Assembly (NCBI RefSeq): GCF_007556815.1
Contig: NZ_CP041743.1
Span: forward strand, 248,001-312,000
Direction of reading: 5' to 3'
Length of the DNA: 64,000 nt
Origin: Paraburkholderia megapolitana
Lineage (GTDB): Bacteria > Pseudomonadota > Gammaproteobacteria > Burkholderiales > Burkholderiaceae
The notes under the pieces were generated by a model. It did no database searches, had not been told where the DNA came from, and was given only the letters and a program-made list of their open reading frames with translations. This document shows positions 1 through 64,000 of this stretch, piece after piece; position 1 is the first letter of the stretch, and the number at the start of each line of letters is the position of its first letter. Made by a program: the position numbers and the translations under genes.

Positions 1-774
1 ACTGGGAACACGGTTGGTTACCAGAGCCGTCATCGCACGCGCTACCGCAGTGGTGTAGCCAAGCGTACGAAAAATCGAGTGGACCCGCGCCTCTGTCACC
101 GAGACAAAGAAATCGGCAAGATCAAGCCGGATGACGAGTTGCTGACCCACGTGAGGTAGCGCGAATGAAACGATGTTTCGCCGCTTGCGGAAGCCATGTG
201 CTGCTTCATGCGGCGGTACGCGATCGAGCAGGCCATGCAGGAGCTTATGCTGTGCCGCGCGCAGCAAAGACTTGGGACGCTCGATCAGGCGATATCGACC
301 GTCGCGTTTCTCACACGCCCGGTACGAATAGTGGTGCAGGGGCGACGAACCTTCGCGGGCGCCGACTCGCCAGCGATTGGCCAGCCATTCGAGATCGGCG
401 GGGCTCAGTTCGAGCCAGTCCGCCAGATCGCCGACTGTCGGCAACTGGGGGACTTCAATCTGCGCGAGGGGTGGCGGCAAGCGCCTCTGAACGGGCGAGC
501 GTCGAAGTATGCGGATGACGGTGAGCCGCTCATCACTCATCCATGCGGAAACGAAACCGGGCAGGTCGGCGACGAAGGGTGCCACCTCATCCGCTTGCGT
601 GTCATCCCAGCGATGGCCGAACCGATCGATTGCACCGCCGGCAGCCTGTCTCAGCCACGGTAGCTCCGCGCCGAGAACCGCTGCAACCCGGGCAGCAGCG
701 CTGTCCTTGTCGGGCTCTCCCGCCAGCATGGCTTCCGCGATCGCGATGACGGTTTGATGCAGGGTTAATTGCAT
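1..774 (-). CDS. Retron-like reverse transcriptase (RNA-directed DNA polymerase), N-terminal 258 residues; 3' end off the window
   Basis: The frame is open from an ATG at 774 to the left edge, giving 258 codons. An in-frame stop at 796-798 bounds the start; I see no strong ribosome site. An N-terminal helical extension (about 1-145) contains a short GDLADWLELS segment (115-124) that suits this RT group. The RT fold follows: RLIERPK (162-168), AHGFRKRRN (192-200), ALPH (205-208, at the position of the retron NAxxH signature), then LDLADFF (217-223), where Asp218 is the expected first metal ligand. The YxDD box and VTG region lie off the window, so catalytic competence cannot be judged. The family is that of standalone or retron RTs, not group II introns: no maturase or intron boundary is visible. 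Hairpin-rich DNA directly upstream fits a retron. Group II-like, DGR or Abi RTs are less likely. Confidence 0.85.
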   Translation of the reverse strand, partial: MQLTLHQTVIAIAEAMLAGEPDKDSAAARVAAVLGAELPWLRQAAGGAIDRFGHRWDDTQADEVAPFVADLPGFVSAWMSDERLTVIRILRRSPVQRRLPPPLAQIEVPQLPTVGDLADWLELSPADLEWLANRWRVGAREGSSPLHHYSYRACEKRDGRYRLIERPKSLLRAAQHKLLHGLLDRVPPHEAAHGFRKRRNIVSFALPHVGQQLVIRLDLADFFVSVTEARVHSIFRTLGYTTAVARAMTALVTNRVPS

Positions 775-792
775 AAGTGAAGGCGGAGCGAT

Positions 793-984
793 GAATCAAC
801 GCGCTAGTTCTGCGAGAGCAACCTTGCGCAGCGCGCAACTACTGCTCTTGCGACGTAATGCAAACTGGAAATCAGCCACGGGGTAACCCCGTAGTCCAGG
901 AACATCAGTTGCCTGCTCCCGGGGTGTGCTTGACTCACCGCACCGCGCAAGCACAATAGGGTTCGCGGTTGCCGTTGTCAATTC
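793..984 (-). ncRNA. Candidate retron msr-msd RNA upstream of the reverse transcriptase
   Basis: Read on the minus strand, three stem-loops lie in a row just before the RT start. The first is GTGCTTG/CAAGCAC (7 bp; 948-954 with 926-932). The second has outer CTGGA/TCCAG (895-899 with 865-869) enclosing ACGGGG/CCCCGT (887-892 with 878-883). The third is a long one, AGAGCA/TGCTCT (843-848 with 815-820) enclosing TTGCGC/GCGCAA (833-838 with 824-829). Possible flanking a1/a2 repeats are GAAT-TGA-CAACG at 973-984 and CGTTGATTC at 793-801, which pair over 9 bp with a 3-nt bulge. Size, orientation and position match known retrons, where the RNA precedes the RT. No branching guanosine was assigned. 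These stems were found by eye and could be fortuitous in GC-rich DNA. Confidence 0.4.
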
Positions 985-2161
985 AATCTCCATACACCGC
1001 GTCCCGTACCTCCAGCGTCAATGCGCCCGACATCCCTTCATAGGCTGTGTTGGTGAGCAACAGCACTGTCAATCCACGCGTCGCGTCGATGAACCAGCTG
1101 TGGCCGTACACGCCGCCCCATTGCAACGTCCCGGCGCTTTGCGGCGATCCGGCGAGCACCGGATCGTTCAGCACCGCCGCGCCATAGCCGAATCCCCATC
1201 CGGGCCCTCTTGTCTCGGTGCCTGGCGGCGTGTGGTCCACATACATCGCGGCGCGAAGCGCATCGGGCAAAAAGCTCTTGCCGTCACGCACGGCTTCCAG
1301 CACGCGCAAAACATCGTCTGCGCTGCCGTACATACCGGCTCCGCCCGACGGATAAGCTGTCGGTTCGAACGCCCTCGATGGAGCGAACCGTACCGCGACG
1401 CCATGTCCTTCCGGTAAGGGAACGGAGACGTTCTCCGTCATTTTCACGGGCTCCGGCGCACCGTCCGCGTACGGCACGGCAAAGCGTGTGGGCTCGTCTG
1501 ACACGAACCCAGTATCGTGCATCCCCAGGGGGCCGGTAACGAGTTGAGCAATCGCGTCCGCGAGCGGGGCGCCGGTCACACGTTCGATCACGGCGCCTAG
1601 TACGTCGAGTGCGAGCGAGTACCGCCACGCGCTACCGGGAGCAAACACCAGTGACGCACCTGCGACGCGTCGCAGGTTTTCCTCAAGGCTGAAATCGACG
1701 CGGTCAATCCCATCGGAAATGCCAAGCAGATCGTATTCGCTACCCGGACCTTCAAGCAGGCCATAGCTCAATCCGGCCGTGTGCGTGAGCAACTGATGTA
1801 GCGTCAGCGGCGGCTGACTGCCGTCGGGCAATCGGGGTGTGAAGTCTGGAAGCCAGCGCGACACATGATCGTCGAGTTGCAGCTTGCCATCGGCAGCGAG
1901 GCGCAATACCGCTAACGTCACGATCGGCTTCGTCACCGATGCGAGCCGGAACAACGTATCTTCATGCATCGGCCGTTGCGTTTCGCGTTCGGCCCAACCG
2001 TGCGCCCGGCGGTAAATCACCTTGCCGTGTGAGGCAACCACGGCGACTGCGCCGACGATTCGCCGCTCTCGCAATGCGGTCGTGAAGATGCTGTCGAGTC
2101 TGTTCGCTAGCGCCGATTCGTCGCGTCCTGCGCCTGTCTCATGTTTTGATTGCAAAATCAT
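983..2161 (-). CDS. Serine hydrolase of the beta-lactamase (class C / EstB-like) family
   Basis: A 392-residue protein of the penicillin-binding-protein/beta-lactamase fold. The nucleophile motif SVTK is at 75-78, a Tyr-Ser-Leu element sits mid-protein in the YxN position, and a C-terminal GVYGHSWFID segment replaces the KTG box as in esterase-like members. No signal peptide is visible, so it is probably cytosolic and more likely an esterase or peptidase than a resistance beta-lactamase. The start is the ATG at 2161, preceded by a GAAGGA-type ribosome site. The gene is co-directional with the RT downstream, and its stop codon coincides with the proposed 5' edge of the retron-like RNA. Substrate unknown. 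Confidence 0.9.
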   Translation of the reverse strand: MILQSKHETGAGRDESALANRLDSIFTTALRERRIVGAVAVVASHGKVIYRRAHGWAERETQRPMHEDTLFRLASVTKPIVTLAVLRLAADGKLQLDDHVSRWLPDFTPRLPDGSQPPLTLHQLLTHTAGLSYGLLEGPGSEYDLLGISDGIDRVDFSLEENLRRVAGASLVFAPGSAWRYSLALDVLGAVIERVTGAPLADAIAQLVTGPLGMHDTGFVSDEPTRFAVPYADGAPEPVKMTENVSVPLPEGHGVAVRFAPSRAFEPTAYPSGGAGMYGSADDVLRVLEAVRDGKSFLPDALRAAMYVDHTPPGTETRGPGWGFGYGAAVLNDPVLAGSPQSAGTLQWGGVYGHSWFIDATRGLTVLLLTNTAYEGMSGALTLEVRDAVYGD

Positions 2162-2736
2162 GGCTTCCTTCGTCGTGGATTCGAATGCTCACGACCTGGC
2201 AACACCCTGGTGAGCAATGTCAATGGAGGATATCGCGCCTCGCCTGATGCGATAGCCGCACACGGATAGCGATAGCGAGCGGCACCAGCGTTATATACCA
2301 GTATCACAATCGAACATGCTACGAAGCGTGTTCTCTGTATCTGTATGCGGTCGTCATTATGGCCCAACGCGTCGAGACATCCACTAGTCGGTTTTGAGCA
2401 TTCGGCGGGATGTATGCTGTCGAGCACCACGTCGCTGGATCAGCTAGACCCTGCACCGGCAAGCCCGCTTTGTCGATAGATCAGGTCGGGTTAGCGGGCG
2501 CGATGAAGAAGGAAAAATGCACGCTCAAACCGGCGCCGTCACCACCGCCGAGTTCGATGCTTTCGCCACATGATTTGTGGCCGCCAGGTCGCGTCATCTC
2601 GCGCCGGCGGCCCGATTGTGACGGCACTCCGCTACACATCGGCCCAGGTTCGCCGAAGAAGTCTGCATGGATACCGCCACGTTTCTGATTGCGTGGGTGG
2701 GCCGCTCAGGATGCGGCCCACCACGTCAAGCCGCGA
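2162..2736. other. Intergenic region without a convincing gene
   Basis: About 575 bp between the tpsA stop and the serine hydrolase start. Short open frames exist on both strands, but none has protein-like composition over its length. Around 2508-2575 there is a GAAGGA-type site followed by an 18-codon frame (start at 2518) that ends early and could be a gene remnant. A hairpin at the tpsA end is listed separately. Confidence 0.5.
2696..2722 (-). terminator. Stem-loop downstream of tpsA, possible terminator
   Basis: GGTGGGCCGC (2696-2705) and GCGGCCCACC (2713-2722) form a perfect 10-bp stem with a 7-nt loop, 14 bp after the tpsA stop. There is no U-tract on the minus strand, so this may be a weak or factor-assisted terminator. 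Confidence 0.45.
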
Positions 2737-5700
2737 TTACCACCCGGTGTAGCTCAGCGAACGCCCCCTCAGCGACACGGTGACGCCTTTCGGTGCCCCC
2801 GACTGAACGTAGGAAACGCCAGACTGTGCCCCAGCGATTACCGTAGCCGAGGACGTGCCTTGAATAGCGCCCTTGGCCGCATAATCCGGAGCAACATTCC
2901 CGGACGATTGCGGCGATGCGCTCTGGTTTGCACCGTTGCTCACGGTGGGCGCCAACGCTGCACCTTGCGGCGCCGATGTCACATACTCGTCGATCCGACC
3001 TGAATTGGTTTTGCGCCCCCAGGCGTTGACCTTTCCTTCACTGGTGATGATGCCTTGCGCCGCGTTAGTCAGACTACCGGACACCGAGACACTACGGCCG
3101 TTAAGCGCTCCCGCATTCGAAACGGAACCCCAGGCATCGAGCCCACCCTTGCTGGCGATCACACCCTGTGCTCCGTTATTCAGATCACCGGACAACGAGA
3201 TACCGTCGGCATTGATCTTCCCGTCATTCGAAGTGGAACCCGAGACATCAAGCCTACCCGCGCTGGTAATCGCGCCCTGTGCCCCGTTTTTCAGACCACC
3301 GGACAACGAGATGCCGTTGGCGTTGATCTTCCCGTCATTCGAGATGAAACCGGAGGCATCAAGCCTGCCCGTGCTGGCAATCACGCCCTGTGCCCCGTTT
3401 TTCAGACCACCGGACAACGAGACGCCATTGGCGTTGATCTTCCCGTCATTCGAGATGGAGCCCGAAGCATCGACCCTGCCCGCGCTGGTAATCGCGCCCT
3501 GTGCGCCGTTTTTCAGACCACCGGACAACGAGATACCGTTGGCGTTGATCTTCCCGTCATTCGAGATGGAGCCCGAAGCATCGACTCTGCCCTTGCTGGC
3601 AATCACGCCCTGTGCTCCGTTATTCAGACCACCGGACACCGAGACACTACCGCCGCTAATCGTCCCCGCATTCGAGACAGAGCCTGAGGCATCGATTCTG
3701 TCGCCGGTGACGGTCCCCTGATTGACGAGACCACCCGACACCGAGACGGAATAGTTGGCCGCGACCTTGCCGGTGACGTTTACGCCGACCCCGGCCGACG
3801 AACCCAGCAGCCGGATCGAATCGGCGTGCAGACTACCGAGCTTCGACACGTCGATCGCGACGTCCGGCCGGTCCGACAGATTGTCGCCGGCATTGTCAGA
3901 CACCGTGGTTACCGTGTTGCCCAGCGTCGTCGTACCCTTGTGCGCCGCGACGTTCAGCGTTGCCGCGCGAACCTCCGCGTTCACCTGCAGGTTGCGTGCG
4001 ATGAGATCCAACTGATTCACCGCCTGGCCGTCGATGCCGTTGCCCTCGACAATGAGCCGGCCATTGTCGGTCTTGAAGCCCCCAGCGCCGCCATCCTTGT
4101 CGAGGACAGTCGTGCCTGCGACGAGCGTCGCGCGGGTCGCGTTGATAAAGCCTGCGCCGTTCGCTGTAATCCCGTTCGGGTTTGCGACGATCAGGTGCGC
4201 CGAACGACCAGCGATCTCGGTCGTGCCGGCCAGCGTCGATGCATTGCCGCCCGTCACTTCGTTCAGGATCACCCTGGCCGCAGTATTGCCGAGTTGCGCG
4301 TTTGCGCCGATCTCCCCACCAAGTCGGGTTTGCGCCGACCAGTTGCTGTTATTCAGAATCAGGCCAGTCGCGCCGACGTTGTAGTCCGTGAATTTGTTGT
4401 GTGAAAGACCGGTGCCGTTCGGCGCCACGATGTTCACGATCGGCACGCCATTTGCCGAGGCACTGATGGTAGGACGACGCGCGGCAGCCGAATCGGCGGT
4501 CAGCGCGGCCTTCGCCTGGATAGACTGGATCGGAAGCACCGGAGCGGAAGGCGCGATCGAAATCGAAGCCACTTCTTCGGTCGGTTCCGGCGATGCCGCA
4601 GTGAGCGACGGCGTTACGCTTTCGCTTACGTCGCTATCGGCGGACGGGCCCGAAATCGAAGCCACATTTTCGGCTGGCTCCGCCGATGCCGCGGTGAACG
4701 ACGGCGTTACGCTTTTACTCGCGTCACTATCGAAGGACGGGCCCGAAATCGAAGCCACATTCTCGGCCGGCTCCGGCGATGCCGGGGCGGACGGCGGTAC
4801 GCTTTCGCTCCCAGCACTATTGAAAGGCACGCTCAAATTCGGACCCGGAACTCCGTTGCGGATGTTCCTCACTACCACGTCTGGTCCCTGACCACCCACG
4901 ATAGTGCCCGCATTCTCGACAGTGCCTTCGACGAAGGTGCTACCAATTATAGGCCGCCCCTCGAAACTGCCAGTCACTGCGTAAGATGGAGCACTAATCG
5001 TCCCTTGATTGACGAGTTCACTCGGCACCATGAGGGAATTTTTCGCAATTACCTTGCCCACAACATTGACACCGACTCCGGCCGACGAACCGACCAACCG
5101 GATCGCATCGGCGTGCAGGCTACCGAGTTGCGACACGTCGATCGCAATTTCCGGTCGTTGAGTCTTCGAATCACGGACCAGTGAGCTGGCTAACCGGGTG
5201 GCTTCCTCGAACCGCACCTCACCTTCACCCGCCTCGAGATTCAGCCCTATCGCGCGAATCTCCGCGTTCACCTGCAAGCTGCGGGCAATGAGATCCAACT
5301 CTTGAGCCCCACTGCCGTCGATCCCGCTGCCCTCGACAAGCAGGCGACCATTGTCCGTTCTGAAAGAGACATTCCCATCCTCGCCGAGAACCGGATGACC
5401 CGCGACGAGTGTTGCCCGGGTCGCGTTGACGAACCCGACGCCATCGGCCGTAATGCCGTTCGGATTCGCCACGATCAGGTGTGCTGCCTGGCCAGCAATC
5501 TCCGTGGTACCGCCCAGCCTCGACGCGTTGCTGCCCGTCACTTCGTTCAGGATCACTCGGGCGGGCGCGCCGCCGAGTTGCGCGTTGCCGCTAACCAACC
5601 CGCCAAGCTGGGTTTGCACGGACGTGTTGCTGTTGTTCAGGATCAGGCCGGCAGCACCGACGTTATAGTCCGTGAACTTGTTGTGCGATACGCCGGCGCC

Positions 5701-5910
5701 GTTCGGCGCGACGATATCGATGATCGGCACGCCATTCGCAGCAGCGCCGATAGCAGCTTGATTCACCGCGGCCGGATCGACCGACAGGGCGGTCTGGGCA
5801 TGGATCGCCTGAATCGAAAGCAACGGCATCACGATCGCCATTTTCGCAATCAACTTGGTATGCGAAATTACGGTGTTGCCAGGACTTTGTTGTTTGGTTA
5901 CGAGTTTCAT
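2737..5910 (-). CDS. Two-partner secretion exoprotein (filamentous haemagglutinin-like TpsA) with tandem TPS domains
   Basis: A 1057-residue exoprotein exported to the cell surface through the TpsB partner encoded just upstream. The start is the ATG at 5910; an upstream TTG would add 17 residues but looks less natural. A long signal peptide ends near residue 38 (IHA/QTAL). The first TPS domain (about 38-290) has NPNG at 149-152. A Ser/Pro-rich linker (about 365-455) has three imperfect repeats of about 30 residues. A second TPS domain (about 465-725) follows, with NPNG at 577-580 and the same SHNKFTDYNVG signature. Next come about six copies of a 37-residue repeat and a short unique C-terminus. 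No VENN motif, pretoxin region or toxin domain is present, so an adhesin or biofilm role is more likely than contact-dependent inhibition. The doubled TPS domain is unusual; see findings. Confidence 0.92.
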   Translation of the reverse strand: MKLVTKQQSPGNTVISHTKLIAKMAIVMPLLSIQAIHAQTALSVDPAAVNQAAIGAAANGVPIIDIVAPNGAGVSHNKFTDYNVGAAGLILNNSNTSVQTQLGGLVSGNAQLGGAPARVILNEVTGSNASRLGGTTEIAGQAAHLIVANPNGITADGVGFVNATRATLVAGHPVLGEDGNVSFRTDNGRLLVEGSGIDGSGAQELDLIARSLQVNAEIRAIGLNLEAGEGEVRFEEATRLASSLVRDSKTQRPEIAIDVSQLGSLHADAIRLVGSSAGVGVNVVGKVIAKNSLMVPSELVNQGTISAPSYAVTGSFEGRPIIGSTFVEGTVENAGTIVGGQGPDVVVRNIRNGVPGPNLSVPFNSAGSESVPPSAPASPEPAENVASISGPSFDSDASKSVTPSFTAASAEPAENVASISGPSADSDVSESVTPSLTAASPEPTEEVASISIAPSAPVLPIQSIQAKAALTADSAAARRPTISASANGVPIVNIVAPNGTGLSHNKFTDYNVGATGLILNNSNWSAQTRLGGEIGANAQLGNTAARVILNEVTGGNASTLAGTTEIAGRSAHLIVANPNGITANGAGFINATRATLVAGTTVLDKDGGAGGFKTDNGRLIVEGNGIDGQAVNQLDLIARNLQVNAEVRAATLNVAAHKGTTTLGNTVTTVSDNAGDNLSDRPDVAIDVSKLGSLHADSIRLLGSSAGVGVNVTGKVAANYSVSVSGGLVNQGTVTGDRIDASGSVSNAGTISGGSVSVSGGLNNGAQGVIASKGRVDASGSISNDGKINANGISLSGGLKNGAQGAITSAGRVDASGSISNDGKINANGVSLSGGLKNGAQGVIASTGRLDASGFISNDGKINANGISLSGGLKNGAQGAITSAGRLDVSGSTSNDGKINADGISLSGDLNNGAQGVIASKGGLDAWGSVSNAGALNGRSVSVSGSLTNAAQGIITSEGKVNAWGRKTNSGRIDEYVTSAPQGAALAPTVSNGANQSASPQSSGNVAPDYAAKGAIQGTSSATVIAGAQSGVSYVQSGAPKGVTVSLRGRSLSYTGW
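3031..3695 (-). repeat. 111-bp tandem repeats encoding 37-residue TpsA repeats
   Basis: About six in-frame copies of a 111-bp unit. The four central ones are nearly identical, with the same core (ccgtcatt on the plus strand) at 3221, 3332, 3443 and 3554, exactly 111 bp apart. The unit encodes a motif rich in SNDGKINANG and LKNGAQG, typical of a right-handed beta-helix. The outer copies have diverged. Confidence 0.8.
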
Positions 5911-6077
5911 ATTTTTCCCGATTCTTGTGTGGAAATGGACTTTCGGCGTCAACCGCCTCAACTGACGTGAGCATCCAGAATCATCTGTGTCATCACGCTA
6001 TATATGACCTCCCTGATTAAAGTGAATGAATAGGTCGTAGCCACTCGAAGCACATCCATCGATACGACGAGCCGGGC

Positions 6078-7769
6078 TCAGAACCGGTAAGTCATCCGGA
6101 CATTCAGTGACGGCGTTCCGGTCTGGATGGTGTCCGGCCGCAGCAGTGGCATACCCACAGAAACGTCATAGCCGAGCCCCCTGTAACTGCCGCGGATGCC
6201 AAGCGCGCTGCCGATCAACGTGCGCCCGCGCGCCGTTGCGGGATCGCCCGATACCTGCCCTGCATCGAGCGCGACATAGGTTTCGCTTCCCGCGAACAGG
6301 CCCGTTGCGAGTTCGTTGCGCCACGTCCATCCGTTTTGCACCGCGAGGGACTGGTTGCCGTCAGAACCGCGCACCGAGTAGCGCCCGCCGATCTGCAGGT
6401 ATTCCGTGAATGGAGTGGGCTGAAGTGCGTGCTGGAGAAAGAACGTGCCGCGATAGCCGAATGCCCGTGAGTCGATCCGGAACGGCACGTTCAGTGATGT
6501 GCTCGTAGTAAGAATCTGGTAGCGACCGCTCCAGTTCGACTGCCCGTAGACGAAACCGGGGGTGCGACTCAGTCCGGCCAGGCTGCCGCGCAATCCAATC
6601 GCGGCATGTAACGACGCGTCCGAGAACATTTCCAGGTGGCTCGCGCGGATCTCATAGCTGGTGATATCGCGCTTTTGCACGCCGATTTCTTCGCCACCCA
6701 GCGAGGCCTGGTCCTGTCGACGCACCAGGTTGAACTGGAGCGAGCCCTTGTTGTGACTTGTGCGGTAGGGGACATAAGTCACGCCCGCCTCGAAGCGGCG
6801 GGTTCGCGAGGTGTACAGGATGTCCGCGCCGACAACCGGCAAAGCCTGTTTCGACGACCACTCGCTAAAGCCCAGCGAAAACGACGCATACCCGATCGGC
6901 ACATTCCACGCGATGCTCTTCGAACGTGACCCGGCGCTGTGATTGCGAAGCCCGGCGTCGTTGTTGACGGTGGCGATCAGCTGGTCGTAAAGATGGAGCG
7001 GTGAATCGATTGCAACGATCGCGCCCAACTGGTTGCGGCCGGTCGCATGGATGCCGGAGTTGTCCGCGGTGAGCACGAATCGCACTCGTCGCCTGTTTTG
7101 CGGGTGCCGGATGACGATGTCGGATTCGCCGAGGTCCGTGCCCGGCACAAGATCGAATGCCGTAACGCCCTGCCCCGGCAACCTGCGAATGTTTTCGAGC
7201 GCCTGGTCCAGATCGCGGATATTCAGCAGCGCGTGAGACCGCTCGGGAAAAACCATGCGCGACCAGCCGATGCTGGCGCCCTCGTCGCGGATCGTACCGA
7301 CGCGACCTGGAACGATCTCGATGACCAGATGGCCGGTTGCAAAGTCCTGTTCCGGAAAGAAAACCTGCGTCGTGATATAGCCGTCTGCAATCAGCTGACG
7401 CGCGATCCATTGGCTCAAGATGTCGCGACCCTGCGCGCCCATGCACGTGCCTTCGATTGGTACTCGCCCGGGTAACCACGGAAAGTGTTCGGCCCCACGC
7501 CATTCGACTTCCGCGATGGCGAAACATGGCGCTTCAATGGGGAAATCAGGAAGTTCCGAGTTTTGCCGTACGACTGGCGTGAGAACCTCAGGAGGAGCAA
7601 GCGCTTGCTCCTTGACGCCCTGAAGTTGCTGCTCCTGATAGCGAAGTGTGTCCTGAGACGGGAGGTGATTCGGGCGCTCTGTTTGCGCATTGGCATCCGA
7701 AGCGACCGCAAGAATCCATGCAACACCTGCTGCACATACGGGATATCTGGTTTTTTTCAATATATGCAC
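6078..7769 (-). CDS. TpsB outer-membrane transporter (ShlB/FhaC/HecB family)
   Basis: A 563-residue Omp85-superfamily pore that secretes and activates the TpsA protein. It has an N-terminal signal peptide (cleavage near the ANA at about 26-28), a Gln/Pro-rich periplasmic start, a POTRA_2 domain around 75-155 and a C-terminal beta-barrel ending in aromatic Phe. The VRG motif of the L6 hairpin is at 466-468, as in FhaC. The start is a GTG at 7769 with a weak ribosome site; a TTG three codons later is an alternative. tpsA follows after 167 bp on the same strand, giving the usual B-A operon order. An orphan terminator about 200 bp upstream may influence its leader. Confidence 0.93.
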   Translation of the reverse strand: MHILKKTRYPVCAAGVAWILAVASDANAQTERPNHLPSQDTLRYQEQQLQGVKEQALAPPEVLTPVVRQNSELPDFPIEAPCFAIAEVEWRGAEHFPWLPGRVPIEGTCMGAQGRDILSQWIARQLIADGYITTQVFFPEQDFATGHLVIEIVPGRVGTIRDEGASIGWSRMVFPERSHALLNIRDLDQALENIRRLPGQGVTAFDLVPGTDLGESDIVIRHPQNRRRVRFVLTADNSGIHATGRNQLGAIVAIDSPLHLYDQLIATVNNDAGLRNHSAGSRSKSIAWNVPIGYASFSLGFSEWSSKQALPVVGADILYTSRTRRFEAGVTYVPYRTSHNKGSLQFNLVRRQDQASLGGEEIGVQKRDITSYEIRASHLEMFSDASLHAAIGLRGSLAGLSRTPGFVYGQSNWSGRYQILTTSTSLNVPFRIDSRAFGYRGTFFLQHALQPTPFTEYLQIGGRYSVRGSDGNQSLAVQNGWTWRNELATGLFAGSETYVALDAGQVSGDPATARGRTLIGSALGIRGSYRGLGYDVSVGMPLLRPDTIQTGTPSLNVRMTYRF

Positions 7770-7968
7770 TGCGAACTACAGTAAATGGGCTGGACTCAAG
7801 CTAGCGAGATAACGTGAGCGCAACTGTATCCGCCTGATTTATTGGGGAAATAGGACTGCTCTGAAATGACGCGACACCGTATGGTCGTCGGGTGAACCGT
7901 AGAACGGTCATGTAGATGGTGGGCAGCTACGTGGCGTGATGCCGATGGGCACGCTCGCGTCGCGAGCG

Positions 7969-8004
7969 AAAAAAAGGCCCCGTGCATCAGCGATGCCGGG
8001 GCCT
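7969..8004 (-). terminator. Intrinsic terminator with no gene in front of it
   Basis: On the minus strand AGGCCCCG pairs with CGGGGCCT (7997-8004 with 7975-7982), with an inner GCATC/GATGC stem and a run of seven U immediately after (7975-7969). A second stem of the form GCTCGC/GCGAGC follows. No minus-strand gene ends upstream of it, so it may terminate a small RNA or attenuate transcription into tpsB. Confidence 0.8.
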
Positions 8005-8130
8005 AATCCCATGTCAAGGAGATGTCATGGAGGAGACGATTCGATCATAGCCACGACACCGTATGCGACCAACAAATCCTTTCCGATAAGCTTATCCACG
8101 AATGTTTGCTGTGCCCGACGGCGTCAATGA

Positions 8131-8158
8131 GATAACCCTGCTCGCGTATATCGTTATC
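8131..8158. promoter_or_regulatory. Inverted repeat, possible operator upstream of the FMN reductase gene
   Basis: GATAAC (8131-8136) and GTTATC (8153-8158) form a 6-bp inverted repeat with a 16-bp spacer in a locally AT-rich stretch about 140 bp upstream of the reductase start. Confidence 0.3.
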
Positions 8159-8297
8159 AGAATATGTCGGTTCTCGCTGCTACCATCGGTCACTAAGATG
8201 ACGGTTTGAATAGCGGTCCCCGTGTTGGAGACCGCCCGTGCCCGCCGCGCGCAACACCTGCGCGGCCGCCGGCAGCCGCTCACGAAGGAGCATTCCG

Positions 8298-8957
8298 TTG
8301 ACCAGTTTCGATCATCATCGCCGGCCGCTCGTCATTGGCATCGGCGGTACGACGCGCGCAGCTTCGTCGACCGAGCGAGCGCTCGGTTTCGCGCTGCGCG
8401 GCGCCGAGGATGCAGGCGCGCGCACGCGTCTGTTCGGCGGCGAGTTTCTGCATAGCCTGCCGCACTACGCCCCCGAAAATCCGCAGCGCACCGCCGAACA
8501 GCTCGAGCTGATCGAAGCCGTGCGCACCGCCGACGCCCTCATCATCGCAACGCCCGGCTATCACGGCGGCGTGTCGGGTCTCGTGAAAAACGCACTCGAT
8601 ACGCTCGAAGAACTGCGCGCCGACGAACGTCCGTATCTCGACGGCCGCGCCGTGGGCTGCATCGTCACCGCCTACGGCTGGCAGGCCGCGGGTTCGGTGC
8701 TGACCTCCCTGCGCTCGATCGTGCATGCGCTGCGCGGCTGGCCCACGCCGTTCGGCGCCGGCATCAATACGCTGGAAACCCGCTTCGACAGCGTGGAGTC
8801 CTGTTCCGATCCGAAGGTCGTCGAGCAGCTCGCGACAGTCGGCCGCCAGGCCGCCGACTTTGCGCTCGCGTTCAATGCGCATCGGCAGCCGGTGCGTCTC
8901 GGTGCCGACACAGTGACGGAGTCGCGCACGGCGAAAGTGCTGTCGCTGGCCAGTTAG
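8298..8957 (+). CDS. NADPH-dependent FMN reductase family flavoprotein
   Basis: A 219-residue flavodoxin-like protein of the NADPH-dependent FMN reductase (SsuE/ArsH/ChrR-type) family, expected to reduce flavin or quinone substrates in the cytosol. An N-terminal IGIGGTTR phosphate-binding loop, a TPGYHGG segment contacting the flavin and a VTAYGWQAAG segment are visible. The start is set at the TTG at 8298 because AAGGAG (8285-8290) lies 7 nt before it. The open frame continues upstream, but that extension is Arg/Ala-rich without a ribosome site. The gene is monocistronic and divergent from the TPS operon. Confidence 0.88.
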   Translation: MTSFDHHRRPLVIGIGGTTRAASSTERALGFALRGAEDAGARTRLFGGEFLHSLPHYAPENPQRTAEQLELIEAVRTADALIIATPGYHGGVSGLVKNALDTLEELRADERPYLDGRAVGCIVTAYGWQAAGSVLTSLRSIVHALRGWPTPFGAGINTLETRFDSVESCSDPKVVEQLATVGRQAADFALAFNAHRQPVRLGADTVTESRTAKVLSLAS

Positions 8958-9356
8958 CTATCGGGACCAGTTCCGCCAGGGCCGCACCACGCGCCCTGGC
9001 GCACTGCAAACCGCGTTGCAAACCGCATTGCAGGACACTAAGCAGCAGTCACCGTTTCACCTTCCCAGCCCGCCTCCACCCGCTTCGCTTCTACCTTGAG
9101 CATCAGCACGGAAGAAGCCCGCGGCGTGCGCCAGCCAACAGACCATTCGCAGTCCACGACGGATAGTCGACACCAGTTTCTCGCTTGCGTTACCACGCAG
9201 TCCGTGAAGACCGTTCCCGGTTCCCGCTGATTTGCTTGCGACGAAAGATTGGTTCACCGTGCGCACGGCACACCCTACGCTTGTGCCTGCCCGTTCACTT
9301 TCCGATCGTCGACATGCGTACTCTTACGCAACGCGGGCACGATCATCGCGACGACC
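8958..9356. other. Intergenic region, nothing clear
   Basis: About 400 bp without a supported gene. The only local feature is a short tandem repeat of GCAAACCGC-type units around 9006-9034. Confidence 0.5.
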
Positions 9357-9572
9357 ATGAATCGACACATTCACTACAAGGGTTATGAAGTCGCACCGGT
9401 AGCGCAGCGACTTCCCAACGGCCTCTTCGCGGCTAATCTCACCATCGAGAAAGCCGTGGCAAACCAGAGCCGCGCGTACTCGTTCGACGCGCTCGACTAC
9501 TTCTTCGACGAAGAGCATGCGCTCGCCTATGCGTTCCGCTGGGGACGCATGTGGATCGACAACCGGCAGTAG
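9357..9572 (+). CDS. Small conserved protein of Burkholderia type (DUF6566-like)
   Basis: A 71-residue acidic/aromatic protein. I recognise the general pattern of a family common in Burkholderiaceae: an N-terminal HYKGYEV strand, then LDYFFDEEHALAYAFRWGRMW near the C-terminus. Function is unknown. The ATG at 9357 is chosen because the conserved block begins directly after it; the upstream frame looks non-coding. The family name is from memory and should be treated as tentative. Confidence 0.7.
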   Translation: MNRHIHYKGYEVAPVAQRLPNGLFAANLTIEKAVANQSRAYSFDALDYFFDEEHALAYAFRWGRMWIDNRQ

Positions 9573-9704
9573 CCTTTACTGCGGTCACAGGTAGAAAAAC
9601 GCCAGGGCGCCGCGGCAACGACCGGCCGCCGCCGGTGTTGTCGTCGCGCGCAACCAGGTTGTGCCAGAATACGCACCATCCTCGCTTCGCCCATTTCCCC
9701 CACC

Positions 9705-9878
9705 ATGTCTGACACGCTGACGGATGCTGCCGGAGATCGCACGATCTGGGCGAAGCGCGTTCGGGGTCGCGTCGCGAGTGCCAAAGGCGTCGCGGCCGAC
9801 GGCGTCATGCCAAAGCACATGCCCCTCGCGCCGCGCTTCATGAAGAAGCCATTCCAGGAACCTGCCAGATGGCATTGA
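9705..9878 (+). CDS. Possible 57-residue small protein overlapping the amidase start
   Basis: An ATG at 9705 opens a 57-codon frame ending at a TGA (9876-9878) that overlaps the first codons of the downstream amidase gene. The peptide begins MSDTLTDAAGDRT and is basic towards its end. It matches nothing I know. The overlap could give translational coupling, but there is no clear ribosome site, so it may be non-coding leader. Confidence 0.25.
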   Translation: MSDTLTDAAGDRTIWAKRVRGRVASAKGVAADGVMPKHMPLAPRFMKKPFQEPARWH

Positions 9879-11323
9879 CCGTCGACGAACAGCTCTCTCT
9901 GACCGCTACCGAAGCGGTCGCGGCGATCCATACCGGACGCCTGAAAGCCACCGATTACGTTGCAACGCTACTGGCCCGCGCGGCCGCCCTCGCGCGCCTG
10001 AATGCGCTGACCGTTCTGGCAATGGAAGAAGCGCTTGCCGCCGCGCAGCGCATCGACGCACTGCCCCCCGACGTGCGCGCGCAACTGCCGCTCGCCGGAC
10101 TGCCCGTCGTCGTGAAGGACAACATCAATACGCTCGGCCTGCCGACATCGGCGGGCACACCGGCGCTGGAAGGCTTCGTGCCCGCCAGCAACGCGCCGTC
10201 GGTGCAGCGCCTGCTCGATGCCGGCGCGATCGTGCTCGGCAAGGCCAACATGCACGAGCTCGCGTTCGGCATTACCAGCACGAACCTCGCGCCGCACGCC
10301 GGGCCCGTGCGCAATCCGTACGATCCGAGCCTGATTCCCGGCGGCTCGTCGGGCGGTACGGCCGCGGCGATCGCCGCGCGCATCGTGCCGGCCGGCCTCG
10401 GCACCGATACCGGCGGATCGACGCGGATTCCGGCCGCGCTCACGGGTACCGCCGGGTTTCGTCCGTCGGTCGGCGACGGCCGGGCACAGCGCCGCTATCA
10501 CGATCCGAACGCCGTCGTACCGATCGCGCACACACGCGACACGGTCGGCCCGATGGCGCGCACGGTCGCGGATATCGCGCTGCTCGACGGCGTGATCACC
10601 GGCGACCACACGCTGCCCGCCGTCGCTCTGGCGCACCTGCGGATCGGCCTGCCGGCGCCGCTGTGGGAAGGGCTCGCGAGATCGGTGGAAGACGTCGCGC
10701 GCGACGCGCTCAAGCGGCTCGAAGCGGCCGGAGTAACGTTCGTGCCGGTCGAGATGCCGGACCTGCTGAAGCTGAATCTGCTCGTCGCCACGGCCATCGC
10801 CCTGCACGAGCCGCGCGAAGACGTACCGGCGTGGCTCGTCGCCAACCGTGCGCCGGTCCAGACCGTCGAGGCGATCGCCGCCCGTATCGCGAGTCCGGAC
10901 GTGCGGATCGCCTACGACATGATCCTCGCCGACCGGTTCGGCGGCGATTATTACGAGGCGCTGACGGTCTGGCGTCCGCAGCTCCAGCGGCACTACGCGG
11001 ATACCTTCGCCAGCCACCGGCTGGACGCGCTGCTGTTCCCGACCACCCGCCTCGCCGCGGTGCCGCTCGACGAGATCAACGGGTCGTCGAAGGTATCGAT
11101 CGACGGCGCCGAACCGATCGACGAAATGAGCGCGTACCTGCGCAATACCGATCCGGCCAGCGCCGCCGGTATTCCCGGGCTCTCGCTGGCCGCGGGCATG
11201 ACGAAGGAGCGCCTGCCGGTCGGCATCGAGATCGACGGTCTGATCGGCAGCGACCGCCGTCTGCTCGCTATCGGCATCGCGCTCGAGCAGGTGCTCGGAC
11301 AGTTGCCTGCGCCAGTGCTCTGA
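9869..11323 (+). CDS. Amidase (amidase-signature family; mandelamide/indoleacetamide hydrolase-like)
   Basis: A 484-residue amidase-signature enzyme that hydrolyses an amide to acid plus ammonia in the cytosol. The Ser-cisSer-Lys triad is recognisable: Lys83 in VVVKDN, the cis-Ser in GGSSGG (158-163) and the nucleophile Ser184 in DTGGST. The YHDPNAVVPIAHTRDTVGPMA block resembles mandelamide and indole-3-acetamide hydrolases more than GatA. The start is the ATG at 9869. cdh follows after 3 bp, so the two may be cotranscribed although no functional link is evident. Exact substrate cannot be read from sequence. Confidence 0.88.
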   Translation: MALTVDEQLSLTATEAVAAIHTGRLKATDYVATLLARAAALARLNALTVLAMEEALAAAQRIDALPPDVRAQLPLAGLPVVVKDNINTLGLPTSAGTPALEGFVPASNAPSVQRLLDAGAIVLGKANMHELAFGITSTNLAPHAGPVRNPYDPSLIPGGSSGGTAAAIAARIVPAGLGTDTGGSTRIPAALTGTAGFRPSVGDGRAQRRYHDPNAVVPIAHTRDTVGPMARTVADIALLDGVITGDHTLPAVALAHLRIGLPAPLWEGLARSVEDVARDALKRLEAAGVTFVPVEMPDLLKLNLLVATAIALHEPREDVPAWLVANRAPVQTVEAIAARIASPDVRIAYDMILADRFGGDYYEALTVWRPQLQRHYADTFASHRLDALLFPTTRLAAVPLDEINGSSKVSIDGAEPIDEMSAYLRNTDPASAAGIPGLSLAAGMTKERLPVGIEIDGLIGSDRRLLAIGIALEQVLGQLPAPVL

Positions 11324-11326
11324 ACG

Positions 11327-12118
11327 ATGCGCGTGATCTCCCGCCTCATCTCGGTGCGCCCGGCGCTACGTTTCACCTGTGCAGTCCTGCTCGCCTGTGC
11401 AGCAGCCGGCTGCGCGAAGCTCGCCGCCGTCGATCACGATGCCCTGTGGAAGATCGTCTATCTGCAATGCGTGCCGGCGGCCGAAGCCGGCAGCCACAAC
11501 TACGGCCAGTGCACGAGCGTCGACCTGCAACGCCGCTACGCAATTCTCAAGGACATCTCCGGCCGCGCGCAGCATTTGCTGATTCCCACCGATCGCGTGA
11601 CGGGCATCGAAAGTCCGCAAATTCTCGAAGCCGGCGCGCCGACGTACTGGGCCGACGCATGGACGTCGCGGCGCTATGTCGAAGCGTCGCTTGGAAAATC
11701 GCTCAAGCAGCCGCTCGCCGACGACCAGATCGGCATCGAGATCAACTCCGAGTACCGGCGTTCGCAGGACCAGTTGCATCTTCATATCGACTGCATGCGC
11801 GCCGATGTGACCGACGCGCTCGCGCGTCATCGCGACGATGCGCCGGGCACATGGCGTTGGGACACGATCGACGGCAAGCGCTACCGGATCATGCGCGTGA
11901 CGTCTTTGACCGATGCCAGCGATCCCTTCCGCCTCGTCGCCCGCGATCAAATCGGGCCGCAGGCGATGGCCCTGCAGACGATCCTCGTCACCGGTGCCGG
12001 CCCGTCCGCGCCCACCGATGGCTGGCTGGTCCTGAACAGCGACCTCGATATGACCGGCGGTACCGGCACCGCCGAGGGCCTGCTCGATCATGCGTGCCGG
12101 ATCGTCAGTCGCGACTAG
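11327..12118 (+). CDS. cdh: CDP-diacylglycerol pyrophosphatase
   Basis: A 263-residue membrane-anchored phospholipid enzyme that splits CDP-diacylglycerol into CMP and phosphatidate. It has an N-terminal hydrophobic segment with a possible lipobox (AAGC, Cys29), the WKIVYLQCVP start of the Cdh domain and the HLHID active-site strand at 151-155, a HIT-like histidine motif. Length fits the family. It is preceded by the amidase stop 3 bp upstream, and a 13-bp perfect hairpin lies 32 bp after its stop. Confidence 0.9.
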   Translation: MRVISRLISVRPALRFTCAVLLACAAAGCAKLAAVDHDALWKIVYLQCVPAAEAGSHNYGQCTSVDLQRRYAILKDISGRAQHLLIPTDRVTGIESPQILEAGAPTYWADAWTSRRYVEASLGKSLKQPLADDQIGIEINSEYRRSQDQLHLHIDCMRADVTDALARHRDDAPGTWRWDTIDGKRYRIMRVTSLTDASDPFRLVARDQIGPQAMALQTILVTGAGPSAPTDGWLVLNSDLDMTGGTGTAEGLLDHACRIVSRD

Positions 12119-12150
12119 CCAGCCGCCATCCAGGCGCGCGTCGATTCGGG

Positions 12151-12186
12151 CTGCATAGCGCCGCCCGGTACGCCGGCGCTATGCAG
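12151..12186 (+). terminator. 13-bp perfect stem-loop after cdh
   Basis: CTGCATAGCGCCG (12151-12163) pairs perfectly with CGGCGCTATGCAG (12174-12186) around a 10-nt loop. No U-run follows, so this is a strong structure but an imperfect intrinsic terminator. Confidence 0.5.
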
Positions 12187-12349
12187 CTTCCCGCACAAGC
12201 TTTGCGCAACAAATTGGTTCTGTGGCGCAACCCGAGCCGATAGCATCGGCCCTGTTGCGTGTCCGGGCGCCTGCTGCGTCCGGGTCTTCCTGAACCGCCT
12301 GTTCCATCGCCGCAGCGCTTCCGGCATCCAGGCCCGACCGACCCTGCCG

Positions 12350-13297
12350 ATGGCGATCTACCTCGACGATATGCAACGTAAAGCACTGGCGCGTCTCAGC
12401 ACCACATGGAGCTGGCGCACCGAGTGGCCTACGTGGTTGTTGATCGTCGTGATCTATGGCGGATGGTTTGGGGTTGCACTGCATGCACGCCCGCTCGGAT
12501 TGCCGCTGGCGGTCGTGTTGCTCGCGCTGTTGAGTGCGTGGTACCTGTCGTTGCAGCACGAGCTGTTGCATGGTCATCCCACTCGCTCACGGGTCTTCAA
12601 CAGTCTGTTCGGTCTCGCGCCGCTCGCGGTGTGGTTTCCGTATGGCATCTATCGCAACTCGCATTTGCGGCATCACGACGATACGCAGCTGACGCATCCC
12701 CAGCTCGATCCCGAAAGCTATTTCGTCGACGCACCTGCATGGCAGCAGACCGGTACGGTGCTACGCGGTCTGCTGACCGCGCGCAATACGTTTGTCGGAC
12801 GCCTCTTGCTCGGCCCCGCTTTCTCGATTGCGGCGACCGCGACGCATGCGGTGCGCAAGGTTGTCTCCGGCGACTGGCGCGATGTGCCGACATGGTTTGC
12901 GCACGGTGCCGCACTCGTTGCGTTGACGTGGTGGCTCGATCGCGTGTGCGGGATTCCGGCGTGGTGCTTCATCATCGGTGTCGGTTATCCGTCGCTCGCC
13001 ATTGCGTCGATCCGCTCGTTCCAGGAACACCGGGTTGCCGATGCGCACGAACATCGCACGGTGATCAACGAAGCCGGGTTGTTCTGGCGTCTGATGTTTT
13101 TGAATAACAACTACCACCTGGTGCACCACGACTTGCCGCATGTGCCGTGGTTTGCACTTCGGCAAGTCTATGAAGCGTCGCGCCAGCAATATGTGGAGCG
13201 TTCGGGCGGGTTTCTCGTGCGGGGTTACAACGAATGGTTGCGACGCTATGCATTCGCACCGGTTGCAAGTCCGGTGCATGGGGATCTGCCCGACTAG
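12350..13297 (+). CDS. Membrane fatty acid desaturase family protein
   Basis: A 315-residue integral membrane di-iron desaturase or hydroxylase. The three histidine boxes are intact: HELLHGH (70-76), HLRHH (105-109) and HLVHH (256-260). Hydrophobic segments around 30-65 and 170-215 form the membrane core. It probably introduces a double bond or hydroxyl group in acyl or carotenoid-like chains; the regiochemistry is not predictable. The ATG at 12350 is used although its ribosome site is weak. It converges with, and overlaps by 4 nt, the next gene on the other strand. Confidence 0.87.
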   Translation: MAIYLDDMQRKALARLSTTWSWRTEWPTWLLIVVIYGGWFGVALHARPLGLPLAVVLLALLSAWYLSLQHELLHGHPTRSRVFNSLFGLAPLAVWFPYGIYRNSHLRHHDDTQLTHPQLDPESYFVDAPAWQQTGTVLRGLLTARNTFVGRLLLGPAFSIAATATHAVRKVVSGDWRDVPTWFAHGAALVALTWWLDRVCGIPAWCFIIGVGYPSLAIASIRSFQEHRVADAHEHRTVINEAGLFWRLMFLNNNYHLVHHDLPHVPWFALRQVYEASRQQYVERSGGFLVRGYNEWLRRYAFAPVASPVHGDLPD

Positions 13298-13896
13298 AGC
13301 GAAGCGTGTTGCTCGACGAGCGGGAGTAGCACCAGCGACAGTTCCTCGAGCGCCGCGAGTTCATTCGGCGAGAAATCGTCGGAATCGATGTTTCGTTGCA
13401 GAAGAACGATCAGCAGCGAATCGGGTTGTCGCATCGCGATGAGGCATCGGTGTGCAGGCGGCAATAGATCGGACGAGCCTCCTGCTTCCGGCTGCAAGCG
13501 GATCAATTGCGGGCCCTTCTGATCAACGAGCTGCGTTATCAGCGCTTCGGGCAAGCCTTTGCGGATGCCCGCATCGACCAGCTCCGAGCCATACAGCGGC
13601 GCGCCATCGATAAAGCGACGCGCGTGTGCGTCGACCTTCCAGACCGATACGTGCATACCGTCGATTGCAACTGTGCTGTCGACCAGTTGCTGCGTCGCGA
13701 GAAAGAACCCGGCAGTCCCTATGTGAGAAATCACTCTGCCGATTTCCACCATGACGTTCGGCGCGATGGCCTGCAATGCTTCGATATTGCAGCTCGTAGA
13801 ATTCTGCTCGCCCTCGCCGGGTTTAAGGTTGTTCTCGTCTGTCGTGCTCGCCGGTGCTTGAACTGGTGAAGATGGTGTTCGCTTTTTCACTCGCAC
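13294..13896 (-). CDS. GAF-like sensor protein, resembling a LuxR-type regulator lacking its HTH
   Basis: A 200-residue protein with a Ser/Thr/Glu-rich N-terminus (about 1-40) and a globular part (about 45-195) that looks like the ligand-sensing half of Burkholderia GAF/LuxR-type regulators: VSVWKVD, then SLLIVLLQRN and DDFSPNELAALEELS near the end. The frame stops where a helix-turn-helix would be expected. Either it is a stand-alone sensor or a regulator truncated by loss of its DNA-binding end. The GTG at 13896 is used; a GTG two codons later has a better-spaced GGAG. Function unknown. Confidence 0.6.
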   Translation of the reverse strand: MRVKKRTPSSPVQAPASTTDENNLKPGEGEQNSTSCNIEALQAIAPNVMVEIGRVISHIGTAGFFLATQQLVDSTVAIDGMHVSVWKVDAHARRFIDGAPLYGSELVDAGIRKGLPEALITQLVDQKGPQLIRLQPEAGGSSDLLPPAHRCLIAMRQPDSLLIVLLQRNIDSDDFSPNELAALEELSLVLLPLVEQHASL

Positions 13897-14344
13897 TCCA
13901 GGACGTCTCGCTCACTTTATGGTTCGGTGCCACCCGGTGTGGATGCGGGCTGTGTGCATGCGCGCGGTGCGCGTGCACTAACCGCGGCTGGTTGGGTACC
14001 TACCGTTGCGGAGCGTCTTTTTACAATGGCAGACGAGAAGTATCGGCGAAGGCACCGGCGTGAACAATACGGTCACTCAGAATTACTTGCAACATCTAAA
14101 AAATAATGTCGCAAGTCTCGCCGATACGATTATCAAGGGTTTTATATATTTTTATGACCCGATGGCGGTACTTGTCTGAAACCCTGTCAGCGAATAGGGT
14201 TATTTGTGCGAGATATTAAAAGACGTAAGCCGGGGACCGGCATTTCTGTAAGCGCGTCAAATCAATTTGATCATGGGTTCATGCGGGAAACGACTTCGTA
14301 CGAACAAAGTGTGATCGAGAATACCGCTGTAATCGTCGGTGGCG
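13897..14344. other. Locally AT-rich intergenic region
   Basis: About 450 bp between two minus-strand genes. The part from about 14080 to 14300 is clearly AT-richer than its surroundings. One short plus-strand frame (14060-14179) is listed separately; otherwise no gene is supported. Confidence 0.5.
14060..14179 (+). CDS. Possible 39-residue small protein
   Basis: A GTG at 14060, 7 nt after a GAAGG, opens a 39-codon frame (NNTVTQNYLQHL..., ending in a hydrophobic FIYFYDPMAVLV). Composition is protein-like and unlike the GC-rich frames around it, but it matches nothing I know and could be chance in AT-rich DNA. Confidence 0.25.
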   Translation: MNNTVTQNYLQHLKNNVASLADTIIKGFIYFYDPMAVLV

Positions 14345-14719
14345 CTATTCGCCCACGACGTCCGGCATGATCTGCCCCATCTCCATCGCCTGGCTGGGCG
14401 GCACCTCCTGGATGCCGATGACGATCTGGTCATCGGCAGCGCCCGTTGCAGTCTGAAACAAGGTCCAGAGACGCTGCAGCAGGCCCCGTTTATATTCAGC
14501 GGTGCGGCCGCTGCGGATCAGCAGCGTCAATGCAGCGGTCGCCGCAGGTTCGCCCGCGGTGAACCCATTGCCCGGCGGATACTCCTGAAACACCACGTGC
14601 ACCCAGTTCTTCGGTACGCCGGCATATTCCGCATGCAGCGTCGTCAGGTCGCCCGCGAGCCTGTATCTAGACTCGTTGCTGAACACACCCGCTTCGGTCG
14701 TCAATGTATAGAGCGGCAT
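14345..14719 (-). CDS. Tautomerase family protein (4-oxalocrotonate tautomerase / cis-CaaD-like)
   Basis: A 124-residue tautomerase-superfamily protein. After removal of Met, Pro becomes the N-terminal catalytic base (start MPLYTLTT). The GVPKNWVHVVFQEYPPG block and C-terminal VIGIQEVPPSQAMEMGQ segment fit the cis-CaaD/MSAD-like subgroup of about 130 residues. The start at 14719 is fixed by the need for Pro-1; the frame stays open far upstream, but there it is antisense-like shadow of the decarboxylase. It lies 23 bp downstream of acetoacetate decarboxylase on the same strand, suggesting a joint role in processing keto-acid intermediates. Substrate unknown. Confidence 0.85.
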   Translation of the reverse strand: MPLYTLTTEAGVFSNESRYRLAGDLTTLHAEYAGVPKNWVHVVFQEYPPGNGFTAGEPAATAALTLLIRSGRTAEYKRGLLQRLWTLFQTATGAADDQIVIGIQEVPPSQAMEMGQIMPDVVGE

Positions 14720-14742
14720 CGGATCGACTCCCGTACTGACAA

Positions 14743-15543
14743 TCACCCGACGTAGTTCTTCAGAATGCGCAGATCCGTCACGGAGTACGCCATGCCGAGC
14801 CGATAACCGCGACCGACGCGCAGCGGCGCGATCAGATGCATGTCCTCGCCGGCCACCTCGGGAATCTTCAGTTCCGCCGACCCAGCCCAGACATCGACGA
14901 TCGCGAGATTGTCGGTGAGCGACATCGTGAGTTCGTCGACCGGTGGTTTTTCCTGCAGGCCGGCTGCGAGTTGCGGAAAGTAACGGCGCATCGTTGTCGG
15001 CCGATTGAAAACGGTCGTAGGGTCCGCGACAGCTTCCTCGAGCTGGATACGCGCAGTGGCCAGCCGTTCGCCATGCGCCGACACACTCGCGCCGAAGCGG
15101 CTTCCCGTGGCAAGCGGCGCAGCGGCCAGACTCGGCGCGGAGAAGCTCCGCGTCTGATAGACGCTGGCGAGTTTCTTCGGAAACCCCTGCGCCCATCCGC
15201 GAGCAATCGCGGCATCGTTATCGACGAAGATGTACGGGCAGTAGTTGACCGGCACGCCATCGAAAATCGCTTCAACCAGAACGAACGCTTCACGGTATTG
15301 ATAGCGCGCGGGGTCGGTCAGTTCGTCGTTGGAGCCCGTGAACTGCCAGTCGAGAAACCAGAAGAACGCGCGCCCCGCCGATTTCTCATCGACCGTCACC
15401 CCAGGCGGAAGGAGCGCAGCGATCGCTTTCGGGTCGGCCCAGTATTCGATCGCCATGCAATCGCTGGAGTAGTGCCACGGCGGCAGCGTCGCGAGCGCGG
15501 ACTTTCCATGCGGTGTAATGGGCACTGAAAACGCTTTGGGCAT
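14743..15543 (-). CDS. Acetoacetate decarboxylase family protein
   Basis: A 266-residue protein of the acetoacetate decarboxylase fold. The adjacent lysines of the active site are present in GFPKKL (Lys123 and Lys124), where one forms the Schiff base in characterised enzymes. EYWADP and PPGV blocks near the N-terminus are typical. The ATG at 15543 follows a GAGGA site; the upstream extension of the frame is Arg-rich and discarded. It forms a two-gene operon with the tautomerase. Whether it really decarboxylates acetoacetate or acts on another beta-keto acid cannot be decided here. Confidence 0.87.
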   Translation of the reverse strand: MPKAFSVPITPHGKSALATLPPWHYSSDCMAIEYWADPKAIAALLPPGVTVDEKSAGRAFFWFLDWQFTGSNDELTDPARYQYREAFVLVEAIFDGVPVNYCPYIFVDNDAAIARGWAQGFPKKLASVYQTRSFSAPSLAAAPLATGSRFGASVSAHGERLATARIQLEEAVADPTTVFNRPTTMRRYFPQLAAGLQEKPPVDELTMSLTDNLAIVDVWAGSAELKIPEVAGEDMHLIAPLRVGRGYRLGMAYSVTDLRILKNYVG

Positions 15544-15779
15544 TTTGTTTCGTCCTCGATGGCGTGACGGGAGGGAGCGACGAACCATTATTGTCGAAGG
15601 CGTCAGCGCGTCCTATCCCCCGATCGGGGGGCGCAAGCATCGACCGGAAATCTCGCCCGTCGAGGTCCTCTCCTGCAGGAATATCCACGGTTTTCGCAGG
15701 CATTTTGCCGGTATAGAATCGGCCGGATATTTAAAACCAGGGTCGAGGGAATGAACGAGTCGTGCGGTCGGAGACAAAC

Positions 15780-18700
15780 GTGAGCGATTTTCCGCCCTTC
15801 CGGCTTGATCGAGCCAACCAGTGCGTCTGGCAATCCACACCAGACGGCGGCGAGCACCGGCTCAACCTCCGGCCGCGCGCCTACGACATGCTTCAGTATC
15901 TGGTCGACAACGCCGGCCGCCTCGTCACGCACGACGAATTTCTCGATGCGCTCTGGCAAAAAGTGCTTGTGCAGCCGGAAGTTCTGAAGGCTCACATGCT
16001 GTCGATACGCGCCGCGCTAGGCGACGATCCAGCGCACCCCAGGTTCATCGAAACACATCGTGGCCGCGGTTATCGCTTCATCGCGCCGCTGCAAAACCCA
16101 CTGCCAGTCAATACTGTCAATACCGTCGATGCAGGCAAACCGGCTCATGGCGCATTCGTCGGACGTACTCCGCAGCTAAACAAGCTCAAGGCGCTTTTCG
16201 ACGAAGCCTGTGCAGGCGAGTCGCGGGTCGTGTTCGTCGCCGGCGAACCGGGCATCGGCAAGACCACGCTCGTCAATCAGTTCCTCGAATCGCTCGAGGG
16301 CCGCGCCGACGTGCTGACATCGCTCGGGCGCTGCGTGGAGGGGTACGGCGGCACCGAGCCGTATTACCCGGTGCTCGAAGCGCTCACGCAACTGGTGCGC
16401 GGCGACGCCGGCGCGGCCGTCACGCGCAGTCTGATTTCGATTGCCCCGACCTGGGCCGCGCAGCTTCCCGGTTCGGTGCCGGAGCGACATCGCGCCGCGT
16501 TGCAGCGGCAACTGGTCGGCGCCGTCAGTGGCCGCATGTTGCGCGAAATCTGCGAGTTCTTCGCCGCGCTGTCGGAGCAAAGACCGCTCGCGCTCGTCTT
16601 CGAAGATCTGCACTGGTCGGACTATTCGACGGTCGACATGCTCTCCGCCCTCGCCCGTCAACGCAATCACGCGCGGTTGATGGTCATCGCCACCTATCGC
16701 CCCGAAGATGCGGAAGTCGTTCAACACCCGCTGTGCCGGTTGAATCGCGATCTCGGTTTGCAGAAACTCTGCCACGGCATCGTGCTCGAACCGCTAACCG
16801 AAGGCGCGATCGCCGAGTACCTCAAAGGCAAGGCACAGCACGCTCGCGAGGACGACCTCGCACAACTGGTATGCGAGCGCTCCGGCGGCAATCCCCTCTT
16901 CATGGTGGCCACGCTCGATCATCTGGTCGCGCAAGGCATCGCGCAATCCACACCCGATGGATGGAAGCTGCATGTGTCCGCATCGGAAGTGCGACTCGAA
17001 GTGCCGCTTACGTTGAGCCAGGTCATCGAACATCGCATCCAGCGGTTGACCCCCGAGCAGCAACGCGTCCTCGAGGCCGCGAGTGTAGCGGGGCTCAAGT
17101 TCGACGCGGCTGTGCTCGCTCCGGTCACGCAGATAAGCCAGGAATGCGTCGAGGAAACCTGCGAAGCGTTGTGCCGGCAGGAAAGCTTCATCCGTCGCGA
17201 GGCACCTGCGCCGCCCGGTCGGATTGCCACGGCACGCATCTACGCATTTCGTCACGCGATGTACCGGCAGACCTTCTATGAACGTCAGGGCACGCTGCGC
17301 ACCGCGCGTTCGCATCTACGGATTGCGGAAGAACTCGAAGCACGCTCCGCTACCGGAGAACGTAGCGGCATCGCGGCCGAGCTGGCCCAGCATTTCGCGG
17401 CAGCGAGGCAATGGTCGCGCGCACTAGCCTATCTGCGCATCGCGATCCAGACAGCCAAAAAGCGCCTCGCCTACAACGATGCGCTCGCCATTCTCGACCG
17501 CGCGATGATGCTGGCCGCCAATCTGCCGGACAACGCACGCGCCGCTGCGGAAGTGGAATTTCTCGAAGGGCGCGTGTCGATCTTCACCGCGGCGCACGAC
17601 AGGCGCGCGCGAGAGACCTGCGAGCAACTGGCGGCGCGTGCGGCAAAACTCGGGCTGATCGATATTCAAAGCCGCGCATTGCTGAGCCTCGCGTACGCCT
17701 ATAGCTGGCGCGATCAGCTTCGTTGCAGCCAGATCATCGACGAAGCGCTGGCGCTCAGCGAACAACAGACCAATCTGCAGCAACAGGCGCGTACGCGTAT
17801 CAGTTGTTACGTCTGGAAGATGTGGGTGCGCGGCTGGCATGCCGACGATATCCATCGATGCGAAGCTGCCCTCGAACCGTTACGCGACGGCGATGATCCA
17901 TTCACGACCGCCTGGTCGCAGTGCGAATACGCCATGGTGTTGATGGTGTCCGCCCGCTATCAGATGGCTCAGGACACGATCCTCGCGAACTACCAGTTCC
18001 TCGTCGATCACGATGAGAACCGGCCCGAGTTCAACATGGCGCGCGCCACGTGGATGGTCAATCTCGGCGTACCGTGGACGTTGCTGTATCTCGGCGACTT
18101 CGGGCGCGCGCAGCAGGAGTTCGACCGGGCAATTGCGATGTTCGGCGTCAACGGCAATCGCTACGGTGCCGACACGCTCACGCTATATCGCTGCTGGCTG
18201 CAATTTCACGCGCAGGACTTCGACGCGATGCTCGCGTCCTGCACGCAGGTTCTTGCGGAAACCTCTTCCGAAACTACCGGCCGCCGCTCGACGCTTCCCG
18301 CAGAGCAACGGCTCGGCATTCTGCTGAAGGGACTGGCTCACCTGGGCCTCGGCGACACCCGCGCGGCGCGCGTTCATCTGCTCGACGTGATGCAGCGCAT
18401 GGACAGCGAACCGGTGATCTTCGACTGGTACTGGCGGCTGTCACTCGAATGGGGACTCGCGAATCTTGCGCTCGCGGAAGATGCACTCGACGAAGCGACA
18501 TCGCACGCCGCGCGTCTGGTCAAGCTTGCAACCGAAACGGAAGAGCGCACCTGGCAGGGTCTGGCGTGGGAGACACAGGCGCGCGTCGCGTTACGCTCTG
18601 GCGCAGCAACGGACGCCGTGCGCTACATCGACGCAGCGCTCGCGGCCACGCAGCACTTCGACACACCGCTTGCAGACTGGCGCATTCATGGTACGGCGAG

Positions 18701-18836
18701 CGATGCCTATAACCTGGTGGGCGACACCAAAAACGCGGCCCATCATGCCGAACTCGCAGCGACCAAAAAAACGGCGCTTGCTGCGAGCTTGCCGGCCGGA
18801 CATCGTCTGCGCGAGACACTGGAGACCGGCGGCTAG
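15780..18836 (+). CDS. Large winged-helix / AAA ATPase / TPR transcriptional regulator (copy A)
   Basis: A protein of about 1018 residues combining an OmpR-like winged helix (about 1-103, RGRGYRFIAP at 94-103), an AAA_16-type ATPase (Walker A GEPGIGKT at 155-162, Walker B ALVFEDLHWSD at 271-281) and a long TPR-like C-terminus. Such multidomain activators resemble AfsR and CadC-type sensors; signal and targets are unknown. The start is the GTG at 15780 with CGGAG 6 nt before it; a GTG at 15762 would add six residues. It is divergent from the decarboxylase-tautomerase operon, a plausible target. It is a clear paralogue of the gene at 18833-21946, which faces it tail to tail with a 4-nt overlap. 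Confidence 0.88.
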   Translation: MSDFPPFRLDRANQCVWQSTPDGGEHRLNLRPRAYDMLQYLVDNAGRLVTHDEFLDALWQKVLVQPEVLKAHMLSIRAALGDDPAHPRFIETHRGRGYRFIAPLQNPLPVNTVNTVDAGKPAHGAFVGRTPQLNKLKALFDEACAGESRVVFVAGEPGIGKTTLVNQFLESLEGRADVLTSLGRCVEGYGGTEPYYPVLEALTQLVRGDAGAAVTRSLISIAPTWAAQLPGSVPERHRAALQRQLVGAVSGRMLREICEFFAALSEQRPLALVFEDLHWSDYSTVDMLSALARQRNHARLMVIATYRPEDAEVVQHPLCRLNRDLGLQKLCHGIVLEPLTEGAIAEYLKGKAQHAREDDLAQLVCERSGGNPLFMVATLDHLVAQGIAQSTPDGWKLHVSASEVRLEVPLTLSQVIEHRIQRLTPEQQRVLEAASVAGLKFDAAVLAPVTQISQECVEETCEALCRQESFIRREAPAPPGRIATARIYAFRHAMYRQTFYERQGTLRTARSHLRIAEELEARSATGERSGIAAELAQHFAAARQWSRALAYLRIAIQTAKKRLAYNDALAILDRAMMLAANLPDNARAAAEVEFLEGRVSIFTAAHDRRARETCEQLAARAAKLGLIDIQSRALLSLAYAYSWRDQLRCSQIIDEALALSEQQTNLQQQARTRISCYVWKMWVRGWHADDIHRCEAALEPLRDGDDPFTTAWSQCEYAMVLMVSARYQMAQDTILANYQFLVDHDENRPEFNMARATWMVNLGVPWTLLYLGDFGRAQQEFDRAIAMFGVNGNRYGADTLTLYRCWLQFHAQDFDAMLASCTQVLAETSSETTGRRSTLPAEQRLGILLKGLAHLGLGDTRAARVHLLDVMQRMDSEPVIFDWYWRLSLEWGLANLALAEDALDEATSHAARLVKLATETEERTWQGLAWETQARVALRSGAATDAVRYIDAALAATQHFDTPLADWRIHGTASDAYNLVGDTKNAAHHAELAATKKTALAASLPAGHRLRETLETGG

Positions 18837-21800
18837 TCCGCGGGCTGTTCGGCAAGACGCCGGCCAAAGCCGGCATCCGGCGAGAGCGAGCCAGCCAGTT
18901 GCCCCCGTGCTTCGACGCAGCGTCGCCGCGCACATTCCGCGCGCGATATGTCACCACGTGCCTCATGCAACCGCGCCGCCGTGCGATGCAAACGCCAGTT
19001 TGCGAGTGGGGTCTCGAAGCCGTCGGTCGCGGAAAAGGCGGCATCGAGATGCGACATCGCACGCTCCAGATCACCCTCGTTCAACGACACGCTCGCCATC
19101 GTTTCCCATGCAAGCGCCTGCCAGGTTCGCTCGTCGGTAGCGAGCGCGCGTTCGAGTAGCCGGCGCGCGCGCCGCTGCGCCACCTCGAGATCGCGACACG
19201 CGAGAGCGAGATTCGCCCAGCCCCATTCGAGCGCGAGCCGCCAGTACCAGTCGAACATGATCGGTTCGCGCTCCATGTGTTGTTCCGCGTCTGCGAAGCG
19301 CGCCTGCGCGGCCGCACTCTCGCCGAGCCCTGCATGAGCAAGTCCCGCGAGAATCGTCCAGACGCGCTGTTGCGGCGGCAGGAACGCTGCGCGCTCGCGC
19401 GTGTGAACGTCGGAGGCGGAATGATCCGCGGCCTCGGCGAACTGTCGGTCAAGATCGACCACAATCTCGAAGTCCATCGTATGAACCAGCAACCAGCCGC
19501 GATAGACCTGCAGGGTACGCGCCGCGAAGTAGTTGGCGTTGTCGTGAAAGATCTGGATACCTCGGTCGAATTCGTCGAGCGAGCGGCCCAGGTCGCCGAG
19601 CGACATCAGCGCCCATGGAACGCCCAGACGCGTCATCCACATCGCGCGTGAGATATCGAAACACGGCTGCTTCAGCGCCTGGTCGTACAGCACGCGATAA
19701 CCCGCCTGCACGGTGTTCAGCGCGGTGCGGTAGTGCGTCGACACCATCAACAGCATGCAGTGTTCGAGTTGCGCTTTCGCGATGGACACGGGCTCGCCGA
19801 TCTCGCGCAAGGCAGCGAGTGCATCCACGCATTGCTGTGCACCCACTGCGTTCCAGCCTTGCGCCCAGATCCGTCTGACGTTGCATTCGACCTGCGTCGC
19901 CGCGCCAACCCGTCGATCCGGAAACGACGCAGCCAGCGTGAGCGCATCGTCGAGACATGTCACCGAACGAACCTGATCGTTCCAGCCTAGAACGTACGCA
20001 AGACCGAGCATCGCGCGCAGTTGCGCCCCGGTCTTGCCAAGCTGGATAGCCTGTTCGTGTAACGTCCGATAGGCATCGACTGCCTGCGGGTCGTGGGCGG
20101 CGGCATACAGCGCCGCGCGCGCTTCGGCAAGCTCGATGCGCTGCGCCGGGCGCAAGTCCGCCGGCAGGTGCTCGATGAACGTATCGCCCTGATCGAGCAT
20201 CGTTAGCGCTTCGCGGTAGGCATAGCGCAGCTTCGCGGTCTGCGCAGCAAGGCGCAGATAGTCGAGCGCCTTGTCCCATTGCTGCGCGTCGGCGAAATGC
20301 CAGCCCAGTTCCGCTGCGATCCCGTCGTGGTACCCCGCGAGAAACAGACGCTCGAGACGCTCGCCGATCGACCGGTGCGACGCGGAGCGCCGTGTCTGTC
20401 CCTGGCGATCATAGAAAACGCTGCGCACCAGCGCGTGCGTAAAACTGAACAACTGCGCGCGTGTACCATCGGGCAAGCTACGAATGCCGCCGCGACGAAT
20501 AAACTGGCCGCGCCGCGCCAGATCGTCGCACAGGTTTTCGAATGTCTCGAACGTCATCGCGGCCGCTTCCGCAGTCGTCGCCGACATGAACGTCAGCCCC
20601 GCCACGCTCGCCGTTTCGAGCGCGCGTAATGCATCGGGTGGCAATCGACGGATGCGCATCTCGATGACCTGGGCAATCGTATTCGGCAGCGCATCGCGCA
20701 GTTGTGCCGCCGGTGCGCACTGATACCAGCCGCGCAGCGTTTTTTCCACGAGTGCCTGCTCGTGCAGATGCTCGAGAATCGCCTGCATGAAAAGCGGATT
20801 GCCGCCGGAGCGCCCGGCGACGAGGTCCGCGAGTTCCTCGTCGAGCGGGTTCAGATTCGCACCATGTGTGAGCCAGTGGCCGATCGACTCGAACTTGAGC
20901 GGCACAAGGTCGATCGCCTCACAGGCGCCGCGCCGCAGCAGCGCGTGATGGAGCTTCAGCACCGGGTGCTCGATGGACGCGGCTTCGTCGCTACGGTAAG
21001 CGACTACCAGCATGAACCGCAGCGGATCGTCGAGTCGCGCGAGCGCGGACAACATGTCGATCGTCGAAGCATCGGCCCAGTGCAGATCGTCGAGCACGAA
21101 CAGTAGCGGGCGCGTTCTCGCCAGCGCTTGCAGCAGATCGCAGATCTCGCGCATCATGCGCTGCCGTCCGGCACCAAGCGTACGCGCGAGCAGCGATTCG
21201 CGCACGGCCACCGGCACATGAGCCGGCATCAGCACAGCCCAGGTCGGTGCGATCGATACGAGGGCTTGCATTGCAGCTTTTCCGTCTGCACCGCGGCATA
21301 GTCGGCCGAGCGCTTCGAGCACCGGGTAATACGGCTCGGTTCCGCCGTAACCTTCGACACAGCCGCCGCCCAACACCCATGCATCGCCAGGCGGTGCTCC
21401 TGCGAGAAACTCGTCGATAAGCGTCGTCTTGCCGATACCGGCCTCGCCGGTGATAAACACGATCTGGCGCGTGCCGGCCCGGGCCCGCTGGTGTGCGGCC
21501 AGCAATGCATCGAGCTCCAGCGTGCGCCCCACGAAACGTTCGGCCCGGCGCGCGAAGAAACCTGACTGGGCCCCGACTGCAAACGTGTCGACCGGTGCAA
21601 TGAAGCGATAGCCTCGCCCGCGCTGCGTTTCGACATAGCGTGGTTGCGCAGCGTGATCACCCAACGCACGGCGGATCGCCGCGACGTGTCCCTTGAGCAC
21701 CTCGGGCTGCACATGAACATTCGGCCAGACCGCTTCGAGCAATACGTCGGACGACACCAGTCGCTGTGCGTGTTCGACGAGATGACGCAGCACAGCGAAG

Positions 21801-21946
21801 GTTTTGGGCGGCAGGTCGATGCGAGTGGCCGACGCCTGCGCCGGGTTCAACTGCCATAGACATTGATTGGACAAGTCGAGCCGAAAACCGGGGAACTGCA
21901 GCGATGGGGAGACGCGAAAGTCGGGGACGCGAAAATCGGAATTCAA
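18833..21946 (-). CDS. Large winged-helix / AAA ATPase / TPR transcriptional regulator (copy B)
   Basis: A 1037-residue paralogue of the neighbouring regulator: winged helix (about 18-118, RGRGYRFIAP near 110-118), AAA_16 ATPase (Walker A GEAGIGKT at 167-174, Walker B LLFVLDDLHWAD at 281-292) and a TPR-like tail. Identical landmarks such as CVEGYGGTEPYYPVLEA and SIAPTWA occur in both. The start is a TTG at 21946 overlapping the TGA of the upstream LuxR gene (TTGA), with GAGGAG 9 nt before it. The frame is open much further upstream, but that part is the shadow of the LuxR gene. Translational coupling suggests the LuxR and this protein are made together. Confidence 0.87.
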   Translation of the reverse strand: MNSDFRVPDFRVSPSLQFPGFRLDLSNQCLWQLNPAQASATRIDLPPKTFAVLRHLVEHAQRLVSSDVLLEAVWPNVHVQPEVLKGHVAAIRRALGDHAAQPRYVETQRGRGYRFIAPVDTFAVGAQSGFFARRAERFVGRTLELDALLAAHQRARAGTRQIVFITGEAGIGKTTLIDEFLAGAPPGDAWVLGGGCVEGYGGTEPYYPVLEALGRLCRGADGKAAMQALVSIAPTWAVLMPAHVPVAVRESLLARTLGAGRQRMMREICDLLQALARTRPLLFVLDDLHWADASTIDMLSALARLDDPLRFMLVVAYRSDEAASIEHPVLKLHHALLRRGACEAIDLVPLKFESIGHWLTHGANLNPLDEELADLVAGRSGGNPLFMQAILEHLHEQALVEKTLRGWYQCAPAAQLRDALPNTIAQVIEMRIRRLPPDALRALETASVAGLTFMSATTAEAAAMTFETFENLCDDLARRGQFIRRGGIRSLPDGTRAQLFSFTHALVRSVFYDRQGQTRRSASHRSIGERLERLFLAGYHDGIAAELGWHFADAQQWDKALDYLRLAAQTAKLRYAYREALTMLDQGDTFIEHLPADLRPAQRIELAEARAALYAAAHDPQAVDAYRTLHEQAIQLGKTGAQLRAMLGLAYVLGWNDQVRSVTCLDDALTLAASFPDRRVGAATQVECNVRRIWAQGWNAVGAQQCVDALAALREIGEPVSIAKAQLEHCMLLMVSTHYRTALNTVQAGYRVLYDQALKQPCFDISRAMWMTRLGVPWALMSLGDLGRSLDEFDRGIQIFHDNANYFAARTLQVYRGWLLVHTMDFEIVVDLDRQFAEAADHSASDVHTRERAAFLPPQQRVWTILAGLAHAGLGESAAAQARFADAEQHMEREPIMFDWYWRLALEWGWANLALACRDLEVAQRRARRLLERALATDERTWQALAWETMASVSLNEGDLERAMSHLDAAFSATDGFETPLANWRLHRTAARLHEARGDISRAECARRRCVEARGQLAGSLSPDAGFGRRLAEQPAD

Positions 21947-23652
21947 GCGGAAAGACTCCTCGGTATCGGGATCAGACCGAGACGAGTGACGAGTGTGACC
22001 GCCTCGGTCCGGTTTCTGACCGACAGCTTGGCATAAAGATGTTTCGCGTGTGACTTTACCGTTTCGGGCGCGATGCACAGCTCGCCTGCGATCTGCTTGT
22101 TGGACAGCCCGCTTCCCATCAGCTCGACGATGCGGCGCTCGCGCTCGCTGAGTCCTGTGCCGGTGTGCGTACCCGTGTGCGGGCGCGGGGTTGCCTCGGC
22201 CATGAGCGGTTCGTCGGCCAAGTTCGCATCGCGTTGCCGGTGCACGAGCAGCATGCCCGCATACGGCAGCAGTTCGCGCGTGTCGCTGACCGGAACGATA
22301 CGCTGCTGCACGATCGCGTCGATGAGTTCGGCGACACGAGCACTGCAATTGACGAGCGTTTGATGCAGTCCGACCGACGGCGCAAGTCTGAGCAGACCGA
22401 CGAGTACTTCGACCGCTTCGCCGCGTTGCTCCGTCACGAGCAGCGCTTCGACCAGCAACAACGCAACAGGAACCGCCGCATAGAGACTGCCGCGCCAGAC
22501 CATGTCGCGATGAACCTGCCGTAGCGATGCGATATCGACCGTACAGGGGGAGCGAGCCAGTGCGACGCGCGCGCCGGCGATCGTGTGGAAACGCGCAATC
22601 TCGAGGCTCACGTGGTTGCTCGCCCGCTCTTCGCCGGCGAGTTCGGCGAGACGTTGCAGACACTGGGCCGCCTGCTCGACGCGGCCGCTGCCGGCCTCGA
22701 TCTCGATCTGCTGTGCAAGGCTCGCAGCGCGCAGTCTCGGCCAGCCGCGTTGTTCGGCTAGCGTCTCGGCTTCCTTGAGTATCACCCGTGCCCGGCTGGC
22801 TTGCCCGCGGCCGACGGCGATCTGCGCAAGCAACCGATGCGCACGCAGTGCGCTTTCGAGCGTGCAGCACTGGCGGATGCTTGCCATCCTCGCGACGACC
22901 AGCACTTCCGCTTCGTCCACCTGGCCCTGCTCGTAGAGGACCTGCCCAATCAGGCATGCGGGAAATGCATCGGCGGGAACGTGCTTGCCGATATGGCGAC
23001 GACCGACTTCGAGCGCATCGGTAGCGAGCAAACGCGCCGCGTTGAAGCGCATCTGATCGAGCGCGACGGCGGCATCCAGCGCGAGATCGAAGAGCGCCGA
23101 GATTGCCTGCATCCGCCCTGGCTGACTATCGAGCCTGCTGCGTTCGACCGCGTGGAAACGCTCCAGATCGCCGCACCGCCAGTACACGCTGCGGCACACC
23201 GTCAACGCGACATGTGCAGTCGCTGCGTTTGCGCCGGGCCCACGCGCAGACAGTGCGGCGGCCAGGGCCGCGGACTCATCGTCCTGCAGCACGAATGCCG
23301 CCGCGCGCAGCGCGGCGATCTCGCAGCGTAGCGCCTCGCCCGCCGCTACGGGCAACCTGCTCGCGTGGTGTTCGAGCTGGTTCGCGATGACGAGCACCTC
23401 GCTGCAATCGAAGCGCATCAGGATCTGCCAGGCCCGCGCGACGTCGCGGCGAATTTTCGCGAGACCGATATCGACCCGGACAGCACCGGTGCGTGCAATC
23501 TGCGGCGCCTCCCGGGGATAAATGCCCTGCGGAAGATGGGCGGGAAAAGGCGCACGCAATGCGCCGGTCTCGAACGAAACACACGGCATCGCCGCCGTCG
23601 TCGACGTCCGTACTGCTTTCGAAAAGCTTTCGTGCGCAACGATATCGTTCAT
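21943..23652 (-). CDS. LuxR-family regulator with TPR-like domain and no ATPase domain
   Basis: A 569-residue protein ending in a LuxR/NarL-type helix-turn-helix (about 500-556; LSERERRIVELMGSGLSNKQIAGEL). The central part is helical and TPR-like as in the MalT family, but the N-terminal NTPase of MalT/LAL proteins, with its Walker motifs, is missing; the protein has about two thirds of that family's length. The ATG at 23652 follows GGAG with 7 nt spacing; a GTG at 23727 would add 25 residues. It is coupled by a 4-nt overlap to the winged-helix/AAA regulator downstream, which could supply the missing ATPase activity in trans. That idea is inference. Confidence 0.85.
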   Translation of the reverse strand: MNDIVAHESFSKAVRTSTTAAMPCVSFETGALRAPFPAHLPQGIYPREAPQIARTGAVRVDIGLAKIRRDVARAWQILMRFDCSEVLVIANQLEHHASRLPVAAGEALRCEIAALRAAAFVLQDDESAALAAALSARGPGANAATAHVALTVCRSVYWRCGDLERFHAVERSRLDSQPGRMQAISALFDLALDAAVALDQMRFNAARLLATDALEVGRRHIGKHVPADAFPACLIGQVLYEQGQVDEAEVLVVARMASIRQCCTLESALRAHRLLAQIAVGRGQASRARVILKEAETLAEQRGWPRLRAASLAQQIEIEAGSGRVEQAAQCLQRLAELAGEERASNHVSLEIARFHTIAGARVALARSPCTVDIASLRQVHRDMVWRGSLYAAVPVALLLVEALLVTEQRGEAVEVLVGLLRLAPSVGLHQTLVNCSARVAELIDAIVQQRIVPVSDTRELLPYAGMLLVHRQRDANLADEPLMAEATPRPHTGTHTGTGLSERERRIVELMGSGLSNKQIAGELCIAPETVKSHAKHLYAKLSVRNRTEAVTLVTRLGLIPIPRSLSA

Positions 23653-23784
23653 GCCAGGCTCCGTCGGGACATCAGATCGTCGCAATCGCTCAACGAAGGG
23701 TGATGTCGTCCAGACTAGTCCTGGCACCGTTACGAAGCGTGATGATTCGGTTATTTTTCGGTAATGGCGCGGTCGTGATAGAGC

Positions 23785-24201
23785 CTAGACCGGTCTTCCT
23801 TCTTCCAGTCGCGCGATGGCAGCCACCGAGATCGACCGGAAGCGGCGGGCCCCGCCACGCTGTCGAACGTTCGGACGATAGATCAGATCGCCAGCCTGAT
23901 ACGACTCGCCGCTCAGTGAGCACACGCCCCTATGACGGGCGGTGCGCATAATCCAGGTCTGCTCGCCGTACCGCCCAGATGTAGCGTCGGCCCAGCAGAG
24001 CACGATCGAGGTTTGAGAAAGACGCTCCAGAATTTCGACGCACGGAGCATTGGGTATCGAATCCCGGCGTCGGTATTCCGGTAGCGTCGATGCCCCACGC
24101 GCCTCGACGTCCTTAAACGCCACGAGCGACGACATGGTGCTCATGGGGCTAAGCGAGCCCAGTATTTGCAGCCACCGTTGATCATCCACACTGTCGTTCA
24201 T
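23785..24201 (-). CDS. DUF3331 domain protein
   Basis: A 138-residue protein with the DUF3331 pattern seen mainly in Burkholderia: SIVLCWADATSGRYGEQ, then TARHRGVCSLSGESYQAGDLIYRP. The two cysteines of this block (one in IVLCW, one in GVCSL) may be structural. Function unknown. The ATG at 24201 overlaps the stop of the AraC gene (ATGA), so the pair is translationally coupled. A GAGGGG ribosome site sits very close to the start. Confidence 0.8.
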   Translation of the reverse strand: MNDSVDDQRWLQILGSLSPMSTMSSLVAFKDVEARGASTLPEYRRRDSIPNAPCVEILERLSQTSIVLCWADATSGRYGEQTWIMRTARHRGVCSLSGESYQAGDLIYRPNVRQRGGARRFRSISVAAIARLEEGRPV

Positions 24202-25019
24202 AGCCCCTCGTCCGCGTCGATGTGCATTGCTGCTGCGATCCGCGTGCGCCACACGTTAGGCGGCTCGCCGATCGCACGCTTGAAAACCGCGGTGAAATGC
24301 GCATGCGAGCTAAAGCCGCAACTGAGCGCAATGTTCAGCACACTGAACTCCGACGAACGCAATAGCTTTTGCGCATGTTCGAGCCGTCGTTGCAGCAGGT
24401 AAGCGTGCGGCGAATAGCCGGTCGTCGAACGAAACTGCGCGGCGAAATGCATGCGCGTGAGCCCCGTGCTGGCCGCCACTTCGGCGAGTCCGATCGGATT
24501 GGCGAGATTCGCTTCGATGAAATCGATGGCCCGGCGCAGACGCCACGTCGGCAGCGCCGCATTGCGCGAACCCGTGCGCGCCGGCATGCCGTCCATGCGT
24601 CGTGCCAGCAAGCGGGCAACGATCGCATCGCAGACGCTGTCCGCGTACATGCGGCCGAACGTATCGGCGAGCGGATTCGCATCCTGCAGCGCGAGTGCGA
24701 GCCGTTCGACGGCAACGTCACGAAAGATGCGCGGACTCTGCCCCGCGAGATCGGGCCGTACGAGTTGCCCCCCGGCTTCGTCATAGCGTCGCGACAACAG
24801 GGCCGGCGCGATAAACAGGTGCATCACGCGACATGGCGATGCGTAAAACGCCTTCACGCTTTCTCCGGGCGCCGTGATCTGGATCGAACCAGGCATGACC
24901 GGCCCATCGCAGATGATCTTGCCGTCGTGCTGAAACTTCAGTGTGGTGGCGCTCAGACTGATGCCGACCGTATAGAAACGCTCGTCGCCCACACTCGATA
25001 CTTCGTGCGGCTCTGCCAC
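24198..25019 (-). CDS. AraC-family transcriptional regulator; N-terminus uncertain, possible frameshift
   Basis: A 273-residue frame with a C-terminal AraC double helix-turn-helix (about 165-265; LAEVAASTGLTRMHFAAQF and IALSCGFSSHAHFTAVFKRAIGEPP) and an N-terminal cupin-like sensor. The first usable start is a GTG at 25019 with poor ribosome site, but the same frame stays protein-like upstream to about 25185 (for instance VRAEERWRCPP). A perfect AGGAGG (25198-25203) and ATG (25189) lie just beyond, in another frame. A one-base indel within the first codons would join them, so the gene may be frameshifted or the sequence may contain an error. It is coupled to the DUF3331 gene downstream. Confidence 0.82.
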   Translation of the reverse strand: MAEPHEVSSVGDERFYTVGISLSATTLKFQHDGKIICDGPVMPGSIQITAPGESVKAFYASPCRVMHLFIAPALLSRRYDEAGGQLVRPDLAGQSPRIFRDVAVERLALALQDANPLADTFGRMYADSVCDAIVARLLARRMDGMPARTGSRNAALPTWRLRRAIDFIEANLANPIGLAEVAASTGLTRMHFAAQFRSTTGYSPHAYLLQRRLEHAQKLLRSSEFSVLNIALSCGFSSHAHFTAVFKRAIGEPPNVWRTRIAAAMHIDADEGL

Positions 25020-25408
25020 GTCATCGCCCCAACTGCCGGCGAGAATGCGATCCGCGGCGGCTGTATCGACTGAGGAAAACGGCGGGCAGCGCCAGCGCTC
25101 TTCGGCCCGGACGATCGAACTGTCGCTCGCGCACTGGCGTGCGCCCAGGCCACGACCGGTATCCTGACGAGCCCCCGGCGCATACTCATGCTCGCTGCCT
25201 CCTGTGACTGTCTGGACACGATGTTGCTCCCTGTCAATGCGCCGCGCTGCCGGACCGGCTGGGATGCAGCGAGCCGGCGGACACCATTGGCTCCATGGCG
25301 CCCTGCCCGCAAGCCGCTTTCATTGATGAGCATCATGCGCGAGACCGCCCGTGCTCCGGTATCCCTCGAATGGGTGACGCGGTCGCACGCGAGCGCCCGC
25401 GCTTTCCT

Positions 25409-25822
25409 TCAGGACTTTCCAGGACCTCGCGCCTTGATGGCACCCGTCAGATGATTTCTCGCGATGGTCGAGCGCAGCGCCGAGTAGGCCGGCGCGACCA
25501 TCGGGTAATCGGCGGGCAAGCCCCACTTTGTCCGGTACTGCTCGGGCGTCAAACCGTAGCGATGCTGCAGATGGCGTTTCAGCGACTTCATTTTCCGGCC
25601 GTCCTCGAGGCATACCAGATAGTCATCGTGGACCGATTCGTCGATCGGGACCGCCGCCCCGGCCTGCAGACCGGCTTCGTCGTCCGCGTCGCGCAACGCA
25701 GCGAGAGCGGCATGCGTGCTGGTAATGAAAGCCGGTAGCTCGGCGGCCGGCAGCGGATTGCACGAGACGAAGCTCGCCACGATCTCGGCGGTCAGTTCGA
25801 GCAGATGAGCGCGCTCCGTCAT
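25409..25822 (-). CDS. Ros/MucR-family zinc-finger transcriptional regulator
   Basis: A 137-residue protein of the Ros/MucR family, prokaryotic zinc-finger regulators of surface polysaccharide, motility and virulence genes. The finger begins at Cys71 in CLEDGRKMKSLKRHL. The second ligand position is Asp74 instead of Cys, as in some MucR homologues, with His84 and His87 as likely remaining ligands. LTPEQYRTKWGLPADYPMVAP (91-111) is the family hallmark. The start ATG at 25822 leaves the usual length. Monocistronic. MucR proteins can also act as H-NS-like silencers of AT-rich DNA (family knowledge), so surface adhesin loci are conceivable targets. Confidence 0.9.
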   Translation of the reverse strand: MTERAHLLELTAEIVASFVSCNPLPAAELPAFITSTHAALAALRDADDEAGLQAGAAVPIDESVHDDYLVCLEDGRKMKSLKRHLQHRYGLTPEQYRTKWGLPADYPMVAPAYSALRSTIARNHLTGAIKARGPGKS

Positions 25823-25996
25823 GGGTAGTCTCGCGAACTCACAGGTCTGGACTCAGCGAGTAAGCTGCCCGAAAGCAGCGGGCGGATGCGCGCGACACCA
25901 TAAGCTCGCCTCACACTGAGATGGGATACGAGGTCAAGGTAGCGGCGCGCCGAACACGGGTCAATCACCCGAACGGGGGCAAATCCGCACGCTGGG

Positions 25997-27472
25997 TTAG
26001 AGATGCAGTCCATGCAGTGCCTCCACGCCGCGGGCAATCCATGCGGCGAGACCGTGCGGCGTCGCGGGCATGTCCTTGCCCAGTTCCATCAACGCGTGGC
26101 CACGTCGTTCGCGCTCCGCGAGCTTGGCCGCGAGTACGTGGGTCATCTCGGGATGGCGCTTCAGCAACACAGCAATCGCGGTTCCGGGCAACTCATACAC
26201 GATCGCGTAGGTCTGCGCGGAGATGTCCGCCCCGGACGCCACGCCAGCAACAGGCCCGCTCTCGCCGAAATATTCGCAGGGCGCGAAGCGCATGACGTCG
26301 ACGGACACGCCATCGTGCCGGGTCGCCGCGTTGATCACGCCATAGCCGACCAGCGTGATCGAGGTCGGCACGTCGCCGGCTCGCAGCAGCATCTCGCCCG
26401 CGGCAAGCTCGCGCACCCGCAGCGCGCTCGCGAGCTGTGCCTTTTCTTCCCACGTCAGTAAGCCGAAGATGTTGATGCTGTCGATCAGACGACGTCCAAC
26501 CGAACGCTCACCCGAAGCATCTGCGTCGTTCGTTGACGACTGAAACAGCGACAGCGCTTCAAGGTGTCGATGCGCGGCGTCGAAGAACGCGTTGAGCGTG
26601 TCGTCGGTGCTACGGCCGTCCGAGACGAAGAACGACACTTCGTAATCGGTGGCCTGCCATCCGACCGACTTCGTGACGACGCTTGCGGGCCGCGCGGCAT
26701 CGATACCGACACACGATTCAACCGCCAGCCGCAGCGCCGACACCACCGACGAAGGACGAACCGTCGGGCTCGCCTGAAAACGCACCACCGTCGCGTGCGC
26801 GCCCGCCGGAACGCTCGCATTGACGACTTTCGACTTCGCGATCGCCGAATTCGGCACGACGATCAGATCGTGATTGCCTTTGAGCACATGCGTCGCGCGC
26901 CATGTCACTTCGCGCACCTGGCCTTCCGAGCCATCGTCGAGCACGATGTGGTCGCCCACCCGGTACGGCGTGGTCGCATTGATCACGAAACCGGAAAACA
27001 GATCGGCGAGCGTGCTTTGCAAAGCCAGCCCCAGCACGATCGCGAGCGCGCCCGAAGTGGCAAGTACACCCTTGAGCGGAATGTCGAACACATCGGCGAC
27101 GATGGCGACCGCGGCGGTGAGGTACAGCACGGTCTCGACGACATCGAGCGTAAAGCGCTCCTGACGCGTGCGGTCGTTGATCACGTAATAGAGTCGCAGC
27201 ACGGCAGTCGCCGTCGATGCCGCCAGCAACCACCAGACGATCTGCACCGCGCCGCGCGCAAAGCGGTATTCGGCGGAGGCGCCGAGATCGGGCGTTTGTG
27301 TCGGCGAAAATTGCGCGTGCAACATCGCAACCGTCAGCGCAGCAAACGCAAGACAGCGCAGCACGGTGCGCGGCAGCATGTGGCGCATGCGTGCGCCCCA
27401 CAACAGCACGATCAGATTCAGTCCAACCGCGGCGACCGGCAACAACAACGGTGCGAGCGATTGGGGGACCAT
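25997..27472 (-). CDS. MscS-family mechanosensitive channel with C-terminal cyclic-nucleotide-binding domain
   Basis: A 491-residue membrane protein. Transmembrane segments occupy about 5-175; the pore-lining region contains GVLATSGALAIVLGLALQSTLADLFSG, followed by the MscS beta domain (VGDHIVLDDGSEGQV). A cNMP-binding domain (about 340-455; CEYFGESGPVAG as phosphate-binding cassette) closes the protein. The ATG follows directly after the stop of the outer-membrane efflux gene (TAG then ATG), with a GGAG ribosome site inside that gene, so it is the last gene of the efflux operon. Gating by cyclic nucleotides or osmotic force is predicted from homologues only. Confidence 0.9.
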   Translation of the reverse strand: MVPQSLAPLLLPVAAVGLNLIVLLWGARMRHMLPRTVLRCLAFAALTVAMLHAQFSPTQTPDLGASAEYRFARGAVQIVWWLLAASTATAVLRLYYVINDRTRQERFTLDVVETVLYLTAAVAIVADVFDIPLKGVLATSGALAIVLGLALQSTLADLFSGFVINATTPYRVGDHIVLDDGSEGQVREVTWRATHVLKGNHDLIVVPNSAIAKSKVVNASVPAGAHATVVRFQASPTVRPSSVVSALRLAVESCVGIDAARPASVVTKSVGWQATDYEVSFFVSDGRSTDDTLNAFFDAAHRHLEALSLFQSSTNDADASGERSVGRRLIDSINIFGLLTWEEKAQLASALRVRELAAGEMLLRAGDVPTSITLVGYGVINAATRHDGVSVDVMRFAPCEYFGESGPVAGVASGADISAQTYAIVYELPGTAIAVLLKRHPEMTHVLAAKLAERERRGHALMELGKDMPATPHGLAAWIARGVEALHGLHL

Positions 27473-28966
27473 CTAGTGCTCCCCGCTCTTAGCAAGAGGG
27501 GGTAAATCGTCGCTGCGATAACCGCCGCCCAACGCCCTTGTCAGGACAATTTCTGCCTCGATCTCGTCGCCATTCAGTTGCAGTAGCGCGAGTTGTCCTT
27601 CGATGACGGGCGCCCTTGCCTTCATCGCCGCGGCGCGGTCGGCGAGACCGCGTTGATACTGCGCCTCGGTGCTGTCGCTGGTTACGCGGATCGCGTCGAT
27701 CCTCTCGCGCTGCAATTGCGCACGATGGTCGAGGTCGTCGATCTCGCTGCCGGTTTGTGCGATGTCGCGCACCGCGTCGAGCACCGCCTCGTTGTACTGC
27801 TCGATCAGTGTGTTGCTGGCGGCACGTGCGCCATGCAAACCCGCGTTCAGACGACCGCCGTCGAAGATCGGCAACGTGAGTCCTGGAATGAAATTAATCT
27901 GCTCGCCCGAACGCGTGAACAGATCCCGCATGCGTAGCGCGTTGAAGCCGAAAAACGCCGTGATGTCGAAGCTCGGATAGAACGCTGCCTTGGCAGCATC
28001 GACACGGTCGAACGATGCCGCGGCAAGCCAGCGCAGCGCCTGCAAATCGGGCCTGCGGTTGAGCAGTTCGAACGACAGTGTTGCAGGCAAACCTACCGAC
28101 GGCGACGGCAATGCAACCGGCGCGATCTCCGGTAGATCGTTAGGGCCTGCTCCCACCAGTGCGCGCAGTGCCTCGCGTGTCTGAACGATCTGTTCCTGCG
28201 CCGATGCGATCTGCTGGTCGAGTGCGAGCAGTTGTGCGCGTGCTTCTGCCGATTGAGTCAGTGCCTCAAGACCTCGTTCATGACGCGCGGTTCGGGCATC
28301 CAGTTCAAGCGCGTCGACGCTGCGCAGTTGCTGCAGCAAACCCAGGCTCACGTAGACAATCTGGATCTGGTAATAAAGCTGCGCGACACCCGTCGATACT
28401 TCCAGCTCCGCCTGCGCCGCCTCGGCGCGCCGTGCGTTCTGCTCGCCGAGCGCCGCACGCACGAGGTCGCGCTGCTTGCCCCAGAGATCGACGTCGTAGT
28501 GCGCATCGACGCCGACGAGCCCGGTCCAGTACCACGGCCCGTATGCGCCGATGGCGGGATCGTGCGAAGAGTACGCACTGAGGAAACCGTGGCCGGACAC
28601 GTGCTCGCGGTCCGCTTCGGCAAGCGTCGACGCCTGCAGGCCAGAACCCGCGCGTATCAGCTCGACCTGGGCGTGTGCCTGCGAGACATGCTCGCGCGCA
28701 ATCGCCAGTGTCGGTGCATGACCGAGCGCGCGGTCGATCAGCGCATCGAGTTGCGGGTCGCGATACTGATCCCACCAGCGCGCGGAAGGCCAGCCTTCGC
28801 TCGCGAGATGGATATCGTCGGCGAGACGGATTTGTTCCGGCGCGATGAAGGCTGCGGGTGGGCGGTCGTGATGAATCAGTGCGCACGCAGTAACGCATGC
28901 ACAGACCGGCAACAGTATTAGCCAGCGGCGCACGAAACGCGGCAGCGGAACATGAATGTCACGCAT
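27473..28966 (-). CDS. Outer-membrane efflux lipoprotein (NodT/TolC family, MdtP-like)
   Basis: A 497-residue outer-membrane factor. A Sec/lipoprotein signal ends at VTAC (Cys about 28). The two TolC repeats follow: the LARGELDALTQ-like coiled-coil regions are seen as helical Gln/Ala-rich segments, with LLNRRPDLQALRWLAAASFDRVDAAKAAFYPSF as the hallmark of the NodT group. The start ATG (28966) overlaps the TGA of the FUSC gene (TGATG). It would form the exit duct of the tripartite pump made with the HlyD and FUSC proteins. Confidence 0.92.
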   Translation of the reverse strand: MRDIHVPLPRFVRRWLILLPVCACVTACALIHHDRPPAAFIAPEQIRLADDIHLASEGWPSARWWDQYRDPQLDALIDRALGHAPTLAIAREHVSQAHAQVELIRAGSGLQASTLAEADREHVSGHGFLSAYSSHDPAIGAYGPWYWTGLVGVDAHYDVDLWGKQRDLVRAALGEQNARRAEAAQAELEVSTGVAQLYYQIQIVYVSLGLLQQLRSVDALELDARTARHERGLEALTQSAEARAQLLALDQQIASAQEQIVQTREALRALVGAGPNDLPEIAPVALPSPSVGLPATLSFELLNRRPDLQALRWLAAASFDRVDAAKAAFYPSFDITAFFGFNALRMRDLFTRSGEQINFIPGLTLPIFDGGRLNAGLHGARAASNTLIEQYNEAVLDAVRDIAQTGSEIDDLDHRAQLQRERIDAIRVTSDSTEAQYQRGLADRAAAMKARAPVIEGQLALLQLNGDEIEAEIVLTRALGGGYRSDDLPPLAKSGEH

Positions 28967-31083
28967 CACGCTATTCCTGTCGGTGTGGAATCGACACGCT
29001 GCGGCGACATTACTTCATCCGTCGACCATTTCGGTAAGCCGGCGAGCGCGGCGTCGATGCGGGTAGCCCACTCCAGCAAAGCAGCACTTCGTTCACCGGC
29101 AGCCCGGTCCGCTACTACGCTCGTCAACGTCGTCAGGTCGAGCGGTACTGGTGGCGTTACGAGCGGTGGTTCGCTCGACAACTGCTGCGCGTAGCGTTCG
29201 AGCGAATCGCCGAGGCTCCGCTGGAGCGCCCCGCATGCCTGCATCAAGCCGGCTCCGGATGCACCAACGCGTCCAGCATCGAACATGGTCTCGTCGTGGA
29301 AAGCGTCGCTTGCCAGCAAGATCGAGCGGCTCTGCACGAGTACCGTTTGCACGAGCAGAGTGACGCGGGCCGTTTCGCCTTCGCGCCAGTCCGGTTCGAG
29401 CGCGACCCGTGCGAGCGTCGCTTCGCAATCCGCGAGCATCGCCCACGCGGTCGATGCCGACTGGGCCTGTGCAACCGCTCCATTAGCACCGGCTTCTGCC
29501 GCCTGCGCATGGCCGCGCGCGAGCGCCGCGATTGCACGCACAACCTTCGACAGCTGCGCACGCAACGCATCGGCCTCGCCTTCCGGCCACACCGACATCT
29601 GGATAAAAGTCGCCACGCCCACGCCAAGCAGTATCCCCACTAGCCGGTCGCGGATTTCGGTGAGATCGGACGGCGGTGCGAACTGTTCGAGCAACGCCAG
29701 CGAAAACGTGAACATCATCTGCAAGCCGGCGTAGCTGATCCGCTCGGAACCCGCCGACACCCACGCTCCGAGTGCGATGACGGGCAAGCTCATCAGCAGG
29801 AGTCCCGTCACGCTTTCCAGGTGCGGAATCACGAACGCGACCATGAATAGCGCGAGACCGCTGCCAATCAATGCGCCGCTCAGGCGCAGCAGACCGTGTC
29901 GGCTCGACGCGCCGAGACTGGGCAATGCGACGACGAGGCAGGTCAGCATGATCGTGTGAATGCCGGGCCAGTTCACCGCGTTGTAGAACACGTAGCAGAT
30001 CAGTACCGACAGCAGCGTGCGGAGCGCGAAGCGGGCGTAGCGCGGGTTGGAAAAGGCATCCGGCGGTAGTAACGCCGGCGGCGCGGGCGGTGGTGTGCCG
30101 GCATGCGCGGCCTGGGTGCTCGTTGCATCCGCTAGCGCTTCGATCGCACGCTGCATCGCCGCTACGGCGGGAATCGACGTCGGTTCGTCATGTCTGCGCG
30201 TAGCGATCGGTCGCTGTAACGGTACATCTTCGGTAATCGCGGCGTCGAGCGCGGCTACTTCGCTCTGTATGCTGCGGATCGCGGCAATACCCGCGGCATC
30301 CGATTGTTGTGCTGTAGCAGGCAATCCGGCCGCCGCCTCGTACAACCGGGACACCGTAGTTACGCATGCGAGCATCGCCGCGGCTGCGGCCTCGCTGTAG
30401 CGCGTACGCATCGTGGAGAAGCGCAGGAGTTTCTGCAGGGACGTCGCACCCTGCTGCAGATCGCCTGCATCGAGTGCGACCGGCATGACATGCGTCGGCT
30501 CGACCAGCGCAGATAGGCGCACCTGCACCGCGACGAGTTGCCGGTGCATCGCCGCGCGCAATTGCTTCTCGGGCTCGGCGGGCAACAGGATTGTATTGAT
30601 GATGAGCGCGACGACCACCGGATAGTTAACCGCGGACCACACCCATAGCAAACTGCGCACCAGTGCTTCGGCGTTGTCGGTCAAATCGACGAAGCTCTGC
30701 GCATAGATCACGATGATCGCGATCAGAAAGAACACCAGGCCGAACTTCGTCGCAGCGCGCATCAGATACACGCTGCAAAAGAAGATCGCACTCGCGACGA
30801 CGAGGCGTAGCAGCGGATAGTCGAAGGTCAATCGATAGAGTCCGGCCGCAATCGCGATCGCACAGGTCGTGCCGATGACAAGGCCCAACGCGATCATGCG
30901 CGTCAACACCACGTTGGACTGCGTGACATAAAACACGGCCATCAGCGACAGCGCCAGCTCGGGTACGCTCAGCGTCATCGACGCGACAATCACGATGGCG
31001 CTGCCCAGTACGCAGCGTAGCGTGACATTGCTGCGTCCCGGAAACGCTGTCAGTTCGCGCCGCAGGCCCGTCACGGTGCTCAT
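28966..31083 (-). CDS. FUSC-family inner-membrane transporter (AaeB/MdtO-like)
   Basis: A 705-residue inner-membrane protein of the fusaric acid resistance family. Two blocks of hydrophobic helices (about 20-180 and 360-505) alternate with cytosolic domains, as in AaeB and MdtO. Members export aromatic carboxylates, fusaric acid or dyes and drugs. The start codon overlaps the stop of the HlyD gene by 4 nt and the end overlaps the outer-membrane gene, so the complex is expressed as one translationally coupled set. Confidence 0.9.
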   Translation of the reverse strand: MSTVTGLRRELTAFPGRSNVTLRCVLGSAIVIVASMTLSVPELALSLMAVFYVTQSNVVLTRMIALGLVIGTTCAIAIAAGLYRLTFDYPLLRLVVASAIFFCSVYLMRAATKFGLVFFLIAIIVIYAQSFVDLTDNAEALVRSLLWVWSAVNYPVVVALIINTILLPAEPEKQLRAAMHRQLVAVQVRLSALVEPTHVMPVALDAGDLQQGATSLQKLLRFSTMRTRYSEAAAAAMLACVTTVSRLYEAAAGLPATAQQSDAAGIAAIRSIQSEVAALDAAITEDVPLQRPIATRRHDEPTSIPAVAAMQRAIEALADATSTQAAHAGTPPPAPPALLPPDAFSNPRYARFALRTLLSVLICYVFYNAVNWPGIHTIMLTCLVVALPSLGASSRHGLLRLSGALIGSGLALFMVAFVIPHLESVTGLLLMSLPVIALGAWVSAGSERISYAGLQMMFTFSLALLEQFAPPSDLTEIRDRLVGILLGVGVATFIQMSVWPEGEADALRAQLSKVVRAIAALARGHAQAAEAGANGAVAQAQSASTAWAMLADCEATLARVALEPDWREGETARVTLLVQTVLVQSRSILLASDAFHDETMFDAGRVGASGAGLMQACGALQRSLGDSLERYAQQLSSEPPLVTPPVPLDLTTLTSVVADRAAGERSAALLEWATRIDAALAGLPKWSTDEVMSPQRVDSTPTGIA

Positions 31084-32192
31084 GGCTGGGCTCCGACTGT
31101 GGCCACCGTGTCATGTCCGCCGGAGCGCAACACCGCCACCGCCGATGTTCCGATCCGGAACAGCCGCGGGTCCGGACGATCGATCAGGATCTTGACCGGA
31201 AAGCGCTGCGCAACGTGCACCCAGTTGATGCTGCGCTGAATGTTCGGCAGACCGTTCGCCGTGCCTCCACCGTCCTGCGGATCGACGCCATAACCGACCG
31301 AGTCGACCGAGCCGCTAAAGCGGGTTCCGGTATCGCTCATGAGGTACACGGTCGCTCGCGTGCCGGGATGGATCTGGCCGAGTTCGTTCTCGCGGAAATT
31401 CGCTATCACGTACCAGTGTCGCGTATCGATCAACGTAAAGACCGGCTTTTGCGCAGACACATACTCCCCGACCGATGTGCGCAACTCGACGACGCGTCCA
31501 TCGAAGGGCGCCCGCACCATCGCGTACTCGAGATTGAGTTGCGCCGACGCGATCTCGGCCTGCAACACCGAGCGTTGCGCCACCAGCGCATCGACACCGC
31601 TAACCGCGGCCTGTGCCTGGCGAGCCTGTGCCTCGGCGGCTGCCAGTTCCGCAAGCGCCGAGCGCTGCGAGGTTCGCGCGCGATCGAGGTCGTCGGCGGA
31701 GACGTAACCCTTCTTGATCAGCGGCTCCATTCTCGCGAGCGTATCGCTGGCCTGGTTCGCCGCCGCCTGGGCACGCGCGACCGCTGACTTCGCCGCCGCC
31801 GCACCGAACGTCTGTGCGTTCACGCTACGCTGCGTCAACGGAATCTGTGCATCGAGCTGCACCAGCGACGCTTTGGCGCGCATCAATGCGTATTGATATG
31901 GCCGCGGATCGATCTCGAACAGCAGATCGCCCTGCTTGACCGCCTGGTTGTCGTGCACGGCGAGGTTGACGATCTTGCCGCTCACTTCCGGCGATACGCC
32001 GATTGTGTCCGCGTAGGCGTAGGCATCGTCGGTGCGCGGCGAAGTATCGACGCGCCAGATCACCGCAATCGCCGCGACCACGGTCAACGCGATCAGCAGG
32101 ATGGCAGGCCAGCTTCGTGGGCGCTTCGCCGGTTTCGCGGCGCCCGGGGTTGCCGCGCTCAGGTTGGAACTCATCTTCACACCGTCCGTCAC
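31080..32192 (-). CDS. HlyD-family periplasmic adaptor (EmrA/AaeA/MdtN-like)
   Basis: A 370-residue membrane-fusion protein: one N-terminal transmembrane helix (about 27-47), biotinyl-lipoyl-like half-motifs around 65-95 (VSPEVSGKIVNLAVHDNQAVKQGDLLFEID), an alpha-helical hairpin (about 100-200) and a beta-barrel domain (VRAPFDGRVVELRTSVGEYV). The GTG at 32192 overlaps the stop of the YtcA gene (GTGA); an ATG six codons later (32174) is an alternative. It links the inner-membrane FUSC pump to the NodT duct. Confidence 0.9.
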   Translation of the reverse strand: MTDGVKMSSNLSAATPGAAKPAKRPRSWPAILLIALTVVAAIAVIWRVDTSPRTDDAYAYADTIGVSPEVSGKIVNLAVHDNQAVKQGDLLFEIDPRPYQYALMRAKASLVQLDAQIPLTQRSVNAQTFGAAAAKSAVARAQAAANQASDTLARMEPLIKKGYVSADDLDRARTSQRSALAELAAAEAQARQAQAAVSGVDALVAQRSVLQAEIASAQLNLEYAMVRAPFDGRVVELRTSVGEYVSAQKPVFTLIDTRHWYVIANFRENELGQIHPGTRATVYLMSDTGTRFSGSVDSVGYGVDPQDGGGTANGLPNIQRSINWVHVAQRFPVKILIDRPDPRLFRIGTSAVAVLRSGGHDTVATVGAQP

Positions 32193-32539
32193 AGATTGAA
32201 GCCAACGGCCCAGAGCACGATCGAAAAGAGCGCAGTCAGTGCGGGATAAACGATCGCTGGGGGCGTGAGCCAGCTGCCGTAACCGCGGCGGTACGACAGC
32301 ACGTGCACGACCGCTGTCAGGATCACGCCCCCGGTCACGCAGAACAACCAGTCCGGAAAGTACGCACCGAGAATCCCTACCGACGGCGAACCGCTACACG
32401 CCGTTAGCAGCGCACACATCAGCAGGCTTGCTGCGGCTTCACAGCGGCGTGTCGATCCCGTTCTTCGCGTGAGCGAATCTTTCGCTGTGCGGGCTGCGCA
32501 CGCGTTCTTGAGCGATTGCCGCCCGATCGTGGAGCGCAT
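32189..32539 (-). CDS. YtcA-family small lipoprotein
   Basis: A protein of about 116 residues. A lipobox LTAC (Cys about 48) is followed by SGSPSVGILGAYFPDW and two hydrophobic segments, the pattern of YtcA-family lipoproteins, which in E. coli precede mdtNOP. The ATG at 32539 is preceded by GGTGAG; the N-terminal region before the lipobox is longer and more basic than usual, so a later start is possible. It is the first gene of the efflux cluster and begins 26 bp after the poxB stop. Its role in the pump is unknown. Confidence 0.75.
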   Translation of the reverse strand: MRSTIGRQSLKNACAARTAKDSLTRRTGSTRRCEAAASLLMCALLTACSGSPSVGILGAYFPDWLFCVTGGVILTAVVHVLSYRRGYGSWLTPPAIVYPALTALFSIVLWAVGFNL

Positions 32540-32565
32540 ACGCTCACCGGAATGTCTGGCCCGCA

Positions 32566-34287
32566 TCAGCGCGTCAGATTCACTTTGGCAATATCAATCA
32601 GTTCGCGGCCGCGTCCGTCCATGACCGACTTCATCATGAAGAGGCCGAAATGCCAAGCTTCGTCGATAGTGGTTTTCGGTGGCATGATCAATTCCTGACG
32701 CGCACTGACGACGTCGACGAGTGCCGGACCGTCATGAGCAAACGCCGCTTTGAGGCCGGCTTCGAGGTCTTGAGGCCGCTCGACGCGGATGCCCTTCACA
32801 TCGATCGCCTCGGCCATGTTCGCGAAGTTCGGATTGATCAGCTCGGTGCCCGTGTCGAGAAAGCCCGACGCGCGCATTTCGATTTCGACGAAACCAAGTG
32901 TGCCGTTGTTCAGCACCACGACCTTCACGGGCAAACCGGCCTGAACCAGCGTGAGAAATTCGCCCATCATCATCGCAAAGCCGCCGTCGCCCGACATCGA
33001 GATGACCTGACGCTTCGGAAACGCCGCCTGCGCGCCGATCGCATGCAACATCGCGTTGGCCATCGACCCATGATTGAACGAGCCGATCAGCCTGCGCTTG
33101 CCGTTCAGCTTGAGGTAGCGTGCGGTCCACGCGATCGGCGTACCGACGTCGCAGGTGAAGATCGCGTCGTCCGCGGCGAGCTGGCTGACCAGTCGCGTCA
33201 CATACTGCGGATGAATCGTCGTGCTCGACGGATTGCTTTCGGCCAACGCATCGAGATCCTTGCGCGCGCTGCCGTAGTGTTCGAGCGCACGGTTCAGATG
33301 CGATGCATCGGTCTTTTCGTTTAGCAGCGGCAGCAGCGCATCGAGCGTGTCCTTCACCGTACCGAGCAGACCGAGATCGAGCGAGCACCGGTTGCCGAGC
33401 GCTTCGGGGCGCACATCGATCTGGGCAATCTTGGCGTTGTCCGGATAGAACTGCCGGTACGGAAAGTCCGTGCCGAGCAGCAGCAACATGTCGCACGCCT
33501 TCATCGCCGCATAGCCCGATGCGAAACCGACCATGCCCGTCATGCCGACGTCGTATGGATTGTCGTGCTCGATGGTCTCCTTGCCGCGTAGCGAATGCAC
33601 GATCGGTGCCTTGAGCCGCTTCGCCAGTTCCAGCACCTGGTCGCGCGCACCGGCGCAGCCCGCGCCGCACATCAGCGTCACGCTCGATGCCTCGTGCAGC
33701 AGACCTGCGAGGCAGGCGATGTCATCTTCGCTGGGGCGCAGCACAGGTGGTGTCGTGGGCACGACCCAGGGCGGCACCTCGGCCACCGACGGCGACAACG
33801 CCACATTGCCGGGCATGACGACGACCGCCACGCCGCGGCGGGCCACGGCGACGCGCATGGCGCGGGTCAGGATCTGCGGCAGTTGTGCGGCATCCGATAC
33901 CAGTTCGACGTAATGGCTGCACTCCTTGAACAGGATTTCGGGGTGCGTCGCCTGGAAATAGTCGATGCCGATCTCGCTGCTCGGGATATGCGCCGCAATC
34001 GCCAGCACCGGCACACCGCTGCGCTGGCAATCGAACAGCCCGTTGATCAGATGCAGATTGCCCGGCCCGCAACTGCCTGCGCACACCGCAAGCTGACCGG
34101 TCAGATGCGCTTCGGCACCGGCGGCGAACGCCGCGCCTTCTTCGTGTCGAACGTGAATCCAGTCGATTTCGCCCGAGCGTCGCAGGGAATCGGAGACGCC
34201 ATTCAGCGAGTCGCCGACGACGCCATAAATGCGTTTTACGCCGGCGTGCGCGAGCGTGGCGACGAGATAGTCAGCTGCAGTGGTCAT
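32566..34287 (-). CDS. poxB: Pyruvate oxidase / pyruvate dehydrogenase (quinone)
   Basis: A 573-residue ThDP- and FAD-dependent enzyme, expected to decarboxylate pyruvate to acetate and pass electrons to ubiquinone at the membrane. Glu50 in [13 protein letters not shown] matches the ThDP-activating glutamate. The ThDP motif [12 protein letters not shown] ends in VVVLNN. The C-terminal [22 protein letters not shown] part resembles the membrane-binding tail of E. coli PoxB. ATG at 34287 with GGAGG 7 nt before. It is co-directional with the efflux genes and only 26 bp from ytcA, so readthrough is possible. Confidence 0.9.
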
Positions 34288-34556
34288 GCAGCACCTCCAG
34301 AGGGATGGATGCGATGGCGCAGCCTGATTCGGCCGCAGGCTCAGGGCGATGCGCTGTGTGTGAGGTCATAGTGCCCCGCCTCATCTATCGACGCTGTTCA
34401 AATCGCACGGCTTACTAGCGATTTAGCACGGTATGCACGTCGCGATGCATGCGTGAAAGCCTTACGGGCTGGCTTCTACGGCCCGGCGATCTTGCAGTCG
34501 CGACGGTTAGGCGCAGCACCCGGCGACCGGCAAACGGATATGCCACAATCGCGGCC

Positions 34557-35348
34557 ATGACCTGGATCGCCACCCTCCCGATGTACAACGTGACCCCCGC
34601 GCTCGCCGCCCTGTGGCGCGAGTTGCTCGACGACGCGCTGCGCGCGGTCACGCCCGACGTCGCCATCATCGATGCCGGCAACGACTTGCATGCACTGTGG
34701 CACCGCGATGATCTGCTGCTAGCGCAGACCTGCGGTTATCCGTTGATGCATGGCCTGCAGGATCGCGTGCAACTCGTCGCAACACCGGAGTTCGATGTGC
34801 CCGGCTGCGCCGGCACCGATTATTCGAGTGCACTCGTCACGCGTGCGAGCGCGCCGCTGGCCACGCTCGAAGCGTGCCGCGGTGCGCGTGCGGCCTTCAA
34901 TCAGGACGATTCGAACAGTGGCATGAATGTGTTGCGGTACGCGGTCGCGCCGCTGGCACGCGACGGCCGTTTTTTTGGCGAGGTGGTGTGCACGGGCTCG
35001 CATCTGGGCTCGCTGCGTGCGCTGGCGGAGGATCGCGCGGATCTGGCGGCGATTGATTGTGTGACGATGGCGTATGTGCGCGACGCGCTGCTCGGGCTGG
35101 CGCAGCAGGTTCGGCAGATCGGCTGGAGCGCCGCGTCGCCGGGGCTGCCGTTGATTGCGGCAAATACGGTTGCACCGGAGACCGTTATCGCCCTACGGCA
35201 CGCCTTGAACGCGGCAAACGATGCGCAGCCGCAACGCGCTGCGCAGCTACGGCTCAAACGCTTCACAGCGCTTACATTCGCAGACTACGCGCGGATCGGG
35301 CAACTCGAAGACGAAGCATTCGCAGCCGGTTATCCGCGCCTCGCGTAA
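34557..35348 (+). CDS. PhnD-like substrate-binding-fold protein without signal peptide
   Basis: A 263-residue protein of the phosphate/phosphite/phosphonate-binding PhnD family (type 2 periplasmic binding fold). Landmarks are LPMYNVTPALAALW at the start, CGYPLMHGLQ, FNQDDSNSGMNVLRY and LAAIDCVTMAY. It starts directly with the fold; no signal peptide, lipobox or adjacent ABC transporter genes exist, so it is probably a cytosolic or orphan sensor or enzyme-like member. The ATG at 34557 is chosen over upstream in-frame codons because the conserved block begins there. It converges with the liu operon, 16 bp away. Confidence 0.82.
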   Translation: MTWIATLPMYNVTPALAALWRELLDDALRAVTPDVAIIDAGNDLHALWHRDDLLLAQTCGYPLMHGLQDRVQLVATPEFDVPGCAGTDYSSALVTRASAPLATLEACRGARAAFNQDDSNSGMNVLRYAVAPLARDGRFFGEVVCTGSHLGSLRALAEDRADLAAIDCVTMAYVRDALLGLAQQVRQIGWSAASPGLPLIAANTVAPETVIALRHALNAANDAQPQRAAQLRLKRFTALTFADYARIGQLEDEAFAAGYPRLA

Positions 35349-35364
35349 ATACCGGCCCGCGTCA

Positions 35365-37383
35365 TCACTCCACTTTGAGCGTCAGCAACTGCGCTCCGTC
35401 GGCAACCTGATCGCCGACCGCATACAGCACTTCCTCGACGACGCCGGCGCTCGGTGCGCCGATCGTGTGCTCCATCTTCATCGCTTCCATCACGATGAGC
35501 GGCGTGCCCTTCTCGACGGTGGCGCCCGCTTCGACCAGCACGGCGATCACCTTGCCCGGCATCGGCGCGGTGAGCCGGCCTTCGCCGTGCTCGACGTCCG
35601 CAGCATGCGCAAGCACGTTCTGCCATTCGAATGCGAGCGCGGCACCGCGGCAGAACACATGGAACGTGTCGCCGTCGGCAAAGACGCGTCCTGTTACGCG
35701 CGCATCGCCAAGCGTCGCGCCGAATTCGTGTGCATTCGACCCACGCCACCACGTAAAGGCGTCAACCGTGCCCGCGTGAGCGAGCGTTTGCGTGCCAGCA
35801 CCGAGGCTGTCGCGTGCGAACGTTGCATCGAATGTGCTGTCGTTGTCGACGTCACGCCATGCCAGCGTCTGCGTATAGCCGCCGTTCAGCCGCCAGTGCG
35901 ACAACCCATCCCACGGCGATGCGGATTGCGCCGCACCGCCTTCGCGTGCGAGCAACGCTGCGCAGGCAAGCGCCAGCGCTTCGCGGAACGGCTTCTTCGC
36001 CGGAGCGAACAGCGCATCGTGATGACGCTCGATCAAGCCGGTATCGAGATCGCCGGTCGAGAACGGTTCGCTCGTGACGATACGCTGCAGGAATTCAACG
36101 TTAGTGTGCGGCCCGACCACCTCGCAGCCTTGCAACGCGCGATGCATCCGCGCAAGCGCTTCGTCGCGCGTCGGGCCCCAGACGATCAGCTTGGCGATCA
36201 TCGGGTCGTAATACGGCGTGATCGTGTCGCCTTCGCGCACACCACTATCGATCCGCACCGGCGCGCGCTCGCCACCTTCGCCGACGATGAACTCGACGCC
36301 TTCAGGCATCCGCAGATGCCGCAGCGTACCGGTGGACGGCAAGAAGCCGCGTGCCGGATGTTCGGCGTAAATACGCGCCTCGATGGCGTGGCCGGTCAAC
36401 GCAAGCTGTTCCTGGGCAAGCGGCAGCGGTTCATCGGCCGCGACGCGCAATTGCCACTCCACGAGGTCGAGCCCCGTCACCATTTCGGTGACCGGATGCT
36501 CGACCTGCAGACGCGTGTTCATTTCCATGAAGTAGAAGTCGCCGCCGGTCATGATGAACTCGACCGTCCCTGCGCCGACGTAGTTCACCGCGCGCGCTGC
36601 AGCGACTGCAGCTTCGCCCATTGCACGGCGCAGCTCCGCCGGCAACCCGGGCGCGGGCGCTTCTTCCAGCACTTTCTGGTGACGCCGCTGCACCGAGCAG
36701 TCGCGGTCGAACAGATACACCGCGCCGCCATGACGGTCCGCGAACACCTGCACCTCGACGTGACGCGGCCGCGTCAGATACTTTTCGATCAGCACACGAT
36801 CATTGCCGAAGCTGCTGGCCGCTTCACGCTTGCATGACGCGAGCGCAGCGGCGAAATCGGCGCTGCGCTCAACCACGCGCATGCCCTTACCGCCGCCGCC
36901 CGCACTTGCCTTCAACAGCACCGGGTAGCCGATAGCGTCGGCTTCGCGCTGCAACAACTGTGCGTCTTGATCGTCGCCGTGATAACCCGGTACGAGCGGC
37001 ACCGCGGCCGCATGCATCAATGCCTTGGCGGCAGCTTTCGAACCCATCGCCGCAATCGCTGTGACCGGCGGTCCGATGAAGACGATGCCGGCCTGCTCGC
37101 AGGCACGCGCGAAGTCTTCGTTTTCCGACAGGAAGCCGTAGCCCGGATGCACAGCCTGGGCACCGCTCGCACGCGCCGCTTCGACGATGCGTTCCGCGCG
37201 CAGATAGCTTTCCGCAGCGGTGGCGCCGCCGATATGCACCGCTTCGTCGCAGGCGGCGACGTGTTTCGCGCCGGCATCCGCGTCCGAATACACGGCAACG
37301 CTCGTAATGCCGAGCCGCCGGCACGTGGCTGCGACGCGGCACGCAATCTCGCCCCGGTTCGCAATCAGGATCTTGTTGAACAT
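35365..37383 (-). CDS. liuD: 3-methylcrotonyl-CoA carboxylase biotin-containing alpha subunit
   Basis: A 672-residue acyl-CoA carboxylase alpha subunit of leucine/isovalerate catabolism. The biotin carboxylase domain starts at ILIANRGEIACRV; an ATP-grasp domain includes a Gly-rich GGGGKGMRVV loop. The biotin carrier ends with MEAMKME, where Lys636 is the biotinylated residue. The start is the ATG at 37383, at the family N-terminus; upstream frame sequence is discarded. Last gene of liuABCD, 52 bp after liuC. A propionyl- or acetyl-CoA carboxylase is the alternative by fold, but the liu context decides. Confidence 0.92.
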   Translation of the reverse strand: MFNKILIANRGEIACRVAATCRRLGITSVAVYSDADAGAKHVAACDEAVHIGGATAAESYLRAERIVEAARASGAQAVHPGYGFLSENEDFARACEQAGIVFIGPPVTAIAAMGSKAAAKALMHAAAVPLVPGYHGDDQDAQLLQREADAIGYPVLLKASAGGGGKGMRVVERSADFAAALASCKREAASSFGNDRVLIEKYLTRPRHVEVQVFADRHGGAVYLFDRDCSVQRRHQKVLEEAPAPGLPAELRRAMGEAAVAAARAVNYVGAGTVEFIMTGGDFYFMEMNTRLQVEHPVTEMVTGLDLVEWQLRVAADEPLPLAQEQLALTGHAIEARIYAEHPARGFLPSTGTLRHLRMPEGVEFIVGEGGERAPVRIDSGVREGDTITPYYDPMIAKLIVWGPTRDEALARMHRALQGCEVVGPHTNVEFLQRIVTSEPFSTGDLDTGLIERHHDALFAPAKKPFREALALACAALLAREGGAAQSASPWDGLSHWRLNGGYTQTLAWRDVDNDSTFDATFARDSLGAGTQTLAHAGTVDAFTWWRGSNAHEFGATLGDARVTGRVFADGDTFHVFCRGAALAFEWQNVLAHAADVEHGEGRLTAPMPGKVIAVLVEAGATVEKGTPLIVMEAMKMEHTIGAPSAGVVEEVLYAVGDQVADGAQLLTLKVE

Positions 37384-37435
37384 GGAGGTGTCTCGCCGAT
37401 GGTGGGTTGCCGTAGGAACATCGCGTGTGCGAACG

Positions 37436-38242
37436 TTATGCGGAGTCGCCGCGCCAAGCTGGCGCGCGTTTTTCAAGGAACGATGCCACGCCTTCGCGAC
37501 CTTCGGCGCCGGCACGCACACGTGCGATCCGTTCCGCGGTGTCTTCGATCAGCGCGGTATCGAGCGTGCGGCCCGCGATATCCTGCACGAGCGCCTTGCA
37601 TTCGCGCACCGCGGAAGGACCGTTTGCGCATAGCGTTGCGGCAAGCTGCTGCACGGTTGTGTCGAGTTGCGCTTCGCTCACTGCTTCGCTGACTAGACCG
37701 AGTCGCAGTGCAGTCGCACTGTCGAACTGTTCGGCGGTGGCGAAGTAGCGGCGCGATGCCTGTTCACCCAACGCGCGGATCACATACGGCGCGATCGTTG
37801 CGGGGATCAAGCCGAGGCGCGCTTCGGACAGACAGAAGCGCGCGGTGTCGACCGCAACGACGATATCGCACGCCGAAATCAGGCCCATGCCGCCCGCGTA
37901 CACGTCGCCGTTCACACGTGCAATCACCGGTTTGCGGCAGCGATAGATCGCCGACAACATCGCTGCAAGGCGCAGCGCATCGGCACGGTTCTCGGCATCC
38001 GAGAAACCGGCCATCTTCTTCATCCAGTTCAGGTCGGCGCCGGCGCAGAAGGCCTTGCCGTTCGCGGCCAGCACGACCGCGCGCACGTCGTCGTTCGTAT
38101 CGAGCGCGGTGAAAGCCGCGGTCAGCTCCGCGATCATCACCTCGTTAAACGCGTTGCGCACGTCAGGGCGATTCAACGTAACCGTCGCCACCTGGCTCGT
38201 GCCTTGACCTGAGAATGCGAGGTTCAGGGTTTCGTATTGCAT
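37436..38242 (-). CDS. liuC: Methylglutaconyl-CoA hydratase (enoyl-CoA hydratase family)
   Basis: A 268-residue crotonase-superfamily enzyme converting 3-methylglutaconyl-CoA to HMG-CoA in leucine degradation. Oxyanion-hole segments are visible at AFCAGADLNWMKKM and NGDVYAGGMGLISACDIVVA. ATG at 38242 with AAGGAG about 10 nt before. It sits between liuB and liuD, as in other proteobacterial liu operons. Confidence 0.92.
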   Translation of the reverse strand: MQYETLNLAFSGQGTSQVATVTLNRPDVRNAFNEVMIAELTAAFTALDTNDDVRAVVLAANGKAFCAGADLNWMKKMAGFSDAENRADALRLAAMLSAIYRCRKPVIARVNGDVYAGGMGLISACDIVVAVDTARFCLSEARLGLIPATIAPYVIRALGEQASRRYFATAEQFDSATALRLGLVSEAVSEAQLDTTVQQLAATLCANGPSAVRECKALVQDIAGRTLDTALIEDTAERIARVRAGAEGREGVASFLEKRAPAWRGDSA

Positions 38243-38279
38243 GTCGGATCGCTCCTTCGGCGCTATCAGGTCTTGCGCT

Positions 38280-39887
38280 TTACATCCGGAACACGCCGAA
38301 GCGCGTGTCTTCGATCGGCGCGTTCATCGCCGCGGATAGCCCGAGGCCGAGCACATCGCGCGTCTGTGCGGGGTCGATCACGCCGTCGTCCCACAGCCGC
38401 GCGCTTGCGTAGTACGGATGCCCCTGGTGCTCGTACTGCTCGCGGATCGGTTGCTTGAAGGCTTCTTCCTGCTCCGCGGTCCACGTGCCGCCCTTCCCTT
38501 CGATGCCATCGCGCTTGACCGTCGCGAGCACCGACGCAGCCTGCTCGCCGCCCATTACCGAAATGCGCGCGTTCGGCCACATCCACAGGAAGCGCGGCGA
38601 ATACGCGCGTCCGCACATGCCGTAGTTGCCGGCCCCAAACGACCCGCCGATGATCACCGTGAACTTCGGTACTTTCGCCGTCGCGACCGCGGTCACCATC
38701 TTTGCACCGTTACGCGCGATCCCTTCGTTCTCGTACTTGCGACCGACCATGAAGCCGGTAATGTTCTGCAGGAACACGAGCGGAATCTTGCGTTGACTGC
38801 ACAGCTCGATGAAGTGCGCGCCCTTGAGCGCCGACTCGGAAAACAGGATGCCGTTGTTCGCGATGATGCCGACCGGGTGCCCCCAGATATGCGCGAAACC
38901 GGTAACGAGCGTCGTGCCGTAGCGGGCCTTGAATTCGTCGAAAGCGGAGTCGTCGACGATGCGCGCGATTACCTCGCGGATGTCGAACGGCTTGCGGGTA
39001 TCGACGGGAATCACGCCGTAGAGGCTCTTCACATCGTAGCGCGGCGGCACTACCGGTTGCAGCGCGACCGGCACATCCTTGCGACGATTCAGATTACCGA
39101 CGATGCTGCGCGCGATAGCCAGCGCATGCGCATCGTTCTGCGCGAGATGATCGACCACGCCGGAGAGCCGCGTATGCACGTCGCCGCCACCAAGGTCTTC
39201 GGCGCTGACTTCCTCGCCAGTGGCCGCTTTCACGAGCGGCGGGCCGCCCAGAAAAATCGTCCCCTGGTTCTTCACGATGATCGACTCGTCGCTCATCGCG
39301 GGCACGTAGGCACCGCCTGCGGTGCACGAGCCCATCACGACCGCGATCTGCGGAATGCCCGCTGCGGAAAGATTCGCCTGGTTGTAGAAGATGCGACCGA
39401 AGTGATCGCGATCGGGAAACACGTCGTCCTGGTTCGGCAGGTTGGCGCCACCCGAATCGACGAGGTAGACGCACGGCAGATGGTTTTCCGCTGCGATTTC
39501 CTGCGCGCGCACGTGCTTCTTGACGGTGACCGGGTAGTAGGTGCCGCCCTTCACGGTCGCATCGTTACAGACGATCACGCATTCCTGGCCCGCGATGCGG
39601 CCGATGCCCGTAATCACACCCGCGCCAGGCGCGTCGTCGTTGTACATGCCGTACGCCGCAAGCTGCGACAGCTCGAGAAACGGCGTGCCCGGATCGAGTA
39701 GCTGGGCGATCCGGTCGCGCGGCAACAGCTTGCCGCGCGAGACATGCTTGTCGCGCGCCGGCGCGCCGCCGCCCAGCGCGAGCTTGTCGACTTTCGCGCG
39801 CAGATCCGCGACCAGCGCTTCGAGCGCGGCAGCATTGGCGCGGAAATCGTCCGAGCGCGGGTTCAGCCTGGTTTCGATGATCGGCAT
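38280..39887 (-). CDS. liuB: 3-methylcrotonyl-CoA carboxylase carboxyltransferase beta subunit
   Basis: A 535-residue carboxyltransferase that moves CO2 from biotin on the alpha subunit to 3-methylcrotonyl-CoA. Crotonase-like halves carry the CoA-binding [11 protein letters not shown] and [16 protein letters not shown] segments and the C-terminal [34 protein letters not shown] block typical of MCC beta. ATG at 39887 with AGGAG 9 nt before. Length fits the family (about 535). Confidence 0.94.
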
Positions 39888-39960
39888 GACGGGAAACTCC
39901 TGTTCTACGCGCTGTGTGCTTGTCGTTAGCTGAGATTCGCTGGGGTTCGCAGCAATCCGG

Positions 39961-41142
39961 TTACAGGGTCTCGGCGAACAGTTCGCGACCGATCAACATG
40001 CGGCGAATTTCGCTCGTGCCAGCGCCGATTTCATACAGCTTCGCATCGCGCCACAGACGGCCGACCGGGTATTCGTTGATATAGCCGTTGCCGCCGAGAA
40101 TCTGGATCGCCTCGCCGGCCATCCACGTCGCTTTTTCGGCGGTATAGAGGATCACGCCCGCGCAGTCCTTGCGCACCTGACGCACGTGGTCGGTGCCGAT
40201 CGTGTCGAGTTGCCGGCCCACTGCGTACAGATAGGCGCGGCACGCCTGCAAGGTGGTGTAGAGATCCGCGACCTTGCCCTGGATCAGCTGGAACTCGCCG
40301 ATCGCCTGGCCGAACTGCTTGCGGTCGTGGATGTACGGCACAACCGCATCCATCACCGCGACCATGATGCCGGTCGGGCCGCCCGCGAGCACGGCGCGCT
40401 CGTAGTCGAGCCCGCTCATCAGCACTTTCACGCCGCCGTTAAGCTGACCGAGGATATTTTCTTCCGGCACCTCGACGTCCTGGAACACCAGTTCGCCGGT
40501 GTGCGAGCCGCGCATGCCGAGCTTGTCGAGCTTCTGCGCAACCGAGAAACCCTTCATGCCTTTTTCGACGATGAACGCGGTAATGCCGCGCGAGTTCGCT
40601 TCCGGGTCGGTCTTCGCATACACGACCAGCGTGTCGCAGTCGGGGCCGTTGGTGATCCACATCTTCGTGCCGTTCAGCACGTAACGGTCGCCCTTCTTTT
40701 CCGCGCGCAGCTTCATGCTGACCACATCGGAACCGGCGTTCGGCTCGCTCATGGCGAGCGCACCGACGTGCTCACCGGAGACGAGCTTCGGCAGGTACTT
40801 CTGTTTCTGCGCCGCTGTGCCGTTGCGGTGAATCTGGTTCACGCACAGGTTGGAGTGCGCGCCGTACGACAAACCGACCGATGCCGACGCACGCGAAATC
40901 TCCTCCATCGCCACCATGTGCGCGGTGTAGCCCATATTCGCGCCGCCGTATTCTTCCGCGACCGTCATGCCGAGCACGCCGAGGTCGCCGAACTTGCGCC
41001 ACAGGTCCATCGGGAACTGGTCGGTGCGATCGATCTCGCCGGCGCGCGGCGCAATTTCCTTCGCCGCGAACGACGCGACCGTGTCGCGCAGCATTTCGAT
41101 CTCTTCACCAAGCGGGAATTGCAAACCGGGCAGATTGCTCAT
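39961..41142 (-). CDS. liuA: Isovaleryl-CoA dehydrogenase
   Basis: A 393-residue acyl-CoA dehydrogenase oxidising isovaleryl-CoA to 3-methylcrotonyl-CoA with FAD, passing electrons to ETF. The signature [13 protein letters not shown], the catalytic Glu in [13 protein letters not shown] and the C-terminal [17 protein letters not shown] are all present. The start is the ATG at 41142 with GGAG 6 nt before; an ATG four codons earlier lacks a ribosome site. First gene of the liu operon; the upstream region carries the operators listed at 41227-41363. Confidence 0.94.
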
Positions 41143-41226
41143 CTGTGTCTCCATGATTCGGGATTCGGACCGCGTGCCAGGCCTGTTGCCGCACCGCTGT
41201 CCGTGCAACGCGAATTTCACGCTAGA

Positions 41227-41242
41227 TTGACGTATGCGTCAA
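41227..41242. promoter_or_regulatory. 16-bp palindrome in the liu promoter region
   Basis: TTGACG (41227-41232), spacer TATG and CGTCAA (41237-41242) form a palindrome 85 bp upstream of liuA. It resembles the palindromic sites proposed for MerR-type LiuR in other proteobacteria, but no liuR gene is in this window. Confidence 0.5.
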
Positions 41243-41260
41243 TAGATTTTTTGGAATTTT

Positions 41261-41273
41261 TGAGTAATACTCA
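41261..41273. promoter_or_regulatory. Palindromic operator copy 1 in the liuA-tetR divergent region
   Basis: TGAGTAATACTCA is a perfect 5-bp inverted repeat with a 3-bp centre. A near-identical copy occurs at 41351-41363; together they are the likely sites of the adjacent TetR-type regulator. Confidence 0.6.
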
Positions 41274-41350
41274 GATATGCATGAAATGGCTGAAAGTGCT
41301 GTAATCCGGCGATCAAGGCCATTCCTCGCGGTTTTCCTAGCGCTGGAAAC

Positions 41351-41363
41351 TGACTAATACTCA
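41351..41363. promoter_or_regulatory. Operator copy 2, next to the tetR start codon
   Basis: TGACTAATACTCA differs by one base from the copy at 41261-41273 and ends 4 bp before the ATG of the TetR gene, so binding there would block its own expression. Confidence 0.6.
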
Positions 41364-41367
41364 TACG

Positions 41368-42246
41368 ATGACCACACCGAAAACAGCCCCGGCGCATGGC
41401 CGGGGCTCCGTCCCACCCTCGGCCACTGTCGCTGCCGGTCGCCCCGACCTGCCCGCTACACGGCGCCAGCCGGCTGGCCGCAAGTCGCAGCAGCGCGTGA
41501 AGGAAATCCTGCAAGCCGGTCGAGATGTGTTTTCGGAAAAAGGCTACGAGCGCGCTACCACCGCGGAAATCGCGCAGCGACTCGGCGTATCCGAGGCAAC
41601 GGTGTTCAGTTATTTCCGCGGCAAACGCGAACTGTGCGCGCATGTGATCGGCGACTGGTACGACGAAATCATCGGAGCGATCGAAGCCGGCCTGCCGCAG
41701 GACGGCACCGTGCGGCAACAGTTCGCTTTCATCGTACGCATGCATTTGCGGTTGATGCTGGTGAATGGCACCGGGCTATGCGCGCTCGTGCTCTCCGAGG
41801 GCCGCGCGCAGCATCACGACCTAAGCGTTGCGCTCACCGACCATCAGCGGCGCTACACGGCGCCGTTGATGGTCGTGCTCGCGCGCGGGCAGGAAAGCGG
41901 CCAGGTGCGCGCCGACATGCCGCTGCGGCTGCTGCGTTCGCTGGTGTTCGGTCCGATGGAGCACGTGCTGTGGGACGCGACGCTCGGCCAGCGGCCCGCC
42001 GACATCGAAGCGACCGCCGAGCAACTGATCGACGTGCTGTGGTCGGCCTTGCAGCCGCCCGATGCGCCGCATGCGGCACTGCGGCAATTCCGTCATGAGG
42101 TGGGGGAAGCGATGGTCCGGCTCGAGCAGGCCGAAGCGGCGCTGGCGGTGCCTGAGGCGACAGCGTCTGCAACCGCGTCGAAAGGTACTGCGAAAGCGGC
42201 GGCACGCGGCAAGGCAACAACCGACGCGCCCGCACGCCGAACCTGA
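41368..42246 (+). CDS. TetR/AcrR-family regulator, probable LiuQ-like repressor of the liu operon
   Basis: A 292-residue TetR protein: a disordered N-terminal extension (about 1-35), helix-turn-helix (TTAEIAQRLGVSEATVFSYFRGKREL, about 64-89) and a ligand-binding domain, with an Ala/Thr/Lys-rich tail after about 250. It is divergent from liuA, with two copies of a 13-bp palindrome between them, one touching its own start. A TetR-type regulator of branched-chain amino acid catabolism (LiuQ) is known from comparative genomics in betaproteobacteria; assignment here is by context, not sequence identity. Confidence 0.87.
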   Translation: MTTPKTAPAHGRGSVPPSATVAAGRPDLPATRRQPAGRKSQQRVKEILQAGRDVFSEKGYERATTAEIAQRLGVSEATVFSYFRGKRELCAHVIGDWYDEIIGAIEAGLPQDGTVRQQFAFIVRMHLRLMLVNGTGLCALVLSEGRAQHHDLSVALTDHQRRYTAPLMVVLARGQESGQVRADMPLRLLRSLVFGPMEHVLWDATLGQRPADIEATAEQLIDVLWSALQPPDAPHAALRQFRHEVGEAMVRLEQAEAALAVPEATASATASKGTAKAAARGKATTDAPARRT

Positions 42247-42328
42247 ATCATCTCCCTGCCGGACCAATCCTGAAGCGGCGTCGTGGCCGTCGACGGCGAG
42301 CGAAAGCGGCCGGCCTGGTGCAGAGGCG

Positions 42329-43336
42329 CTAGCGACCGAATAACGCCGCGAGCCCCGCAGGAGAGGTGAACATTCCCGCGCCGTCGTGAGCTATGCCCGG
42401 CACTTCGAACAAGCAATGGTTCAGTTCTCCGGGATGACGCATACGCATATAGCGCGCATACGCGCGGCCGCGCTCCAGCCGGTGCGCACCCTGCGCGCGT
42501 GCCGCGCAGGAAGTGTCGAGTGCCGGGTGCGCCGGGTCGCTATCGTCGCCACCGAGCAGCAGCACGACGTCGCGATGCGCATACGCGGCTTCGAGCGTAG
42601 CGGCGCAACCGCCGCGCATCGTCTCGAGTGCATAGGCCGGTAGCCGGTCCAGGCCGTACTTCCAGTCGTTGAAGCCGGGGCAACGCGCGTCGTCGAAGGT
42701 CGTGAACGTGGAGCCGTCCGCACCCGGCCGCAGCGTGTCGAAGTACACATACGACGAAGGATTCGCGATCACGTAGCGCACTGCGATGCCACAGTCAGTG
42801 AGTTGCGCCTCGCCGCGCGCCACCACCGCATAGCGCTGCGCGACCTGGCCGCCACCCGAATGACCGGCAATCACGACCGTCTCCAGCGCAGGAAAACTGT
42901 CGCGCTGCGCAAGGCGGCGCAGGATCGCGTCGAGCACATCGAACGAGCTGATCGGTGCGGCGTTCGTTGCCGCACCGCCGCCCATCCAGCCGGTCCAGTC
43001 CCAGTGCAACGTGGTGGGCGCGAGGCGATGTGCCTCCACGTCGGCGGTAGCGAGGAATTGCGGCACGATCAACAGCGTTTCGGATGCATCCTGGCCTGCT
43101 GCGTCGCGCGCCTGCTGCACGAGACGAAAGTAGGTATCGGCGTTGCGCAGGCGGCCGTGCATCATGATCACGACGTGTCGCACACTCGATTGCGGCGCGT
43201 CCCATGCATCGGTCGCGAAGAGCGGGACGATGCCCTCGCCCGCCGCGGTCTTCACTGCAATACGCTGAGGTGCCACGACCTTCACCGGGCGCTCGTTCGG
43301 TGCGCGTTCGTCGTCGGGATGAAAAATCTGGGTCAT
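42329..43336 (-). CDS. Alpha/beta hydrolase family protein (cytosolic paralogue)
   Basis: A 335-residue alpha/beta hydrolase. The nucleophile elbow is AGHSGGGQ, an oxyanion strand VVIMMHGRLRNADTYF precedes it, and the likely catalytic His is in the C-terminal VPGIAHDGAGM. No signal peptide. It is a clear paralogue of the secreted hydrolase at 44729-45802, sharing HGxLRNADxYF, PQFLAT and GHSGGxQVxQRYAV. The ATG at 43336 is used; an ATG at 43381 overlapping the MFS stop is possible. Last gene of the porin-hydrolase-MFS-hydrolase operon. Substrate unknown, presumably an ester. Confidence 0.8.
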   Translation of the reverse strand: MTQIFHPDDERAPNERPVKVVAPQRIAVKTAAGEGIVPLFATDAWDAPQSSVRHVVIMMHGRLRNADTYFRLVQQARDAAGQDASETLLIVPQFLATADVEAHRLAPTTLHWDWTGWMGGGAATNAAPISSFDVLDAILRRLAQRDSFPALETVVIAGHSGGGQVAQRYAVVARGEAQLTDCGIAVRYVIANPSSYVYFDTLRPGADGSTFTTFDDARCPGFNDWKYGLDRLPAYALETMRGGCAATLEAAYAHRDVVLLLGGDDSDPAHPALDTSCAARAQGAHRLERGRAYARYMRMRHPGELNHCLFEVPGIAHDGAGMFTSPAGLAALFGR

Positions 43337-43370
43337 GCGGGAACACTCATAAGGATGACGGCCCGGCGCT

Positions 43371-44732
43371 TCAGCACACATCGGCTGAAGCGGACGAAAC
43401 TCCCGGTTCGCGTCCGGACTTCGTGAAAAACACCATCGCCAGCGAAAGCAGACCGGCGAAGATCAGATAGAACGCCGGCGTGAGGCTGCTGCCAGATAGA
43501 TGCGTGAGCCAGGTGATCGTCAGCGGTGCCAGGCCGCCGAACAGCGTCACCGCGATGTTGTACGACAGCGCGACGCCGGTCGAGCGGTTGCGCACCGGAA
43601 AAAGCGTCGCAAGCATGCCGGGATGCGCGCCGGACATCGCCGCAAGAAACACGGTCGCGATCATCTGCGCGATGAACAGATGCAGCGGCGTGGGCTGCGT
43701 GATGACGAAATGGAACAGCGGGTACGCGCAGATCACCCAGGCAATCACGACCGGATAGAAGCAGCGGTACGGCCCGTAACGATCGGCGAGCTTGCCCGAC
43801 ACCGGGAACAGGAACAGATTCAGCGCGCCCGATACGAACGCACCGAGCAGCGCGCTCGACAGCGGCAGATGCAGTTGCCGCTCGACATACAACGACAGGT
43901 ACGAATGCCAGACATAGTTGGTCGCCGCACCAACGATGATCACACCCATCGCGCAGATCACCGCATCGCTGTTAGCGCGGAAGAATTCGCGCAACGACTG
44001 GCGCGGCGCGGCATCGCCGTCGTGACCGCGCAACGCTTCGAACTCCGGTGACTCGGCCACACGGTGACGGATGTAGAAACCCATCGGTCCCGCGAGCGAG
44101 CCCATCAGGAACGGCAACCGCCATCCCCACGACACGAGCTGCGCGTGCGAGAGCTGGGTCGTCAACAGCCAGCCCACGCCCGAGGACAACAACAGCGCGA
44201 ACGCCTGCGACGACATGTTGAAGCTGCCGTAGAACATCTTCTTGCCGGGCGGTGCGTATTCGACCAGCATCGCCGACGCGGTCGCAAACTGACCGCCCAC
44301 CGACAGCCCCTGCAGCAATCGCGCAAGCACGACGAGTAACGGCGCAGCGATACCGATCGTCGCGTACGACGGCGTCAGGCCCATCAGCAGCGTGCTCGCA
44401 GCCATCGATACGATCAGCAGCGACAGCGCACGGCGGCGCCCCACGCGGTCCGCGTAGAGGCCGAGCAGAATGCCGCCGAGCGGTCGCACGAAGAAACCGA
44501 TCGCGAAAGTAGCGAGCGTCAGCGCGATCGACACGAACGCGTTGTCGCCAGGAAAGAACACCTGCGCGATGATCTTCGAAAAGTAACCGTAGATCAGAAA
44601 ATCGAACCATTCGAGCCCGTTGCCGAGCACCGATGCGAAGATCGCGCGGCGCACCATCGAGCGGCTTAGCGCCGGCTGAGCGACCGCCTCGTCTTGCTTG
44701 CCGTCCTGCGGGTGGATAGACAGATCGTTCAT
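43371..44732 (-). CDS. MFS transporter (metabolite:H+ symporter type)
   Basis: A 453-residue, 12-helix permease of the MHS-type MFS group. GNGLEWFDFLIYGYFSKI near the N-terminus and RPLGGILLGLYADRVGRRRAL (loop 2-3 signature) are typical of proline/betaine/citrate-type symporters. The start ATG (44732) overlaps the stop of the upstream hydrolase gene (ATGA); an ATG three codons earlier is also possible. It lies between two paralogous hydrolases and probably imports their substrate or product. Confidence 0.88.
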   Translation of the reverse strand: MNDLSIHPQDGKQDEAVAQPALSRSMVRRAIFASVLGNGLEWFDFLIYGYFSKIIAQVFFPGDNAFVSIALTLATFAIGFFVRPLGGILLGLYADRVGRRRALSLLIVSMAASTLLMGLTPSYATIGIAAPLLVVLARLLQGLSVGGQFATASAMLVEYAPPGKKMFYGSFNMSSQAFALLLSSGVGWLLTTQLSHAQLVSWGWRLPFLMGSLAGPMGFYIRHRVAESPEFEALRGHDGDAAPRQSLREFFRANSDAVICAMGVIIVGAATNYVWHSYLSLYVERQLHLPLSSALLGAFVSGALNLFLFPVSGKLADRYGPYRCFYPVVIAWVICAYPLFHFVITQPTPLHLFIAQMIATVFLAAMSGAHPGMLATLFPVRNRSTGVALSYNIAVTLFGGLAPLTITWLTHLSGSSLTPAFYLIFAGLLSLAMVFFTKSGREPGVSSASADVC

Positions 44733-45802
44733 TGCGTGCATTGTCCCGTTCCGAACATCGCTGCGAGTGCGCACGGCGAAGTCAGCATCCGCGCGCCGTT
44801 GTGGCCGACACCGGGCACGACGTGGAAGTGCTGGTTCAGCCCGTCCGGGTGACGGGCCTGCATATAGGCGAAGTATGCCGTGGCGCGCGCGAGGCGTTGC
44901 GAACCTTGTGATTCGGCGGCGCAGCTTTTGTCGAGCGCGGGATGCATCGGATCGTCGTCCTGGCCGCCGACGAGGTAGTCGACGTAGCGCTTCGCATAGG
45001 CTGCTTCGAGCGCCTCGGGTGTGCGGTCGTTTACGTACGGCGGCCGTTCCTGCATGCCGTATTTCCATGCATCGAACGACGGACAGGTGGCGGCGTCGAA
45101 AGGCTCGAACGTGCCTTGCGCATTCGGACGACGGGCATCGAAGTACGCATACGACGACGGGCTCGATACGACGTAGCGAACGTCGATGCCTTCGTCCGCG
45201 AGGGCCTGCAGATCGTGTGCGGCGACCGCATATCGCTGCACGACCTGCGCGCCGCCCGAGTGACCGGCGAATACGACGTACTTCAGGTTCGGAAACAGAT
45301 GCCGGTCAGCAAGCCGCGCGACGATCGCATCGAGTACCGCGTACGAGCTGACCGGCGCACTACCCTCGGCCGCCTCGCCGCCCATCCATGCATTGTCTTT
45401 CCAACGCAGTAGATCGGCGGGCAGCGAGCGGACTTGCGTGTCGACCGTGGCGAGAAACTGCGGCGCTATAAGCAACGTCTTACCGGCGTCGGTGCCCGAG
45501 CGCTCGCGGGCTTTCTCTGCCGTGTGGAAGTACACGTCCGCATTGCGCAGCTTGCCGTGAATCACGATCACCGCGCGCTCGATCTGCGGTTGCGGCACGT
45601 TCCAGTCCGCAGACAGGTAGAGCGGGAACTGCGCCTGTCCCTGCGGCGTGTCGATCGCAAGACGCGCATCGGCGATGGTTCCGACCGGATGCAGGTTCGG
45701 CCGGTACTCGTGCTGCGCAAATGCGGGCGTGACTGTTATCGCCAGCGCCGCGTACAGCGCCGCCACGCAGCGGCGCATCTTTCGCGATCGATTGCTACTC
45801 AT
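44729..45802 (-). CDS. Secreted alpha/beta hydrolase family protein (periplasmic paralogue)
   Basis: A 357-residue alpha/beta hydrolase with a signal peptide ending at PAFA/QHEY. The nucleophile elbow is AGHSGGAQ and the probable His is in VPGVGHNGARM. It shares its whole plan with the cytosolic paralogue two genes downstream. ATG at 45802 with AGGAG upstream; an ATG eight codons later would leave only the signal peptide core. Placement directly after a porin suggests it hydrolyses a substrate in the periplasm before uptake. Confidence 0.82.
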   Translation of the reverse strand: MSSNRSRKMRRCVAALYAALAITVTPAFAQHEYRPNLHPVGTIADARLAIDTPQGQAQFPLYLSADWNVPQPQIERAVIVIHGKLRNADVYFHTAEKARERSGTDAGKTLLIAPQFLATVDTQVRSLPADLLRWKDNAWMGGEAAEGSAPVSSYAVLDAIVARLADRHLFPNLKYVVFAGHSGGAQVVQRYAVAAHDLQALADEGIDVRYVVSSPSSYAYFDARRPNAQGTFEPFDAATCPSFDAWKYGMQERPPYVNDRTPEALEAAYAKRYVDYLVGGQDDDPMHPALDKSCAAESQGSQRLARATAYFAYMQARHPDGLNQHFHVVPGVGHNGARMLTSPCALAAMFGTGQCTQ

Positions 45803-45830
45803 CCTGTCTGCTCCTGTCCGCATGTATCGT

Positions 45831-46895
45831 TCAGAACCGGTGACGAATACCCAGCGTCACGCCGGTCTGGTTCGACGCGAATGCGGTTTCATCGGTTACA
45901 CCGACCGGCGTGTAGCTGCCATTCGCATAGCGTGTCGCAGCCGCATACGCGACCGTTGCGTATAGATCGGTGCGCTTCGAAAGCAGGTAATCGGCACTCA
46001 ACACACCCATCCACGCATTCGATACATTGTGCGTCTTGTTCGACTGATAGTAGGTCGCAGCGGTCAGCCGAAACACCGGTGCAAACAGATAGCGCACCCC
46101 ACCGAACCATAACGCCGCGGAGACTGTCGCGCCCTTCGTCGGATTGAGCAGATAGTGCTCGTAGCCTCCCATCACCGAGAGCGCACCGTTCACATCGTCG
46201 CGAAACGACGCGCTCCAGTTGCGCGTCTTCGACCACAGGCCAGTCGAATTGATCGCACCGTTCCGGTAGTCGTAGGCCAGCGCCGCCGAGAACCCACCGA
46301 TGTCGTATTCGAGTCCACCGCCATATGCCGCACTGCTCTGGAACGATGCTGCATCGCCGCCGAAGCTGTAGTCCGCAATCGTCGTCAAGCCGCCAAAGTG
46401 CCCAACGTATTTGACCGAATTGTTCAAGCGCGCCTTGTACGCGAGATCGTCCGACGAACCGGTGGTCGGAAACCACGTGTACTGCGGCGCATAGCCCATC
46501 GGATCATAACGCTCGAGCACGTCGTACATCGCCGTGTACTGCAACCCCGCCGACAGCGAACCGAACGCATTCGACAACCCCACCGCCGCAGTCCGGTTGA
46601 ACAGCGTGCCGGCCGTCGCATTGGTGCCGTCATTGCTGTTGATCCCAGCCTCGAGCACGAAGAACGCATGGTTGCCGCCGCCCAGGTCCTCTACGCCGCG
46701 AAAGCCGAAGCGCGAATTGCTGAGACCGCCCGAGTTCTCGCGTACCAGGCTACCGCCATTCGCGCCCGCATGGTTGAGGAACTCGATGTTGGTGTCGATC
46801 ACCCCGTACAACGTGACCGACGACTGCGCGTGAGCCGGTACGCAGGCCACCCCGGTAACCGCCGCGACGCTCGCGGCAAGGCAGTGCTTTTTCAT
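45831..46895 (-). CDS. Gram-negative porin (OmpC-like, Burkholderia type)
   Basis: A 354-residue trimeric outer-membrane porin. A signal peptide ends at AHA/QSSVTLYG, the hallmark start of neisserial/burkholderial porins. The C-terminus ends in VTLGIRHRF with terminal Phe. ATG at 46895 with AGGAGA 8 nt before. First gene of the four-gene operon, divergent from a LysR gene with an operator-like palindrome between them, so expression is probably substrate-induced. Confidence 0.92.
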   Translation of the reverse strand: MKKHCLAASVAAVTGVACVPAHAQSSVTLYGVIDTNIEFLNHAGANGGSLVRENSGGLSNSRFGFRGVEDLGGGNHAFFVLEAGINSNDGTNATAGTLFNRTAAVGLSNAFGSLSAGLQYTAMYDVLERYDPMGYAPQYTWFPTTGSSDDLAYKARLNNSVKYVGHFGGLTTIADYSFGGDAASFQSSAAYGGGLEYDIGGFSAALAYDYRNGAINSTGLWSKTRNWSASFRDDVNGALSVMGGYEHYLLNPTKGATVSAALWFGGVRYLFAPVFRLTAATYYQSNKTHNVSNAWMGVLSADYLLSKRTDLYATVAYAAATRYANGSYTPVGVTDETAFASNQTGVTLGIRHRF

Positions 46896-46999
46896 TGTGC
46901 TGTCTCCTGTCGATTGTTTTTGTGCGCATCGGCTGGTGCAGCGATGCGTTGGGCACGATCGTAGGAGGGAGCGTGGTAAATGTAAAATACACAATCAAT

Positions 47000-47026
47000 G
47001 CCATATCCATACATATAGAATATGGC
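47000..47026. promoter_or_regulatory. Probable LysR operator between the porin and LysR genes
   Basis: GCCATAT (47000-47006) and ATATGGC (47020-47026) form a perfect 7-bp inverted repeat with a 13-bp AT-rich spacer, 30 bp upstream of the LysR ATG. Position and form match LysR-type binding sites. Confidence 0.6.
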
Positions 47027-47055
47027 AAGCAATCGGTCACTGAGGAGCCGGCAAC

Positions 47056-47991
47056 ATGGAACTGCGTCATCTGCGTTACTTTCTGGCCGTTGCCGAAGAA
47101 GGCCAGTTCACCCGCGCCGCCGAACGTCTCGCGATGCAACAGCCGCCGCTATCGCAGCAGGTCCGTCTGCTCGAAGAAGAATTGGGCTTCGATCTGTTCA
47201 TGCGCCTGCCGCGCGGCGTCGTGCTGACACCGGCAGGCGAGGCGTTTGCGCAAGACGCGCAGCGGCTCATCGAAGGTCTGCAACAGGCCGCCGAACGCGC
47301 GAAGCGAATTGCACGCGGCGAGATCGGCACGGTGGCAATCGGTCTAACGAGTTCAGCAGGGTTTCATCCGCTCACGACCGAAGCGATTCGCGAATTCCGG
47401 CGTCTACATCCCGATGTCGCGGTCGATCTCACCGATCTCAACGCCGCCGAAGTCAACGAGCGGCTCATCACCGGTCTCGTCCACGTTGCGTTTCTGCGCA
47501 AGCCGGTCGAGCGGCCAACCGGACTATCGTTCGCGATGCTCGACGAAGAGCCGATGGTGGTGGTGCTGCCGGACGGTCATCCGCTGCTCAAACGTCGTCG
47601 CGGCACGCCGCCGGAGGTGGCACTCGACACGCTCGCCAACGAAGATTTCATTCTGGTCCGCCGTCCCGGTGCGCCGGGCATGTATGCCGACATCCTCGCG
47701 GCATGCCGGCAAGCGGGTTTCTCGCCGAATATCGCTCGCGAGGTGCCGCGCATGTTGCTCGGCATCCGGCTCGTGGCCGCGGGGCTCGGTGTGACCCTGG
47801 TGCCTGCTTCGATGCAGCGCTACAGCCAGGTGGGTGTCGTCTATTGCCGGTTGAAAAAGCCCCCTGCGCTGACTGCGCCGCTGCATTTTGGTTACCCAGA
47901 TGCCCTTAAAGACGACACGGCCAGCAACGGCGCGGCGAGCCGCTTTGTCGACTTCGTGCTCGAGCATTACCGGGCGCGCGGCGTACGCTGA
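47056..47991 (+). CDS. LysR-family transcriptional regulator
   Basis: A 311-residue LysR protein: winged HTH at 1-60 (MELRHLRYFLAVAEEGQFTRAAERL; QPPLSQQVRLLEEELG) and a periplasmic-binding-like effector domain. The sequence style is close to BenM/CatM/HcaR-type regulators of aromatic or small-acid catabolism. ATG at 47056 with GAGGAG before it. Divergent from the porin-hydrolase-MFS operon, its likely target. Confidence 0.9.
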   Translation: MELRHLRYFLAVAEEGQFTRAAERLAMQQPPLSQQVRLLEEELGFDLFMRLPRGVVLTPAGEAFAQDAQRLIEGLQQAAERAKRIARGEIGTVAIGLTSSAGFHPLTTEAIREFRRLHPDVAVDLTDLNAAEVNERLITGLVHVAFLRKPVERPTGLSFAMLDEEPMVVVLPDGHPLLKRRRGTPPEVALDTLANEDFILVRRPGAPGMYADILAACRQAGFSPNIAREVPRMLLGIRLVAAGLGVTLVPASMQRYSQVGVVYCRLKKPPALTAPLHFGYPDALKDDTASNGAASRFVDFVLEHYRARGVR

Positions 47992-48094
47992 AGGCGCAAT
48001 GACTTCGAAACGCGGGGTTCGCGACGCACGCTGCCACATCGCGCGTTTTCCGCTACATTGAATGCCGATACGACTACCCGTTCACGGAGCAACG

Positions 48095-48418
48095 ATGGCA
48101 GCAGATCAACCCTACTCGCAGACCGCCCCCACCCGCGCCGAAGTTGATGCATTTGCCGGCGTAGTGGTTCTCGATTTCGGCACCGACTGGTGCGGCTATT
48201 GCCAGGGCGCAAGGCCGCTGATCGAAGAGGGTCTGGCACGCCACCCGGCCGCGCGGCATCTGAAGATCGAAGACGGTCCCGGCCGACCGCTCGGCCGCTC
48301 GTTCAAGGTCAAGCTATGGCCGACACTGATCTTTCTGCACGATGGCCGCGAAGTTGCGCGCGTCGTGCGACCCACCGACAGCACGTCGATCGAGGATGCG
48401 TTCGCCGCACTGGAGTAA
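48095..48418 (+). CDS. Thioredoxin-family protein
   Basis: A 107-residue thioredoxin-fold protein with the active site WCGYC (Cys33 and Cys36) and the cis-Pro region KLWPTLIFL. No signal peptide, so a cytosolic thiol-disulfide reductase. The ATG at 48095 follows GGAG by 6 nt; an in-frame ATG at 48062 would add 11 residues. Such stand-alone TrxA-like proteins with CGYC are common in Burkholderia; the partner is unknown. Confidence 0.88.
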   Translation: MAADQPYSQTAPTRAEVDAFAGVVVLDFGTDWCGYCQGARPLIEEGLARHPAARHLKIEDGPGRPLGRSFKVKLWPTLIFLHDGREVARVVRPTDSTSIEDAFAALE

Positions 48419-48432
48419 CGCGCAGCGATCGT

Positions 48433-48690
48433 CTACCGATTGACCGGCTGCTTCGATCCCCCATCCGCCGGCTTGTGGAACATCGTCTTGCAGCCGGGGC
48501 TCAGCTCGTCGTAATGCGTCTTCATGCATGCAGTGATTTTCTGCTTGTTCGGAATGTCGGACGCGCAGAAATGCATTGCATCAGCCTTGCAGGCTTTGGT
48601 TTGCTCGTCGCGCGATGCGGCGTGCGCGGTATAGGCGACGCCCGCCATCGTGAGTGAGGCGAGTAGCGAAAGAATCAGCTTGTGACGCAT
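48433..48690 (-). CDS. Small periplasmic Cys-rich protein (GLG1-like cysteine-rich repeat)
   Basis: An 85-residue secreted protein with signal peptide ending at AHA/ASRD. The mature part has four cysteines in the pattern C-x7-C-x11-C-x11-C (ACKADAMHFC, ITACMKTHYDELSPGC), like one repeat of the cysteine-rich GLG1 family found in small proteobacterial periplasmic proteins. ATG at 48690; the upstream frame is not protein-like. It converges with the thioredoxin gene. Function unknown. Confidence 0.72.
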   Translation of the reverse strand: MRHKLILSLLASLTMAGVAYTAHAASRDEQTKACKADAMHFCASDIPNKQKITACMKTHYDELSPGCKTMFHKPADGGSKQPVNR

Positions 48691-49021
48691 GATCGGTACC
48701 GGAAGTGATGGATGCCGTTGCTTCAGCAATTTCCGATCCCGGGGCAACGAACGCAGTGCTTTACCCGCTTGCACACCCCCTTTCCCACATATTCGCAACG
48801 CCTGTCGGGGCCACTGCAGCGCCGACAAACCTCCCTATAGTGTCTGCCGGTGTTCAAACGCCGGCGCAACTCGATGCGCCCACATAGTGAGCATTCGCAG
48901 TTCGAAGCGACTCACGGCACGCATCGCGCCGGCAGCCGATCACCAACGTAGCCTCTCGATAGACAAACAACCTTGAGCCGGTGCGGACGCGGTCGGTCCG
49001 CTACATCACACGGAGAAAAAG
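48691..49021. other. Intergenic region between the Cys-rich protein and the porin
   Basis: About 330 bp without a supported gene. It must hold the divergent promoters. A short CCGG stem around 48849-48866 and a CTATAGTGT element resembling a -10 box near 48834 are the only features noted. Confidence 0.5.
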
Positions 49022-50134
49022 ATGAGAAAGAGGAAGACAGCGCTGATGGCCGCCTTGCTGGCCACAGCGGCGGGTGCACAGGCGCAGAGCAGCGTCACCT
49101 TGTATGGACGCGTGGATGCAGGTGTGGAGTACATGTCGGGCGCACCGACCGGTGCGGGTCCGAACAGTCCTGCCACCGGCAGCGCCAGCCGCTTTCGCGC
49201 CGAGAGCGGCGACTGGGGTACGAGCCTGTGGGGTTTGAAAGGCACCGAAGATCTGGGCGGCGGTTACGCAGCCGTATTCCATCTGGAAGGCGCGTTCAAC
49301 ACGATGAACGGTCAGGGCAGCAGCGACGGTCTGTTCGATCGCTATGCGACGGTCGGTATCGCGAGTAGCCAGTTTGGTACGTTGCTGCTCGGACGTGAGC
49401 TGTTCATCTCGAACGGTGTGTGGGACTTCGATCCGTTCGGGCAATCGAACTGGTCGTCGGCGTCGCTGGTACGTGGACGCAACTGGCTGCACTCGAGCAA
49501 CAACATTTCGTACCAGTCGCCGACCATCGGCGGGTTCGACGCGTTCGGACAATACGCGTTGTCGAACTCCACCAGCTGGAACGGTAATGGCACGACGCCA
49601 CAGGGACGCTGGGCCGGGCTGCAGCTCACCTATACGTCGCCGCTCTTCCAGGTACGCGGTATCTACGACGAAATCCGCAATGCGCAAAACGGTCAGCTAA
49701 CCGATCCGTTCACCGCATCGCGTGAATATACGGCGGCAGTCAACGTGTTCCTCGGCAAGTTCAAGATTCAAGGTGCGTACCAGGCGATCCGCACGTCGGG
49801 TGGCGATGCAACGGCGGGCGTCGCGCCGACCACGCTCGATCACGAATGGGGTGGCGTGACGTGGCAGGCAACGCCGGCCGCGTCGCTGATCGCCGCCGTG
49901 TATCACGTCAATGCAAACAAGGGGGCGGGTAACGCGACGATCTATACGGTCGGCGGTACCTACAACCTGTCCAAGCGGACGCTGCTCGACATGCAGATCG
50001 CGACGGTGCAGAACAGCAAGACGGCGAATTTCGGCCTGAATGCGAATAGCGCGGGCGATACGGTGTCGAGCGACAACCCGATCGTCGGTCATAGCCAGTC
50101 GGGTGTGTACGCCGGTATCCAGCATCTGTTCTGA
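49022..50134 (+). CDS. Gram-negative porin (OmpC-like, Burkholderia type)
   Basis: A 370-residue porin with signal peptide ending at AQA/QSSVTLYG and C-terminal GVYAGIQHLF. ATG at 49022 with CGGAG just before. It is related to, but clearly different from, the porin at 45831-46895. Single gene followed by a strong intrinsic terminator, so a monocistronic, highly expressed general or substrate-specific pore. Confidence 0.93.
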   Translation: MRKRKTALMAALLATAAGAQAQSSVTLYGRVDAGVEYMSGAPTGAGPNSPATGSASRFRAESGDWGTSLWGLKGTEDLGGGYAAVFHLEGAFNTMNGQGSSDGLFDRYATVGIASSQFGTLLLGRELFISNGVWDFDPFGQSNWSSASLVRGRNWLHSSNNISYQSPTIGGFDAFGQYALSNSTSWNGNGTTPQGRWAGLQLTYTSPLFQVRGIYDEIRNAQNGQLTDPFTASREYTAAVNVFLGKFKIQGAYQAIRTSGGDATAGVAPTTLDHEWGGVTWQATPAASLIAAVYHVNANKGAGNATIYTVGGTYNLSKRTLLDMQIATVQNSKTANFGLNANSAGDTVSSDNPIVGHSQSGVYAGIQHLF

Positions 50135-50165
50135 TTTGGTCTGATTTGGTCTGATAGAGGCACCC

Positions 50166-50207
50166 GTGCGGCCGCTGTGTATTCTGCGCAGCGGCCGCAC
50201 CGTTTTT
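50166..50207 (+). terminator. Intrinsic terminator of the porin gene
   Basis: GTGCGGCCGCTG (50166-50177) pairs perfectly with CAGCGGCCGCAC (50189-50200), followed by CG and five T. Confidence 0.9.
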
Positions 50208-50214
50208 CGCGCCG

Positions 50215-50946
50215 CTATTTTTTTGCCATCGACAGAAAGCCTTCAGTGAGAAAGCGGATCAGCCGCTCGCACTGCTTCGGGTCGCCCCAAGTCGCACCGT
50301 GCTTCGACAGCCGTTCGACGCGCCGGTCGGCCACCAGCATCAGCAACGCGCCCAGCGCAAACTCGTAGCCCCACACCACGGTGTCCCGCTTCGTGCCCGG
50401 CAGCGCCTTGCACATCACATCGATGAAGAGCGTCGCGAGCGGATCGTAATACTCCTGCTGGATCGCACTCGCCTCTTCGCCCGGCTCCCACATGGTGCGC
50501 GCCACCAGCACGGAAAAAGACTCGCCGTCCTCGTCCGCGCGCAACGCGACCACCGGCTCCGCCCACGCGCGAACGATGTCCTCCACCGCTTGCGGATTGT
50601 CACGCGACGTGTCCACTTCCCGCATGCGCGTCATCCGCTCGGTGATATACGGCTTGCGATGCTCGAACATCGTCTTGAGCAATTCGTTTTTCTTGCCGAA
50701 GTAATAACCGACGAGCGCAAACGGCACACCGGCATGCGCGGCAATGTCGCGCACCGACACGGCATGATAGCCATGCTGCGCAACCAGGATTTCCGCGCTG
50801 CGCAGAATCTCGGCGCGCCGGTCGGGGCGTGACGCTTCTTCTGCGGGGATGACGGAACGATGAGGCTTCGCGCCCGCGGACGGTTTGCGAGCCGGCGGCT
50901 TGCGCCGTGTCGCGGTGTCGGCTTGAAGTCGAGGTCTATTTGCCAT
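50215..50946 (-). CDS. TetR-family transcriptional regulator
   Basis: A 243-residue TetR protein: basic N-terminal tail, HTH around 60-85 (VSVRDIAAHAGVPFALVGYYFGKKNEL) and a C-terminal ligand domain of the TetR_C type seen in CerR/PhaD-like members. ATG at 50946. It is divergent from an MFS-fumarylacetoacetase-cyclase operon and probably controls it; an inverted repeat lies between them. Confidence 0.88.
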   Translation of the reverse strand: MANRPRLQADTATRRKPPARKPSAGAKPHRSVIPAEEASRPDRRAEILRSAEILVAQHGYHAVSVRDIAAHAGVPFALVGYYFGKKNELLKTMFEHRKPYITERMTRMREVDTSRDNPQAVEDIVRAWAEPVVALRADEDGESFSVLVARTMWEPGEEASAIQQEYYDPLATLFIDVMCKALPGTKRDTVVWGYEFALGALLMLVADRRVERLSKHGATWGDPKQCERLIRFLTEGFLSMAKK

Positions 50947-50988
50947 GAATCGATCTGGGTCTGTTGACACGCATGTGCGTTTACACAC

Positions 50989-51016
50989 GCACGAATAAAA
51001 TATTGTACACTCGTGC
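50989..51016. promoter_or_regulatory. Inverted repeat between TetR and MFS genes
   Basis: GCACGA (50989-50994) and TCGTGC (51011-51016) flank a 16-bp AT-rich spacer in the divergent promoter region; a candidate TetR operator. Confidence 0.45.
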
Positions 51017-51139
51017 AAACTTCACTCATACAAACAAGATCGGGTGCTCGATCAGGAGACATTGTATGGCCATCTGCTGGAACTCCGGCGCGCTGTCGTG
51101 CAATCAGCGCACGCGTGACATCGCTCGCGGAGACCGATC

Positions 51140-52378
51140 ATGCGAATGAACAGCCGCTGGGTCGCGCTCGCGATCATCTTCGTATCGTTTTTGCAGTTCA
51201 CACTCAACTGGTTCAACATCGTGCCGGCGTTCGGTGGCCTGATCGCAGACCTGCATCTATCGCTGCCGCAAGTGGGCGTCGTGATCGGCATGTTTATCGC
51301 CGGTTACGGGCTTGCACATATTCCGGGTGGAATGCTCGCCGAAGCGTTCGGCATGCGCTTCGCGATGCTCTTCGGTATCGCGGTCGAAACAATCGGCACA
51401 GTTTTGTCGGCCGTGGCGCACCGCTATGACGTGTTGCTGGTCGCGCGGTTTATCTGCGGTGTGGGTGGTTCGGTCTATATCGGCAGCGCCATTGGTTTGA
51501 CAGCGGCCTGGTTCCGCGACCACGAACTCGCGACGGCCAACGGCCTCGTCACCGGTGTGGCGTTTACGGTCGGCGCGTCGCTCGGGTTGTATCTGTGGAC
51601 CGATATCGTCGCGGCACTCGGCTGGCGCGCAGCGTTGCTATTCGGTGCCGCTGCGGGGGCGATCACATTCGCCGCGCTCCTGTGGGTGTTCCCCGTGCCG
51701 TTCGAGACACGCGGCAGCGATAGTGCTCGCGGCGTCGCGGGCAATCATCTCAACCTCGCCGCGTTACGACGCACGTTTGGCAATCGCAACCTGTGGTTTC
51801 TCGGCTTGAGCTTTCTCGGCGCTTACGGCAGCTATTTCACCGCTGCCCAACTGTTGCCAGCCTATGGCGTTGCGCATCTGCAGCTCGGACCCGCTGCGGC
51901 GAATTCGCTCGGTGTCATGCTGCTGACGAGCGGCGCGGTCGGAGGCACGGTGGGCGGCTGGCTCGCGGACAAAGTGTTTGGCGTTATACCGACTATGGTC
52001 GGCGCGTTGATCATCGAATCCGTCGCGCTCCTGCTGATTCCGTATCTCGGCGCCGCCGGCCTGCAGATTGCCGCTGCCGCGATCGGCGGAATGGGCATTC
52101 TCGCCTTCGTCCCGTGGATCGCCATGCCTGGGCTGTACCGCGACGAAATCGAACTGTCCGACATACCGACCGCATGTGGATTGATGCTGACGATCGTCGC
52201 GCTCGGCGGCGTTACGCTGCCGGCCCTCTACGGCTGGGTTGCCACCCACTACGGATATACAAACGCGTGGACCGCGCTTGCCGCGGCATCGTTTGTTTCG
52301 ATGCTGTTCTGTTTTCTGGTGCGCCGGCCCGACGCCGCGCACAGCGCCAGCACGAACGCCGAAGCCGCGTTCAAATGA
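51140..52378 (+). CDS. MFS transporter
   Basis: A 412-residue permease with 12 predicted helices. It is of the NarK/CynX-like or anion-porter MFS type, judged from GLAHIPGGMLAEAFGMRFAML in loop 2-3 and FICGVGGSVYIGSAIGLTAAWF in helices 4-5. ATG at 51140 with CGGAG before it. First gene of a set with fumarylacetoacetase and a cyclase-family hydrolase, so it probably imports the aromatic or carboxylate substrate. Confidence 0.87.
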   Translation: MRMNSRWVALAIIFVSFLQFTLNWFNIVPAFGGLIADLHLSLPQVGVVIGMFIAGYGLAHIPGGMLAEAFGMRFAMLFGIAVETIGTVLSAVAHRYDVLLVARFICGVGGSVYIGSAIGLTAAWFRDHELATANGLVTGVAFTVGASLGLYLWTDIVAALGWRAALLFGAAAGAITFAALLWVFPVPFETRGSDSARGVAGNHLNLAALRRTFGNRNLWFLGLSFLGAYGSYFTAAQLLPAYGVAHLQLGPAAANSLGVMLLTSGAVGGTVGGWLADKVFGVIPTMVGALIIESVALLLIPYLGAAGLQIAAAAIGGMGILAFVPWIAMPGLYRDEIELSDIPTACGLMLTIVALGGVTLPALYGWVATHYGYTNAWTALAAASFVSMLFCFLVRRPDAAHSASTNAEAAFK

Positions 52379-52445
52379 CCCACAAATCACGGACATACGC
52401 GCGTCTCGCCGCGTTTTATTATCGTTACTGGAGGTCCCTCGCATC

Positions 52446-53774
52446 ATGATCGAACTCGACGCCACACATGACCCCAAACGGACTAGCTGGGTCGATAGCG
52501 CCAACGCGCCCGACACCGATTTCCCGATCCAGAATCTGCCGTTTGGCATCTTTAGCAGCGACCTGGTCACGCCCACCGTATCGCGCCACTTCGGCATTGC
52601 GATCGGCGCGAGCGTATTCGACGTGACGCGTGCGCGGCAGCTCGGACTGCTAGAAGGACTGGCCGCGCAAGCTGCCGATCTGGCGAGCACAGGTACGCTG
52701 AACGCCTTGTTCGCACAAGGCCGCGCGCCGTCACGTGAATTGCGCAAACAGGTTTCGGCACTACTCGACGACAAGAGCGCAGAAGGTGCACGCGCACGCG
52801 CGCTGCACGAGCAACTGCTGTATCCCGCTTCCGCCTGCGAGCTGCACCTGCCGACCGCGGTTGGCAACTACACCGATTTTTACTCGGGCATTCATCACGC
52901 GATCGCGGCCGGTTCGCTACTGACGCCCGATAACCCATTGCCCGCGAACTACAAGTGGGTACCGATTGCCTACCACGGCCGCGCTTCATCGGTGCGTCCG
53001 TCCGGTACGCAGATCCGCCGGCCGCATGGCCAGCGTGGCGGCACGGCCGATCGTCCACCGGTCTTCGGTCCGTCGCAGCGGCTCGATTTCGAACTCGAAA
53101 TGGGCTTCTATGTCGGCGCGGGCAACGCGCTCGGCGAGCCGGTTCCGGTGGCGCAAGCCGGCGATCATATCGTCGGCTTCAGCCTGCTCAACGACTGGTC
53201 CGCGCGCGACGTGCAGCGCTGGGAGATGTTTCCGCTCGGCCCGTTCCTCAGCAAGAACTTCGGCACGTCCGTCTCGCCGTGGGTCGTGACCGCCGATGCG
53301 CTCGCTCCGTTCCGCATGCCGGCCATGGAACGCCCTGCGTCCGACCCGCAGCCGCTCCCCTATCTGCACGACCCGGTCGATCAGCGCCACGGTGGCATCG
53401 ACGTCGATCTCAGCGTGAAGCTGTCGACCGAAGCGATGCGCGCAGCGGGCACGCCGGCGGCGCAGATCATCCATTCGAACGCGCAGTACCTGTACTGGAC
53501 GCCCGCGCAGATGCTTGCGCATCACACGTCGGGCGGTTGCGATCTGTTGCCCGGCGACCTGATCGGTACCGGAACGATTTCCGGGCCGACACGCGACCAG
53601 TTGAGCAGCCTGCTTGAACTGACGTTCGGCGGCACGCAGCCGGTCACGCTGCCCAATGGCGAACAGCGCGCGTTCCTGCAGGACGGCGACGAAATCACCT
53701 TCCACGGACGCTGCCAGCGTGCCGGCTTCGTCACGATCGGCTTCGGTTCGTGTGTCGGCCGGATTGTCGCGTGA
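52446..53774 (+). CDS. fahA: Fumarylacetoacetase (FAH family)
   Basis: A 442-residue enzyme of the two-domain fumarylacetoacetase family, hydrolysing fumarylacetoacetate (or a related acylpyruvate) to fumarate and acetoacetate. VGNYTDFYSGIHHA carries the metal Asp and catalytic His; ELEMGFYVGAGN, DWSARDVQRWE and GCDLLPGDLIGTGTISGP are family hallmarks. Length fits authentic FAH (about 420-440) rather than short FahA-like hydrolases. ATG at 52446. No homogentisate dioxygenase or maleylacetoacetate isomerase genes are nearby, so the physiological substrate may differ from the tyrosine pathway. Confidence 0.9.
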   Translation: MIELDATHDPKRTSWVDSANAPDTDFPIQNLPFGIFSSDLVTPTVSRHFGIAIGASVFDVTRARQLGLLEGLAAQAADLASTGTLNALFAQGRAPSRELRKQVSALLDDKSAEGARARALHEQLLYPASACELHLPTAVGNYTDFYSGIHHAIAAGSLLTPDNPLPANYKWVPIAYHGRASSVRPSGTQIRRPHGQRGGTADRPPVFGPSQRLDFELEMGFYVGAGNALGEPVPVAQAGDHIVGFSLLNDWSARDVQRWEMFPLGPFLSKNFGTSVSPWVVTADALAPFRMPAMERPASDPQPLPYLHDPVDQRHGGIDVDLSVKLSTEAMRAAGTPAAQIIHSNAQYLYWTPAQMLAHHTSGGCDLLPGDLIGTGTISGPTRDQLSSLLELTFGGTQPVTLPNGEQRAFLQDGDEITFHGRCQRAGFVTIGFGSCVGRIVA

Positions 53775-53808
53775 CGCGTATTACACCTCCCTCAATACGG
53801 AGCATTCC

Positions 53809-54582
53809 ATGACAAGACTGATCGACATTTCCATTGCCCTCGATAACGACACGCTCTCCGACCCGCCGTTCATGCGACCTTCGATCGGCTACACGACACA
53901 CGAAGCATCGGCCGTCGATCTGATCGCGTCGTTTCCCGGTATGACCGTCGATCAATTGCCGGACCGGATGGGCTGGGCCGTCGAAACGGTCACGTTATCG
54001 ACACATAACGGCACGCATATCGACGCCCCCTGGCACTACCACCCGACGATGGACGGCGGCGCGCGCGCGATCGCAATCGACGAAGTGCCGCTCGAATGGT
54101 TCATGCAGCCCGGCGTGAAGCTCGATTTCCGTCATCTGCCCGACGGTCATGTAGTGACGCCTGCGGAAATCGACGCGGAGCTGGCGCGTATCGGCCACAC
54201 GCTGAAGCCACTCGAAATCGTGGTCGTCAACACGCGAGCCGGCGAGCGTTACGGCGAAGCCGACTACATCCATAGCGGCTGCGGCATGGGTCGTGACGCG
54301 ACACTGCATCTCACGTCGTTTGGCGTGCGGGTAGTCGGCACCGATGGCTGGAGCTGGGACGCGCCGTTTTCTCACACTGCGCGGCGCTATGCGGAAACGG
54401 GCGACGCCAGCCTGATCTGGGAAGGCCACAAGGCCGGGCGCGAAGCGGGCTACTGTCAGATCGAAAAACTGCACAACCTGGAGAGCCTGCCGGCCGATGG
54501 TTTTACCGTGGTCTGCTTTCCCGCGAAGATTCGGAACGCCAGTGCCGGCTGGACGCGGGCGGTGGCGATTCTGCCGGATTGA
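53809..54582 (+). CDS. Cyclase-family metal-dependent hydrolase (kynurenine formamidase-like)
   Basis: A 257-residue protein of the cyclase family (PF04199). The metal-binding motif HNGTHID (66-72) followed by His76 and His78 is intact. Members hydrolyse amides, lactones or formamides. ATG at 53809 with GGAG 6 nt before; fahA ends 34 bp upstream, so the two are cotranscribed. Together with the MFS and FAH it suggests a short catabolic route for a ring-cleavage-type product. Confidence 0.87.
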   Translation: MTRLIDISIALDNDTLSDPPFMRPSIGYTTHEASAVDLIASFPGMTVDQLPDRMGWAVETVTLSTHNGTHIDAPWHYHPTMDGGARAIAIDEVPLEWFMQPGVKLDFRHLPDGHVVTPAEIDAELARIGHTLKPLEIVVVNTRAGERYGEADYIHSGCGMGRDATLHLTSFGVRVVGTDGWSWDAPFSHTARRYAETGDASLIWEGHKAGREAGYCQIEKLHNLESLPADGFTVVCFPAKIRNASAGWTRAVAILPD

Positions 54583-54749
54583 GTGAAGCATTAACACACA
54601 TATGCCAGATGAATATTTGAATCAATCCGGAGATCATTAAACCCATTTCCCCCTAAATATCAGACCTATCATATTTTTACCGAAGCGATTCGGCACGCTG
54701 CTCCAGCAGTTGGAGATGCGCACTTAACGTTCGATCACAGGAGAACGAT

Positions 54750-55109
54750 ATGAGTGGCTATCAACGGTGCTACAAGGGAGCTCGATGGGTCTTGGGAATG
54801 GCACTACTCATCAGCGGTTCGGTTCTTGCACAAACTTCAACAAGGAACGCTCCATTATCTTCAAGTCAGGAAGTGGGTAATAGCGAAATCGTCACACTCG
54901 ATCCCGTTACTCACAAATTGCGACCGGCTACAGCGGACGAAATCAATCAACTCAAAACATCCGTCGCGCAGCCCAGAACGTTCGCGAACGGCGCACTGCT
55001 GCCGCGCAATGAAGCTGAGGCGCTCACCACCCTGCGCCCGCTCCCTCACGGCGGCTACATCATGCGCATGCCTGAATCGCTAGTCAGCCCGCTGGGAGAA
55101 CAGCCATGA
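54750..55109 (+). CDS. Small secreted protein coupled to a metalloprotease
   Basis: A 119-residue protein with a signal peptide (hydrophobic about 13-24, cleavage near VLA/QTS). The mature part contains TLDPVTHKLRPATADEINQL, a pattern I have seen in small secreted proteins encoded before PA-domain proteins, and a C-terminal HGGYIMRMPESL segment. ATG at 54750, 6 nt after GGAG. Its TGA overlaps the ATG of the protease gene (ATGA). A role as chaperone, inhibitor or propeptide in trans is inferred from context only. Confidence 0.72.
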   Translation: MSGYQRCYKGARWVLGMALLISGSVLAQTSTRNAPLSSSQEVGNSEIVTLDPVTHKLRPATADEINQLKTSVAQPRTFANGALLPRNEAEALTTLRPLPHGGYIMRMPESLVSPLGEQP

Positions 55110-56791
55110 GCATGCTTAAAAATGGTCTTGCTGCAGCGGTCCTGTTAGCGCTAGCCGGCGCGGCTCAAGCGACCCAGATGGTCATCGTCAATGTGGATCA
55201 GGCCGGTCTGGGCCTCAACGATCCTACTGTCGTACAACCGGTAGGCGGCAACCCCGGCACGACGCTCGGTCAACAACGAACGATCGCCTATCAGTACGCC
55301 GCCGATGCATGGGGAAGCGTGATAAACAGCACGGTCCCGATCAAGGTTCAGGCGAGTTTTGCAGCGCTGGCATGCACCGCTACAACCGCTGTATTAGGTT
55401 CGGCGCGTAGCGCCTATGTTCTCTATAACTTCAATGCCAGCGCGATCCCCAATATCTGGTACCCCGCAGCGTTGGCCAATGCGGTAAACGGTGCTGATCT
55501 GCTAAGCGGCGGTGCGGCTATCGTCAGTAGCTTCAATGCCAATATCGGGCAACCCAATTGCCTTGCAGGCACGACCTGGTATTACGGGCTCGACGACAAC
55601 GCACCAGCAGGCACCACCGATTTCATCGACACCGTCATGCACGAAATCGCCCATGGCCTAGGCTTCGCCAGCACGACCAACGTCAGCACAGGTGCATTGC
55701 TGAACAATATGGGTGATGTCTTTTCGACGCCGATCTTCGATCACGTTTCCGGCCTGAACTGGAATGCGATGACGACAGCTCAGCGCAAAGCTTCAATCGT
55801 CGGTCAGGGGTTGGTGTTCGGCGGGCCTACCGTGACGCAGGAAATTCCACTGGTACTGCTGAACCGGTTGTCGCTCAACGCCAGGATGGGCGCATCGACC
55901 ACGAGCTACTCGATCGGTATGGCTAACTTCGGACCTCCAGCCAACGCCAGCAATTTTGTCGGTCAGGTCTCGGTGGTCAGCGACGGCAGCGCCAATCCTT
56001 CGCAAGGTTGTGGGACGTTGATCAACACCGGTAGCGGCGGCGATGGTGGCCCACTTGCAGGCTTGATCGCACTCGCCGTCGCAGGTGGCTGTAACAGCGG
56101 TACCAAAGCCTTTCAGGCCCAGCTCGCGGGTGCTACTGGCATCATCATCGTGAGCAACCAGCCGGGGCCTGCGCCCTACCTCACGGATGGCTATACCAAC
56201 AATGCGATCCCGACGGTCAGCCTCGCCCAGGCCGATGGTACGAAACTGCAGGGCAGTATCCCGGGTGTCAGTGTGACGCTGGCGACCATAGCAGGCATGT
56301 ACCAGGGTGCCGACAACCAGGGCCGAGGCATGTTGTACGCACCTCCCGTCGTACAGCCTGGCTCCAGCCTGTCGCACTGGGATCTGACGATGCAGCCGCA
56401 TACGTTGATGGAACCGGTGGCTCAGAGCGGCCAGATGGCAAACCTGAAGCTGGACCTTACCCCTGCGGCGCTCAAAGACATCGGCTGGACGCGCAATACC
56501 GCTAACGGTGTGCTTGGGGGCGGCCTGATTTCGGGAGGGTTGCTGCCGGCTTGCGACACCGGCGTGCCTGCTGTTGCGGCCGGTGGGGCGATCACCGGCG
56601 CCAGCATCGTGGCGCGGGCCAACGTCTGCCGGCTCAATCCTGGCCTGCTTGGGACGGAATACATGTCGTGCGTCAATAACTATGCGAGTACGCTGGCTGC
56701 GCAAAAGCTGATTACGATGGCGCAGCAATTGCAGGTAGGCGTGTGTGCGACCACGACGGGCATACTGCCGCTCGCGACGAAGAGTAAGTAA
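55106..56791 (+). CDS. Secreted HExxH metallopeptidase-like protein with PA domain
   Basis: A 561-residue exported protein. The signal peptide ends at AQA/TQM. The zinc motif HEIAHGLGF is at 179-187, but the residue in the third metzincin ligand position (189) is Ser, so zinc coordination must differ or use another side chain. A PA (protease-associated) domain follows (about 290-390, with GDGGPLAGLIALAVAGGC and GATGIIIVSNQPG). HWDLTMQPHTLMEP resembles the Met-turn region of related secreted peptidases. It forms an operon with the small secreted protein upstream. Confidence 0.8.
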   Translation: MSMLKNGLAAAVLLALAGAAQATQMVIVNVDQAGLGLNDPTVVQPVGGNPGTTLGQQRTIAYQYAADAWGSVINSTVPIKVQASFAALACTATTAVLGSARSAYVLYNFNASAIPNIWYPAALANAVNGADLLSGGAAIVSSFNANIGQPNCLAGTTWYYGLDDNAPAGTTDFIDTVMHEIAHGLGFASTTNVSTGALLNNMGDVFSTPIFDHVSGLNWNAMTTAQRKASIVGQGLVFGGPTVTQEIPLVLLNRLSLNARMGASTTSYSIGMANFGPPANASNFVGQVSVVSDGSANPSQGCGTLINTGSGGDGGPLAGLIALAVAGGCNSGTKAFQAQLAGATGIIIVSNQPGPAPYLTDGYTNNAIPTVSLAQADGTKLQGSIPGVSVTLATIAGMYQGADNQGRGMLYAPPVVQPGSSLSHWDLTMQPHTLMEPVAQSGQMANLKLDLTPAALKDIGWTRNTANGVLGGGLISGGLLPACDTGVPAVAAGGAITGASIVARANVCRLNPGLLGTEYMSCVNNYASTLAAQKLITMAQQLQVGVCATTTGILPLATKSK

Positions 56792-56830
56792 GTCCATAGC
56801 ATCGGGGTACGTCGCCCTTGCATTCTCCAT

Positions 56831-56872
56831 TCATTGTGTGCAACGTGCATATATGCACGTTGCACACAATGA
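56831..56872. promoter_or_regulatory. 42-bp perfect palindrome upstream of the MarR gene
   Basis: Bases 56831-56851 are the exact reverse complement of 56852-56872 (left arm TCATTGTGTGCAACGTGCAT plus A). It ends 9 bp before the MarR ATG, so it covers the ribosome-site region and probably the promoter. Likely an autoregulatory MarR operator, or it could form a cruciform or mRNA hairpin hiding the start. Confidence 0.85.
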
Positions 56873-56881
56873 GGTACCCCT

Positions 56882-57415
56882 ATGACCCAGCGCACGGAAA
56901 ACCTGCTCGGCGTACTAGCCGTACTGGTAACGGACGAAATGAACGGCCAGGATACGCCGCCCGCCCTCGCCGGCGCCACGGCGCGCGCCATGCTGAACGC
57001 AATCGGCCAGTACCCGGATTCGTCGATCGAGGTGCTGCGCGAAGCGGTCGACCTGTCGCACCCAGCCGCGGTTCGCGCGGTAGCGGGGCTCGTCGATGCG
57101 GGACTCGTCGAAAAGAAAACCGGCGATGACAGGCGCTCAGTCGCCCTCGTACTCACCGCTGCCGGCAAGCGCGAGATGAATCGTGTGCGGTCGGCTCGCG
57201 ATCGTATGCTGAAGCGCATCGTCGGGCGTCTCGACGATCACGAACGCGTTGCGTTCGAAGACTTGCTGATCAAGATTCTCTGGGAGGAAACGCGAGACCC
57301 GGCGCACGCGATGCAACTGTGCCGCTTTTGCGACGACGGTCCGTGTTTGAAGGCGGGCTGCCCCGTCGAGTGTCGCGAACAAGGACTGCCGATGCCGGAA
57401 CGGAGCGCATCGTGA
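56882..57415 (+). CDS. MarR-family transcriptional regulator with Cys-rich tail
   Basis: A 177-residue MarR winged-helix protein (DNA-binding part about 45-105; SIEVLREAVDLSHPAAVRAVAGLVDAGLVEKK). The C-terminus carries five cysteines (147, 150, 155, 160, 164), suggesting metal or redox sensing. ATG at 56882 directly after the long palindrome. Its stop overlaps the start of the MFS gene (GTGA). It probably represses its own operon and is relieved by a drug, metal or oxidant. Confidence 0.88.
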   Translation: MTQRTENLLGVLAVLVTDEMNGQDTPPALAGATARAMLNAIGQYPDSSIEVLREAVDLSHPAAVRAVAGLVDAGLVEKKTGDDRRSVALVLTAAGKREMNRVRSARDRMLKRIVGRLDDHERVAFEDLLIKILWEETRDPAHAMQLCRFCDDGPCLKAGCPVECREQGLPMPERSAS

Positions 57416-58599
57416 GTACCTCCCCCGTCCGCTGGAACGCGATTGCCGCGCTCAATGCGGTGTCGGCGTTGTCGCAGATCGGTCAGTTCGGCATCGGCTT
57501 CATGGTGCTGCCGGTCTGGCTCGCGCATCGTGGGCTCGATGCGCCGCGCGCGGGTCTGTTCTCGGCTGCACAGTGGACGGGATTGCTCGCTGGCCTGCTG
57601 GTCACACCTGCGCTCATGAACCGGATCGGCGCAAGGTGGACCGTGCTGCTCGGTCTCGTGGCATCGACGGTTGCGTTTGCAATCATGGGTGCGCTGTCGT
57701 GGCCGCTATGGATCGTACCCGGCGCACTGATCGGCTTCGGCATCGGCTTGCGCTGGATCGCCAACGAAACCTGGCTGTATCAACTGGTCCCGACGCAATC
57801 GAGTGGACGCGTCGTCGGCATTCACGAAGCGCTGGTCGCGACAGCCGGTGTGATCGGCCCTGCACTGGCGGTATGGTGCAACGTCGATGGGCACATCACG
57901 TTCATGGCCGGCGCTGCGTTCACGCTTGCCGCAGCCGTGCCGCTATGCATGACCGCATCGAGCAAAGCCGATGGCATCACGACGCAGCCAGCCGCCCGTC
58001 AATCCGCGAAACCGCATGCGCCATTCGATGCGCTCGTTTGTCTCGGCATGGTGGTCGCGGCAATCGGCGGTCTCAGCGACGGCGCGCTCTACGGCCTGTT
58101 TCCACTGTTTGCCGACGGACGCGGTATGAACGGCGCGCAGACAGCCACGTTGCTGACGTTCTTCGGAATCGGTGCAATGGCATGCCAGTTTCCGGTCGGC
58201 TGGTTTGCCGATCGTGCGGGGCTCGGCGCCGCAGTCATCGTCTGTGCTGCGACTAGTACGCTCGCGATCTTCACTTTCTCGCTGGCAGCGCCGTCGTCGT
58301 GGTTGCTCATGGCGAGTGCGGTGCTGCTCGGAGGCATGCATAGCGCGTTTCTGACGCTCGGGTGTTATGCGGTCGCCCGCAGTGGTACGGCGGCACTCAG
58401 TTTCAATGTGCGTAGGGTATCGATTGCGTTTACTGCTGGTTCGATCGTGGGGCCGCTGCTTGCCGGCGTCGCCATGAAGGCGCTCGGCAGCGACATGCTG
58501 ATGTGGCAGCTCGCCATTCTGAGCGGTGCGCTAACCGCCTATGCAATCGGTTTGCATGAAGGCCGGCGTCAGCCTGGGAGATCGTCTTCAATAAGCTAA
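57412..58599 (+). CDS. MFS efflux transporter
   Basis: A 395-residue, 12-helix MFS protein of the YfcJ/YhhS-like drug/sugar efflux type (GFMVLPVWLAHRGLDAPRAG start; GFGIGLRWIANETWLYQL in the middle). The GTG at 57412 is coupled to the MarR stop and has GGAG 7 nt before. A longer frame upstream overlaps the MarR gene and is not used. Function is probably export of the compound sensed by the MarR protein. Confidence 0.86.
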   Translation: MSTSPVRWNAIAALNAVSALSQIGQFGIGFMVLPVWLAHRGLDAPRAGLFSAAQWTGLLAGLLVTPALMNRIGARWTVLLGLVASTVAFAIMGALSWPLWIVPGALIGFGIGLRWIANETWLYQLVPTQSSGRVVGIHEALVATAGVIGPALAVWCNVDGHITFMAGAAFTLAAAVPLCMTASSKADGITTQPAARQSAKPHAPFDALVCLGMVVAAIGGLSDGALYGLFPLFADGRGMNGAQTATLLTFFGIGAMACQFPVGWFADRAGLGAAVIVCAATSTLAIFTFSLAAPSSWLLMASAVLLGGMHSAFLTLGCYAVARSGTAALSFNVRRVSIAFTAGSIVGPLLAGVAMKALGSDMLMWQLAILSGALTAYAIGLHEGRRQPGRSSSIS

Positions 58600-58760
58600 T
58601 GCGGGTTTTAAAGCCGGCAAACGTCGGCATCTGCCCATCTTCTGCTCGCACTACATGCACGACACGTGGCACGCGATATGCGTTTCTGCAAGCGCGTTGA
58701 GTTCGAGAGTCTGCTAACCAAACATGCGTTTCCCATAACGACACCTGAGTTCACCTGCGT

Positions 58761-58808
58761 AAAAACAGAAAGCGGTCGGTATCAGGATTAACCGATACCG
58801 ACCGCTTT
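58761..58808 (-). terminator. Intrinsic terminator of the trimeric autotransporter gene
   Basis: A 15-bp perfect stem (58769-58783 with 58794-58808) with a 10-nt loop. On the minus strand it is followed by TTTCTGTTTTT-like sequence. It lies 17 bp after the autotransporter stop and may also stop the converging MFS transcript. Confidence 0.88.
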
Positions 58809-58824
58809 CATTCACATCAATGTT

Positions 58825-61800
58825 TTACCACTGATAGCCTCCTCCGACCGTAGCGCCGATCGTGCCACGCTGGGTGACGGTGGCTGCGGCCTTGTACACC
58901 CAGCGCCCATTTGCAGAGATAGTCGACAAGCCGAAGGCCATTGCCGATTGCCCCTGATACGTACCTCCGGAGGCGGCCACCATACTGCGACCTGGCGTGT
59001 ACGCCTGTGGCAACCCCGCTACGGCGATCGCAGCTGCGGCGGCAGACTCTGCATAACGCTTGACCTCCCTCCGGGTGTCCCTGAGTTGCGAGACATTCAC
59101 GGCATCGGTCCCATTCACACCTCGTGAAACATTCGTCAACCTGCGTTCGGAACCTGGCGTACCGAGCGAAACCGTATTGGGTTCATCAGCGATAGAACCT
59201 GCCCCAAGAGCAACAGCGTTTGCGACCGCCTGAGTGTTGGCACCGAGCGCTGTAGCTTTGGGGCCGACGGCTTGCGCATTTGCTCCGAGAGCAACTGAAT
59301 CGTCGCCGCGCACTGTCGCCTGGAAACCTGACGCGACGGACCTGTCACCAGTAACAGACGACATCAAGCCATTAGCCGATGATCTGTCACCCGTTACCTC
59401 CGCTCCGAAGCCGATTGCATGAGAATCGCTGCCGGTAACTCGTGCATTCGCACCGACGATAGTCGAACGATCTCCAGTGATAGCCGAATTAGCGCCGACC
59501 ACGGTCGAGCTCTCTCCAGTGACAGCCGAGTTGGCGCCGACATTGGTCGAGTTGTCGCCACGTACAGCGCTCTTCGCGCCGAGATTGGTCGAGCTATTAC
59601 CGATAATCTCACCTCTCACACCGACGTTCGATGAGTCATCTCCTCGCACCATACCGTCCGAACCCTGGTTGGTCGACCGGTAACCAATGACCGTACCGTT
59701 GTAGCCCTGGTTGATCGAGAAGTCGCCCGTGACCGTACCGTTGTTACCCTGGTTGGTCGAGTAGCTACCGCTAATCACCGCGTTGGAACCCTGACTGCTC
59801 ACACCATCACCATCGACGGTGCTTTGATGACCAAGCATCGAGTTATCGCTTCCCTTGACCTTGTTGGCATTGCCGAGAACGGCGTTATTGTCGCCTTCGA
59901 AGACGTTGCCACTCCCGTGATTCACGTTACCGGTGCTGCTGGTGAAGTTGTTGTTGTTGCCCTGACTGGAGTTGTTGCCGCTCTCATTGAACGTATTGCC
60001 GCTCCCAAGATTTACGACATCCGCACTTTTTGTGAAGGTGTTTCCATTTCCCTGATTGTTGGCATTGCTGCTTTGATCAATCGTGTTTCCGTTACCCACA
60101 CTCGTCGAGTTGGCGCTATCTTTTAGCGTTCCGTTGTTGCCCAGAACCACAGCGCCGTCGCTATTTTCAAGCGTTGCATCGTTGCCGTGAACATTGGCGC
60201 GCGCGCTATCTTTCAGCTTGCTGTTATTCCCCATGACCGCGGCGTCGGCACTGTCTTCAAGCTGGTTGCGGTCACCATGGACGTTGCTGTCTGCGCTTCT
60301 GTTCAGGTCATTGTTGTTACCCAGAACATCGGCCCTCTCACTCTCCACAATCCGGTTGCCGTCGCCAACCACCTTGCTGTCAGCACTCTTGTCGGCCTGG
60401 TTCTCGTTACCCACGACGCCCGCATTCGCGCTGTCAGTCAGCCTGTTGCCGTCACCGTGGACGTTGCTGTCTGCGCTTCTGTTCAGGTCATTGTTGTTAC
60501 CCAGAACATCGGCCCTCTCACTCTCCACAATCCGGTTGCCGTCGCCAGATACCTTGCTGTCAGCACTCTTGTCCAGGTTGTTCTGGTTACCCACCACGCC
60601 CGCATTCGCACTGTCGGCCAGCGTGTTCCCGTCACCGTGGACGTTGCTGTCCGCACTCTTGCTCAGGTCGTTGCCGTTACCCAGAATATCGGCTCTCTCG
60701 CTCTCCACGAGCTTGTTGCCATCACCAATCACCTTGCTGTCAGCACTCTTGTCCAGGTTGTTGTCGTTACCAACGACGCCTGCATTCGCGCTATCAGCCA
60801 GCGTATTGCCGTCACCATGGACATTGCTGTCGGCACTCCTGTTCAGGTCGTTGCCGTTACCCAGAACGTCGGCGCGCGCGCTCTCCACGAGCTTGTTGCC
60901 ATCGCCAACCACCATGCTCTCAGCACTCTTGTCCAGGTTGTTCTGGTTACCCACCACACCCGCATTCGCACTGTCGGCCAGCGTGTTGCCATCACCGTGG
61001 ACGTTGCTGTCGGCACTCGTGCTCAGGTCGTTTCCGTTACCCAGAACATCGGCGCGCGCGCTCTCCACCAGCGTGTTGCCGTCACCTTGGACGTTGCTGT
61101 CAGCACTCTTGCTCAGGTCGTTGCCATTACCCAGTACATCAACCCTCTCGCTCTCCACGAGCTTGTTGCCGTCGCCAACCACGTTGCTGTCCGCACTCTT
61201 GTCCAGAGCGTTCTGGTTACCCACGACACCTGCATTTGCGCTGTCAGCCAGCGTGTTCCCGTCACCGTGGACATTGCTGTCGGCACTCTTGCTCAGGTCG
61301 TTGCCATTACCCAGTACATCGGCCCTCTCGCTCTCCACGAGTTTGTTGCCGTCGCCAATCACCTTGCTGTCTGCGCTCTTGTCCAGGTCGTTGTCGTTAC
61401 CGACGACGCCCGCATTCGCGCTGTCAGTCAGCGTGTTCCCGTCACCGTGGACGTTGCTGTCAGCACTCTTGTTCAGGTCGTTGCCATTACCCAGAACATC
61501 AGCCCTCTCGCTCTCCACGAGCTTGTTGCCGTCGCCAACCACGTTGCTGTCAGCACTCTTGTCCAGAGCATTCTGGTTACCCATGACGCCCGCATTCGCG
61601 CTATCAGACAGCGTGTTTCCACCACCGTGGACGTTGCTGTCGGCGCTCGTGCTCAGGTCGTTGTTGTTACCCAGTACATCGGCCCTCTCGCTCTCCACGA
61701 GCTTGTTGCCATCACCAACCACGTTGCTGTCGGCACTCTTGTCCAGAGCGTTCTGGTTACCCACGACACCCGCATTTGCACTGTCAGCCAGCGTGTTGCC

Positions 61801-64000
61801 GTCACCGTGGACGTTGCTGTCGGCACTCGTACTCAGGTCGTTGTCATTACCCAGAACGTCGGCATTCGGGCTTTCTACAACCTTGTTTTCATCGCCAACG
61901 AGGTTGCTGCCACCACTCTTGTCCAGGTTGTTCTGGTTACCCACGACGCCCGTATTCGCGCTGTCAGCCAGCGTGTTGCCATCACCATGAACATTGCTGT
62001 CAGCGCTCGTGCTCAGGTCGTTGCCGTTGCCCAGAACATCGGCATTCGGGCTTTCCACAACCTTGTTTTCATCGCCAACGAGGTTGCTGCCACCACTCTT
62101 GTCCAGGTTGTTCTGGTTACCCACGACGCCAGCGTTCGCGCTGTCAGCCAGCGTGTTCCCGTCACCGTGGACGTTGCTGTCGGCACTCTTGCTCAGATCG
62201 TTGCCATTACCCAGAACATCAGCCCTCTCGCTCTCCACGAGCTTGTTGCCATCGCCAACGAGGTTGCTGCCACCACTCTTGTCCAGGTTGTTCTGGTTAC
62301 CCACGACGCCAGCGTTCGCGCTGTCAGCCAGCGTGTTCCCGTCACCGTGGACATTGCTGTCGACACTCTTGCTCAGATCGTTGCCATTACCCAGAACATC
62401 AGCCCTCTCGCTCTCCACGAGCTTGTTGCCATCGCCAATCACCTTGCTGTCTGCGCTCTTGTCCAGGTTGTTCTGGTTACCCACGACACCCGCACTCGTG
62501 CTGTCAGCCAGCGTGTTGCCATCACCGTGGACGTTGCTGTCCCCACTCTTGTTCAGGTCGTTTCCGTTACCCAGAACGTCGGCGCGCGCGCTCTCCACGA
62601 GCTTGTTGCCATCGCCAACCACCTTGCTGTCGGCACTCTTGTCCAGGTCGTTCTGGTTACCCAGCACACCGGCATTCGCGCTATCAGCCAGCGTATTCCC
62701 GTCACCGTGGACATTGCTGTCAGCACTCTTGTTCAGGTCGTTGCCATTCCCCAGAACGTCGGCATTCGGGCTCTCCACAACCTTGTTTTCGTCACCAACG
62801 AGGTTGCTGCCACCACTCTTGTCCAGAGCGTTCTGGTTACCCACGACACCCGCATTCGCGCTATCAGCCAGCGTGTTCCCGTCACCGTGAACGTTGCTGT
62901 CAGCACTCTTGTTCAGGTCGTTGCCATTCCCCAGAACGTCGGCATTCGGGCTCTCCACAACCTTGTTTTCGTCGCCAACGAGGTTGCTGCCACCACTCTT
63001 GTCCAGGTTGTTCTGGTTACCCACAACGCCCGCATTCGCACTGTCAGCCAGCGTGTTTCCATCACCGTGGACGTTGCTGTCGGCACTTCCGCTCAGGTCG
63101 TTGCCATTACCCAGAACGTCGGCATTCGGGCTCTCCACAACCTTGTTTTCGTCACCAACGAGGTTGCCGCCACCACTCTTGTCAAGGTTGTTCTGGTTAC
63201 CCACGACACCCGCATTCGCGCTATCAGCCAGTGTGTTCCCGTCACCGTGGATGTTGCTGCCCGCACTCTGGCTCAGGTTGTTGCCGTTACCCAGAACGTC
63301 AGCATTCGGGCTCTCCACAACCTTGTTTTCGTCACCAACGAGGTTGCCGCCACCACTCTTGTCAAGGTTGTTCTGGTTACCCACGACACCCGCATTCGCG
63401 CTATCAACCAGTGTGTTCCCGTCACCGTGGATGTTGCTGCCCGCACTCGTGCTCAGGTCGTTACCGTTACCCAGAACATCGGCGTTCGGGCTCTCCTTGA
63501 CCTCATTCTCGCCGCCGACGACAGTGCCAATAGGGCTCGCGTCAATCCTGTTCGCGCCGATATTAGTTACTTGTGGGCTATCTTGTATAACTGAACCCGG
63601 GCTCAAATTAGTGACTTCAGGACTATTCTCCCTGATTGCCCCATCAAGATTTCTCTGGATATCATTGACCTGATTTTGAGTTCTCGTCAGATCATTTTGA
63701 ACCTGATTGGCCAAGCTCTGTGCATTATTAGCCGTATCCCGCGCAGTATTGGCCGTATTCCGTGCAGTGTTGGCCGTATCCCGTGCAGTGTTCGCTGTAT
63801 CCCGTGCACTGTTCGCTGTATCCCGTGCAGTGCTCGCTGTATCCCGTGCACTGTTCGCTGTATCCCGTGCACTGTTCGCTGTATCCCGTGCAGTGCTCGC
63901 CGTATTCTGTGCAGTGCTCGCCGTATTCTGTGCAGCGTTCGCCGTATTCTGTGCAGCGTTCGCCGTATTCTGTGCAGCGTTCGCCGTATTCTGTGCAGCG
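58825..64000 (-). CDS. Giant YadA-like trimeric autotransporter adhesin, N-terminus off the window
   Basis: The frame is open to the right edge, at least 1724 residues, so the start is not seen; a TTG near 63714 is inside the gene. From the visible N-terminal side: at least 12 heptads (NTANAAQ/DTANSAR; 63715-64000) forming a coiled coil, a linker, then about 18 copies of a 60-residue repeat made of four 15-residue modules (60240-63510). Next come diverged NGN-rich repeats, YadA-head repeats ([11 protein letters not shown]; about 59170-59700), a neck ([31 protein letters not shown]), a short stalk and the four-strand YadA anchor ending [10 protein letters not shown]. It is a surface fibre for adhesion or autoaggregation. 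Terminator directly downstream. Confidence 0.93.
   Translation of the reverse strand, partial: [1724 protein letters not shown]
60240..63510 (-). repeat. 180-bp tandem repeat array inside the autotransporter gene
   Basis: The module with the VHGDGNTL core begins (on the plus strand, gtcaccgtgg-type sequence) at 60271, 60451, 60631, 60811, 60991, then 61081, and from 61261 every 180 bp to 63421. That is about 18 full periods plus one 90-bp half period (60991 to 61081) where two of the four 15-residue modules are missing. Copies are 85-100% alike by eye, so the array is prone to slippage and recombination. Confidence 0.92.
63715..64000 (-). repeat. 21-bp tandem repeats encoding a coiled coil
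   Basis: About 13 copies of a 21-bp unit (gccgtatyccgtgcagtgtts type on the plus strand) running off the right edge. Each encodes one heptad (A-R/Q-D/N-T-A-N/S-x), giving an alanine-core trimeric coiled coil at the N-terminal side of the fibre. Confidence 0.9.

Follow-up and report, generated by a model that had tools for sequence, protein, structure and literature searches.

A retron-type RNA and reverse transcriptase conserved together across phyla and probably acting without a linked effector gene

Most retrons are anti-virus systems that carry a partner gene, and to our knowledge the known retron effectors are encoded either beside the reverse transcriptase (RT) or fused to it. The typical unit has been described as an RT, an RNA and a toxic effector (PMC12548924), and Retron Ec86 (Eco1) is one that acts with an effector (7v9x). 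Retron-Bth1, for which no obvious effector is reported, is described as unclassified (PMC12548924). In the published descriptions consulted, the ends of a retron RNA are complementary over about 8-30 bases (a1/a2), the priming guanosine coincides with the inner end of a1 or lies immediately inside it, within TAGC, CAGC, GAGC or a similar sequence, and the msr forms one to three hairpins of about 7-10 bp that are followed by one msd hairpin. By its RT and its RNA structure the locus described here is almost certainly a retron. It is probably of a two-part kind, formed by a conserved folded RNA and the RT, whose RNA-DNA-enzyme particle would act without a linked effector.

The window, i.e., the whole 64-kb stretch that was analysed (G000:C1:248001-312000, from a genome of 7.63 Mb in 3 contigs), opens inside the RT gene. 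The first 258 of the 454 residues are encoded at 1..774 on the minus strand; the frame is severed by the window edge and is whole in a longer fetched stretch (L003), with its stop at G000:C1:247410. The motifs LDLADFF and ALPH, from which the first-pass annotation recognised the N-terminal half of an RT, are indeed present, and the half beyond the edge contributes TRYADDLAFS and LAGVVVN. That annotation had proposed to look to the left for YxDD, VTG and an effector gene; the first of these is there as YADD, but VTG is replaced by LAG, and the next gene is convergent and NnrU-like (named by eye), so the effector supposed to lie off the left edge was not encountered. In alignment A3 the catalytic motif is YADD in 77 of 80 sequences and YVDD in the other three. 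When the predicted structure of the RT was compared with known ones, rows 1-14 of the resulting table were all retron RTs; judging from this model, the protein combines a catalytic YxDD with a retron-type fold. The RT core can be aligned in structure up to approx. residue 445 and the protein ends at residue 454, which excludes the C-terminally fused effector that had also been considered. Ahead of the core there is an N-terminal extension (residues 1-111; 442..774, minus strand), with five helices predicted at residues 5-79.

The closest relative found in the search (G001) has an RT 89% identical to that of the window. Among the homologues listed (at least 120, of which 28 make up alignment A1), the source names shown were 'reverse transcriptase', 'reverse transcriptase family protein', 'RNA-directed DNA polymerase' and 'hypothetical protein', and 'retron' appeared in none of those shown, many rows being nameless and long names shortened. 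Matches of the RT to the NCBIfam retron families were under their cut-offs. The sole other RVT_1 match in the genome (L004, G000:C2:4185-5065) looks by eye like a fragment of a group II-intron-type RT adjoining a transposase-like ORF.

The sole discord with the retron assignment is found in regions X and Y, whose motifs seem to have drifted to FAxPH and LAG. Region X, located between RT motifs 2 and 3, is described as NAXXH, and region Y as starting with VTG, each in 14 of 16 validated retrons; both exceptions in region X likewise have the N replaced, and the two exceptions in region Y each deviate at one position, versus two in the RT studied here (PMC6868368). This RT has FALPH in region X and opens region Y with LAG; in A3 the A..H pair is retained in 68/80 sequences and the N in 4/80, and region Y reads LAG in 55/80 and VTG in 7/80. 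These deviations, together with RVT_1 as the sole Pfam domain (4.3e-18), would fit a group II intron, a DGR or some other RT preceded by an unrelated conserved leader. Such a reading is nevertheless very improbable, given that the group II intron maturase model TIGR04416 reaches 33.8 bits versus a cut-off of 300, that the structural table is headed by 14 retron RTs (although one retron RT ranks under group II and DGR RTs), and that the RNA upstream shows the layout of a retron and co-varies. Past the edge, where a maturase context had been named as a warning sign, ordinary genes are found and no intron maturase.

The upstream region begins with a putative promoter. A -35 element, TTGACA (976..981, minus strand), is identical in 58/58 aligned upstream regions, and 17 nt from it there is a -10 element, TATTGT (953..958, minus strand), that conforms to TAnnnT in 58/58; the spacing is 17 nt in 8 of these regions and 18 nt in 50. 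From the motif, it is predicted that a sigma-70-type promoter directly precedes the RNA. In the 58 Burkholderiaceae regions the conserved block begins at TTGACA and stops at the RT start.

The predicted transcript, a retron-type non-coding RNA (msr-msd) of approx. 164 nt, occupies 783..946 on the minus strand, as indicated by the covariance model (match at 948-783, 161.4 bits), the fold and the covariation; all the elements that follow are on this strand. Its ends form a bulged terminal stem of 15 consensus pairs (98.9% of cells paired) between the a1 arm (930..946, columns 3-19 of alignment A2) and the a2 arm (783..799, columns 157-173). At the inner end of a1 the sequence CAAGC, invariant in 57/57 sequences, holds a candidate priming guanosine at 929, a role predicted from other retrons. 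The msr comprises a looser hairpin of 9 pairs (msr hairpin 1, 896..922; 79.0% of cells paired, covarying) and a second hairpin of 8 bp with a 3-nt loop and a nearly fixed sequence (876..894; 100% of cells paired), which distant loci retain; the msd hairpin (812..851) consists of 7 + 6 pairs, with 98.0% and 99.1% of cells paired and two-sided changes at 7 pairs. The RT is thus preceded, on its own strand, by a structured RNA with a1/a2 ends, and both the order of the hairpins and the location of CAAGC agree with the descriptions of retrons given above. The folding energy of 946-783 is -75.8 kcal/mol, as compared with a mean of -58.3 (sd 4.1) for 200 dinucleotide shuffles, none of which was as low (z -4.2); the ordered stem-loops and bulged a1/a2 pairing proposed in the first-pass annotation were in this way borne out. 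The ATG of the RT is 8 nt past the a2 arm, and no obvious Shine-Dalgarno sequence was seen by eye between the two (775-799, minus strand). No Rfam family reached its gathering score within the 64-kb window. A match to the radC RNA (RF01754) was discarded: it scored 18.3 bits in the window versus a gathering score of 40 bits, eight chance-level matches of 14.1-19.7 bits occur elsewhere in the same genome, and radC was absent from the loci of 12 relatives at E <= 10.

Covariation was studied in 66 upstream regions from Burkholderiaceae, of which 58 were distinct and 57 remained distinct once trimmed. RNAalifold gave 36 consensus pairs on these 57 rows, and 99.0% of 2051 cells were paired, versus 93.5% after shuffling. 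Two-sided changes were found at 13 pairs and in 103 cells (6.4 and 26.4 in the shuffled sets, with 0/500 shuffles as high); they fall in the a1/a2 stem (four pairs), the 8-bp msr hairpin (two) and the two halves of the msd hairpin (four and three). When the partners were slid by 1-3 columns, pairing fell to 38-44%. The signal is weaker for msr hairpin 1 (922-896), with 79.0% of cells paired versus 76.1% shuffled and 22 two-sided cells versus 10.8, and this hairpin was not part of the RNAalifold consensus of the 57 rows. The structure of the RNA is therefore conserved beyond chance, with compensatory changes, and the outcome that would have spoken against the earlier proposal, i.e., RT homologues lacking a conserved upstream structure, did not appear; the retron identity proposed there stands on the RT fold and on this covarying RNA.

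A covariance model (R1) built from the 57 Burkholderiaceae sequences was used to search the window and 66 of 69 distant RT loci (L016-L084; 790 kb in total), whose RTs are 41-55% identical to that of the window over the best segment; L029 and L048, with a start too close to the contig start, and L022, by our choice, were outside this search. According to their record titles, many of them metagenomic, these loci belong to Planctomycetota, Acidobacteria, Verrucomicrobia, Myxococcota, Actinobacteria and Alpha-, Beta- and Gammaproteobacteria. In 65 of the 66 loci a full-length match immediately precedes the RT, at E < 0.001 in 58 and between 0.0015 and 0.068 in seven; in the remaining one (L052) the match is truncated by the contig end (E 0.31). 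All other matches in the 790 kb had E >= 0.19, and the 919 kb of 80 viral-contig loci, whose RTs are more distant, contained no match at E 1 or better. The RT start codons lie from -16 to +268 nt from the 3' end of the RNA (64 loci with a start found), the lower bound being built in, as the search for the first start codon was begun 20 nt ahead of that end. In an alignment of 58 of the 65 distant matches (A6; L073 and L075-L080 excluded), which was made with the model and is hence biased to it, 96.7% of cells are paired, and two-sided changes occur in 32/36 pairs and 435 cells versus 93.6 shuffled. The distant loci show almost no change in the G that follows a1 or in part of the GGGG/CCCC hairpin. 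The RNA and the RT are conserved jointly in at least six phyla.

The limits of the unit were defined by one presence/absence comparison. Between a locus with the RT (L371) and one without it (L364), blastn homology ends at position 4976 of L371 and resumes by 6853 (approx. 6689 in a finer alignment), and the L371-specific stretch contains the -35 element at 5039, the RNA, the RT (stop at 6602) and then at most about 250 nt; accordingly, this comparison encloses the promoter, the RNA and the RT only.

The RT is under purifying selection: dN/dS for the whole protein is 0.07-0.33 in nine pairs (ten were run, one without a value), and in 9/9 pairs the value of the N-terminal part (0.10-0.63) exceeds that of the core (0.07-0.25). 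This selection is one of the observations in favour of a domesticated retron that passes on mostly by vertical descent and whose msDNA would have a housekeeping or regulatory role, not one in phage defence, as may hold for the myxobacterial retrons (Mx162, Sa163), for which vertical inheritance is described (PMC6868368). In the same direction, one and the same MFS gene lies close to the RT in 34 of the 44 RT-bearing genomes of the searched Burkholderia set, at a distance of 2.2-2.5 kb in 32 of them and of about 10 kb in the other two; among viral contigs, identity amounts to 24-38% in the 80 best relatives, and 50,697 phage records contained two distant RT matches. Domestication is, however, somewhat unlikely, since the distribution is patchy (44/65 genomes of the Burkholderia set and 34/144 of the window's own genus, fragments counted), several different sites are occupied, some copies border defence genes and others have decayed. 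Only remnants of the RT persist in L362 (G403), with a large internal deletion, and frames are shifted in L192 (G065) and L194 (G121); therefore loss happens, and some species are in the course of losing the retron. The defence genes, all in genomes of the window's genus, are Wadjet jetA/C/D (L233) and jetB (L235), PDC-S02 (L234) and a gene of type I restriction (L236); they come from seven proteins hand-picked for a defence-like look, so that six of seven is no rate. Among plasmid records the RT had six matches at E <= 1e-30, and Burkholderia replicons of 0.9-1.3 Mb account for three of these.

Another aspect is whether a partner gene accompanies the pair. Upstream of the unit, on the same strand and with its stop codon 1 nt from the -35 element, lies a gene for a beta-lactamase-fold serine hydrolase, which the first-pass annotation had put forward as a possible effector. 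This gene occurs in 30/144 genomes of the genus (E <= 1e-80) and adjoins the RT in two of them, the window genome and G001; it is distributed independently of the RT and forms no cluster in common with other RT loci, and a role as effector is extremely improbable. Clustering of the ORFs around the RT in 81 loci gave, among the 25 largest clusters, none next to the RT that spans phyla. ABC ATPases were found at scattered positions in 12/81 loci, an AraC-type gene in 6/81 (four of them Burkholderiaceae; an opposite-strand shadow in five) and a protein of 440-502 residues at varied positions in five planctomycete loci, and the further clusters are synteny groups inside Burkholderia and Paraburkholderia. 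In six planctomycete loci (L061, L063, L066, L071, L078 and L084), where the RTs have an MGLF-type N-terminus, a putative membrane protein of 189-294 residues with two or three hydrophobic segments is encoded on the same strand just 3' of the RT; this may reflect either a partner specific to the lineage or synteny alone.

The longest same-strand ORFs before and after the unit were called mechanically in 63 distant loci (L039, with no start codon found, and L060, with a short ORF, were dropped from the 65), which yielded 108 proteins of >= 80 residues from 61 loci. Any one Pfam family was present in at most 2/108, and comparison with PADLOC gave single matches to six families, none a retron effector judging by name. 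Likewise, 52 Burkholderiaceae loci were sorted by hand into 11 site groups; some are one genome fetched twice (at least L005/L224, L006/L231, L008/L260, L010/L253 and L015/L241), and L235, which has downstream genes in common with L243 of a different group, may not be a separate site. Between these groups, the matches from tblastx of 1.5 kb on each side were limited to two weak ones, of 37 aa on the downstream side and of 34 aa on the upstream side. In this lineage there is very probably no linked partner, and in the loci examined there was none of the adjacent or fused effector genes that characterize a tripartite anti-phage retron. Such a retron could also recruit in trans an effector encoded elsewhere in the genome, an arrangement that would keep the typical composition of RT, RNA and toxic effector described for retrons (PMC12548924), with the faster N-terminal part evolving as a docking surface might. 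This is unlikely, as no linked partner accompanies the RT in the loci examined, whereas the known effectors adjoin the RT or are fused to it.

Two other features were noticed in the sequences at hand. At 2737-5961 (minus strand) the window encodes an exoprotein of 1074 residues in which GVPI..IVAPNG.G.SHNKFTDYNVG..GLILNNSN was seen by eye twice, along with near-identical repeats; we take it to be of the two-partner-secretion type, seemingly with two tandem N-terminal secretion domains, and 6078-7769 (minus strand) presumably encodes its outer-membrane transporter. A fluoride riboswitch over the gathering score is present near one Burkholderiaceae RT locus (L221:4056-4158, plus strand).

Since no partner gene is common to the relatives, the RNA-RT pair likely works alone, and by analogy with the retron family the following scheme can be proposed. 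Transcription would start from the a1 end, a1 and a2 would close the terminal stem, and the RT, recognizing the 8-bp msr hairpin with its 3-nt loop, would prime on the 2'-OH of G929. Copying would begin at about position 800, at the base of a2, traverse the msd hairpin and stop at roughly 852-860; the DNA would then be about 53-61 nt long. The output may pass through the N-terminal helical domain of the RT, which would be either an effector built into the enzyme or the surface to which a host protein docks; this is the weakest step, guessed because the domain is an extra part that evolves faster than the core, and the odds are rather against it. It is doubtful, more specifically, whether this domain of approx. 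100 residues acts as the effector and is unmasked once the msDNA is disturbed by a phage, in which case no separate toxin gene would be needed. A role of the particle in phage defence, also among the weakest steps, is likely by analogy with other retrons.

What emerges is a class that keeps an RNA and an RT under selection and shows no common partner, from Planctomycetota to Actinomycetota. If the RT bears its own output domain, this would be a minimal retron layout; alternatively, the msDNA may have a role apart from the known effectors. The RNA boundaries, the candidate priming G, the covariance model and the presence/absence site make both readings directly testable, and these compact pairs, native to Burkholderiaceae and Planctomycetota, are candidates for the production of single-stranded DNA in these bacteria.

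As regards classification, the best PADLOC model for the RT is RT_other (PDLC02949; 458.6 bits, residues 6-447, the N-terminal part included), followed by RT_outgroup (PDLC03740, described as 'retron'; 433 bits, residues 13-442). Both are protein-only models without a named type or effector; the clade is already in PADLOC, and therefore its kind is known. The third model, type XIII (RT_XIII), reaches 304 bits over residues 103-438, about 155 bits under RT_other, and its profile likewise has about 105 positions ahead of the matched core. The type XIII retron has a partner gene, and none is common to the loci studied here. All other typed models give 227 bits or less. Because no common effector gene was found, the locus is not filed under a named retron type. 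No account of this clade's RNA, of how widely it is spread or of its missing partner was found in the literature searched, which did not include Mestre et al. 2020 and most subscription papers. With Ec86 the RT shares 26% identity over the aligned part, with residues 1-91 of our model unmatched. For the myxobacterial retrons CAGC is described around the priming G, similar to the CAAGC of the window RNA; on the other hand, the msd of Mx162 is given as 162 nt versus the 53-61 nt or so predicted here, and R1 reached E 0.068 at the sole Myxococcus-named locus fetched (L057, RT 44% identical). Retron-Bth1, finally, differs from the present locus in being carried, according to its description, on a mobile element and in having a group II intron inside its RT gene (PMC12548924).
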